From a virus: a stretch of DNA of 40,330 nt. Each line of letters begins with the position of its first letter. Position 1 is the stretch's first letter. The notes under the pieces are model-generated. The model saw only the letters and a program-made list of their open reading frames with translations. It was not told where the DNA came from and searched no databases. The stretch covers positions 1-40,330 of the IMG/VR virus record IMGVR_UViG_3300008114_000140. One strand, written 5' to 3'. The position numbers and the translations under genes were made by a program. Positions 1 through 40,330 of the stretch are shown here, piece by piece.

Positions 1-2913
1 ATTGCGGGTAACCACGATTGTAATATGAATAACTCCGATAGGTTGGATGTACTTTCACCTATTGTGGAAGCACTTAATCTTCCAAACTTTCATTACTTAA
101 AAGATACACAAATCTTTTGGGAAGATAAAGTTGCATTTGCGGTATATTCTATTTTTGATAATAAAGATAATTGGCCTAAAGCGGATGATTGGACAATGAT
201 GCCGGCCAGAAAAAAGATTGCACTATTTCACGGACCTGTGGACCATTCACAAACCGATATAGGTTACGTTGTATCATCTCGTCATTTCACAACTGATATG
301 TTCGATGGATACGATTTAGCCCTATTAGGTGATATCCACAAAAGACAAGAACTAATCTCCCCTAAAGGTTGTAAGTGTGTTTATGCAGGTTCGTTAGTGC
401 AACAAAACTTTGGTGAAACATTAGATAAGCACGGATTTCTTGTTTGGGATTTAGATACAATGACTTATGAAGAAGTTGATATCCAAAACGATTATGGTTA
501 CTATACGATGGATGTTATAAATGGTGTAGTACCTGATGTAACCGATATGCCTGTCCATCCCCGTTTAAGAGTAAGATTTTCTGAAACCGATGTAGCAGAT
601 ACCAAACGAGCAATCACCGAAATCAAAATAAAATATGGTGTAGAAGATTTTACAACAATTAAAACGGATAGTTTACAGAAAAAGAAAACCGGTGATAGAG
701 ATAATCAATTGGAATTAGAAGATATAACTGATGTTAATTATCAAAACTCCCTAATTACTGATTATATCCAAAGAATGATGCCGTTTGTTAGTGCAGAAGA
801 TATAGCCGGAATTCAATCTCTTAATAAAGATATTAATAGTAGAATAGTTGCGGACGAACTAACGAGAAACGTACAATGGAAGCCGGTAAGATTTGAATTC
901 AGTAATATGTTTTCATACGGAGAAGATAATGTGATAAACTTCGGCAAAGTAACTGGATTGATGGGATTGTTTGCACCAAATGCAAGCGGAAAATCATCTC
1001 TATTTGATGCAATCTCATTTTGTCTATTTGATAAGTGTAGTAGAGCATTCAAAGCGGCACATGTTATGAACAATAGAAAGGCCGATTTTCATTGCCAATT
1101 GGATTTTCAAATAGAAGGTGTAGAATACTCAATAAGAAGGGAAGCAAGGACTGTTAATAAGGGAAAGAACGTTAAAGTAGATGTACAATTTTGGAGAACG
1201 TTAGATGGGGTAGCTGAATCCCTTAATGGAACTGAAAGAAGGGATACCAACCAGGTTATCGAAGGGTATGTGGGAAGATATGAAGATTTTGTACTAACCG
1301 CACTTTCACTACAAGGAAACAACGCTCTATTCATTGATAAACCACAATCGGAAAGAAAAGACCTATTGGTTCAATTTATGGGATTGGATATATTTGATAA
1401 ATTATATGAAGCGGCGGCTGAAGACATTAAGGAAGTGGCTGTACTTATCAGAAATTTCAAACGTACTGATTTTACTTCTGAATTGGCGACGAAGGAAACC
1501 GAATTCAATACTAAAAAATCAGAATTAAATGATTTAAATAAAACCCTAAAAGATTATACCGAATCCAGAGATAGAATCCAAAATCAAATATCTGATTTAA
1601 AGGAATCTTTGATACCTACTGATTCTAATCTGGATATCAACGTATTGGGTGATTCCAGAAGGACCATTGAGAGGAAATTAGAAAGTAATGGTAATGATAA
1701 GAAAACAAAGGAATCGAAAATAAAAGAGTTTGAGGGGGTTTTAAACGAAGTATCGGAATCAATTAGTATGTACGATAATGTTAATGGGTTATCGATAGAT
1801 GATGCGAAGAAAGAGTGGGACCTTGCAAAAGGTAAACTATCGGATATTCAACAACAAATAGACCGTTTGGAATCTCAATATGAGAGGAATTTAGAGAAGC
1901 TTACACATTTGGAAACACATGAATATGACCCAAATTGTAAGTTTTGTATGAACAATGTATTTGTGAAGGATGCAATTGCAACAAAAGAAATAGTTAAAAC
2001 ACAGGAATCACAGTTAGAAACACTTAATATTGCACAACATGCTTTGATAAGAGTAACTGAACCTTTTTCCGAAGTAGAGGAAGTATGGGAAAAGCTGGTT
2101 GATTTAAGAAATAAGTATAATAAAGGAATTGTACTTAAAGAAAAGACTGAAGCTGAATTAGATGGTTTAGAAACACAAACCGAACTTCTTAAAACTCAAT
2201 TAGAAGGTGTTGATAGTGATATTCAACGATATAACGAAAACATTGCAACGATAAGTAAAAATACAGCAATAAACCAAGAAATTAGAGTTTTAGAAGTTGA
2301 TAAGAAAAATATAGAAAGTGATATTGCAATCACCAATAAAAAAATATTGACTATTACTGGTGAGATGGGTTCTATTGAATCGTTTATAAATGTGACAAAA
2401 TCTAAAATACAAGAAGTTAAAGATTTAGAACAAAAGAATGATTTATATACCTACTATTTGGATGCTGTTAAAAAAGATGGTGTACCTTATGAACTTATTT
2501 CTAAAGCAATGCCGGTAATTGAGAATGAAGTAAACAATATTCTAGCACAAGTTGTAGATTTCTCACTTTCAATGGATACCGATGGTAAGAACATTAACGC
2601 TAAAATCGTTTACGAAGACCAGGCATGGAATTTAGAGATGTGTAGTGGTATGGAGAAGTTTATATCCGGGCTGGCTATTAGAGTGGCTCTAATTAACATC
2701 TGTGGATTACCTAGACCTAACTTCCTAGTAATAGATGAAGGGTTTGGTACATTGGATGCGGATAATCTATCTTCATTGTTTATGATGATGCAGTATCTTA
2801 AAACACAATTCGATTTTATTTGGATGATTTCTCACTTGGAACAAATGAGAGATATCGTAGATGGGTTAATTGAGATTAAAAAGGATAATGGGTTTTCTAA
2901 AATTAACTTTTAG
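1..2913 (+). CDS. gp47-gp46: Fused Mre11/SbcD-Rad50/SbcC-type recombination nuclease (gp47-gp46-like), 5' partial
   Basis: Double-strand-end processing nuclease with its ATPase in one polypeptide. The frame is open from base 1, before the first Met at 25, and encodes the metallophosphatase GNHD motif at bases 7-18, so the true start is upstream of the window. Numbered from Met 25: a second phosphoesterase His in FHGPVD (H69) and LLGDIHKR (H105) complete an Mre11-like N-terminal part of about 285 residues. The Rad50-like part follows: Walker A APNASGKSS near 317-325, a long coiled coil, a zinc hook CKFC (C638, C641), an ABC signature CSGMEKF, Walker B LVIDEGFGTLD (D904, E905) and an H-loop WMISHLE. 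In T4 the two subunits are separate genes (47 and 46); here there is no stop or restart between them. The role in phage recombination and replication is inferred from the family. Confidence 0.93.
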   Translation: MAGNHDCNMNNSDRLDVLSPIVEALNLPNFHYLKDTQIFWEDKVAFAVYSIFDNKDNWPKADDWTMMPARKKIALFHGPVDHSQTDIGYVVSSRHFTTDMFDGYDLALLGDIHKRQELISPKGCKCVYAGSLVQQNFGETLDKHGFLVWDLDTMTYEEVDIQNDYGYYTMDVINGVVPDVTDMPVHPRLRVRFSETDVADTKRAITEIKIKYGVEDFTTIKTDSLQKKKTGDRDNQLELEDITDVNYQNSLITDYIQRMMPFVSAEDIAGIQSLNKDINSRIVADELTRNVQWKPVRFEFSNMFSYGEDNVINFGKVTGLMGLFAPNASGKSSLFDAISFCLFDKCSRAFKAAHVMNNRKADFHCQLDFQIEGVEYSIRREARTVNKGKNVKVDVQFWRTLDGVAESLNGTERRDTNQVIEGYVGRYEDFVLTALSLQGNNALFIDKPQSERKDLLVQFMGLDIFDKLYEAAAEDIKEVAVLIRNFKRTDFTSELATKETEFNTKKSELNDLNKTLKDYTESRDRIQNQISDLKESLIPTDSNLDINVLGDSRRTIERKLESNGNDKKTKESKIKEFEGVLNEVSESISMYDNVNGLSIDDAKKEWDLAKGKLSDIQQQIDRLESQYERNLEKLTHLETHEYDPNCKFCMNNVFVKDAIATKEIVKTQESQLETLNIAQHALIRVTEPFSEVEEVWEKLVDLRNKYNKGIVLKEKTEAELDGLETQTELLKTQLEGVDSDIQRYNENIATISKNTAINQEIRVLEVDKKNIESDIAITNKKILTITGEMGSIESFINVTKSKIQEVKDLEQKNDLYTYYLDAVKKDGVPYELISKAMPVIENEVNNILAQVVDFSLSMDTDGKNINAKIVYEDQAWNLEMCSGMEKFISGLAIRVALINICGLPRPNFLVIDEGFGTLDADNLSSLFMMMQYLKTQFDFIWMISHLEQMRDIVDGLIEIKKDNGFSKINF

Positions 2914-3079
2914 AATTAACTGGTAATATATTTTTAGGTAGAGGTTTCTTTGAAGCTTCTACCTTTTCTTTTATAAGGGTTTCTACTAATCCATTTATTT
3001 TGTATCCTCTTTCTTTACAAAATTCTTTTAATAATTGATGAATTTCAGCATCAATTTGTATCATTGAGTATTTTTTCAT
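2903..3079 (-). CDS. Small ribbon-helix-helix (CopG/Arc-like) protein, 58 aa
   Basis: Short minus-strand gene in the only sizeable gap of the left part. Translation from the ATG at 3079 gives 58 residues ending in TAA at 2905-2903. It begins MKKYSMIQIDAEIHQLLKEF and continues with a second amphipathic helix (residues 29-43, NGLVETLIKEKVEAS). A short beta strand followed by two helices is the CopG/Arc/MetJ pattern of dimeric DNA-binding repressors. Its last 11 bases overlap the end of the convergent gp47-gp46 fusion. It is the only minus-strand gene I support here, so it may be an early regulator. Function is inferred from fold pattern only; it could also be an antitoxin-like orphan. Confidence 0.62.
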   Translation of the reverse strand: MKKYSMIQIDAEIHQLLKEFCKERGYKINGLVETLIKEKVEASKKPLPKNILPVNSKS

Positions 3080-3139
3080 AACGTTTCTTTAGTTTTATTT
3101 AGTATTCTTTAGATTTTTCTTTTGATTATAATTATTGTA

Positions 3140-3149
3140 AATATTTATT
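3140..3149 (+). promoter_or_regulatory. Late-type box AATATTTATT before the giant fibre gene
   Basis: This variant of the recurrent TATATTTATA box lies about 27 bases upstream of the ATG at 3177. The match is imperfect, so confidence is lower than for the exact boxes. Confidence 0.4.
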
Positions 3150-3176
3150 TTATATCATTAGAAAATAACACTATTA

Positions 3177-6100
3177 ATGCCAAGAATAAAAAAATACGCA
3201 GATGGTCAGAAAAGTAATTTAAATCCAGTACAGACATTAAGTTCTTTTCAAACATTTCTGATAGATGACAGTCCGAATTCCACATATTTTAAAATTACCG
3301 AATTTAACGATACGTTTACTGGTGGTAAAAATGGATTTTTAATAGAAGGGTCTGAATATCTAAAAGAAACAACTGAAATAAAAATACAAATATTAGATGT
3401 TGCTGGCAATCCTGTTTATTATGAACCTGGTAATGGTGTACCTGAATACTATGAAGGTACTTCTAAACTAATAGCAGTTTATATATACGAAGATACTCCG
3501 ATAGGTGAAGCAAAGATTACTATTCTCGGTGAGTTGAAAAGTTATGTAGATGACGGTGGTGTTGTAAGAGATGTACCTGATGAGTGGAAAAATGTTTATA
3601 ATGTAAAATGGGAAAAACCATTTAAAATTAATAGATTATTATCGAATGAGGATAAGGTAAGATTTTATAAAAGACCAAACGTATCTATTACGGAAATAGT
3701 AAAACCTATTTATTCTAATATTAGCTCTACAATAACACAAAAAGGGCATGTAGATGGTTTTTCACAAGTACCCGCCGCCGGTACTCCCCTTACAAATTTT
3801 AGCCAACCAACAAGTTATCTTGTACAAATTAACGATGGTGGTGCATGGACGGGTTCGGTAGTTGGAACAACAATTGAATTTACTGACCTTAATTTCTTTT
3901 CACAAGCAGATGATATAATTAGTAAAACTGATTTAACAATTACTAATCCTTATACCGTAAATGGATTGGTATCAGATTTTTCAAATCAAAGATATACCGC
4001 ATCATTTAATTATATTGAGGGACTAGATAATTTAAAAACCGCACTTACCGGTTCATTTGCAAAAATAACATTATCGGATTTAACTACATTCGTAGGGGAT
4101 GTGGCTAGAGTAAAGATATTCAGAAAATCTCAATCAGACCTTTCCGATTATCAATTTATACAAGAAATTCAGTTAGAGTCTAATGAAATATTAAGAGATT
4201 TAGAAACAACTGTTAAGAATGAAGAATATTATGGTGGATTTGATTTATTTAATTTTAAAAATTATTGGGTAACTTCTTCTAATAATTTATCTACTGAATT
4301 TAATCAAACGTATCTATACAACTCGGTTAAATTAAACAGTTCAGGAACAAATTTATTCTATACAACTAAATCTTTAGATATTAATGCTGATAGTGAATAT
4401 AGTTTAACATTTAACGTTAGAGCGGGTAGTCCAATTAATACTACTGATACTCTTTTGGTATATTTAAGTGGTTCTAAACAGTCTACATATAACAATGTAA
4501 TAACAAATGTAGGCACAAAGCAAAATATTTTAAATGTAACTTCCGATAATAGTTTATTACAAAAATCTCAAATAACTGCAAACTTTAAAGCGGAAGATTT
4601 ATCGGATGTAAAATTATTTTTTGAAGTTAAAGGAAATGCATGGTATATATCGGATGTAAGTTTAAGAGCATCACAAGAAACTGCATTTTCTCCGGATGAA
4701 ATTTCGTTTATTCAACCAATACCAAGAACATTACCAAGAGAAACATTTGATTTTAGATTTCAGTTTTACGATATTAATAACAATTATATTCCTGTAGTTG
4801 TTGAAGAAAGTAAAACATTTGATGGTGGTAATTTAAATGTAATTAATAAAGATTTACAACTAGTTCCATCTTCTTTATATTTCCAATTTGATTCTGGATC
4901 CGGAAATGGTAACCCTATTCCACCAACCGTAATTTCGATTGATGTAATAAAAAGCTATTTAACCGGTTCGGTAACATATACATCTCGTTCTTTTGATTTT
5001 TTTGGAAATGAATTATCTTCTTCTCAATACGTTGGGGGACAAGTGCCTGGATTACTTTTGAATAGAGAAACTGATTTATTAACTTTAACTGTTGCAAACT
5101 TTACAGGTTCTAACGAAGATATTGTTGTTCAATATATAGAATTTACCGGTGAGTGTGAAGGAATAAATGATTCCATTATCATAACAAGAGTTGTAGATGG
5201 TAAGGGTGGTGTAAATTATGAGATAAGACCATATAGAGGAACTGTAATTAGAAATAATGACCCATCTGGTTCACTTGAAGTTCAGGCAGTAAGAATAGAT
5301 GGAATAAACGAATTAGATATTAGAAGTGGATTGCCATACGGCCGTTCTAGTAATAGATTATACGTTGCTTCTGGTTCATATTATGTAACATTGACCGATG
5401 CATCTGCCAGTGGATTTGTAAAAGGAATTTATCCAGGTGTTACCGGTTCTGGAGAACTTGATTATAATGCAATTTTTAATAGAGATTCAATAGATGGGCA
5501 AAGAACTATTTACTTAATAGCATCGGGTTCAGAACCTACTCCAACAAATCCTAATGTAACTGCATCAATTTATACAACATTAACATTAACGGATTTATTA
5601 GATGGTATTGATGCTGGATTTGTAACCTACGATGCTGATGCATTTACTATAAATCCAAGATTATCAAAAGTATTTACTCCACCATCTGCAAGTGCAACTG
5701 CATCGTTTTATAGAAGGGGTACAAGTTCAAATCCAATTTCGGCATCAGTTATGGTTTACCCATCGATGTCTATAAATTCAGATTTTGTACCAGAGTATTG
5801 GGTATATTATATGACTCAGAGTGTAAATTCTGATATTAAAATAAGTGCAACTGATGATAATAACTACATTATAAATTCTACTTTAGAAAATCAATTTGTA
5901 GGAACACCTTTATCTCAAAGTAAAACTCTTACAATAAATTGGACTTATATTGAACCATATTCTTCGGAATCAGTAAGCATTAATAAAACGTTTACAATTG
6001 TTCCAGAAGGTAAACCTGGAGATGAAAGTATAGTATTTGAAATAGTTCCTGCGAATGTAAATCTTAATGCAAACTCAAGAGGTATTGTAAATGATTATAA

Positions 6101-9100
6101 ACCATCTACTGGTGAAATTAGATTGAAGCAAGGGTCTAGATATTTGTTATTTACTGGAAGTAGATTTCCTGGAACATTCCATATTGCAACAGCATCTATT
6201 GTAGCAAATAATATAACAAATGGTAATATAAGATTTGATAACAACTATACTCATTCACTTATTTTTAGTGCATCATCTAATATGACTAATTTAAGTGGAA
6301 GTATTGAATTTCCATTAGAGATTCAACCGTATTACACATCATCGGTTTATACAGCGAGTGTGTATCAGTATTTTACAAAAATATTAGATGGACCTCCACC
6401 GATTCAGATTGTAATATCACCAACATCGGTGGCAATACCTGCGGATGAAGTTGGTTATATTTCTTCATATGCAAGTACGAACACTACATTGACTGTTAAA
6501 GAAGGTGATGATTTTCTTACCTTTACAACGCGTTCAACTGCACCGGGTACTTGGAGAATAAATTCAATAGAAACTCGTAATTCTGGAGTTTGGAATATAA
6601 GAACGGGTTCATTATCATCATCTTCATTAAGTACAGCTACTATAAATTATAATAGGTTTGATGCACCATATGTTTCTGCAAGTGCTTTATATACAATTCA
6701 AGTATATCCATTTGCATTGGGGAGCGGGCATCAATATACATCTTCTATTTTTACTAGGACTCAAACATTTACAAAAAACGTAGCACCACCAAATGCACGT
6801 TCATTGGATTTTAGAGCATCAACGGCTACAATTAATTACGATAGAGATGGATATACTGATGTTGGTGATGTTACACTTACCGTAACTGCATTCAACACAA
6901 CAGGTTCGTACATACCTGGTCAAACTGATGGACCGAATGCATATTTGTATTATGTAGAATCGGATGGTAGTGAAACATTTTATGCAGGGCCTAGTGTATT
7001 GGAAGGAACACCGCCGTTTTGTGAATTTAGCGGAATAAGTGGTGGTGATGCTGCAGGACCTGGTGAAAACAAAACATGGAAAGTAAAATTAACCGATGGT
7101 GCGGCACCAACTGTAACTCCATCAGTTCCATTACCACCATCAATAATAAAAGCAGAAGCACAATTAACAATAGCCGGTATTAAGGGTGGGGCAGATGCAT
7201 ACAAATACTCTGCAACAAATACCAATGCATCCATAACCGCTGATTTGTGGACAACGCAGTTTACGGGAAGTGGAATGCAAATTTCGGCATTTAAAGGTAC
7301 AACTCAATTAGCACATACATCATCATACGTTATATCGCAAGAAGTTAATGATTATTTAGGAAATTTAATTGGTAACCTTGGATATTATTCTGCATCAATT
7401 TTTACTACATCTTCTTGGATTAATGTTGCACCACCCAATAGATTGATAGGTAACCCTGCGGCAATTAACGATATAGTTAGTTGGTACGCACCTGCGGTTA
7501 ATCATAGTGCTGAAATTATTTATAAAATCGATTATGAAAAAAATAGACAAATTGATTTTGTAACACAATCATTAGCAGTTCAATTTACACCACCGGCACC
7601 TTATAGTGCAAACTTATCCAGTGAAAACGCTGGAATTATATATAGAGTTTCTGGAGAAGTCGAATTTGATTTATCTACAACTACAATAAGAGTTTTTAGA
7701 GGAGATTTAGAATTAACAAATGTTTCAACTTTTAGCGGAGGGCAATTAGATGCATATGGTGTAACCGGATATCCAAATCAATGTAGAGTAAGTATTCTAT
7801 CATACTCTGGACATTTAACTTTGGCCGGTGGATTAACGGCTGGTTCTCATGTTTCGGGTGGTCCGGCATCTTTTGCAGGTATAAGTAATTGGTCAAGTCC
7901 TGAAACAATTTCATCCGGTGAAATTATATTCCAAATAGATTGTGAAGGTAGAGAAACGCTTTATAAAACTCTTTCTCTATCAGTAGTATATGAAGGTAAT
8001 ACTGGTCCTGGTATTGTGATGAGAGGTATATGGAGTTCAACTATTGATTATATATCTGAAATAGCAAACCAAAGAAGAGATGCTGTAATTTGGCCTGACC
8101 CAGCAACAATAAATAAAGAAACACACTATTGGGCTGCTATAACAGGTAGTGGACCTGGAACACCGGTTGGAGCACAACAACCAGATGGTTCGGCACCATA
8201 TACTGATACAACATATTGGCAGTATTTAGGACAAGAAGAATTTTTTGTATCGGCCAAGATTGCGATATTTGAAGAATCATATGTAAAGAATACTTTAAAT
8301 GTTGGTACTAAAGATGGAACTGGTGCTTTTGCCAATATTGTATTAGCGGGTGGTAGAACTGACCCATATATTGCCATAGGCCAAACGGGTACACAAGGAA
8401 CATCGGGTACAGGAACTTCAATTAGCGGACCGGGTGTAATTGGGTATAATAGACCCGGTATTTTTATGGGTGTTTATGAAGACGGTGCAAATGGTACAAC
8501 AGGACGTTTCTCAATTAAAACAACTGGTACATCTGGTAAGGGAATGTTTTGGGATGGTGACCAATTGACTATAGTTGGTTCTATACGTCAAAGACAACCT
8601 GGTATTCCTGAAGGAAGTTATAGAGGTATATGGGCTTCTGGGGTAACCTATTATCCAGACGATACTGTAAGATATGCATCATCTACATGGATAAATTCAA
8701 ATACACATACTTCTACAAACGATAACAATATTAATACCGGTTATCCACCGGATGCAACCAATACTTGGGCAGTATCCGCTGCAGCTGGTACATCTGGAAC
8801 AACTGGCACATCCGGCACCACTGGTACCGCGGGCACAACTGGTACTGCTGGGGGTCCTGGTCCTGGTGTTGTATATAGGGGATTATTTAATCCAAATGAA
8901 AGATATTTTCATACAACCGAAAGAAAAGATATTACTAAATATGGTAGTACATACTATCTCACAAATAATACGGGATTGAATGGAAGTGCGGGTACTCAAG
9001 GTGCCGGTACATTTTGGAATTATCCTGGTGGCGGAAATACAAACTGGACTTCGTTTGGTGCACAATTCAGTTCAGTAGCAACCGATGTATTATTTGCAGT

Positions 9101-10715
9101 AGAACAATATGTTGATAAAACTATTAATATCGGTGCAAGAGGAGCAAATTCACTTATTGTTTTAAATGCAAATGAAAGTGGTTCTAATGCTAATCCTTAT
9201 TTATCTATTGGACAAATAAGCTCTAGTATTGGTCCTGGTAACTGGGTTACAGAATCTCAAGTTCAAGGTTATGATAATACTGGAATTTTTATGGGATTTG
9301 ACCAAGGGGTTTCGAAATTATCATTAAAGGGAGTATCTGGTTCGCTTCTTTGGAACGGTGAAGATTTATCTATAAATGGTTCTATTAATTCAAATGATGG
9401 TACAATTGGTGGATGGACTATAGGACCTGGATCAATAATATCAGCAGACCAAAATATTAGATTATATTCAGAACCATCCGAATCAATTGCGGTATTTGAT
9501 GGCGCAGGTAGTTTAAGATTTTTCGCAAATACAAAATTAACATTACCAGAACCAACTGGCATAACATATCCAAATGCTATTTTACCAACATATACTACTT
9601 CATCAAATCAAACTAATGGTGTACCAAATGATGGAACATTTGACCCATATTATGGTGGAACTATTGCATATGATTATAATATTATACCAAGTTCAAATGG
9701 TTCGTTCACCACTCAAGCAGCCGGTCAACATGTTATAACATATAATTTACCATTCAGTTATAATAATTATGTAACCGCAAATGGTTCAGCGGATGGGACT
9801 TTATACTTACGTTTGATTCTCACAACAGGAGGACATTATCCACAGCCATTTACTAATTATGTAGAAACTTCAAACTATGCAATTGCATCTGCACAAGGTA
9901 CGGTAAATCAATATTATGAATGGAACGGATTTCAATATACAATATCTTATTATCCAGGATCTCAAACTTCTTATTTGCCGGCAACAAAAATGACAATATT
10001 GGCAGATTTACAATCTGGAGTAACTTATTATTTAACTTTAGTTGGATACGCATACGCGCATAGTAATGATACATCTGACCCGTCTCAGTATCCTCCGTAT
10101 GGATTTGATTCGGAAGTAGATACAAGCTTGTTTGCAGCATCTACTGGAACTGTAACAATAAAAACAATATCAGCGGGTACTATTATAAATGGTGGTGGCT
10201 TCCAGGCCGTATTGGCAGATGATAAGTATTTGAGGGTAAGAGATGGTGTAAGTGGTTCTTATAACTTTTCAACCGAAATCACAGGTAGTTTAATGGTCGA
10301 TAGGTCGATTAGTAAATATAGTAATGGATATGGAAATCCATCTGCAGTAAAAGCATTTGGAACAATTAGATACAATGGTGGTGGTATTACAAATGCTGCA
10401 AACTATACTATTTTAAATCGTTACAATATTAGTAGTACATTAGCTGTAGGTTCATTTAATATTTATGATGTAATTTTTACCAATCCAATGGATTCTACGG
10501 ATTATATTGTTCAAACCACAACGTCAAACGTAACATATGCTAGCCAAGAAGTTGGAAATATGGCCGTAATTACTGGAAAAAGTATTAGTGGATTTTCTTT
10601 TAGAATAGAAAGACCTAGTCATACTAGTCCTGGTATTGTAACAACCTATATTGGCGGTAACCTTGCTGGACATTGGACACCTGAATTTGTTGATTTTGTA
10701 GTATTGGCAAGATAA
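3177..10715 (+). CDS. Giant virion fibre/adhesin protein, 2512 aa
   Basis: Very long structural protein, probably part of a tail fibre or baseplate-attached adhesin. It has no signal peptide or membrane segment. The composition is rich in Ser, Thr, Gly, Asn and Tyr with many beta-strand-like blocks (for example TLTVTAFNTTGS). I read this as a string of Ig-like or carbohydrate-binding-like modules over residues 150-1650. Collagen-like GTxGTx runs follow near 1736 and near 1868-1895, each before a block beginning (V)xRGxx. Near 2077 a GGWTIGPGSI segment occurs, typical of modular phage fibre C-termini. The last 450 residues are likely the receptor-binding tip. A probable fibre chaperone gene follows after 15 bases. 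The start is the first ATG after an A/T-rich leader. The exact tail position is unknown. Confidence 0.75.
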   Translation: MPRIKKYADGQKSNLNPVQTLSSFQTFLIDDSPNSTYFKITEFNDTFTGGKNGFLIEGSEYLKETTEIKIQILDVAGNPVYYEPGNGVPEYYEGTSKLIAVYIYEDTPIGEAKITILGELKSYVDDGGVVRDVPDEWKNVYNVKWEKPFKINRLLSNEDKVRFYKRPNVSITEIVKPIYSNISSTITQKGHVDGFSQVPAAGTPLTNFSQPTSYLVQINDGGAWTGSVVGTTIEFTDLNFFSQADDIISKTDLTITNPYTVNGLVSDFSNQRYTASFNYIEGLDNLKTALTGSFAKITLSDLTTFVGDVARVKIFRKSQSDLSDYQFIQEIQLESNEILRDLETTVKNEEYYGGFDLFNFKNYWVTSSNNLSTEFNQTYLYNSVKLNSSGTNLFYTTKSLDINADSEYSLTFNVRAGSPINTTDTLLVYLSGSKQSTYNNVITNVGTKQNILNVTSDNSLLQKSQITANFKAEDLSDVKLFFEVKGNAWYISDVSLRASQETAFSPDEISFIQPIPRTLPRETFDFRFQFYDINNNYIPVVVEESKTFDGGNLNVINKDLQLVPSSLYFQFDSGSGNGNPIPPTVISIDVIKSYLTGSVTYTSRSFDFFGNELSSSQYVGGQVPGLLLNRETDLLTLTVANFTGSNEDIVVQYIEFTGECEGINDSIIITRVVDGKGGVNYEIRPYRGTVIRNNDPSGSLEVQAVRIDGINELDIRSGLPYGRSSNRLYVASGSYYVTLTDASASGFVKGIYPGVTGSGELDYNAIFNRDSIDGQRTIYLIASGSEPTPTNPNVTASIYTTLTLTDLLDGIDAGFVTYDADAFTINPRLSKVFTPPSASATASFYRRGTSSNPISASVMVYPSMSINSDFVPEYWVYYMTQSVNSDIKISATDDNNYIINSTLENQFVGTPLSQSKTLTINWTYIEPYSSESVSINKTFTIVPEGKPGDESIVFEIVPANVNLNANSRGIVNDYKPSTGEIRLKQGSRYLLFTGSRFPGTFHIATASIVANNITNGNIRFDNNYTHSLIFSASSNMTNLSGSIEFPLEIQPYYTSSVYTASVYQYFTKILDGPPPIQIVISPTSVAIPADEVGYISSYASTNTTLTVKEGDDFLTFTTRSTAPGTWRINSIETRNSGVWNIRTGSLSSSSLSTATINYNRFDAPYVSASALYTIQVYPFALGSGHQYTSSIFTRTQTFTKNVAPPNARSLDFRASTATINYDRDGYTDVGDVTLTVTAFNTTGSYIPGQTDGPNAYLYYVESDGSETFYAGPSVLEGTPPFCEFSGISGGDAAGPGENKTWKVKLTDGAAPTVTPSVPLPPSIIKAEAQLTIAGIKGGADAYKYSATNTNASITADLWTTQFTGSGMQISAFKGTTQLAHTSSYVISQEVNDYLGNLIGNLGYYSASIFTTSSWINVAPPNRLIGNPAAINDIVSWYAPAVNHSAEIIYKIDYEKNRQIDFVTQSLAVQFTPPAPYSANLSSENAGIIYRVSGEVEFDLSTTTIRVFRGDLELTNVSTFSGGQLDAYGVTGYPNQCRVSILSYSGHLTLAGGLTAGSHVSGGPASFAGISNWSSPETISSGEIIFQIDCEGRETLYKTLSLSVVYEGNTGPGIVMRGIWSSTIDYISEIANQRRDAVIWPDPATINKETHYWAAITGSGPGTPVGAQQPDGSAPYTDTTYWQYLGQEEFFVSAKIAIFEESYVKNTLNVGTKDGTGAFANIVLAGGRTDPYIAIGQTGTQGTSGTGTSISGPGVIGYNRPGIFMGVYEDGANGTTGRFSIKTTGTSGKGMFWDGDQLTIVGSIRQRQPGIPEGSYRGIWASGVTYYPDDTVRYASSTWINSNTHTSTNDNNINTGYPPDATNTWAVSAAAGTSGTTGTSGTTGTAGTTGTAGGPGPGVVYRGLFNPNERYFHTTERKDITKYGSTYYLTNNTGLNGSAGTQGAGTFWNYPGGGNTNWTSFGAQFSSVATDVLFAVEQYVDKTINIGARGANSLIVLNANESGSNANPYLSIGQISSSIGPGNWVTESQVQGYDNTGIFMGFDQGVSKLSLKGVSGSLLWNGEDLSINGSINSNDGTIGGWTIGPGSIISADQNIRLYSEPSESIAVFDGAGSLRFFANTKLTLPEPTGITYPNAILPTYTTSSNQTNGVPNDGTFDPYYGGTIAYDYNIIPSSNGSFTTQAAGQHVITYNLPFSYNNYVTANGSADGTLYLRLILTTGGHYPQPFTNYVETSNYAIASAQGTVNQYYEWNGFQYTISYYPGSQTSYLPATKMTILADLQSGVTYYLTLVGYAYAHSNDTSDPSQYPPYGFDSEVDTSLFAASTGTVTIKTISAGTIINGGGFQAVLADDKYLRVRDGVSGSYNFSTEITGSLMVDRSISKYSNGYGNPSAVKAFGTIRYNGGGITNAANYTILNRYNISSTLAVGSFNIYDVIFTNPMDSTDYIVQTTTSNVTYASQEVGNMAVITGKSISGFSFRIERPSHTSPGIVTTYIGGNLAGHWTPEFVDFVVLAR

Positions 10716-10730
10716 AAAAATGAATAATTT

Positions 10731-11189
10731 ATGAAACCAAAATTAATTATAAGTGAAAAAAATGGTGATATTAAGTGGATATCACCGAATGAAGAAACTA
10801 TTGATTTTATAATCAAAAAAGTAATACCATCGGATTCAAATTACGTTTTTATGTATGATGATTCTGAAATTGATTATTCATTTAATTTTTGTTACGATTT
10901 TAATTTTAATGATGAGAATGGTTCAACTGCGATTCCATCTTTAAATTTAGAAAAGGCAAAAGAATTATTTTTAAATTATTTGAGATATAAAAGAAGTGAA
11001 TTATTTCCGGATTTAGATTTACAATATATGAGAGCATTAGAAACCGGAAATCAAACATTAATTCAAGAAATAGTTACAAAAAAACAACAATTAAGAGATT
11101 TGCCAAATATGGATTTTTCAGATGTGACAACCGCAATTCAATTAAAACAAACATGGCCTACTGATATATTAGGAGAATCACCTTTTTAA
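10731..11189 (+). CDS. Probable tail-fibre assembly chaperone-like protein, 152 aa
   Basis: Small soluble protein directly downstream of the giant fibre gene. The C-terminal half (about residues 80-152) reads AKELFLNYLRYKRSELFPDLD, then YMRALETGN, KQQLRDLP and KQTWP. A helical KR-rich segment followed by a (K)QxLRDxP and WP pattern is what I associate with phage tail-fibre assembly (TAP/DUF4376-like) proteins. The N-terminal half is acidic and beta-rich. Position after a fibre gene fits a folding chaperone for it. I cannot exclude that it is a virion component instead. No promoter or terminator separates it from its neighbours, so it is likely co-transcribed with them. Confidence 0.5.
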   Translation: MKPKLIISEKNGDIKWISPNEETIDFIIKKVIPSDSNYVFMYDDSEIDYSFNFCYDFNFNDENGSTAIPSLNLEKAKELFLNYLRYKRSELFPDLDLQYMRALETGNQTLIQEIVTKKQQLRDLPNMDFSDVTTAIQLKQTWPTDILGESPF

Positions 11190-11201
11190 TAAAAAATATA
11201 A

Positions 11202-12569
11202 ATGCCATCATCAACACTATATAGAGCAACCTTACCAAATGGAACATCTGGCGATGTTACATGGACTGAATGTGAAGGAAATGAAGTAACTGTTTTTGTA
11301 CCTTCTAAAATTGGTTCAATAATATTCTCCGCACAAACTGATGAATATACCGTACCTGGAGGTTCGGTTGTTGAAACATTTGGTACAGCGACCAGTGATT
11401 GTTTATCAGCATCTATTACATTCACAACCACAACAACCACATCAGCACCACCAGAACCACCAGCACCAACAACTACAACTTTGGCTCCTTCATCGTTTAG
11501 CTTGGGATATCATGCTTCTTCTGCCGCAAATTCTTGTTACGATTATACATCATCACCAACAACTTATTATTCGTTTGGAGGAACTGTGTTACAAAATACA
11601 CTACAAATATTTACTAATAGTGGATTGACAATTCCCGCACCCAATGGATATTATTCAGATGGAACTAATTATTTTATTATTAGTGATAATGGAACTTTAG
11701 ATGATAAGGGTACGTGTTTATCGGTTACTACAACCACTACAACTACAACAACTACAACAACTACTACAACTACTACAACTACAACAACTACAACAACTAC
11801 TACAACTGCGGCACCAACAACAACTACTACTACAACTGCGGCACCAACAACAACTACTACAACTGAAGCACCAACAACAACTACTACAACGGAAGCGCCA
11901 ACTACAACTACTACAACTGAAGCACCAACAACAACTACTACAACGGAAGCGCCTACAACAACTACTACAACGGAAGCGCCTACAACAACTACTACAACTA
12001 CAACAACAACGGAAGCACCTATAACAACTACAACAACAACGGAAGCACCTACAACAACTACAACTACAACGGAAGCACCTACAACAACTACAACTACAAC
12101 GGCTGCACCATCATATTTCTATTGGAGTGCTGAATATTGTTATTCGGCAACTACTTTGGTTGTAAGATTTAGTGTTGACCAAGTAGCGTTTAGTGTATTT
12201 GAAACTCCTACACCATATACCTGTGTTAGATTACTTGAGCCTACGTTTGGTCCTTCATTTGATATTGATTTGGGTGATGGTTCTACTTATGTGGGAACTG
12301 ATTGTACTTCGTGTCCAGCAGCACCAACTACAACAACTACAGCTGCAATAGTCTATGAATATTGGGATTACGAACCGTGTACCGGTGTAGGTGCGTATGG
12401 TGGAGCACAATATACCTATGAAGGTATAGCAGGAAGTACACCTGGATGTATATCGTTTGGTGGAGAAACGTGGAGTCAGGTTGGACTTGGTGGTTACCCT
12501 GGGCCAGCTAATTTACCATTGTTCTTTGGAACGGTAACCACAGGAGTAAGCTGTACATCGTGTTTATAA
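11202..12569 (+). CDS. Mucin-like Thr-rich virion protein with Cys-containing domains, 455 aa
   Basis: Surface or fibre-like protein of unknown exact location. Residues 1-80 form a small beta-rich domain, followed by a short Thr/Pro linker and a second domain (about 100-172). Residues 176-303 are almost pure Thr: an initial run of 27 Thr, then about eleven units of six to ten Thr ending in EAP or AAP. Two related domains follow, each starting with a YxYW-like segment and ending in a CTSC motif (GTDCTSCP and GVSCTSCL), joined by a second short Thr linker. Such Thr/Pro tracts act as rigid spacers and are classic acceptors for O-glycans. Three glycosyltransferase-type genes lie just downstream, so this is the best candidate substrate in the window. 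Glycosylation itself is inference. Confidence 0.7.
   Translation: MPSSTLYRATLPNGTSGDVTWTECEGNEVTVFVPSKIGSIIFSAQTDEYTVPGGSVVETFGTATSDCLSASITFTTTTTTSAPPEPPAPTTTTLAPSSFSLGYHASSAANSCYDYTSSPTTYYSFGGTVLQNTLQIFTNSGLTIPAPNGYYSDGTNYFIISDNGTLDDKGTCLSVTTTTTTTTTTTTTTTTTTTTTTTTTTTAAPTTTTTTTAAPTTTTTTEAPTTTTTTEAPTTTTTTEAPTTTTTTEAPTTTTTTEAPTTTTTTTTTTEAPITTTTTTEAPTTTTTTTEAPTTTTTTTAAPSYFYWSAEYCYSATTLVVRFSVDQVAFSVFETPTPYTCVRLLEPTFGPSFDIDLGDGSTYVGTDCTSCPAAPTTTTTAAIVYEYWDYEPCTGVGAYGGAQYTYEGIAGSTPGCISFGGETWSQVGLGGYPGPANLPLFFGTVTTGVSCTSCL
11727..12110 (+). repeat. ACA/ACT trinucleotide tract with 27-base (Thr)6-Glu-Ala-Pro units
   Basis: Low-complexity DNA made of ACA and ACT codons (few ACC or ACG), broken by GCGGCACCA or GAAGCACCA/GAAGCGCCA-type punctuation. 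The commonest unit is 27 bases (nine codons). It encodes the Thr-rich spacer of the surrounding gene. Such tracts are prone to replication slippage and to collapse during assembly, so unit number may vary between virions or be wrong here. Confidence 0.9.
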
Positions 12570-12586
12570 AACATTAATTAATTACT

Positions 12587-14584
12587 ATGAAAAAAATTCG
12601 TTACATTTGTTGTCAACCGGCAATAACTTATTACACTTGGCAAGTTGAAGTTCTAATTAACAACTTCAAAAAAATGGGAGTAAATCCAAATTATATTGAT
12701 ATTGTATGTGGTATAGAAAATGGTATTGTTCCGGATGAATGGAAGAAATTAATGTTACATTACAATACTATACGATTTTTCTTTTATAATGATACTAGAA
12801 ACGATAAAGGTTATCAACCATCTATTTATTTTAATTTAATGAAGCAACATATTGTTGCAAGGCCAGAAATTCAAGATGATGTTTTATTTTTACATGATTC
12901 GGATATAGTTTTAACAAAACCACCGAAATTTGATGATATGATAAAAGGTAATAGTTGGTACTTATCTAATACTAAATTTTATATAAATTATGATTATATA
13001 ATCGGTAAAGGTGACCATACATATAAAAAAATGTGTGAAATAGTTGGAATAGACCCACTAATACCAAAGCTACTAAATAATAATTCAGGTGGAGCGCAAT
13101 ATATTGTTAAAAACACTACATATGAATTTTGGGATAAAGTAGAAACTGATAGTATAAATTTATATAAATATTTTTGTGATACTGAACATTTGCATGTTAA
13201 AAAAACTGAATACGATTATCCAATACAAAAATGGACTGCGGGTATGTGGAGTTTACTTTGGAATGCTTGGTTAGCGGGACATGAAACAATAGTAGATGAA
13301 CGATTGGATTTTGGTTGGGTAACTGGTGATATTTCGGAAGTAGAAAAATATCCTATACTACATAATGCAGGAGTTGTGGCAGATTCAACTCATGTACATT
13401 CGTATGCTAAAGGTTTATTTTATAAAGGGGCATACACGGATAAACTTCCTTATAATGCGAAGTTAGATATAAGTGATAAGTTTGCTTCTTCATATTATTG
13501 GAAAGAAATTTGTGAAACCGCAAAAACATCTATATTAATTGAACACCCAAAAATGAGTTTAGTTCAAACTCAATTTAATGATTATAAAATAACAAACTTA
13601 CAAATAGACCCATATGGAGTTTGTAATGCTAAATGTTGGTTTTGCCCAGTAAGATATAAAGGAAATCCTGACCACGGTAAAGAAGTAATGAGTCCTGAAC
13701 TATTTGAAAAGATAATTAAAAATCTTATCGATGAAAGAGAAAGACCAGATGGACTAGTATCAAAAGCATTTAATGGATTTTACACAGCGCATTATAACGA
13801 AGTTCTTTTATATCCGCACTTTGAAGAAATACTTAAAATATGTAGAAAGTATAAATTAGTAACGATGGTACTTTCAAATGGAATACCACTAACACCGGAA
13901 AGAGTTGATATACTAAAAGAGTATCAAGATTGTTTAAGTGGTATCTGCCTAAATACACCTGCATTTGATGCGGATACTTGGAGTAAGAGAAGTGGTATTA
14001 ATATAAAGCAATTTGATAAACTAATATCTAATATAAAATATGCAGTAGAACAATTACCAGAAATGGTAAAACGAAAAGCATTCTCAATTCAAATAAATGG
14101 TTCGCATGAATTATCATTTGTTGAGAAAGGCGGTTGGTTACAAAAAGGTCCACAATTCCCACAGGATATTGACTTAGATGTACAAAATGGAGAGTTAGTT
14201 CAGCAAGAGAAAAAAGCGAAAGAATTATTTCCAGGTGTGAATATTTTTACAGTACCATATCTTATTGATAGAGCTGGACTACTGGATGAAGTAATGAGTA
14301 ACAAACCTGCAATAGAAAGAAATTTGAAAAGAAATGTTGCTGATAAAAAAGTGATTGGGTGTGGAAATGGTAGAGAGGTTGGTGGTAGACCTATTGGGTG
14401 GGTTCATGTAAATGCAAGTGGAAAAGCGTTCCTTTGTTGTAATGATTATGAAATGGAAATGCAGTTTGGGGATTTTAAAACGCAGGAATTGAGAGATTTT
14501 TGGGGAACTGATGAGCATGTTAAAATGGTTGAAAACTCATATGAAACGATTTGTAGAGGATGTGCTTCTGCAATTTTTGAATAA
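12587..14584 (+). CDS. Glycosyltransferase-radical SAM/SPASM fusion protein, 665 aa
   Basis: Two enzymes in one chain. Residues 1-330 resemble a nucleotide-sugar glycosyltransferase of GT-A type: strand-rich start (KIRYICCQPAITYYTWQ) and a DxD metal/nucleotide-sugar motif in FLHDSDIVL (D104, D106). Residues 335-665 form a radical SAM enzyme: CNAKCWFC gives the CxxxCxxC cluster site (C346, C350, C353) in a typical DPYGVCNAKCWFCP context. The C-terminus carries a SPASM-like auxiliary-cluster pattern: C592, then ASGKAFLCCND (C617, C618), FGDF, and CRGC (C656, C659). Known SPASM enzymes modify peptides, proteins or sugars. Here the fusion and location suggest modification of a glycan or glycoprotein in the virion. 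Substrate unknown. It follows the mucin-like gene by 17 bases. The motif reading is firm; the glycosyltransferase family is less certain. Confidence 0.82.
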   Translation: MKKIRYICCQPAITYYTWQVEVLINNFKKMGVNPNYIDIVCGIENGIVPDEWKKLMLHYNTIRFFFYNDTRNDKGYQPSIYFNLMKQHIVARPEIQDDVLFLHDSDIVLTKPPKFDDMIKGNSWYLSNTKFYINYDYIIGKGDHTYKKMCEIVGIDPLIPKLLNNNSGGAQYIVKNTTYEFWDKVETDSINLYKYFCDTEHLHVKKTEYDYPIQKWTAGMWSLLWNAWLAGHETIVDERLDFGWVTGDISEVEKYPILHNAGVVADSTHVHSYAKGLFYKGAYTDKLPYNAKLDISDKFASSYYWKEICETAKTSILIEHPKMSLVQTQFNDYKITNLQIDPYGVCNAKCWFCPVRYKGNPDHGKEVMSPELFEKIIKNLIDERERPDGLVSKAFNGFYTAHYNEVLLYPHFEEILKICRKYKLVTMVLSNGIPLTPERVDILKEYQDCLSGICLNTPAFDADTWSKRSGINIKQFDKLISNIKYAVEQLPEMVKRKAFSIQINGSHELSFVEKGGWLQKGPQFPQDIDLDVQNGELVQQEKKAKELFPGVNIFTVPYLIDRAGLLDEVMSNKPAIERNLKRNVADKKVIGCGNGREVGGRPIGWVHVNASGKAFLCCNDYEMEMQFGDFKTQELRDFWGTDEHVKMVENSYETICRGCASAIFE

Positions 14585-14595
14585 TTTAAAACATA

Positions 14596-14605
14596 TATAT
14601 TTATA
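14596..14605 (+). promoter_or_regulatory. Late-type promoter box TATATTTATA
   Basis: Exact copy of the recurrent box, 13 bases before the ATG at 14619, in the short gap after the radical SAM gene. Confidence 0.55.
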
Positions 14606-14618
14606 TATAAACAATCAT

Positions 14619-14903
14619 ATGGCAACAAAAACCGAAAAAATAGCAGAAGATATTATAGATAATATCAAAAACATTCAAAGTGATGTAAATGGTTATATCT
14701 TTGATTTAGGACAACTTTCTGTAAGAAGCAGAGAGCTAGAATTAGAATCTAAAAGAATACTTGAAATAAAAAAACAAATAGAAGATAAGTTGGATAACCA
14801 AAGTCTTCAATTAGAGAATGTATTATCAGACCTTCAAAGAAAGTATAAAAATGCGGAAATTGATTTAAATGATGGTACGGTTACGTTTGAAGTATCTGAA
14901 TAG
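14619..14903 (+). CDS. Small coiled-coil protein, 94 aa (paralogue of the gene at 18492)
   Basis: Function unknown. The ATG at 14619 (MATKTEKIAEDI) is chosen over upstream in-frame starts because those lie inside the preceding gene and before the promoter-like box at 14596. Residues 10-75 are a predicted coiled coil rich in Lys, Glu, Leu and Ile. The middle (DLGQLSVRSRELELES) and the end (KYKNAEIDLNDGTVTFE) match the gene at 18492 (DFGQIYIRKKELNSEL; KYPRHQIDLEQGTVIYQ), so the two are paralogues. The small size and structural context suggest a virion or assembly factor. The pair flanks the sugar cassette. Confidence 0.8.
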   Translation: MATKTEKIAEDIIDNIKNIQSDVNGYIFDLGQLSVRSRELELESKRILEIKKQIEDKLDNQSLQLENVLSDLQRKYKNAEIDLNDGTVTFEVSE

Positions 14904-14905
14904 TT

Positions 14906-14915
14906 TATATTTATA
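14906..14915 (+). promoter_or_regulatory. Late-type promoter box TATATTTATA
   Basis: Exact box, starting just after the stop codon of the coiled-coil gene and 14 bases before the ATG at 14930. Confidence 0.55.
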
Positions 14916-14929
14916 GAAAACAAAAAAAG

Positions 14930-15232
14930 ATGTTAAAAACTAAAATACAAGAAATTAATCTATTAGGGAATACAATAAATAGACTATATTGTAACATTTT
15001 GAACTACGATTTAGGTAGAGATGCGTGTACTGTTAGATACGAATTGAGATATAGAAATTCACAAAATTCAGTAGCCGAACCAGATTCTTTTATTTCAAGT
15101 GGAGAATGGAAAGTACCTGCTAACATTTTGAATAATTGGGGTATGGATAACTATTTTTTGGCAGAAAAACTATGTGAACACTTGGGATTAACTTTCGTAG
15201 AACATATGACGAATCCCGTAGTGATGGATTAA
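14930..15232 (+). CDS. Hypothetical protein, 100 aa
   Basis: Not recognised. A mixed alpha/beta small protein without signal peptide or membrane segment. The first half has strand-like segments (CTVRYELRYRN). The second half contains GEWKVPANILNNWGMDNYFLAEKLCEHLGLTF, which looks helical and amphipathic. It has its own late-type box upstream and a hairpin with a T-run downstream, so it may be a monocistronic late gene, possibly a small structural protein. The ATG is the only plausible start. Confidence 0.7.
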   Translation: MLKTKIQEINLLGNTINRLYCNILNYDLGRDACTVRYELRYRNSQNSVAEPDSFISSGEWKVPANILNNWGMDNYFLAEKLCEHLGLTFVEHMTNPVVMD

Positions 15233-15255
15233 ATTTGGAAAATTCAAGTTTTTTT
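15231..15255 (+). terminator. Weak hairpin with T-run, overlapping the next promoter
   Basis: AAATTTG (15231-15237) pairs with CAAGTTT (15245-15251) across a 7-base loop, one pair being G-U, and the T-run continues to 15255. It is AT-rich and weak. Its position directly after a stop codon and its similarity to the stronger hairpin at 30280 support it. Confidence 0.45.
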
Positions 15256-15265
15256 CGTATATTTA
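15234..15265 (+). promoter_or_regulatory. Host-type promoter TTTG-N20-TATATTTA
   Basis: TTTG at 15234-15237 and TATATTTA at 15258-15265 are separated by 20 bases, as in the Bacteroidota -33/-7 consensus (TTTG, TAnnTTTG). The ATG at 15270 begins 5 bases after the -7 box, so the transcript would start at or next to the start codon. The same arrangement occurs at 30285-30316. Confidence 0.6.
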
Positions 15266-15269
15266 CATA

Positions 15270-16925
15270 ATGCAAAAAAAGAAGTTACTTTACATATGTC
15301 CGCACCTTTCTACGGGTGGACAACCACAATATACCTATAAACAGATAAAGCATTTTTTATCTGATTTTCAAATTGAAGTTGTTGAAATAAACAATAGTGG
15401 TGGTACTGCATTTGTGGTACAAAAAAATCGTATTAAAAGTTTAGTACCCGTTCATACATTGGGAGAAGATAAATCTAAAATTATAGATGTAATTCAAAAT
15501 TTTAATCCTGATATAATACATTTTCAGGAGATACCGCAGTTTGACCTTCCAGAATATGTGTTGGATATAATATTTGATAATAAAAGAAAATATAATATTG
15601 TTGCAACAACACATGGTTCGTTTACAAATCCTTCGGATATAGTATATCAACCAGATAGATATGTGTTGGTATCGGAATGGAGTAAAAAGAAATTTGAAGA
15701 ATCTAATCTTGGTGTTGAATTAACTACTTGGGAATATCCAATAGAAGAATATTCATTTAATAAAGAGGAATCTCAAATAGAATTGGGATTAGAAAAAGAT
15801 TACAAACATGTTTTAATGGTTGGGCTATTTTCGCCTGGAAAAAACCAAGCGGAAATATTTGAAATAGCAAGAAAATTACAAAAGTATAAAATTAAATTTC
15901 ATTTCGTAGGTAATCAGGCTATGAATTACGAAACATATTGGTCACCATTGATGAAAAACAAACCAGATAATTGTATTGTTTGGGGAGAGCGTGATGATGT
16001 TGATACGTTTTATGCGGCATGTGACCTTTTTTATTTTTCATCAATATTAGAACTAAATCCTCTTTCTATAAAAGAAGCATTATCTTTTAAAATGAAATGC
16101 ATCTTTAGAAAATTATATACATATTTGGATACATATGATGCCAATCCGTTGGTTACATATATAACCGATGATACAAATGCAACTAAACAAATTCTTATAG
16201 AAAATCTAAAACCTGAATTTAAAGAAGGATTTTCAGAAAAGCCAAGAATACAAATAAAACATTTACTAACAACCCCATACAACGATAGAGAACGATTTAG
16301 TATGAAATCTATTCGTCAATTGGAAAGTTATGGAATGGACTATGTTCCAATTGTAAATGAAGTTTATGAAGATTTTGCACCAAAAGAACATTGTAGAAGA
16401 CCTGACCATTTAAGTAAAGATAATAAACCTGGAGAATTATATCCTGGAGCTGGTTTGGGTTGGATTACTGGAAGACATTATGGTTGCTATTTGGCACATA
16501 AAATGGCAGTTGAAAATTTAAATAGAGATTACGATTATACATTAGTGTTTGAAGCAGATGGTTTTATTTATTCAACCGTTGAAGAATTTGTTGATATAGT
16601 ATATAAAGCATGTGATATAGCAGAAAAGAATAACGTTTACTATATTGGATTGGCAAATAACTTAAGTCAATATAAAGAAGTAGTGGATGAGGATTTTAGT
16701 AAAACCGCTCATAATCAAGATTTGGCACATTGTTATTTGTTAAGGAATACCGATAGAGAATGGTGGAATCAAAGAATAAAAGATTGTGAATGGGATGTTG
16801 GTGACCTTTGGTTTAACCACATATTCTATCACCATCAAGAATTAAGATACACTACTAATAAAGTGTATAGTAAGCAAGTTGAAGGATATTCATTACTTGA
16901 TGAAACAATAAAAACTTGGGACTAA
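15270..16925 (+). CDS. Two-domain glycosyltransferase (GT-B then GT-A-like), 551 aa
   Basis: Residues 1-335 look like a GT4-type GT-B transferase: LLYICPHLSTGGQPQYT at the start (glycine-rich acceptor loop), VLMVGLFSPGKNQAEIFEIA at the start of the second Rossmann domain and an E-x7-E motif ELNPLSIKE (E261, E269) for nucleotide-sugar binding. Residues 340-551 form a second module with LVFEADG (E428, D430), an acidic metal-binding motif resembling LPS-modifying GT25-type enzymes, and conserved-looking ends (HCYLLRNTDREWW, GDLWFNHIFYHH). It would add two sugars in sequence or pair one catalytic and one recognition domain. Its stop codon overlaps the next start (TAATG), so the two proteins are probably translationally coupled. 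The host-type promoter upstream suggests expression separate from the late genes. Confidence 0.82.
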   Translation: MQKKKLLYICPHLSTGGQPQYTYKQIKHFLSDFQIEVVEINNSGGTAFVVQKNRIKSLVPVHTLGEDKSKIIDVIQNFNPDIIHFQEIPQFDLPEYVLDIIFDNKRKYNIVATTHGSFTNPSDIVYQPDRYVLVSEWSKKKFEESNLGVELTTWEYPIEEYSFNKEESQIELGLEKDYKHVLMVGLFSPGKNQAEIFEIARKLQKYKIKFHFVGNQAMNYETYWSPLMKNKPDNCIVWGERDDVDTFYAACDLFYFSSILELNPLSIKEALSFKMKCIFRKLYTYLDTYDANPLVTYITDDTNATKQILIENLKPEFKEGFSEKPRIQIKHLLTTPYNDRERFSMKSIRQLESYGMDYVPIVNEVYEDFAPKEHCRRPDHLSKDNKPGELYPGAGLGWITGRHYGCYLAHKMAVENLNRDYDYTLVFEADGFIYSTVEEFVDIVYKACDIAEKNNVYYIGLANNLSQYKEVVDEDFSKTAHNQDLAHCYLLRNTDREWWNQRIKDCEWDVGDLWFNHIFYHHQELRYTTNKVYSKQVEGYSLLDETIKTWD

Positions 16926-18067
16926 TGATTTATAATAATTTAAAAAAGAATAAAAATAATAAAGTAGAAGTACAAAACAGAGTATTATTTCATTTTGTTA
17001 GGGGCCCCTTTGTAGAAATAAAAGGACCGAAAGTATCAAATTATCTTATAAAATTTATTGATAATAAAACTAATAAAGTTCACTTCACATCAGAAATTAC
17101 AAATAATTGTTGGGCAAGATGTAGTATTGAATATTTTGTAGAATGGAAAATTGAAATATTTGAAAATGGAAAATTATGGTTTGAACATACATACGATGCA
17201 AAGGATAAAAGAGTTTATATTGCATTAGATTCAAAAGCATTAGGAGATTCTTTAGCATGGTTTCCATATGTTGATGAATTTAGAAAAAAGCATAAATGTA
17301 AGGTAATAGTTTCCACATTTATGAACGATATGTTTGAAACACAATATCCAGAACTACAATTCGTAAAACCAGGAACAAATGTAGAAAACTTATATTCCAT
17401 GCACACAATCGGATTATTTTATAATGAAGATAGTTCGGTAAACTTTTTTAAAAATCCTATTGACCCAAAAGCGGTAACATTACAACAAATGTGTTCTGAC
17501 ATATTAGGATTGGAATATGTTGAAGTAAAGCCAAAACTAAAAAAAGTTAAAACATTACAAAAAGAAAAACAAGTATGTATTGGCGTATTTGGAACTGCAC
17601 AATCTAAATTTTGGAATAATCCAACCGGATGGCAAGAAGTTGTTGATTGGTTAAATGTTAAAGGATACACCGTAAGACTTATATCAAAAGAAGGTGATGA
17701 TTATATGGGTAATAAGCTTCCAAAAGGAATCATTCATCATCCAAACGGTCCAATTGAAAATGTAATGGAAGAATTAAAACGTTCAAACGCATTTATTGGA
17801 ATTGGTAGTGGATTAAGTTGGTTAAGTTGGGCATTAGAAGTACCAACCGTTTTGGTAAGTGGATTTTCTTATAAATGGGCTGAAATGCAAGATTGTGTAC
17901 GAATAGGTTCACCTGAAGGGAAATGTGAAGGTTGTTTCAATAGAATCAGATTGAATGCAGGGGATTGGAACTGGTGTCCAGACCATAAAGGTACACATAG
18001 ACAATTTGAATGTACTAAATATATTACAGGACAAATGGTAATTAAAGAATTGGAAAAATTTTTATAA
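16925..18067 (+). CDS. Protein O-heptosyltransferase homologue (TibC/Aah, BAHT-like), 380 aa
   Basis: Resembles the bacterial autotransporter heptosyltransferase family, which moves heptose from ADP-heptose to Ser/Thr of surface proteins. Visible signatures: a beta-rich N-terminal domain (1-95), then YIALDSKALGDSLAWFPYVDEFRKKHKCKV with STFMNDMFE, the GT9-like donor half (IGVFGTAQSKFWNNPTGWQEV; IGIGSGLSWLSWAL), and a C-terminal Cys-rich finger CEGCFN...DWNWCPDHKGT..QFECTKY with C334, C337, C351 and C363. Four Cys in this region correspond to the iron-finger of TibC-type enzymes as I remember them. The ATG at 16925 overlaps the previous stop (TAATG) and is preferred to the in-frame TTG at 16916. 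The next gene probably makes its donor. Heptose specificity is inferred. Confidence 0.82.
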   Translation: MIYNNLKKNKNNKVEVQNRVLFHFVRGPFVEIKGPKVSNYLIKFIDNKTNKVHFTSEITNNCWARCSIEYFVEWKIEIFENGKLWFEHTYDAKDKRVYIALDSKALGDSLAWFPYVDEFRKKHKCKVIVSTFMNDMFETQYPELQFVKPGTNVENLYSMHTIGLFYNEDSSVNFFKNPIDPKAVTLQQMCSDILGLEYVEVKPKLKKVKTLQKEKQVCIGVFGTAQSKFWNNPTGWQEVVDWLNVKGYTVRLISKEGDDYMGNKLPKGIIHHPNGPIENVMEELKRSNAFIGIGSGLSWLSWALEVPTVLVSGFSYKWAEMQDCVRIGSPEGKCEGCFNRIRLNAGDWNWCPDHKGTHRQFECTKYITGQMVIKELEKFL

Positions 18068-18456
18068 TGAATAAGGTTTGGGTAAATGGTACATTTGATA
18101 TACTTCATGTTGGACATCTACGTTTATTGGAATTTGCGAAAACATTTGGAGAAGTAAGAGTTGGTATTGATACGGATGAAAGAGTAAAATCCAAAAAGGG
18201 AGAAAATAGACCATATAACAACCTAAACGATAGAATTGAATTTTTATCAAATATAAAAAGTGTACATAGTGTTGTATCGTTTAGTTCCGATGCGGAATTG
18301 ATAGAAAGAATCAAAGAATGGGGACCTGATGTTATGGTTATTGGTAACGATTACAAATATGACGAAATAATAGGAGTAGAATATATTCCAAAAATAGAAT
18401 TTTTCAATAAAATCGAAGGGTTTAGTACCACTAACATTTTAAAAAATAAAAAATAA
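18067..18456 (+). CDS. RfaE2/HldE-C-like nucleotidylyltransferase (probable ADP-heptose synthase), 129 aa
   Basis: Single-domain cytidylyltransferase-fold enzyme that activates a sugar phosphate with a nucleotide. It has VNGTFDILHVGHLRLLEFA with the catalytic HxGH (H14, H17), GIDTDERVKSKKGENRP, DRIEFLSNIKSV, PDVMVIGNDYKYDEIIGVE and the terminal FSTTNIL motif. The KKGxNRPxxxxxDR and GxDYxxxEIxG patterns are closer to the heptose-1-phosphate adenylyltransferase half of HldE than to glycerol-3-phosphate cytidylyltransferase (TagD), although the length (129) equals TagD. Its ATG overlaps the heptosyltransferase stop codon (TAATG), which argues for joint function: making and using ADP-heptose. No kinase or isomerase for earlier steps lies here, so the host would have to supply heptose 1-phosphate. 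Confidence 0.8.
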   Translation: MNKVWVNGTFDILHVGHLRLLEFAKTFGEVRVGIDTDERVKSKKGENRPYNNLNDRIEFLSNIKSVHSVVSFSSDAELIERIKEWGPDVMVIGNDYKYDEIIGVEYIPKIEFFNKIEGFSTTNILKNKK

Positions 18457-18466
18457 TATACTTATA
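18457..18466 (+). promoter_or_regulatory. Late-type box variant TATACTTATA
   Basis: Lies right after the nucleotidylyltransferase stop codon, 25 bases before the ATG at 18492. The 19 bases from 18456 to 18474 are identical to 21698-21716. Confidence 0.5.
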
Positions 18467-18491
18467 TATACAAAAATAAAACAAAAAGTTT

Positions 18492-18848
18492 ATGGCAGAA
18501 TTAGATAAAATTCCACAAAAGCAGTCTATTGATTTAGAAACTGTAAAGTTAGAAGCAGAAGTAGTTGATAAAATTAAATCATTAAATGGTGATTTATCAG
18601 CTTTAATAAATGATTTCGGACAAATCTATATTAGAAAAAAAGAATTAAATTCAGAACTAGTTAGATTAGATGAAATTCTTGAAAAAGCAGAGGATACTTT
18701 TAAAGATAAGAGTAGAGAGTTAAAAGGTGTGGTTGATTCTTTAGAAGAAAAATACCCTAGACACCAAATCGATTTAGAACAAGGAACTGTTATTTATCAA
18801 CCAGGTGCACCAAGCAGAATTCAACAAACTGAATCAGCTAGTAAATAA
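18492..18848 (+). CDS. Small coiled-coil protein, 118 aa (paralogue of the gene at 14619)
   Basis: Function unknown. Residues 18-90 are a Lys/Glu/Leu-rich coiled coil, ending in EKYPRHQIDLEQGTVIYQPG. This core matches the 94-residue protein at 14619 along its length, with the same IDLxxGTV ending. A 20-residue N-terminal extension and a Gln/Ser-rich tail are unique to this copy. It has its own box upstream. The two paralogues bracket the small gene at 14930 and the three sugar genes, so the cassette may have been inserted within, or be exchangeable through, this duplication. Confidence 0.8.
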   Translation: MAELDKIPQKQSIDLETVKLEAEVVDKIKSLNGDLSALINDFGQIYIRKKELNSELVRLDEILEKAEDTFKDKSRELKGVVDSLEEKYPRHQIDLEQGTVIYQPGAPSRIQQTESASK

Positions 18849-18871
18849 GATTGTACTAAAACAATAATCTC

Positions 18872-18881
18872 AATATTTATA
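18872..18881 (+). promoter_or_regulatory. Late-type box AATATTTATA
   Basis: One mismatch from the consensus; 15 bases upstream of the ATG at 18897. Confidence 0.5.
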
Positions 18882-18896
18882 TAGTAAGAAAACTAT

Positions 18897-21680
18897 ATGA
18901 AAGGATTAGAAAAATTTTTAGTAGAAACAATATTGGGAGAAGCGGCAGGAATAGACAAAGTAGTTGTTGTCTACTCAGGCCGCTTTCAACCATTTCATAA
19001 AGGTCACTACGCAACGTATGACCATTTGGTTAAGAAGTTTGGAAAAGATAATGTATATATCGGAACTTCTAATACCACCGATTCAAAGAAATCTCCATTT
19101 AATTTTAAGGAAAAGAAAGTAATAATGACAACGATGTTTGGTATTCCATCAAACAAAATTGTGAATATTCGTAATCCTTATGCTCCAGAAGAAATACTTA
19201 ACAAATTTGATTCAGATACCACTGGGTTTATAACGGTGGTAGGTGAAAAAGATTCATCACGTTTAAGTGGTAAATATTTTAAAGCATATAAGGGTAAAGT
19301 AGATACTGGGTATTTAGATAGAGGATACGTTTATGCAGCACCTGCTCAACCAAATCCAATTAGTGGCACAGATGTTCGTTATTGGTTAAGTGCAGGAAAT
19401 GCTGCTGATAGAAAGAAAGGATTTATAAAAGCATATCCTAAATTTGATGACCAGGTATTCAAATTAATTACTCTCAAACTTAAGTCACTTAAAGAATATA
19501 TTAACGAAGAAATCAAATTAAACGTAAAAGTTGGTGATACTTTATTAATGGGTAAATTTAAAAACAAAAAAGTAGTTGTTAAAAATATAGGAACTGATGA
19601 GTGGGGAATGCCAACTATTAATGGTAAAAAAGCTGTAACATTTAGAATTCCTAAAAAAGAAGAACTAAAAGAAGCGGCATCTAATGCTGGTATGCAAGCC
19701 GGAGATGAACCTGATACTTCATTTGTAGCAGATGGACAACCGAGAATATTAAATACAAATAAACCTGAAAATTGGTATAAGCAAGGTGGATATACTCAAT
19801 TAGATACTCCTAAAGCCGATGATATGAGAGGTAAAGGTAAATCAAAAGATACGGAAACTCAATTCAGAAAAGCATATTATAAATTGAAGAATGTAGTTCA
19901 AAGTACATTGAATCCGGCAGATGACCCACATAAAGTAGAGGATTGGGAAGAAGTATATAGAACAAATCCAGAACAAAAACCTAAAAGATTTTGGGAACTT
20001 CCTAAAAATCAAAAACCACAAATAATTTCAAAAGATGATATTAATGAAATTATAAATGAGTTAGAGCAAGAAATAATGAGTGAAATGGGATTACCTGGTG
20101 GTGCTGGTGTTGGTTTGAGTTTACCTGGTGGGTATATCAATGGAGCACCAAATTCAAAAGATGTTAAGAAATTAAAATCTAAATTGGATAAAGATGGTAG
20201 TGAGGAATACGAAAAAGTAAAAGAAGATAAAATACCTGGTGGTAAAGCCGAAGGTATGACACTTATTGATATTGCTAAAAAATGGGCAGGTGATTATTAT
20301 GATTATAGAAATTTATTACCTGGTATAAAGCAAGAATTTATAAAAGGGTATGCAATTGAACGAGAACATACAACTGATACAAACATAGCAAAGGAAATTG
20401 CATTAGACCATTTATACGAAGACCCTAAATATTATACCAAATTAGATAAAATAGAAAATCCAGTAAATGAGGGTTTATTATTAGAAGGTGGTGCATATGG
20501 TCATATGGCACATCCATTTGATATTGAAATGGGTTTAACATTTGCAGACCTTAAACAAATTGTGGTAAGAGCATTGAATGGTGATTTGGAATTAGCAAGA
20601 GAGAAGACCGATGGACAAGCATTAGCAGTTAGTTGGGTAAACGGTAGATTAGTTGCAGCTCGTAACAAATCACATCTAAAAAACAAAGGAGCTGGTGCGA
20701 TGACAATAGGACAGGTAGCAGATAAGTTTGCCGGTAGAGGTGGATTGACAGATGCTTATAATTTCGCTATGCAAGACCTATCAAAAGCAATAGCAGCCCT
20801 ATCCGAACCTCAACGTAAGAAGATATTTAAGGATGGTAGTTCGTTTATGAATTTGGAAGTAATATACCCAACCTCCGTAAATGTAATCCCCTACAATCAA
20901 CCGCTATTAGTGTTTCATGGTACTTTTGATTACGATGTAGATGGTACTATTGTAGGTGAGAATCAACAAGCGGCAAGTATATTGGGTGGTATGATTAAGC
21001 AAGTAAATGCGCACGTACAATCTAAATACACAATTCAAGGCCCACCGATGAATAAGTTACCTAAATCAGAACATCTTTCTAAATTACAAGGAAAGTATAT
21101 TTCTATGATTAGTAAACTACAATCTGAATTTGCATTAAGTGATTCCGATGGAGTAGCAGATTATCATCAAGCATGGTGGACTAAGTTTGTTGAGAAGAAT
21201 GCAAAAAAATTAGATACACAAGAAAAAATAGGATTGGTTAAGAGATGGGCTTTTGGTGATAAGAGTTTCCGTATTAACACAATACAAGATACTAAATTAA
21301 AAGCTTGGGCTGAGCAAACTGATAAACAAGACCAACAAAAGATATCAAAGCAGAATCTAATGAGATTTGAGGAGATATTTTTAGGAGTTGGTGCGGATGT
21401 ATTATCATTTATGAGTTCAGTACTTACCGCAAATCCTGATAGTGCCAAAAGACAAATGGTAGCACGTTTGGAATCTACAATTCAACAAGTAAAAGCAAGT
21501 GGTGACCCTAAAAAGATTGAAAAACTTAAATTGGAACTACAACGTTTAAACGCATTAGGTGGATTTGATAAAATTGTACCAAACGAAGGTATTGTATTTG
21601 TATATGGTGGTAACACTTACAAATTAACTGGTGCATTCGCACCCCTAAATCAAATTTTAGGAATTTTCTTCGATAGTTAA
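18897..21680 (+). CDS. NMN-adenylyltransferase-like / DUF5661-like / ligase-like nucleotidyltransferase fusion, 927 aa
   Basis: Large multi-domain enzyme. Residues 20-200: a NadM/NMNAT-type nucleotidylyltransferase with SGRFQPFHKGH (HxGH, H34 and H37) and the C-terminal ISGTDVR motif (155-161), which would join a nucleotide to NMN or another phosphate compound. Residues 200-450: Lys-rich linker region including GLPGGAGVGLSLPGGY. Residues 460-520: a DUF5661-like segment with EREHTTD, IAKEIALDHLYED and YYTKL. Residues 530-927: a covalent nucleotidyltransferase (ligase-like) pattern with EKTDGQ (motif I, nucleophile K570), NLEVI (E654), EGIVF (motif IV, E897) and YKLTG (motif V, K909). About 240 mostly helical residues separate E654 from motif IV, far more than in standard DNA or RNA ligases. 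Substrate unknown. Repair, end-joining or NAD-linked chemistry are possibilities. Confidence 0.75.
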   Translation: MKGLEKFLVETILGEAAGIDKVVVVYSGRFQPFHKGHYATYDHLVKKFGKDNVYIGTSNTTDSKKSPFNFKEKKVIMTTMFGIPSNKIVNIRNPYAPEEILNKFDSDTTGFITVVGEKDSSRLSGKYFKAYKGKVDTGYLDRGYVYAAPAQPNPISGTDVRYWLSAGNAADRKKGFIKAYPKFDDQVFKLITLKLKSLKEYINEEIKLNVKVGDTLLMGKFKNKKVVVKNIGTDEWGMPTINGKKAVTFRIPKKEELKEAASNAGMQAGDEPDTSFVADGQPRILNTNKPENWYKQGGYTQLDTPKADDMRGKGKSKDTETQFRKAYYKLKNVVQSTLNPADDPHKVEDWEEVYRTNPEQKPKRFWELPKNQKPQIISKDDINEIINELEQEIMSEMGLPGGAGVGLSLPGGYINGAPNSKDVKKLKSKLDKDGSEEYEKVKEDKIPGGKAEGMTLIDIAKKWAGDYYDYRNLLPGIKQEFIKGYAIEREHTTDTNIAKEIALDHLYEDPKYYTKLDKIENPVNEGLLLEGGAYGHMAHPFDIEMGLTFADLKQIVVRALNGDLELAREKTDGQALAVSWVNGRLVAARNKSHLKNKGAGAMTIGQVADKFAGRGGLTDAYNFAMQDLSKAIAALSEPQRKKIFKDGSSFMNLEVIYPTSVNVIPYNQPLLVFHGTFDYDVDGTIVGENQQAASILGGMIKQVNAHVQSKYTIQGPPMNKLPKSEHLSKLQGKYISMISKLQSEFALSDSDGVADYHQAWWTKFVEKNAKKLDTQEKIGLVKRWAFGDKSFRINTIQDTKLKAWAEQTDKQDQQKISKQNLMRFEEIFLGVGADVLSFMSSVLTANPDSAKRQMVARLESTIQQVKASGDPKKIEKLKLELQRLNALGGFDKIVPNEGIVFVYGGNTYKLTGAFAPLNQILGIFFDS

Positions 21681-21698
21681 TCGTTTTTTGAATTTTGA

Positions 21699-21708
21699 TA
21701 TACTTATA
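21699..21708 (+). promoter_or_regulatory. Late-type box variant TATACTTATA
   Basis: Same 19-base context as at 18456-18474; 23 bases upstream of the ATG at 21732, at the head of the packaging genes. Confidence 0.5.
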
Positions 21709-21731
21709 TATACAAATATATTGTAAGTAAT

Positions 21732-22415
21732 ATGACAAGGGAATTCAATAAAAAGTTTATGCATCCAACACGTAGAAAGTTGGTGGATATGGTATTGACT
21801 GGTGGTGAATATGAAAAGAACACACAGATATCATTTTCAGGAGCAGATAAACAACAAGTAAAAAGAAAGGTTGGCGAAAGATGGACAGATGAAAATGGTA
21901 AATCTTGGGAGCAATATGAGGCTGGTAAAATAGAAGTATCCGAATTGGGTGATATAATGGCTGAAACGAGAGCGTATTTAGATAGATTAAATAGTTGCAA
22001 AGCCGATGATTGTAAAACAATTAAATTAGGTAGAATTGATAAAAAGCTAGTATCAAAAACAGGATATTGCACGGAGTGTTTGGCTAAACGAGAGACTCGT
22101 ATTAAAGTAGATGGGTTGTGGGAAGCATACGAAGATTATAAGGTATATAATAATATGATTTCTTATGGTAAGGATGTGATATCACAATTTAAACAGGCTT
22201 ATAATGATGCTAAACAAGAATATGAAGTTGTACAAGAAGATGGCAAGCTTGAAAAGTGGAGTATGGAAAGGGATGTTAATGAACTTAAAGCAGAAATACT
22301 TGCAGATATTACAAAATTTGAAGGAGAAATCCAACAGGCAGTACAATTAAGAAATGAGGCTTGGGATAAATTAAAAGATAAGGGTTACGATTTAGTAAAA
22401 CCTCCTATTGATTAA
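21732..22415 (+). CDS. Zinc-finger-like protein upstream of terminase, candidate small terminase (gp16-like), 227 aa
   Basis: Lies one base upstream of the terminase large-subunit start, where many tailed phages carry the small DNA-recognition subunit. Residues 1-50 are basic (HPTRRKLVDMVLTGG, KRKVGERW). Residues 93-120 contain paired cysteines (LNSCKADDCKT, GYCTECLAKRE) that could bind zinc. Residues 125-220 are helical, with a coiled-coil-like stretch (ELKAEILADITKFEGEIQQAVQLRNEAWDKL split over two helices). I do not recognise T4 gp16 sequence similarity. The assignment rests on position, size and possible DNA binding, so the functional part is tentative, while the gene itself is clear. Confidence 0.7.
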   Translation: MTREFNKKFMHPTRRKLVDMVLTGGEYEKNTQISFSGADKQQVKRKVGERWTDENGKSWEQYEAGKIEVSELGDIMAETRAYLDRLNSCKADDCKTIKLGRIDKKLVSKTGYCTECLAKRETRIKVDGLWEAYEDYKVYNNMISYGKDVISQFKQAYNDAKQEYEVVQEDGKLEKWSMERDVNELKAEILADITKFEGEIQQAVQLRNEAWDKLKDKGYDLVKPPID

Positions 22416-22416
22416 T

Positions 22417-24015
22417 ATGGCTGGAACTGGAATAACACAAAAGAAATCTTTAAAAGAGATTATCGCTGAAGAATACAAAAAGTGTGCAACTGACCCGATA
22501 CACTTTATGAAAAAGTATTGTATGATTCAACACCCGGTGAGAGGTAAGATACCTTTTCACCTTTTCCCATTTCAGGAAAGTACATTAACGCAATTTGCAG
22601 GAAATAGATTTAATATAGTCCTAAAATCACGTCAAACTGGTATATCAACTTTATCTGCGGGATATGCACTTTGGAAAATGTTATTCAATACCGATTTCAA
22701 CGTATTGGTTATTGCAACAAAGCAAGATGTAGCAAAGAACTTAGTAACAAAGGTAAGAGTAATGCATGAATTACTTCCTAGTTGGTTAAAAGGTGGTTCT
22801 TTGGAAGATAATAAACTTTCCCTTCGTTTACATAATGGTTCTCAAATTAAAGCGATTGCTTCTTCTCCTGATGCAGGACGTTCGGAAGCATTATCACTTC
22901 TTATATTTGATGAGGCTGCTTTCATTGATGATATCGATGAGATTTGGGTAGCGGCACAATCAACACTATCAACGGGTGGTAGTTGTATTGCACTTTCTAC
23001 TCCTAATGGTGTGGGTAACTGGTTTCACAAAACTTGGTTAAATGCAGAAGAAGGTACTAATCCGTTTAATACAATTAGATTGCATTGGACTGTACATCCT
23101 GAAAGAGGACAACAATGGAGAGATGAACAAGAGAAATTATTAGGTGCAAAGAAAGCGGCACAGGAATGCGATTGTGACTTCGTATCTTCGGGTGATACAG
23201 TAATCGATCCAGAGTTGTTAATGTTTTATAAAGAATCATTTTGTCAAGACCCAATGGAAAAAACAGGGTTTGATGGAAACCTTTGGAGATGGGAATATCC
23301 AACTGCCGGTGGTTCTTATATGGTAATCGCCGATGTGGCCAGAGGTGATGGTTCGGATTATTCAGCCGCTCATGTTATGGAAATAAATACTTGTACACAG
23401 GTTGCAGAATATAGAGGTAAGGTTGATACAAAAGATTTTGGAAACTTTTTAGTTGAATTATCTACACAATATAATGATGCTTTACTTGTAATAGAGAACG
23501 CAAACATTGGTTGGGCTTGTATTCAGCAGGTAATTGATAGAGCATATAAAAACTTATTCTATATGAGTAAGGATTTAAAGTATGTTGATATTGAACACCA
23601 AATGAGAAACAAATATAGAGCCGATGAAAGACAGATGGTAGCCGGATTCTCAACAACTTCGAAGACCAGACCATTGATTGTATCTAAATTAGATGAATAT
23701 TTTAGAGAAAAAGCAGTTGTAGTTCGTTCCAATCGTTTGATAGATGAATTATTTACATTTATCTTTATGAACGGTAGAGCGGAAGCTATGAAGGGTTATA
23801 ACGATGATTTAACAATGGCATTTTGTATTGGATTGTGGGTTAGAGATACTGCACTTCGTTTAAGACAGGAAGGAATTGACCTTACAAAGAGAGCGATTGG
23901 TGGAATTTCATCTAACATGCAGCATGCCGGTGTATATGGACCTGCTGATAGAGATGATAATCCTTGGAAAATGAGGATTGGTGATGATTTTGAAGACCTA
24001 TCACAATGGTTATAA
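22417..24015 (+). CDS. gp17: Terminase large subunit (gp17-like packaging ATPase/nuclease), 532 aa
   Basis: Motor and nuclease that cuts and pumps DNA into the prohead. ATPase: FPFQESTLTQF adenine-binding region, a deviant Walker A SRQTGIST (residues 71-78, with Ile where T4 gp17 SRQLGKT has Lys), Walker B LLIFDEAAFID (D165, E166) and coupling motif ALSTPNG. Nuclease (RNase H fold): YMVIADVARGDGSDYSA (D306), LLVIENANIGW and the terminal acidic pair in YNDDLTMAFCIGLW. Length is close to T4 gp17 (610) and typical for the family. The ATG at 22417 comes just after the previous stop at 22415 and is preferred to the in-frame TTG at 22408, which overlaps it. The portal gene follows after one small gene. 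Confidence 0.96.
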   Translation: MAGTGITQKKSLKEIIAEEYKKCATDPIHFMKKYCMIQHPVRGKIPFHLFPFQESTLTQFAGNRFNIVLKSRQTGISTLSAGYALWKMLFNTDFNVLVIATKQDVAKNLVTKVRVMHELLPSWLKGGSLEDNKLSLRLHNGSQIKAIASSPDAGRSEALSLLIFDEAAFIDDIDEIWVAAQSTLSTGGSCIALSTPNGVGNWFHKTWLNAEEGTNPFNTIRLHWTVHPERGQQWRDEQEKLLGAKKAAQECDCDFVSSGDTVIDPELLMFYKESFCQDPMEKTGFDGNLWRWEYPTAGGSYMVIADVARGDGSDYSAAHVMEINTCTQVAEYRGKVDTKDFGNFLVELSTQYNDALLVIENANIGWACIQQVIDRAYKNLFYMSKDLKYVDIEHQMRNKYRADERQMVAGFSTTSKTRPLIVSKLDEYFREKAVVVRSNRLIDELFTFIFMNGRAEAMKGYNDDLTMAFCIGLWVRDTALRLRQEGIDLTKRAIGGISSNMQHAGVYGPADRDDNPWKMRIGDDFEDLSQWL

Positions 24016-24039
24016 AAATGTAGTGTTTTGACAAATAGT

Positions 24040-24049
24040 GATATTTATG
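24040..24049 (+). promoter_or_regulatory. Imperfect late-type box GATATTTATG
   Basis: Two changes from TATATTTATA; in the 64-base gap after terminase, 30 bases before the ATG at 24080. Weak evidence. Confidence 0.3.
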
Positions 24050-24079
24050 GTATATGTCAAAATACAAAAACAAACCAAA

Positions 24080-24517
24080 ATGATTAAATTAACAAATATC
24101 CTAAAAGAAGATGAATATGTAGATAAGGCATATTCTAAAGGAGACCAGCCAGCGGATAATCCAATTGATGATTATGATGAATTGGATGTAGAGCAAGAAG
24201 ATATGGATGATTTTATAAATTATCTTAAATCTTACTCACAATCATTAGATGAAGCTGGATGTAATTGTGTTTATGAAGCGGAATATCAAGGTAGAGAGGT
24301 TAAGTTGGGTAAACCAATGGCAGGTGATGTAAAGAAATTTAAGGTATATGTTAAAAATCCTACAACTGGTAAAGTTATTAAAGTAAACTTTGGTCAGAAA
24401 GGAGTAAAGATTAAGAAAAATAATCCAGGTAAAAGGGCTAATTTTAGAGCAAGACACAATTGTGATAATCCAGGTCCTAGAACAAAAGCAAGATATTGGT
24501 CTTGTAGAAAATGGTAA
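24080..24517 (+). CDS. Head-region protein with C-terminal basic Cys module, 145 aa
   Basis: Function unknown. The ATG at 24080 (MIKLTNILKEDE) is chosen over earlier in-frame starts because MIKLTNILKE-like openings recur in phage prohead-region proteins. An acidic N-terminal half (DYDELDVEQEDMDDF) is followed by a basic C-terminal module: KKFKVYVKNPTTGKVIKVNFGQ, then RANFRARHNCDNPG and ARYWSCRKW. This RARHxCD...ARYWSC(R/K)xW ending recurs, from memory, in proteins of marine T4-like phages and may be a nucleic-acid-binding or assembly tag. It lies between terminase and portal. Confidence 0.7.
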   Translation: MIKLTNILKEDEYVDKAYSKGDQPADNPIDDYDELDVEQEDMDDFINYLKSYSQSLDEAGCNCVYEAEYQGREVKLGKPMAGDVKKFKVYVKNPTTGKVIKVNFGQKGVKIKKNNPGKRANFRARHNCDNPGPRTKARYWSCRKW

Positions 24518-24525
24518 AATAAATT

Positions 24526-25530
24526 ATGGCAGAACAATTTCAAGACGATAGGAGTTTCTTTGGGAGGCTTAAAAAACTATTCTCAACTAATGCAATCGTA
24601 ACCGTTGATAAAGATGGTAGACGTAAAGTTGTGGATGTTGAAGACCGTCAACATAATACAAACTTTGTAAACCTCAGAGATAGATATACTAAATTACAAA
24701 GGTCTTATTACGAAACCACACAGGGTGCACAATCAATGGCATATCATCAAGTTCGTAGAGAACTTTTTAGAGATTATGATGCTATGGACCAAGACCCTAT
24801 CATATCTTCGGCATTAGATATATATGCGGATGAGAGTACCACAAAGAATGAGTATGGCGATGTAATTCAAATTAAATCAACGAATGAAAATGTAAGAGAA
24901 ATACTTCATAATTTATTCTACGATATAATGAACATAGAATTTAACCTATGGCCTTGGATTAGAAACCTTGTAAAATATGGAGATGCTTTTATTGCATTAG
25001 AAATTATGCCTGGTAGAGGTATTATTAATGTAGCACCACACTCTGTATATAATGTAGAAAGATTAGAGGGTACTGACCCAAATAATCCTGATTATGTAAA
25101 GTATAAAGTTGAATTAGACCGTTTTGGTAAGAAAGAATATGAGCAGTATGAAATGGCTCACTTTAGAATGTTATCAGATACTAACTTCCTTCCATATGGT
25201 AAAGGAATGATTGAAGGTGCAAGAAGAATTTGGAAACAATTATCTTTAATGGAAGATGCGATGTTAATCCATCGTATTATGAGAGCACCTGAAAAAAGAA
25301 TATTTAAAATAGATATCGGTAATATTCCACCAACAGAAGTAGATAACTATATGCAAAAAATTATCAATAAAATGAAGAAAACTCCATTTGTTGATAAAAA
25401 CACAGGTGATTATAATTTAAAATACAATATTCAAAGCCTTACGGAAGATTTCTTCTTACCTGTTCGTGGTAGTGATAGTGGTACAACTATTGAAAATTGC
25501 AGTTGTTCATTTGGCATCTCAAGGTATTGA
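24526..25530 (+). CDS. gp20: Portal protein (gp20-like), N-terminal fragment
   Basis: The portal forms the dodecameric vertex through which DNA enters the head. Residues 1-324 read as a normal gp20 homologue: RDRYTKLQRSYYE, DQDPIISSALDIYADEST, PWIRNLVKYGDAFIALE, FLPYGKGMIEGARRIWKQLSLMEDAMLIHRIMRAPEKRIFKIDIGN, YNLKYNIQSLTEDFFLPVRGSDSGTTIEN. After N324 (25497) the frame runs into ten unrelated residues and stops at 25530. The C-terminal part of the portal continues in the +1 frame from about 25493. Because the sequence between the GTTIEN segment and the next portal motif is far shorter than in T4-type portals, an internal deletion of roughly 70-80 codons, of length 3n+2, is the likely cause. 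Confidence 0.9.
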   Translation: MAEQFQDDRSFFGRLKKLFSTNAIVTVDKDGRRKVVDVEDRQHNTNFVNLRDRYTKLQRSYYETTQGAQSMAYHQVRRELFRDYDAMDQDPIISSALDIYADESTTKNEYGDVIQIKSTNENVREILHNLFYDIMNIEFNLWPWIRNLVKYGDAFIALEIMPGRGIINVAPHSVYNVERLEGTDPNNPDYVKYKVELDRFGKKEYEQYEMAHFRMLSDTNFLPYGKGMIEGARRIWKQLSLMEDAMLIHRIMRAPEKRIFKIDIGNIPPTEVDNYMQKIINKMKKTPFVDKNTGDYNLKYNIQSLTEDFFLPVRGSDSGTTIENCSCSFGISRY

Positions 25531-26101
25531 AGATTCAGAAATGACAAACTTTGAATTAAGTTTAACTAACGCTTCTACAATTTACGAACAAGAAAAAGTT
25601 AATTTGTGGTCTGAAAAAGTTAGATTAGCAAGTGATGCGAAAGCACTTAATATGTTATCATCTGATTGGGCGTACCATAATATATTTGGTATGAGCCAGG
25701 ATGAAATGGATGTTGAAAGAGCAAAAGTAATATTAGACCTCAAAGACCGTTTCAGACAGACATCAATTGAACAACAAGGACAGGACCCGGCAAATCCACC
25801 AGAACAAACAAACGTAGAAGAAGAAATCAGTAAACTAAAAACTGAAATCGAATTAAATAGAGGAGTTGGTAGACCTAGAGAAGGGAACACTTATGGTAAA
25901 GATAAACATCCATACGGTAGAGACCCGTTGGGAGATAAGGAAAACCACAAGGAGAGAAAAAGAGATGATAGGAACTTAAATACAAATGCTAAGAAGTTAG
26001 CAAGAGAATATATAAACGGAATTTCATCAAAAAAGACGGTTTTAAATGAAAAATCGGGTATGCTTGATGAAAAAAATCTATTAGACGATACAAAAATTTA
26101 A
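25466..26101 (+). CDS. gp20: Portal protein (gp20-like), C-terminal fragment in shifted frame
   Basis: The open frame begins at a GTG at 25466, but the first nine residues are out-of-frame translation of the N-terminal fragment. Portal sequence starts at about 25493 with KIAVVHLASQG, then MTNFELSLTNASTIYEQEKVNLWSEKV, DWAYHNIFGMSQDEMDVERAK, typical of the region after the portal clip. The tail is charged and low-complexity (GRPREGNTYGKDKHPYGRDPLGDKENHKERKRDDRN in part) and ends with KKLAREYINGISSKKTVLNEKSGML. There are about 202 residues from 25493. Together with the 324 N-terminal residues this gives about 526, shorter than expected for this portal type. No plausible ribosome start precedes it, so it is probably half of one broken gene. 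Confidence 0.85.
   Translation: MVVIVVQLLKIAVVHLASQGIEDSEMTNFELSLTNASTIYEQEKVNLWSEKVRLASDAKALNMLSSDWAYHNIFGMSQDEMDVERAKVILDLKDRFRQTSIEQQGQDPANPPEQTNVEEEISKLKTEIELNRGVGRPREGNTYGKDKHPYGRDPLGDKENHKERKRDDRNLNTNAKKLAREYINGISSKKTVLNEKSGMLDEKNLLDDTKI
25486..25502 (+). other. Frame-switch/deletion junction inside the portal gene
   Basis: Frame 1 reads T-T-I-E-N up to 25497. The +1 frame reads L-K-I-A-V-V-H from 25490. The shared bases ATTGAAAATTGC could be microhomology (GAAAAT/AAAATT) joining two originally distant points. I see no slippery heptamer with a downstream structure that would explain programmed frameshifting, and frameshifting would not restore the missing portal segment. Confidence 0.65.
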
Positions 26102-26117
26102 TAAACATTAATTTGTT

Positions 26118-26127
26118 TATATTTATA
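26118..26127 (+). promoter_or_regulatory. Late-type promoter box TATATTTATA
   Basis: Exact box in the 66-base gap after the portal, 40 bases before the ATG at 26168; probably starts the prohead-core operon. Confidence 0.55.
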
Positions 26128-26167
26128 TGTGTTAGTTTATAGGGTAGAACAAATATAGGGTAAGTAA

Positions 26168-27037
26168 ATGAAAAAAATTAAACATTCCAAGTTTAAGAAT
26201 ACTGGAGTGTTATTTGAGCTTTTAGTAAGACAAATAACATTGGAAGTTCTTAACGGCGATAAGACTGAAAACGCTAAAAAAATCGTAAAAGAGTTCTTTG
26301 CTCCAAATACGGAGTTAAATAAAGAATTACGCCTTTATGATATATTATTAAAAGAAAAATATAATTCTGAAACAAAAGCAGATAGATTGGTGGAAACCGT
26401 ATGTGATGCACATGCTAAATTAAACCAGAATACACTTTCTAAAGAGAAATTTAATCTTATTAAAGAAATTTCGGCAAAATTTGAAATTGAACAATTCCTA
26501 TCATCCCCTATTTCTAACTATAAAGTACTAGCTTCTATATACAAAGTATTTGAATCTAAAAGAGCAGAAGGATATGATATTAAAGATATCTTTAATTCTA
26601 AAATTACCCTAATTGAAAATATCACTTCAAAGCCCGCTATAAAAGCGCAACCAACGGAAGATAAGAAGTTGATTGAAACCTATAAACAACAAGACAAAGA
26701 CCTACGATTACTTACCTATAAGATTCTAGTAGAAACTTTCAACAAAAAATACACAAATTTAGATGATTCTCAAAAGAATTTGTTGAAAGAGTATATAAAC
26801 AACATCTCAAATACTACAAAATTCATAGATTATGTTGGAAAAGAATTACCAAACATAATTTCTGAATTAAATGGTATTAAATCAAAACTAAAAGATAAAG
26901 TTACACAAATTAAATTATCAGAAACTATTTCCGTTTTAGAAAAAATGAAAATTGGAAAAACTGTATCTGATGGACAAGTTTCATCTATTATGCTTTCTTA
27001 CGAGCTAATTAAAGAACTTAAATCTAAAGTAAAATAA
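26168..27037 (+). CDS. Prohead-region hypothetical protein, 289 aa
   Basis: Not matched to a T4 protein. Almost entirely helical, basic and soluble. It opens MKKIKHSKFKNTGVLFELLVRQITLEVL, has a long Lys-rich middle with many short helices (LLKEKYNSETKADRL; EKFNLIKEISAKFEIEQFL) and ends SIMLSYELIKELKSKVK. No Cys-rich or catalytic motif is visible. It lies between portal and prohead protease, where T4 has the small core proteins gp67 and gp68, so an internal scaffold or core role is plausible. The stop overlaps the next start (TAATG), indicating an operon. Confidence 0.75.
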   Translation: MKKIKHSKFKNTGVLFELLVRQITLEVLNGDKTENAKKIVKEFFAPNTELNKELRLYDILLKEKYNSETKADRLVETVCDAHAKLNQNTLSKEKFNLIKEISAKFEIEQFLSSPISNYKVLASIYKVFESKRAEGYDIKDIFNSKITLIENITSKPAIKAQPTEDKKLIETYKQQDKDLRLLTYKILVETFNKKYTNLDDSQKNLLKEYINNISNTTKFIDYVGKELPNIISELNGIKSKLKDKVTQIKLSETISVLEKMKIGKTVSDGQVSSIMLSYELIKELKSKVK

Positions 27038-27600
27038 TGGAAGCGAGAATTAAAGAAGCTATTCGTAAATACGTTAGAGAACGAAACATTCAAAAATCTT
27101 TGGATGAAATGTCAGTAACAGGTAATGTTGCAGGGTATGATACCCCAGCTGCATTCTCAAAACCAGGACAAACTGCAAAGAAAAATAATAGATTAGCAAA
27201 AGTAAGTGGTGGTACTGTGGTGGACAATTTAGAAGAAGGTGAAAAAGCTTGGGCGTTGGGAGATGTACCTGCTAGTAAAGATGAAGCATTGCCAATCAAA
27301 CCAACTGCTGCTAAAGATATAGACGGTGGGAAGATAGCAGATATTAGTGGTATGATTTTAGATGAAAATCGTTGGTTAGAATTAAAAAGAGAAGAATCTT
27401 CACCAAAATCAAAAGTTGGTAGAGGTGTTTCTAATATACACAAACAACTTTCTGAAATAGAGAAGTTTGTTAATTGGTATTCTAAAATTAAGACTGAAAA
27501 TGGACTTAAGAAAGAAGATTACTGGAAAAGAACAAACGCATCGTTATATAAAATCAGAGAAAGGTTAATGGGAATAACTGAAAAATTAAGAACTTTATAA
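27037..27600 (+). CDS. Prohead-core-like protein, 187 aa
   Basis: Translationally coupled to the gene before it. It begins with a helical basic stretch (MEARIKEAIRKYVRERNIQKSLDEM) and then SVTGNVAGYDTPAAFSKPG, a motif I associate with prohead-core proteins of marine T4-like phages. An Asp/Gly-rich linker leads to LDENRWLELKREESSP and a C-terminal helical bundle (IHKQLSEIEKFVNWYSKIKTENG; YWKRTNASLYKIRERLMGITEKLRTL). Probably an internal head or core protein processed by the protease two genes downstream. Exact role unknown. Confidence 0.72.
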   Translation: MEARIKEAIRKYVRERNIQKSLDEMSVTGNVAGYDTPAAFSKPGQTAKKNNRLAKVSGGTVVDNLEEGEKAWALGDVPASKDEALPIKPTAAKDIDGGKIADISGMILDENRWLELKREESSPKSKVGRGVSNIHKQLSEIEKFVNWYSKIKTENGLKKEDYWKRTNASLYKIRERLMGITEKLRTL

Positions 27601-27601
27601 T

Positions 27602-28279
27602 ATGCCTGCACAATCAAAAGCTCAACAACGATTTATGGGTATGGTCCATGCTGTACAAAAAGGCGATATGGAAGCCCCATCTAAAGAAGTTGAAAAAGCA
27701 GCAGATTCAATGAAAAAGAAAGATGCTAAAGATTTTGCATCAACAAAACATAAAGGATTACCTATGTACAAAGAAACTATATCAAAAGAAAGACTAAAAG
27801 AATTGGTTAAAGAAGTAATGGTTGAAGAAGCTGAATATCAAGCATTCTTTAAAAAAGCATTAGAAAAAGCTGGTAAACCTATTACTCAAATGAGTGATGA
27901 TGAAAAGAAATCATTCTTTAATAAAATTGATTCTGCTTGGAATGGCAAGGGCGATAAAAATGAAGCACTTACTGATAAGCAAAAGCAATTGGATGTTGAT
28001 AAGGATGGTGATATCGAAGGTGATGATTTAGCGGATTTAAGAGCCGGTAAAACGGATGAAAATTTATCAGCTGAATTACCAACTGCACCAATTCCTTCTG
28101 CAATTACTCAAAAATTAACACAAGCGCTTAGTAAAATAACTACAACTAAATTAAATCCAACACAAAAATTACAATTAGTAGCAAAAGTTGTTGATGGATT
28201 AGGATTGGATAAATCACAATTAAGTATGATTTCCAATAAGATTAAATCTAAAATGGAATCATCAACTAATATAAAGTAA
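27602..28279 (+). CDS. DUF3008-like prohead protein with an EF-hand-type calcium loop, 225 aa
   Basis: Residues 1-58 match the DUF3008 pattern found in T4-like phage head operons: SKAQQRFMGMVHAVQKGDM, SKEVEKAADSMKKKDAKDFASTKHKGLP. A helical segment follows (ERLKELVKEVMVEEAEYQAFFKKALEKAGK, read in two parts). Residues 131-143 are DVDKDGDIEGDDL, a canonical EF-hand/dockerin-type Ca2+ loop with Asp at positions 1, 3, 5 and 12. The C-terminal 80 residues are helical (TQKLTQALSKITTTKLNPTQ). It lies directly before the prohead protease. A structural or core role is inferred; calcium binding is a motif prediction. Confidence 0.78.
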   Translation: MPAQSKAQQRFMGMVHAVQKGDMEAPSKEVEKAADSMKKKDAKDFASTKHKGLPMYKETISKERLKELVKEVMVEEAEYQAFFKKALEKAGKPITQMSDDEKKSFFNKIDSAWNGKGDKNEALTDKQKQLDVDKDGDIEGDDLADLRAGKTDENLSAELPTAPIPSAITQKLTQALSKITTTKLNPTQKLQLVAKVVDGLGLDKSQLSMISNKIKSKMESSTNIK

Positions 28280-28280
28280 T

Positions 28281-28874
28281 ATGAAAGGACTTTTAATAGA
28301 AACACACTTATTTGAAGGTAAGATAAGAGAAGATGAAGGTGGAAGAACCCTAGTTAAAGGTGTCTTACAAAGAGCTGGTGCTGAAAACCAGAATGGCAGA
28401 GTATATCCAAAACCTATATTAGAAAGAGAAGCTAAGAAATACTTAACATTCATTAAAGAACGTAGAGCATTGGGTGAATTAGACCATCCGGATTCTACCG
28501 TTATTAACTTAAAGAACGTATCACACAATATCAGAGAGATTTGGTGGGAAGGTGATGACCTTTGTGGGACAGTAGAAATTTTAGGAACTCCATCTGGTAA
28601 TATTCTTAAAGAGTTATTAAAAGCGGGCATCCTATTAGGTATTTCATCAAGAGGTATGGGTTCAACTAGACCTATGAGTGGAAACAAAGTAGAAGTACAA
28701 GAAGATTTTGAATTGATTGGTTGGGATTTTGTTTCCAATCCATCTACACATGGTGCGTTTATGGTCCCAATGAATGAGTCCGTAAATCCACTAAAACAAA
28801 TTGGTACTGATGTGTGTGGTGAATACTGCAAGGCACAGGATTTAATGAGAGAAATAATAACTGAAATAGCATAA
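28281..28874 (+). CDS. gp21: Prohead protease (gp21-like serine protease), 197 aa
   Basis: Self-cleaving protease that removes the scaffold and trims head proteins during maturation. Recognised from RAGAENQNGRVYPKPILEREAKKYL, the catalytic-His motif GELDHPD (H69), HNIREIWWEGDDLCGTVEIL and the catalytic-Ser motif GISSRGMGS (S122 or S123), followed by FELIGWDFVSNPSTHGAF. The His-to-Ser spacing (about 53) is near the 55 I recall for T4 gp21, and the length is close to T4's 212. It starts one base after the preceding stop, within the head operon. Likely substrates here are the acidic scaffold at 31830 and the capsid N-terminus at 32958. Confidence 0.95.
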   Translation: MKGLLIETHLFEGKIREDEGGRTLVKGVLQRAGAENQNGRVYPKPILEREAKKYLTFIKERRALGELDHPDSTVINLKNVSHNIREIWWEGDDLCGTVEILGTPSGNILKELLKAGILLGISSRGMGSTRPMSGNKVEVQEDFELIGWDFVSNPSTHGAFMVPMNESVNPLKQIGTDVCGEYCKAQDLMREIITEIA

Positions 28875-28875
28875 A

Positions 28876-29436
28876 ATGAGCAAGAATTTTGACATATACG
28901 ATTATGTGCATAAAAATAAATTCAAATTAAAAGTTGAAGAACCAACGCACGTAACTAAAGTAGCTAAAGGATATAATGATATTCGTAAAACTGCTTTAAG
29001 TGAAGTAAAAATTAATAATGGTAAGTTTTCTATTAAAGAAAATTTAGACCAACAAACTGATAGAAAACTTTCTTTAGAAGTTAAAAAACACTTTTTGGAA
29101 ATTATTTCAACTTATAATACATTCCAAAACCAAATGAAACGTAATTCGGATATGACTCAAGTTGCGGAAACATTGGGTGGAATTGTTGAAGCTGCAAAAG
29201 AATTATCATTAAGAGAAGCAGATGATTGGTTTGATGCTCAAACTGTAAAAAGAAATATGAGTGAGTTAGATAAGTTGGGTAAGCAATTTGATAAATTCTC
29301 AGTAGAAGCAAAAGCAATGGATGAAAGATTACATGCTTTATATGAAGATATGGGTCACATCTTAAATCGTTATTATGAAATCTCTGACATCCCAACTGAT
29401 GTAATGAGAGAAAGACTTGCAATGAAAAAGAAATAA
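28876..29436 (+). CDS. Prohead-region helical protein, 186 aa
   Basis: Not recognised at family level. Starts immediately after the protease stop. The N-terminal 60 residues are basic and extended (NKFKLKVEEPTHVTKVAKGYNDIRKTALSEV). Residues 65-186 form long helices (LEVKKHFLEIISTYNTFQNQM; SELDKLGKQFDKFSVEAKAMDERLHALYEDMGHILNRYYE, read in parts), consistent with a coiled-coil core or vertex protein. No catalytic motif. Operon position argues for a head-assembly role. Confidence 0.72.
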   Translation: MSKNFDIYDYVHKNKFKLKVEEPTHVTKVAKGYNDIRKTALSEVKINNGKFSIKENLDQQTDRKLSLEVKKHFLEIISTYNTFQNQMKRNSDMTQVAETLGGIVEAAKELSLREADDWFDAQTVKRNMSELDKLGKQFDKFSVEAKAMDERLHALYEDMGHILNRYYEISDIPTDVMRERLAMKKK

Positions 29437-29438
29437 TT

Positions 29439-29930
29439 ATGATTCGTTTAACTGATTTAGCTGGAAAAGGTTCTTTCACTATGGGTGATAAGAAATTTGA
29501 ATATGGTAAAGTTTATTCTAATCCATACGCAAGTGCATTTAAGCCTGTAAATGAAGCAGAAGGTGAAGACCACGAAGTTTCTATGGCAAACAATTCATTA
29601 GATACTATCATTAAGATGGCAACTGAATTAAAAGCAAAGATGGGTGAGAATGAAAAAGATATACCGGCTTGGATTCAAGACCACATTACTAATGCAGAAA
29701 ACTTTATTTCACAAGCATCATCTAACTATCACGAATACGGACAAAACGAAGGTGTGGTAAACGAAGATTCAGAAACGAATAGATTAGAAAAATTAATTAA
29801 AAATTTAGAAGAAACAAATAAATTATTATTACAAAATCTTAATCATACTAAAAGTTTACCAAATAATAAATCAATCAGCTGCAAACGAATCATTGGTAAA
29901 AGAAGATTCACCTTGTTGGAAAGGATATAA
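29439..29930 (+). CDS. Prohead-region protein, probable N-terminal part of a frame-disrupted gene
   Basis: Opens MIRLTDLAGKGSF, then YGKVYSNPYASAFKP and a helical part (NSLDTIIKMATELKAKMGENEKDIPAWIQDHITNAENFISQASSNY, read in parts) ending with a charged coil (NRLEKLIKNLEETNKLLLQNL). After about residue 140 the sequence becomes unlike protein (basic, SISCKRIIGKRRFTLLERI) and stops at 29930. The +1 frame then carries NQSAANESLVKEDSPCWKGYKQVGMK, which looks like a natural protein linker. Residues up to about 135 are credible; the rest is probably out of frame. Function unknown; head operon location. Confidence 0.65.
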   Translation: MIRLTDLAGKGSFTMGDKKFEYGKVYSNPYASAFKPVNEAEGEDHEVSMANNSLDTIIKMATELKAKMGENEKDIPAWIQDHITNAENFISQASSNYHEYGQNEGVVNEDSETNRLEKLIKNLEETNKLLLQNLNHTKSLPNNKSISCKRIIGKRRFTLLERI

Positions 29931-30267
29931 GCAAGTTGGTATGAAAAATAAAGGTGGTAGACAAGTTCCAAATTGTGTACCTAACGAATCAATAGTTAAA
30001 GAAGCTGGTTTATATGGTGGCGTACCTAAAATGTATGTAAAATATTTAGCAGTACAAAAGAAAGTAAGAGAATTAGAAGATGCACAAAGAGCTATGGGTG
30101 CTAAATACTTCGCTGAAAAGAACCCAAAGAAAAAGGAAGCTATGATGCCACTTTTGAAAAAAGGAACTAATCAATTAGAAATGTATAGAAGAAATTTAGC
30201 AGATATAGAGAGAAAATACATTGATAATTTATATAAGGATGTAGAACAAAGTCCTGATTTTGAATAA
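29893..30267 (+). CDS. C-terminal part of the disrupted prohead-region gene (PCWKGY...VPNCVP module)
   Basis: Begins in a frame shifted by +1 relative to the upstream fragment. The TTG at 29893 is only a formal start: the same frame reads KVYQIINQSAANES before it, and the first ATG is 29941. The module SPCWKGYKQVGMKNKGGRQVPNCVP (two Cys, basic) is one I associate with proteins of marine T4-like phages. A helical C-terminus follows (YVKYLAVQKKVRELEDAQRAMGAKYFAEK; QLEMYRRNLADIERKYIDNLYKDVEQ). A strong terminator hairpin follows the stop. It may instead be a separate gene starting at 29941. Confidence 0.6.
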   Translation: MVKEDSPCWKGYKQVGMKNKGGRQVPNCVPNESIVKEAGLYGGVPKMYVKYLAVQKKVRELEDAQRAMGAKYFAEKNPKKKEAMMPLLKKGTNQLEMYRRNLADIERKYIDNLYKDVEQSPDFE

Positions 30268-30279
30268 AAAATTATAAAG

Positions 30280-30306
30280 AAAAGTTTGGTAAATCCAAAC
30301 TTTTTT
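30280..30306 (+). terminator. Rho-independent terminator of the prohead operon
   Basis: AAAAGTTTGG (30280-30289) and CCAAACTTTT (30295-30304) form a perfect 10-bp stem with a 5-base loop (TAAAT), followed by T to 30306. It lies 13 bases after the stop codon. The TTTG in its left arm is also the -33 box of the next promoter. Confidence 0.85.
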
Positions 30307-30316
30307 CGTATATTTG
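30285..30316 (+). promoter_or_regulatory. Host-type promoter TTTG-N20-TATATTTG before the methyltransferase
   Basis: TTTG (30285-30288) and TATATTTG (30309-30316) with a 20-base spacer match the Bacteroidota consensus TTTG/TAnnTTTG exactly. The ATG at 30321 is 5 bases past the -7 box, predicting a leaderless mRNA. The bases TTTTTTCGTATATTT are shared with the promoter at 15234. Confidence 0.75.
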
Positions 30317-30320
30317 TGTT

Positions 30321-31640
30321 ATGATTAAACCTTTCTCCATTTTAGACACTCGTTCTAAAGAGTGGCAAGAACGTAAAAGATGGTGGATTAACACCTACAA
30401 TATCCAATCAGAATTGGGTAGAGAAGATACTCAATCGAGAGCACGTTTTTGGGAAGATAATACCGTTTCTATATTTGATGCTACACTTTGTGAAAAGATG
30501 TATGAGTGGTTTTGTCCAAACGAAGGTAGAGTATTAGACCCATTTGCGGGTGGTAGTGTTAGAGGTATTGTGGCAACTGAAATGGGATTTATCTATAATG
30601 GTATTGACCTTTCGGATGAACAAATAGAAGCAAATAAAAAACAATCATCAAAACCAAATTGGATACAAGGAGATAGTGAGTGGGTAATTGATTCCATTCA
30701 GAATAAAACTCAGGACTTCGTATTCACTTGTCCACCTTATTATGATTTAGAAAAATATACAGATAATCCAGCTGACCTTTCAAATATGGATGAAGATTCA
30801 TTTGATAAAAAATATTATTCTATTTTAAGAAAAGCGGCAGAAAAACTAAAAGATAATCGTTTCTTTGCAGTAGTAGTATCAGAAGTAAGAGAACAATCTC
30901 TAACCGGAAATTATAAGATTGGAAAGTATAAAGGGTTAGTTTGGAAAACTATCCAAGCCTGTGAAGAAGCTGGACTTCATTTTTATAATGATATGGTTTT
31001 GTTTAATTCACAACACCAGGCTTCAAGAGTGGTTGATACATATTTTGAAAGAAATCGTAAGGTAGCATCGGTTCATCAAAACATTTTAGTATTTGTGAAA
31101 GGTAATCCTGATATTGCAACCGAAAGTATTGTAAATGGTGATACGTTTATATGTATCGTTGAAGGTAAACAATATAGGAGTTTTAGAGAAGCTGCAATTG
31201 ATATTAATCCAAATGAGTTAGTGGCTACCGAAGTTGAAAGAAGGTGCCGTTCAACTAAATCAAAGTACAAAGATTGGCAAATCATTGGCGAAGAAACCAA
31301 TCCACATATTAAATACGAAATAGAAGGAGTTCCTTTTGAGAACCCAAAACAGGTGGCGGATAAATTAGGATTAACTGAATCCGAAGCAAGAAACTATTTT
31401 GAATCAAATAATCCAGTATATCGTCATTGGAAAAAAGTTGACCGTACCGATATTGGATATGATGAAATGAACGAATTACAACATCGTTCTAAAATACAAA
31501 TACAACTTCCAATAATTGAGTGTGAAGGTAAACAATTCTATTCTTTAAAAGAAGCCGGAGAACACTTTGGATATTCAGATGAAAGAATTCGTCAAAAATT
31601 AAAAGACGATAAATACCCATCATACATCTATCTTTTCTAA
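30321..31640 (+). CDS. DNA methyltransferase with three C-terminal HTH (NUMOD-like) repeats, 439 aa
   Basis: AdoMet-dependent DNA methyltransferase. Residues 60-90 give motif I VLDPFAGGSVRGIVA (D73). Motif IV is TCPPYYDLE (C137-P-P-Y140), where classical amino-methylases have D/N/S-PPY. Motif I precedes motif IV, as in gamma-type enzymes. KIGKYKGLVWKTIQACEEAG and HQNILVFVKGN complete the fold to about 255. Residues 270-439 hold three related units of about 45 residues: VEGKQYRSFREAA...YKDWQII, IEGVPFENPKQVADKLGLTESEA...YRHWKKV, CEGKQFYSLKEAGEHFGYSDERI...YPSYIYLF. These resemble the HTH repeats of homing endonucleases and probably read the DNA target. It interrupts the head operon with its own terminator-promoter. 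The methylated base and site are unknown. Confidence 0.85.
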   Translation: MIKPFSILDTRSKEWQERKRWWINTYNIQSELGREDTQSRARFWEDNTVSIFDATLCEKMYEWFCPNEGRVLDPFAGGSVRGIVATEMGFIYNGIDLSDEQIEANKKQSSKPNWIQGDSEWVIDSIQNKTQDFVFTCPPYYDLEKYTDNPADLSNMDEDSFDKKYYSILRKAAEKLKDNRFFAVVVSEVREQSLTGNYKIGKYKGLVWKTIQACEEAGLHFYNDMVLFNSQHQASRVVDTYFERNRKVASVHQNILVFVKGNPDIATESIVNGDTFICIVEGKQYRSFREAAIDINPNELVATEVERRCRSTKSKYKDWQIIGEETNPHIKYEIEGVPFENPKQVADKLGLTESEARNYFESNNPVYRHWKKVDRTDIGYDEMNELQHRSKIQIQLPIIECEGKQFYSLKEAGEHFGYSDERIRQKLKDDKYPSYIYLF

Positions 31641-31677
31641 AAAATTCTTTAGAAAATTACGTTTTCATTAATTTTTA

Positions 31678-31687
31678 TATATTTATT
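31678..31687 (+). promoter_or_regulatory. Late-type box TATATTTATT before the scaffold gene
   Basis: One mismatch from consensus. It lies 142 bases before the scaffold ATG, which would leave a long leader containing the hairpin at 31696. Confidence 0.45.
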
Positions 31688-31695
31688 CATACAAT

Positions 31696-31719
31696 AACGT
31701 ATTTTATATACGTTTTTTT
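31696..31719 (+). terminator. AT-rich hairpin plus T-run in the scaffold-gene leader
   Basis: AACGTAT (31696-31702) pairs with ATACGTT (31708-31714) across a 5-base loop, and T-run to 31719. It may end methyltransferase transcripts or act as an attenuator, since it lies just after the box at 31678. Nothing else is apparent in 31720-31829 except an A-rich region before the ATG. Confidence 0.4.
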
Positions 31720-31829
31720 ATTGGTAAATGAATACTCTCGTATTATGAGTAGTGACCAAAAGCCAATCAAATTTATTCTATTTAAGCTCCAAATCTAATA
31801 GCTTAAGAAATCCGATAAATAAGGAAAAA

Positions 31830-32933
31830 ATGGCAAGTTCAAAATTGTTGAAAGAAGCCATCGCAGATGCTAAAGCTGTTCGTGAAACTGCTATTGCTAA
31901 CGCTAAAATCGCTCTTGAAGAAGCGTTTACTCCTCGTTTACAATCTATTCTTTCTAAAAAATTACAAGCCGAAATGGAAGGTGATGAAGAAGAAACAGAT
32001 ATGAACGAAGATAACGATGTATCAAGCGAAATTGGTAAAGGTGATAACAAACAACCTGCAACTAAAGCAAATGATGATGACACTGACTTAAGCGGAATTG
32101 CAAACCAAAGCTCTGAAGTAGGTGCTGAAGTTGAAGATTACGATAAAGTAAAAGACCTTACTGAAGCTGAAGATGAGTTCGGTGCAGAAGAAGAAATTCC
32201 TGCAGAAGAACCAGTAGCAGAAGAAGGTGAAGAAGCTCCTGAATTTGGTGGTGATGATGAAGATGAATTAGATCTTGAATCAATCATTAGAGAATTAGAA
32301 GCTCAAATCGCTGGTGAAGAAGGTGATGAATATCACGAAGAAGAACCAGCAGTAGAAGGTGAAGAAGCACCGGTTGAAGAACCAGTAGCTGCTGAACCTG
32401 CAGTTGAAGCTGAAGAAGTTCCAACTGAAGAACCAGCTCACGATGAAGAAGAAATCGATTTAGATGAAATCTTACGTGAAATGGGATATGGTGATGACGA
32501 AGAAAAAGTTGAAGAAGCTGAAGAACCAAAGCATGATGAAGAAAAAGAAAAACTTCAAGCAGAATTGGCAGAAGCAATTTCTACAATTAAATCTTTGAAA
32601 GGCACTATTAACGAAGTAAATTTGTTAAACGCAAAATTACTTTACGCAAACAAATTGTTCCGTTCTTACAACTTAACTAACGAACAAAAAGTAAAAGTAG
32701 TTGAGAATTTAGACAGAACATCTTCTGTAAGAGAAGTTAAATTGGTTTACGCAACTCTTGCTGAAAGCATGAAATTTACTGGAACTGAAAGAAAAGTAGC
32801 GGCTAAGAAGACAATGACCGAAGGGTTTGCTTCTAAATCACAAGCTACAACAGCTCCAAAGAAAGAAATCATTGCAGAAAGCACAAACGAATTAGCTAAT
32901 CGTTTCAAACAATTAGCTGGTATCGTAAAATAA
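31830..32933 (+). CDS. gp22: Prohead scaffold/core protein (gp22-like), 367 aa
   Basis: Internal scaffold around which the capsid assembles, later degraded by gp21. Identified by position directly before the major capsid gene and by composition: helical N-terminus (SSKLLKEAIADAKAVRETAIANAKIALEEAF in part), then about 180 residues dominated by Glu and Asp with EEPVAEE, EEAPVEEPV and EEVPTEEPA repeats, and two similar segments LDLESIIRELEAQI and IDLDEILREMGYG. A helical C-terminal domain follows (LNAKLLYANKLFRSYNLTNEQKVKVVENLDR in part) and ends ANRFKQLAGIVK. The ATG at 31830 (AAGGAAAAAATGG context) is chosen over an upstream in-frame start at 31752 because the extra 26 residues look unnatural. 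Confidence 0.88.
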   Translation: MASSKLLKEAIADAKAVRETAIANAKIALEEAFTPRLQSILSKKLQAEMEGDEEETDMNEDNDVSSEIGKGDNKQPATKANDDDTDLSGIANQSSEVGAEVEDYDKVKDLTEAEDEFGAEEEIPAEEPVAEEGEEAPEFGGDDEDELDLESIIRELEAQIAGEEGDEYHEEEPAVEGEEAPVEEPVAAEPAVEAEEVPTEEPAHDEEEIDLDEILREMGYGDDEEKVEEAEEPKHDEEKEKLQAELAEAISTIKSLKGTINEVNLLNAKLLYANKLFRSYNLTNEQKVKVVENLDRTSSVREVKLVYATLAESMKFTGTERKVAAKKTMTEGFASKSQATTAPKKEIIAESTNELANRFKQLAGIVK

Positions 32934-32957
32934 ACAATCCATAAAAAATAAAATAAA

Positions 32958-34553
32958 ATGGCAAATTTTGATTTAGGAAAACTTATGGAAGGCAAAAACC
33001 CACAAGCGGTAATGTTAGCTGAAACTCGTCAGTTAAAAACCAAATGGGAAAAAACTGGCCTTTTAGAAGGTATGAAAGAAAGAGAACAACACAGCATGGC
33101 TGTATTGTTAGAAAACCAAGCAAAACAATTGCTTGATGAGGCAACTCAAACTGGTACTTCAGCAGGTTCTGAAGAATGGTCTGGCGTTGCTTTACCATTA
33201 GTAAGAAGAATCTTCGGAGAAATCGCTGCAAAGGAATTCGTTAGTGTACAACCAATGAACTTACCTTCAGGTCTTATCTTCTTCTTAGATTTCAAATATG
33301 GTTCAACTGTAAACGGTAACCCTGCATTCACTGGTCAATCTTTATTCGGTGGTACTGGAGCTCAATTCGGTAGAACTGATGCAGCTGAAAACGGTCTTTA
33401 CGGAAACGGAAGATACGGATACACTGTAAACGATACTGCAGTTTCTGTAGCTGGTAACACAGTAGGAACAGGTTCTTTAGTTGGAATTGGATATGATTCA
33501 GAAGTATCTGCATCAGCTGGTTTATTCTTAAGAACAATCGCAGTACCAACTGCATCTTTAGTAGGTGCTGATTTGGAAGCAGTTAAATCATTCGCATTGA
33601 GTGGTTCAGCGGCAGCAGCTATCACAGAGGTTTACAATCAATTTACAGCCGTAATCGGTGGTAACGTTGTATTCTATGTAAAAGCAAACCCAGCTGCTGG
33701 TGGTGCAACTGCAGCAGTAAATGTTAATTTCTCTACTCAACCAGTATCTTACAACAGAGGTGACTTTGAAGATACAAACGCTGGTGTTGTAGGTTCTGAT
33801 ATCAACATTCCTGAAATTGATCTTGAATTAAAATCAGAGGCTATCGTTGCTAAGACTCGTAAGTTGAAAGCAGTATGGACTCCTGAATTAGCGCAAGACC
33901 TTAACGCTTACCATTCAATTGATGCAGAAGCTGAATTAACTTCTATGTTATCTGATTATATCTCTTTAGAGATTGATTTAGAAATCTTAGATATGTTAAA
34001 AGCTAACGCATTAACTACTGAATACTGGTCAACTAACGTTGGTGAAGAATTAGTAGGTGGTGCTTGGTCTAACATTGGTGGTGCATCAAATGCATACACT
34101 AAAAATGCATGGTTCCAGACTTTAGGTGTAAAGATTAATAAAGTATCTAACAAGATTCATCAATTAACTTTACGTGGTGGTGCTAACTTCTTAGTTGCAT
34201 CTCCTGATGTTTGTACTATTTTAGAATCTATTCCTGGATTCGTTGTAAATGCAGATAAAGACGCGGCTCAATTCGCAGCTGGTGTTACTGCAGTTGGTTC
34301 TATGAGCAATAGATACACTGTTTACAAAAACCCTTACATGACTTCTAACGAAATCTTAATGGGTTACAGAGGAAATAACTTCCTTGAGACAGGTGCTGTT
34401 TACGCTCCATATGTACCATTGATTATGACTCCATTAGTGTATGACCCTCAAAACTTCACGCCAAGACGCGGAGTTATGACTCGTTACGCTAAGAAAATGG
34501 TTCGCCCTGAGTACTATGGTAAGATTTTCATCAAAGATTTAGCAACTATCTAA
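32958..34553 (+). CDS. gp23: Major capsid protein (gp23-like), 531 aa
   Basis: Main head shell protein with HK97-type fold. T4 gp23-type landmarks: an N-terminal delta region, VALPLVRRIFGEIAAKEFVSVQPMNLPSGLIFFLDFKYG (read in parts), IDLELKSEAIVAKTRKLKAVWTPELAQDLNAYHSIDAEAELTSMLSDYISLEIDLEIL (in parts), FLVASPDVCTILESIPGF, and the C-terminus YDPQNFTPRRGVMTRYAKKMVRPEYYGKIFI. T4 gp23 (521 aa) is cut by gp21 after residue 65. Here LLDE at 58-61 followed by ATQTG is the likely cleavage site, giving a mature protein of about 470 residues. It follows the scaffold gene after 24 bases with an A-rich leader and no own late box, so the two are co-transcribed, and it precedes a strong terminator. Confidence 0.97.
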   Translation: MANFDLGKLMEGKNPQAVMLAETRQLKTKWEKTGLLEGMKEREQHSMAVLLENQAKQLLDEATQTGTSAGSEEWSGVALPLVRRIFGEIAAKEFVSVQPMNLPSGLIFFLDFKYGSTVNGNPAFTGQSLFGGTGAQFGRTDAAENGLYGNGRYGYTVNDTAVSVAGNTVGTGSLVGIGYDSEVSASAGLFLRTIAVPTASLVGADLEAVKSFALSGSAAAAITEVYNQFTAVIGGNVVFYVKANPAAGGATAAVNVNFSTQPVSYNRGDFEDTNAGVVGSDINIPEIDLELKSEAIVAKTRKLKAVWTPELAQDLNAYHSIDAEAELTSMLSDYISLEIDLEILDMLKANALTTEYWSTNVGEELVGGAWSNIGGASNAYTKNAWFQTLGVKINKVSNKIHQLTLRGGANFLVASPDVCTILESIPGFVVNADKDAAQFAAGVTAVGSMSNRYTVYKNPYMTSNEILMGYRGNNFLETGAVYAPYVPLIMTPLVYDPQNFTPRRGVMTRYAKKMVRPEYYGKIFIKDLATI

Positions 34554-34602
34554 TGATAAGTGTTTGATTAATGATGTGACTTATTAGTAACATAATAAAA
34601 TT

Positions 34603-34630
34603 GGGGGATGAGAAATCATCTCCCTTTTTT
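34603..34630 (+). terminator. Rho-independent terminator after the major capsid gene
   Basis: GGGGGATGA (34603-34611) pairs with TCATCTCCC (34616-34624) around a GAAA loop, one G-U pair, followed by six T. It is the most GC-rich hairpin in the window, about 50 bases after the capsid stop. Confidence 0.9.
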
Positions 34631-34656
34631 ATGTCTATGTGATTCTTAACTTATTT

Positions 34657-34666
34657 TATATTTATA
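34657..34666 (+). promoter_or_regulatory. Late-type promoter box TATATTTATA
   Basis: Exact box between the capsid terminator and the next gene; 42 bases before the ATG at 34709. Confidence 0.6.
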
Positions 34667-34708
34667 TTCGTATTGGTTACATAATATTAAAAACAAAAAA
34701 AAAATAAA

Positions 34709-35005
34709 ATGGCATTAAGCGAATTAGAAAGACAAGCAATTATAGATAGAGAAGGTGTAAGTCCAATCTATAATCCTGGAACTGTTGGAGTAACTATACC
34801 GGCAAATAGAACATTAAGTGAAGTTATCGATGATACATTTGCAACCGATACCGATAAAGTATCTACAAATGCAAAATTAGATGCATTATCACCATTCGCA
34901 GCAATTACAGGTAGTTGCGCAAATGATGCAGCTGCAGCCAGTGCGGGAGTTCCTGTTGGTGGATTGTATCATACATCTGGAGCTATAAAAGTTAGATTGG
35001 TATAA
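34709..35005 (+). CDS. Short fibre-like protein, 98 aa (mini-paralogue of the 35112 gene)
   Basis: Structural protein of unknown position. The first 45 residues (MALSELERQAIIDREGVSPIY, GVTIPANRTLSEVIDD) nearly repeat the start of the 464-residue protein at 35112 (MALNQLEKQAIIDREGMSPIY, GVTIPANRTIDDVIDN). The last 30 (NDAAAASAGVPVGGLYHTSGAIKVRLV) match that protein's end (NDTAAAAGGVPLGGIYRNGNVIQIRLV). The whole central region is absent. The conserved ends suggest a shared attachment and a shared C-terminal cap. It is monocistronic, with a box upstream and a perfect terminator downstream, so it may be made in large amounts. Confidence 0.82.
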   Translation: MALSELERQAIIDREGVSPIYNPGTVGVTIPANRTLSEVIDDTFATDTDKVSTNAKLDALSPFAAITGSCANDAAAASAGVPVGGLYHTSGAIKVRLV

Positions 35006-35025
35006 TATAATTTTGAAAATACAAT

Positions 35026-35056
35026 AAAGGAGATACTAATACTATCTCCTTTTTTT
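35026..35056 (+). terminator. Rho-independent terminator, perfect 10-bp stem
   Basis: AAAGGAGATA (35026-35035) pairs fully with TATCTCCTTT (35043-35052) across a 7-base loop, followed by T to 35056. It lies 20 bases after the stop of the short fibre-like gene. Confidence 0.9.
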
Positions 35057-35063
35057 ATTTTAC

Positions 35064-35117
35064 ACCCCTTTCTAACTATTCTATATTTATAAAGGTAAAC
35101 ACACCAAATATATGGCA
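35064..35117 (+). repeat. Duplicated promoter/leader segment, copy 1
   Basis: This 54-base segment runs from the CCCCTTT upstream of the late box through the ATGGCA of the next gene. It matches 36516-36569 at 48 of 54 positions without gaps. It contains the TATATTTATA box (35082-35091) and GGTAAACAC leader. Confidence 0.85.
35082..35091 (+). promoter_or_regulatory. Late-type promoter box TATATTTATA
   Basis: Exact box, 20 bases before the ATG at 35112; identical spacing in the second copy at 36534. Confidence 0.65.
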
Positions 35118-36506
35118 TTAAATCAATTAGAAAAACAGGCAATTATAGATAGAGAAGGTATGAGTCCAATCTACAACTCTGGTTTAGTTGGGGTAACTAT
35201 CCCTGCTAATAGAACGATAGATGATGTTATTGATAATGCACGTACAGCAGAAGATTTTTATTTTGATAAATTAACATCTGGATATGCAAAAGATACGGAT
35301 TTAACAGGTGGTACAATTGATGCAAAATTTAATACACTTACTGCAAATGAATATCATGTAACTATACTTTCTTCATCCGTTTTATATGCAGGTGGTTCAT
35401 CTAAATTTGGTGATACTTTTGATGATAAACATTATTTTACTGGGTCTGTTAATATTACTGGCTCTACTGTCCAAAGTGGTAATAATACTTTGATAGGTAA
35501 TACTCAATTAACTGGTAGTGTAAATATTAGTGGTTCTACTACAATTATGGGAACAACCGTTTTTAACAATTCATCAACTACAATTACGGGTTCATTATTG
35601 ATAAGCGGTTCAACTACTCAAATTGGTAATAATAGATTGCTAGGTACAACCGAATTAACTGGTTCAATTAGTATTACTGGTTCGGTTAAAGGTGTTAGTT
35701 CAATTGATTTTGATGTAACTCAACCAGTCACTACAAATATTGAGGGTAGATTGACTTGGAGTGATGCGGATGGAACTTTAAATTTAGGATTGAAAGGTGG
35801 TAATGTTACTTTACAGGTTGGACAAGAAGAAGTAGTTAGGGTTGTAAATAAAACAGGTGCAAACCTATTAGAATCTGAATACAAAGCAGTAAGGGTAAGA
35901 ACTGCAGCTGAAGGTGGAGCACAGGGACAGAGATTAGCAGTAGTAAACGCACTAGCAAACGCCGAAGTTGCCTCATCAACTACATTAGGTATTGTAACCG
36001 AAGATATTGGAATTAATCAGGAAGGATTTATAACAACATTTGGTCTTGTTAGAAACGTAAATACAACTGGTGCATTGCAGGGAGAAGATTGGAATGATGG
36101 GGATACCCTATACCTTTCACCAACTACTGCTGGTGGACTTACAAAATTTCAACCCACATCACCTCTACATTTGGTAGTTATGGGTTATGTAGTTTATTCG
36201 CATGCAAGTGCTGGAAAAATCTTCGTAAAGGTTATTAACGGATATGAATTTGGAGAATTACACGATGTTTATATTAACGAATCCACATTAGTTGGTAATG
36301 CAAAAACAACTGGTGGTAGTACATTATATAGAAGTGGTTCGGTTTATACAAATAATCAAAACGTTAGATTTACCGAAACAACTGCTATTTTAGCTCAAGT
36401 TTCCGCATCACTAAATTACGCAAACGATACCGCAGCAGCAGCTGGTGGTGTTCCTTTGGGCGGAATATATAGAAATGGTAATGTGATTCAAATTAGATTG
36501 GTGTAA
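35112..36506 (+). CDS. Fibre/virion decoration-like protein with ITGS repeats, 464 aa
   Basis: Modular virion protein. Residues 1-45 share the N-terminal module with the 98-residue protein upstream. Residues 100-200 contain repeated (N/S)ITGS, NISGST and GNTQLTGS units, likely a beta-solenoid stalk. Residues 220-390 form a globular module (VTLQVGQEEVVRVVNKTGANLLESEYKAVRV, GIVTEDIGINQEGFITTFGLVRNVNT, GDTLYLSPTTAGGLT, LVVMGYVVYSHASAGKIFV, read in parts) of a type seen in many tail proteins. The last 30 residues are the shared NDTAAAAGGVPLGGIY cap. The precise location (tail fibre, whisker or head decoration) cannot be decided from sequence. Confidence 0.8.
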   Translation: MALNQLEKQAIIDREGMSPIYNSGLVGVTIPANRTIDDVIDNARTAEDFYFDKLTSGYAKDTDLTGGTIDAKFNTLTANEYHVTILSSSVLYAGGSSKFGDTFDDKHYFTGSVNITGSTVQSGNNTLIGNTQLTGSVNISGSTTIMGTTVFNNSSTTITGSLLISGSTTQIGNNRLLGTTELTGSISITGSVKGVSSIDFDVTQPVTTNIEGRLTWSDADGTLNLGLKGGNVTLQVGQEEVVRVVNKTGANLLESEYKAVRVRTAAEGGAQGQRLAVVNALANAEVASSTTLGIVTEDIGINQEGFITTFGLVRNVNTTGALQGEDWNDGDTLYLSPTTAGGLTKFQPTSPLHLVVMGYVVYSHASAGKIFVKVINGYEFGELHDVYINESTLVGNAKTTGGSTLYRSGSVYTNNQNVRFTETTAILAQVSASLNYANDTAAAAGGVPLGGIYRNGNVIQIRLV

Positions 36507-36515
36507 TATCATTTT

Positions 36516-36569
36516 ACCCCTTTCCAACTATTTTATATTTATAGTGGTAAACACATTAAATATATGGCA
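36516..36569 (+). repeat. Duplicated promoter/leader segment, copy 2
   Basis: Second copy of the 54-base segment at 35064-35117 (48 of 54 identical). The box is at 36534-36543 and the ATG at 36564, spacing unchanged. Confidence 0.85.
36534..36543 (+). promoter_or_regulatory. Late-type promoter box TATATTTATA
   Basis: Exact box 20 bases before the ATG at 36564, inside the duplicated leader. Confidence 0.65.
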
Positions 36570-36944
36570 GCAGGTAAATATTCTTTTATAATAGAGCAAG
36601 GAGCAACAACAAATTTTCAAATCAATTGGAACGATGAGAGCGGTTCAGCGATTGATTTGAGTGGTTACCACGCTAGAATGCAAATTAGACCAGGTGTTGA
36701 ATCATCTGAAGTCTTTCTTTCACTTTCATCATCTCTAAAGTCCGATAATACGGGAATCAATTTAAGTGGTTCTAATTTTATAACTCCATTGGCAAGTGGT
36801 TCTATTGGAGTGTATATATCTGCAGCATCTTCATCAGTATTAAATTTTGGTGAAGCATTTTACGATTTAGAATTGGTAAAAGGTAATGAAGTTACAAGAT
36901 TATTAGAAGGTAAGGTTAAGTTATCTAAAAACGTAACTCGATAG
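36564..36944 (+). CDS. Small beta-rich virion protein, 126 aa
   Basis: Beta-sandwich-like protein: MAAGKYSFIIEQGATTNFQINWNDESGSAIDLSGYHARMQIRP (read in parts), SGSIGVYISAASSS and FYDLELVKGNEVTRLLEGKVKLSKNVTR. The 'GATxxxxIxWxD.....DLSGYxARMQIR' opening and 'YDLEL..G..V.RLLEGxVxLS' ending are familiar to me from small phage tail-associated proteins encoded before fibre genes. I cannot name a function. It starts a unit with the large fibre gene, whose ATG comes one base after this stop. Confidence 0.78.
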   Translation: MAAGKYSFIIEQGATTNFQINWNDESGSAIDLSGYHARMQIRPGVESSEVFLSLSSSLKSDNTGINLSGSNFITPLASGSIGVYISAASSSVLNFGEAFYDLELVKGNEVTRLLEGKVKLSKNVTR

Positions 36945-36945
36945 G

Positions 36946-39576
36946 ATGTCAGTACAAATAAGCAAAGATATAACAACTGTCCAAGTTGAAATCCCAAAAA
37001 CCAATGTAGCGGTAGAAAATGCCGTTACGAATATTAATGTCCAAACATCTCAACCTCTAGTAACAATATCACAAGCGGGTGTAAGTGGTAAGGATGGAAC
37101 ATCTGGAACATCTGGTACTTTTGGAAATGTATTGAGTAGTTCACTTAAAATTTCCGGTTCAATTATTCCAAATGTAGCTGATGGAGATTTAACATCTTCG
37201 TTTAGTTTGGGTTCTGCTACAAATGCGTGGAAAGACCTTTGGATTTCTAAGGGTACAATTTATTTTATTGGAGATAATAATGAATCTGCATCTATTTCTA
37301 TAAATGCAGACAATCAAATTGTAATATCTGATATTAATCTTGCAGGCTCATTAACTGCATCTTTAAGAGAAGGATACATTTGGGTTGGTGGACCTGGTAA
37401 CAAAAATATTGCAATACCAACTTCTTCTTTAGTAACTGGTGGTACTGGAGCAGGATTTCCATATGAAGGTGAAGCACAAATTACAGGTTCACTAATTGTA
37501 ACAGGTTCAATATTTTTAAATGGAGTTAATATAGCAGGTGGTGGAATTGGTACAAACGGCACATCTGGAACAAGCGGATTAACTATAACAGGTAGTGCTG
37601 GTTCGGATGGTACAAGCGGAACGTCTGGATTAACTATAACAGGTAGTGCTGGTACATCGGGTATTGACGGTACAAGCGGAACGTCTGGATTAACTATAAC
37701 AGGTAGCGCAGGTTCGCATGGTACATCCGGAACTTCTGGAATTTCAGTATTGGTAGATAGTGGTTCATTTGCAACAATTGGTTCAAATTCATTTAATGGT
37801 AACCAAACCATAACGGGCTCTCTTATTCAAGGATTAGAGGGGAATATAGCAACAGGAGAAAACTCACATGCTGAAGGAAGTATTACTAAAGCAATAGGAA
37901 ACTACTCACATGCTGAAGGAGATAATACTCAAGCAAAAGGAGATTACTCACACGCTGAAGGTCAAGAAACAATAGCATCAGGCTCATACTCACATGCAGA
38001 GGGGTATCAAACAATAGCATTAGCCAATCATCAACACGTACAGGGACAATATAACGCTGTATCATCTGTACCTTCCGCTTTTATTGTAGGTAATGGAACT
38101 GATGATATTAATAGAAGTAATCTTATACACGCCGCTGGAAATGAAGTGGAGATAACCGGTTCATTAAACATAAATGGTTCATTTACTTCATCATTAGCAG
38201 AAGGTTATGTTTGGGTGGGTGGAATAAACGATATAACTCATTTAGTAGCAACATCTTCATTTGCAATAACTGGTTCAAACACATTTATAGGTAATCAAAC
38301 TATAAGTGGTTCAGTTTATTTACAAAATGGTGAATCAATATTGTCTGCTGATAAATTTGATTCGCCTGCTGGAGATTTAACTTTGAGAGCAGGAGATAGT
38401 GTAACTAGTGATGCAGGAGATTTGACCGTAAGAGCGGGAGATACAGTAACAGGAATTGGTGGTAATCTCATAATATCAGCAGGAGATACTACAACAGGTA
38501 ATGCCGGTACACTTAATATAAGTAGTGGTGAAACTATAACGGGAAATGGTGGAAACTTTACAATTAACGCAGGTCAGACTATATCTGGAGACGGTGGTGA
38601 TGTAAGTATAAATGCGGGTCAAACTGTAACTGGTGCAGGTGGTGCTGTAAGTATAAAAGCAGGTGATACAGTAACTGGTGCCGGTGGTCATATAATCTTA
38701 ACAACCGGAGATTCTGTTAATGGTAATCCGGGTGATATAACATTAAGAATCGTAAGTGCATCAGTAAACAAAGATTGGGTATTTGGTAGTGCTAGTGTAA
38801 TATTTCCTGATGGAACAACACAATTAACCGCATTTACCGGAATCCCACAGGGAACGGTATCATCATCACAACAAATAACTGATTTTGGGTTTGTATCATC
38901 ATCAACCGCAGATACAACTGCATTAAATAATTTTACTAGTTCTATAATAGCGGAAATAAACGGTATTGAAGTATATACGGCATCATTAAAAGCAACCACA
39001 TTGATAAGTGGAGCTGCACAAATTACAGCATTAGGATTTGGAGCAGGTGGTGGAGATGTAACAGCACTCAATACATATACTGGTTCTCAAAGTGCAATTA
39101 CAAATATAATATTACAAACAACTGCATCTTTAAAAACTTATACATCATCAATTAGTGGAATTACTAATGCCATAATGGCTTACACCGCATCATTAAAAGC
39201 AACAACTTTAATATCTTCATCTGGACAAATTTCTGGATTTGCAACACTAACTGCAAATACATTTGTTGGAAATCAAATAATAACAGGTTCTTTAATTGTA
39301 AGTTCAACTGCAGTAAGTGATGCAACTTTATTGACAAGTAGTTCTAATCTTATTTTAAACTCTGGAAGTAATTTATACATTAATAATGGTGGTTTGGCTC
39401 AAATAAGTGGTTCACTAAATGTAACTGGGTCAGCAACTATAAATGATATTTTAATACTTACACCAAGAACAACAAATCCAACAAATCCAATTTCTGGTAG
39501 TTTTATTGTTAGTTCTAGTGGAGATACAATTAAACCATTCTTTTGGGATGGTAATGATTGGCAAGCACTTTATTAA
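36946..39576 (+). CDS. Large repeat-built tail fibre protein, 876 aa
   Basis: Fibre assembled from several repeat types. Residues 40-60 and 200-265: collagen-like GTSGTSG and LTITGSAG units. Residues 305-355: five (Y/N)SHAEG-type repeats (SHAEGDNTQAKGDYSHAEG pattern), like the head repeats of trimeric YadA-type adhesins, ending with a GNGTDDxNRSN motif. Residues 480-600: about ten 11-12-residue units of the type AGDTVTGxGGxxxI, predicting a parallel beta-helix. Two short beta/coil segments (ALNNFTSSIIAEINGIEVYTASLKATTLIS and its copy) follow, then ITGSLIVSS and a short C-terminal FWDGNDWQALY, a common fibre tip. No endosialidase-type autocleavage domain is visible. Probable trimeric host-recognition fibre. 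Confidence 0.85.
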   Translation: MSVQISKDITTVQVEIPKTNVAVENAVTNINVQTSQPLVTISQAGVSGKDGTSGTSGTFGNVLSSSLKISGSIIPNVADGDLTSSFSLGSATNAWKDLWISKGTIYFIGDNNESASISINADNQIVISDINLAGSLTASLREGYIWVGGPGNKNIAIPTSSLVTGGTGAGFPYEGEAQITGSLIVTGSIFLNGVNIAGGGIGTNGTSGTSGLTITGSAGSDGTSGTSGLTITGSAGTSGIDGTSGTSGLTITGSAGSHGTSGTSGISVLVDSGSFATIGSNSFNGNQTITGSLIQGLEGNIATGENSHAEGSITKAIGNYSHAEGDNTQAKGDYSHAEGQETIASGSYSHAEGYQTIALANHQHVQGQYNAVSSVPSAFIVGNGTDDINRSNLIHAAGNEVEITGSLNINGSFTSSLAEGYVWVGGINDITHLVATSSFAITGSNTFIGNQTISGSVYLQNGESILSADKFDSPAGDLTLRAGDSVTSDAGDLTVRAGDTVTGIGGNLIISAGDTTTGNAGTLNISSGETITGNGGNFTINAGQTISGDGGDVSINAGQTVTGAGGAVSIKAGDTVTGAGGHIILTTGDSVNGNPGDITLRIVSASVNKDWVFGSASVIFPDGTTQLTAFTGIPQGTVSSSQQITDFGFVSSSTADTTALNNFTSSIIAEINGIEVYTASLKATTLISGAAQITALGFGAGGGDVTALNTYTGSQSAITNIILQTTASLKTYTSSISGITNAIMAYTASLKATTLISSSGQISGFATLTANTFVGNQIITGSLIVSSTAVSDATLLTSSSNLILNSGSNLYINNGGLAQISGSLNVTGSATINDILILTPRTTNPTNPISGSFIVSSSGDTIKPFFWDGNDWQALY
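37611..37706 (+). repeat. 60-base tandem repeat (GTSGTSGLTITGSAG units)
   Basis: The bases from 37611 recur at 37671 with a 60-base period; 36 bases are identical, encoding TSGTSGLTITGS. A partly diverged earlier copy precedes at about 37560. The repeats encode the collagen-like part of the fibre and could expand or contract by recombination. Confidence 0.85.
38390..38740 (+). repeat. Tandem 33-36-base repeats encoding a beta-helix
   Basis: About ten diverged units, each reading roughly GCAGGAGATACTGTAACTGG-like sequence, encode the AGDTVTGxGGxxxI motif in the fibre protein. Divergence at third positions indicates old duplications under protein-level selection. Confidence 0.75.
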
Positions 39577-39578
39577 TT

Positions 39579-40154
39579 ATGGCAATAGAATTTACAAACG
39601 GATACCAAATTATTTCAAATACACCATTTTATTCTAATATTGATAATTACATAATAAATGGTGTAAGGCAGGCATCTACCGGAGAATTATTTAGAAGTAA
39701 TATAACTCCCAGTAGAAGAATGACAGTCACACAAACTATTACATTTACAGGATTTAGAATGGTCAGAATACCAAATGATAACTGGAATCAATTATCAACA
39801 GTTGCTTTTTATTCACCAAATGTTTCTTTAGCAGTTGTAGGTGGTAGTGGAGGAACAATTGATGGTGGGGTTTCATCTAAAAGTTTTGAGACTAAATCAG
39901 TTACAAACCGTCCAAATGTAACGGCTCAAAGAGCAAATCAGACTTGGCAATATGATATAAACATCATTAGAGCGGTAAACAATTCCGTAACTACCCTAAC
40001 ACCTGGCGAATACAGCTTAACAGTATTGGGAAAAAGTGGGATTGGAAATTTGACAATAGCAACCCTAACAAATTCTTTATTTCCAATTGATACCACTAAA
40101 AAGATATATCCATCCTCAAATGTATCAACACACTTTGTAATTGAAGTGTTTTAG
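39579..40154 (+). CDS. Hypothetical structural protein, 191 aa
   Basis: Not recognised. The ATG at 39579 (MAIEFTNGYQIISN) lies just after the fibre stop and is preferred to an in-frame TTG at 39558 that overlaps it. Soluble, beta-rich, Ser/Thr/Asn-rich without Cys. Segments such as RMTVTQTITFTGFRMVRIPNDNW, TWQYDINIIRAVN and LTPGEYSLTVLGKSG suggest a single beta-sandwich domain. Its location after the fibre gene suggests a fibre-associated or capping protein, or a carbohydrate-binding accessory. Confidence 0.75.
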   Translation: MAIEFTNGYQIISNTPFYSNIDNYIINGVRQASTGELFRSNITPSRRMTVTQTITFTGFRMVRIPNDNWNQLSTVAFYSPNVSLAVVGGSGGTIDGGVSSKSFETKSVTNRPNVTAQRANQTWQYDINIIRAVNNSVTTLTPGEYSLTVLGKSGIGNLTIATLTNSLFPIDTTKKIYPSSNVSTHFVIEVF

Positions 40155-40190
40155 GGATATATCTCTCAAATAACTAATCTTCCCTTTTCT

Positions 40191-40200
40191 AATATTTATA
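40191..40200 (+). promoter_or_regulatory. Late-type box AATATTTATA
   Basis: One mismatch from consensus, 24 bases before the last ATG of the window. A second variant box, TATACTTATA, lies at 40215-40224 directly against that ATG. Confidence 0.5.
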
Positions 40201-40224
40201 AGTAACCTAAAATATATACTTATA

Positions 40225-40330
40225 ATGGCATTAGAAACTTTAATATATCCTGGTTCATCTTCGTTCTTTCCGGGACAAACTCCTTTTGGAATATATGATA
40301 ACGATTATGAGTTCCAAGAAGAAGCTCCAA
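40225..40330 (+). CDS. Start of a structural-region protein, 3' partial
   Basis: The first 35 codons are present; the gene runs off the right edge. The N-terminus reads MALETLIYPGSSSFFPGQTPFG followed by an acidic IYDNDYEFQEEAP. The short Pro/Gly/Phe-rich opening and the late-type boxes upstream suggest another structural protein. No family can be assigned from so short a piece. Confidence 0.75.
   Translation, partial: MALETLIYPGSSSFFPGQTPFGIYDNDYEFQEEAP

Follow-up and report, generated by a model that had tools for sequence, protein, structure and literature searches.

The PeSLs of T4-like phages, on which Arbiol in 2010 and Comeau in 2014 reportedly worked, lie in hyperplastic regions between core blocks, and the moron concept is said to go back to Hendrix and Juhala, both in 2000. 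As far as the papers cited here describe them, a PeSL (promoter early stem-loop) is a composite promoter-terminator motif of T4-like phages held to mediate gene shuffling (PMC4503421; PMC3950731), and a moron is a gene inserted between conserved genes, absent in close relatives and equipped with its own promoter and terminator (PMC2147016; PMC6814406). For Bacteroidota, the core of the housekeeping promoter is given as TTTG / TAnnTTTG (PMC6847099; PMC7366714), and leaderless mRNAs are a minority in these hosts, with 5.5% in F. psychrophilum (PMC9723704) and ca. 3.7% of 5' UTRs shorter than 10 nt in B. thetaiotaomicron (PMC7366714).

The DNA analysed here, hereafter the window, is a virus record of 40,330 bases from a T4-like myovirus (Portal_T4, 1.4e-44; Peptidase_S77, 7.5e-28), whose prohead protease and portal are of T4 type according to their Pfam matches. 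It contains a DNA methyltransferase gene, most probably a moron-like insertion headed by a promoter-terminator composite of the PeSL type. The likeness to PeSLs, as these are portrayed in papers citing the original work, lies in a stem-loop terminator joined to a host-type promoter, presumably early here, in a T4-like myovirus and at the border of a variable gene. The apparent differences from them are a promoter of the Bacteroidota sigma-A type, a -33 box placed within the stem and a probably leaderless AUG; moreover, the element is found in the structural block, between the prohead protease and scaffold genes, and not in a hyperplastic region. No description of a promoter-terminator overlap of this kind in Bacteroidota phages was found in the literature searched. 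Composites of this kind are thus already known, and what seems new, judging by that literature, is the combination of a Bacteroidota promoter, a -33 box in the stem, a putative leaderless start and a location in the structural block.

In a terminase comparison, the closest named relatives of the window were Flavobacterium phage immuto and 'Microcystis phage' Mel-JY01, and three larger relatives (274, 253 and 289 kb) have a gene order much like its own. In the window, the portal gene (24526-26101) is disrupted: a frame of 334 aa is followed by a second one. Near-identical contigs encode a portal of 591 aa and are 200 bases longer at this gene; an assembly error or a defective genome is possible. 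The features at the methyltransferase are the following:

29893-30267, plus strand: preceding gene (124 aa, from the ORF list), with PHROG matches of unknown function; a homologue precedes the site in most relatives
30280-30304, plus strand: 10-bp terminator-like hairpin, with conserved pairing in 22 distinct rows
30280-30289 and 30295-30304, plus strand: stem arms AAAAGTTTGG and CCAAACTTTT, separated by the loop TAAAT, as read from the sequence
30285-30289, plus strand: -33 element TTTGG, in the 5' arm of the stem, found with the promoter matrix
30301-30306, plus strand: T-tract, serving as terminator U-tract and as part of the promoter spacer, invariant in the alignment
30309-30316, plus strand: -7 element TATATTTG, found with the promoter matrix and preceded by TTCG (30305-30308); it fits the TAnnTTTG given for Bacteroidota sigma-A in PMC6847099
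30321, plus strand: predicted transcription start at the A of the ATG, four bases past the -7 box, by the F. johnsoniae spacing given in PMC6847099 and by the 4-base peak in relatives
30321-31640, plus strand: inserted DNA methyltransferase gene (Pfam N6_N4_Mtase, E 1.5e-11; PHROG DNA methyltransferase, 4.9e-62)
31696-31714, plus strand: hairpin and T-run downstream of the methyltransferase, an ancestral feature of the site that also occurs in loci lacking the insert

Hairpin, T-tract, TATATTTG and ATG are packed into 44 bases (30280-30323). The TTTG at 30285-30288 is followed by 20 bases, TATATTTG (30309-30316), four bases and the ATG at 30321, so that the layout given in the original prediction (a 10-bp stem containing TTTG, a -7 box and an ATG) is exact to the base. 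The stem has only three G-C pairs in the window. The folding energy of the hairpin is -12.2 kcal/mol, compared with -2.6 for shuffled sequences (z -5.5). A chance origin of the element was considered and rejected upon comparison of both the promoter matrix and the hairpin folding with shuffles. A second copy of the promoter precedes a glycosyltransferase gene:

15231-15251, plus strand: weak AT-rich hairpin before the glycosyltransferase, not conserved in relatives
15234-15265, plus strand: second promoter, with TTTGG at 15234-15238 and TATATTTA at 15258-15265, conserved in relatives
15270-16925, plus strand: glycosyltransferase gene (Pfam Glycos_transf_1, 2.1e-13; PHROG category moron/auxiliary metabolic gene)

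This copy displays TTTG (15234-15237), 20 bases, TATATTTA (15258-15265), four bases and the ATG at 15270; the last base of TATATTTA is an A where TATATTTG has a G. The identical spacing and the shared sequence predicted for the two copies are thus borne out, TTTTTTCGTATATTT being common to both (15250-15264 and 30301-30315), with no other exact copy in the window, a count also checked with a 13-base core. When mismatches were allowed, the shared 15-mer was not enriched in the window (8 found vs 12.2 expected) and the 13-base core with two mismatches gave 10 matches vs 6.9 expected, so that mismatch counts are useless as evidence. Contrary to what had been proposed, the two copies are not the same composite: the promoter is present at both genes, but a conserved terminator is not. 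The hairpin before the glycosyltransferase is weak, with nine inner pairs (two G-U and one G-C), -7.4 kcal/mol and a z of -3.3. Among 24 distinct glycosyltransferase promoters, that of the window is alone at or below -7 kcal/mol, which confines this hairpin to the window lineage, whereas the promoter itself is conserved. For this comparison, 46 loci were collected, three that are identical to the window (L136-L138) and L157 were left out, and the box was missing from one of 43 rows (L180). The hairpin therefore belongs to the methyltransferase copy and not to the glycosyltransferase copy.

The promoter was modelled as a matrix of 48 positions trained on the three larger relatives, the window being left out. 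Searching for copies in relatives, as the original prediction had suggested, revealed 154 sites above 14 bits in these genomes (815 kb), against 0.2 in first-order Markov shuffles, and a scan of the window with the relatives' matrix detected exactly two sites in 40 kb, at 40 and 41 bits. The resulting consensus is rigid and extends over ca. 45 nt, with an A-rich stretch, ATTTGG, a spacer with a conserved TCAAA, and TTCGTATATTTGTA, 19 bases separating TTTGG from TAT. The string TTCGTATATTTG, a part of this matrix-derived consensus, is present in 14 of the 18 records searched, and its reversed control gave a single match over all of them. In the viral collection, the shared 15-mer occurs in 72 stretches vs 22 for its scramble, or about 3-fold. 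Since sites of this class also precede replication genes and many unassigned genes in relatives, the class is a general promoter of the phage group and no cargo device, and the portable promoter reserved for cargo genes that had been envisaged is not supported.

The host-type character claimed for the promoter is supported by its match to the Bacteroidota sigma-A core, with TTTG near -33 and TAnnTTTG at -7; both boxes and the expected distance to the transcription start are like those of Bacteroidota sigma-A (sigma-ABfr) promoters (PMC6847099). The phage promoter is nevertheless stricter and longer, with an almost invariant TTTGG, TTCG before the -7 box and a fixed 19-base spacing, whereas the -33 box is described there as hardly visible in F. 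johnsoniae (PMC6847099). The full extended form was found in none of 15 Bacteroidota genomes, while three phage records contain 12, 9 and 7 exact copies; the phages thus have the stricter form, and it is from the core consensus that recruitment of the host sigma factor is deduced. In the same 15 genomes, TTCGTATATTTG occurs 35 times vs 22 for its reversed form, and TTTG-N20-TANNTTTG 857 times vs 513. The pattern with a T-run and ATG was rejected as not specific: it was found in 94 stretches of genome contigs and, among the 80 listed, many had Bacteroidota titles and other phyla occurred too. In Mel-JY01 (PP395634.1, L399-L402), which is filed under a cyanobacterial host, 17 sites of the Bacteroidota-type promoter exceed 10 bits and 13 exceed 14 bits, and this host label may deserve a check; against such doubt, matches to the plain TTTG-N18-21-TANNTTTG pattern do not exceed those in shuffled sequence in this phage.

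Within the genomes of the relatives, the promoter class is scarce in the structural block, whose limits were set at the outermost structural genes, as marked from annotated immuto genes. With a cut-off of 10 bits in one genome (54 sites) and of 14 bits in the remaining two (42 and 61), the block contains 3/54, 3/42 and 2/61, for a total of eight vs 57.7 expected if sites were uniform (p 3e-7 to 6e-9). These eight in-block sites precede the primase (four sites in three genomes, one of which has two), the glycosyltransferase (two), the methyltransferase (one) and a 75-aa ORF (one), none of these being an assigned virion gene, in agreement with the view that the two accessory genes of the window have their own promoter within a promoter-poor block of virion genes. 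The 75-aa ORF, located between the capsid and head-completion genes of the 289-kb relative (G005, 144933-145204), is perhaps another insert. Host-type boxes and this distribution suggest that the promoter class would be active early.

A search for homologues of the methyltransferase, which in the window is inserted among virion genes, between the prohead protease and scaffold genes, identified 40 loci. The start was readable in 37, and L131, L132 and L135, which lacked either the start or a close relationship, were left out of the reading of the element. Thirty-one of the 37 loci are situated among structural genes and 30 of these match the element pattern, the remaining one (L118) having the hairpin and a -7 box that is one base short; the element is present in one (L127) of the six loci outside the block and missing from the other five. 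As is typical of morons, the gene can be present or absent between the same neighbours. Among the best 80 of at least 525 relatives in a survey based on the prohead protease, the promoter was found in 14/14 sites at which the methyltransferase separates the protease from scaffold or capsid and in 0/21 sites without this gene, 45 of the 80 loci not being assessable for the insert (Fisher 4e-10, relatedness ignored). Alignment with empty sites showed that homology to the window is lost within the genes preceding the insert and picks up again at the stop codon of the methyltransferase, where a conserved leader of the scaffold gene is located; the insert thus comprises the element and the gene. 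The element forms its 5' end, and there is no copy of it at the 3' border. Like a moron, the methyltransferase has its own promoter, judging by sequence; unlike in a moron, the terminator-like hairpin lies before the promoter and overlaps it, and the hairpin downstream already belonged to the ancestral site.

The leader of the scaffold gene (31690-31815), present with and without the insert, is itself a conserved structured RNA, with 25 pairs in four helices and 98.8% of the cells paired in 34 sequences. Fourteen pairs are changed on both sides, and the covariation score is 0.357, compared with 0.159 when shuffled and at most 0.080 when slid. Searches against Rfam yielded no family at the gathering score, only sub-threshold matches, for this leader. 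The true start of the scaffold gene is probably the ATG at 31830 rather than the GTG at 31752. To the eye, the C-terminal part of the methyltransferase (31101-31637) seems to consist of three short repeats; its similarity to sigma-70 region 4 and to NUMOD1 is below threshold.

The overlap of a U-tract hairpin with the promoter, another feature of the original prediction, is retained in all 32 element-bearing methyltransferase loci (20 distinct sequences), which keep the stem core, the 5-base loop and the 19-base spacing from TTTGG to TAT. Across 22 distinct aligned rows, 219 of 220 cells are paired; one pair is changed in both partners (C-G in 16 rows, T-A in 6), another in a single partner, and eight are invariant, so that the covariation comes from a single pair. 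On a tree of 27 methyltransferases, whose bootstrap support is not settled, the T-A/C-G switch requires at least five changes without any mismatch, a repetition that recombination could imitate. CTTGG occupies the -33 box in 17 of 23 aligned rows; as it spoils the first T of this box, pairing appears to outweigh that base.

Taken with the other observations, this makes it probable, in our judgement, that terminator and promoter are united in one sequence which came with, or was built in front of, the inserted methyltransferase and makes this gene a transcription unit of its own. At the RNA level, the element would act as an intrinsic terminator for transcripts of the genes in front of it; at the DNA level, it would be a strong promoter for the host sigma-A holoenzyme, the stem containing its -33 box and the U-tract acting as spacer. 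The methyltransferase mRNA would begin at or next to its AUG. The element would have come with the gene, or been built in front of it, when the latter was inserted between prohead protease and scaffold, and the insert would thereby be transcribed separately in a block nearly devoid of this promoter class, insulation being the presumed benefit.

An ordinary promoter might instead overlap the terminator of the upstream operon by accident, both parts being real and functionally uncoupled. The consensus promoter contains a half-dyad, TTTGG-N5-TCAAA, from which few changes give a hairpin, and such terminators can presumably evolve from promoters in this way. Furthermore, although the promoter is widespread, only four of its 155 sites in the large relatives have a strong hairpin overlapping it (3/52, 1/42 and 0/61), and the 15-mer is not richer in hairpins than its scramble in the whole viral collection (12/52 distinct sites vs 4/21). 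An accident of this sort is nonetheless unlikely given the fixed register of the overlap in 32/32 methyltransferase loci with 20 distinct sequences, and given phage immuto, where hairpins overlap 9 of 28 boxes vs 13 of 219 control starts (p 2e-4). The 28 boxes of that test lie within 60 bases of an ORF, and a separate listing of 15 was also chosen for a TT before the box. Since the immuto overlaps include those before the endolysin, primase and PhoH genes, the composite is a general device in this phage.

The dyad could also be a DNA operator, an inverted repeat over the -33 box to which a protein, perhaps the methyltransferase, binds and represses the promoter. DNA methyltransferases can repress their own promoters, the repeat does cover the -33 box, and matched changes in the half-sites would mimic covariation. 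We nevertheless consider an operator very improbable because stems of other sequence occur in the same register at other genes (57837 in G001, 191374 in G012, and immuto), mostly with a T-run, and because five or more pair switches on the tree are not what would be expected of a binding specificity. Finally, an insulated promoter travelling with cargo genes alone, as first proposed, is scarcely credible: the window has it before a methyltransferase and a glycosyltransferase, and L127 combines the element with a methyltransferase at another place, but the promoter is general, the immuto composite stands before non-cargo genes (primase, endolysin and PhoH), and the hairpin is conserved at the methyltransferase and not at the glycosyltransferase.

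The terminator-promoter reading includes a leaderless start of the methyltransferase, as originally predicted, and several observations are consistent with it. In the three relatives, 128 of the 154 sites have, within ca. 120 bases, the ATG of an ORF that is 45 codons or longer (26 have none), and the gap from box to ATG is 1-7 bases in 17 (exactly 4 in 11), 8-13 in none and 14 or more in 111. According to PMC6847099, transcription in F. johnsoniae begins 4-5 nt past the -7 box, so that the class with a 4-base gap should open with AUG. The methyltransferase ATG, at 4 bases, coincides with the expected transcription start; its mRNA should thus be leaderless and open with the AUG, or nearly so. 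Phage homologues align with the protein from residue 1 or 2. Of the 32 loci of methyltransferase relatives, 24 have 3-5 bases between box and ATG, four have 7-8 and a further four have 26; with an ATG at least 7 bases from the box in eight loci, a leaderless start is not universal.

A more far-reaching version, which we advance tentatively and which is quite possible while falling somewhat short of probable, depicts the element as a self-insulating insertion cassette: some 40 bp selected both as RNA hairpin and as promoter would allow a gene to settle within the block of essential morphogenesis genes of a jumbo phage, shielded from incoming read-through and giving an early leaderless transcript, the stem being kept at the cost of the -33 T. 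If true, this would represent a PeSL-like principle using a different sigma factor and tied to leaderless translation. For Bacteroidota jumbo myophages, a promoter map at the level of sequence becomes available (a consensus of ca. 45 nt, scarce in the structural block), which illustrates how accessory genes can stay expressed within a block of virion genes. Such elements provide short natural parts for Bacteroidota in which stop signal, promoter and leaderless start are joined, and they make it testable whether one sequence terminates and initiates at the same place.

Another motif, TATTTATA, occurs on the coding strand shortly before many ORFs in the window and its relatives (in the window at 14598, 14908, 18874, 35084 and 36536) and is perhaps a second promoter class. 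Its strand bias in the three relatives is 48 vs 14, 41 vs 11 and 63 vs 26. As a late promoter it was rejected, since it is strand-biased yet not clearly confined to the structural block. Similar blocks, each with CCCCTTT, CAACTAT or TAACTAT, TATATTTATA and GGTAAACACA, are found at 35060-35112 and 36510-36564, before the genes starting at 35112 and 36564.
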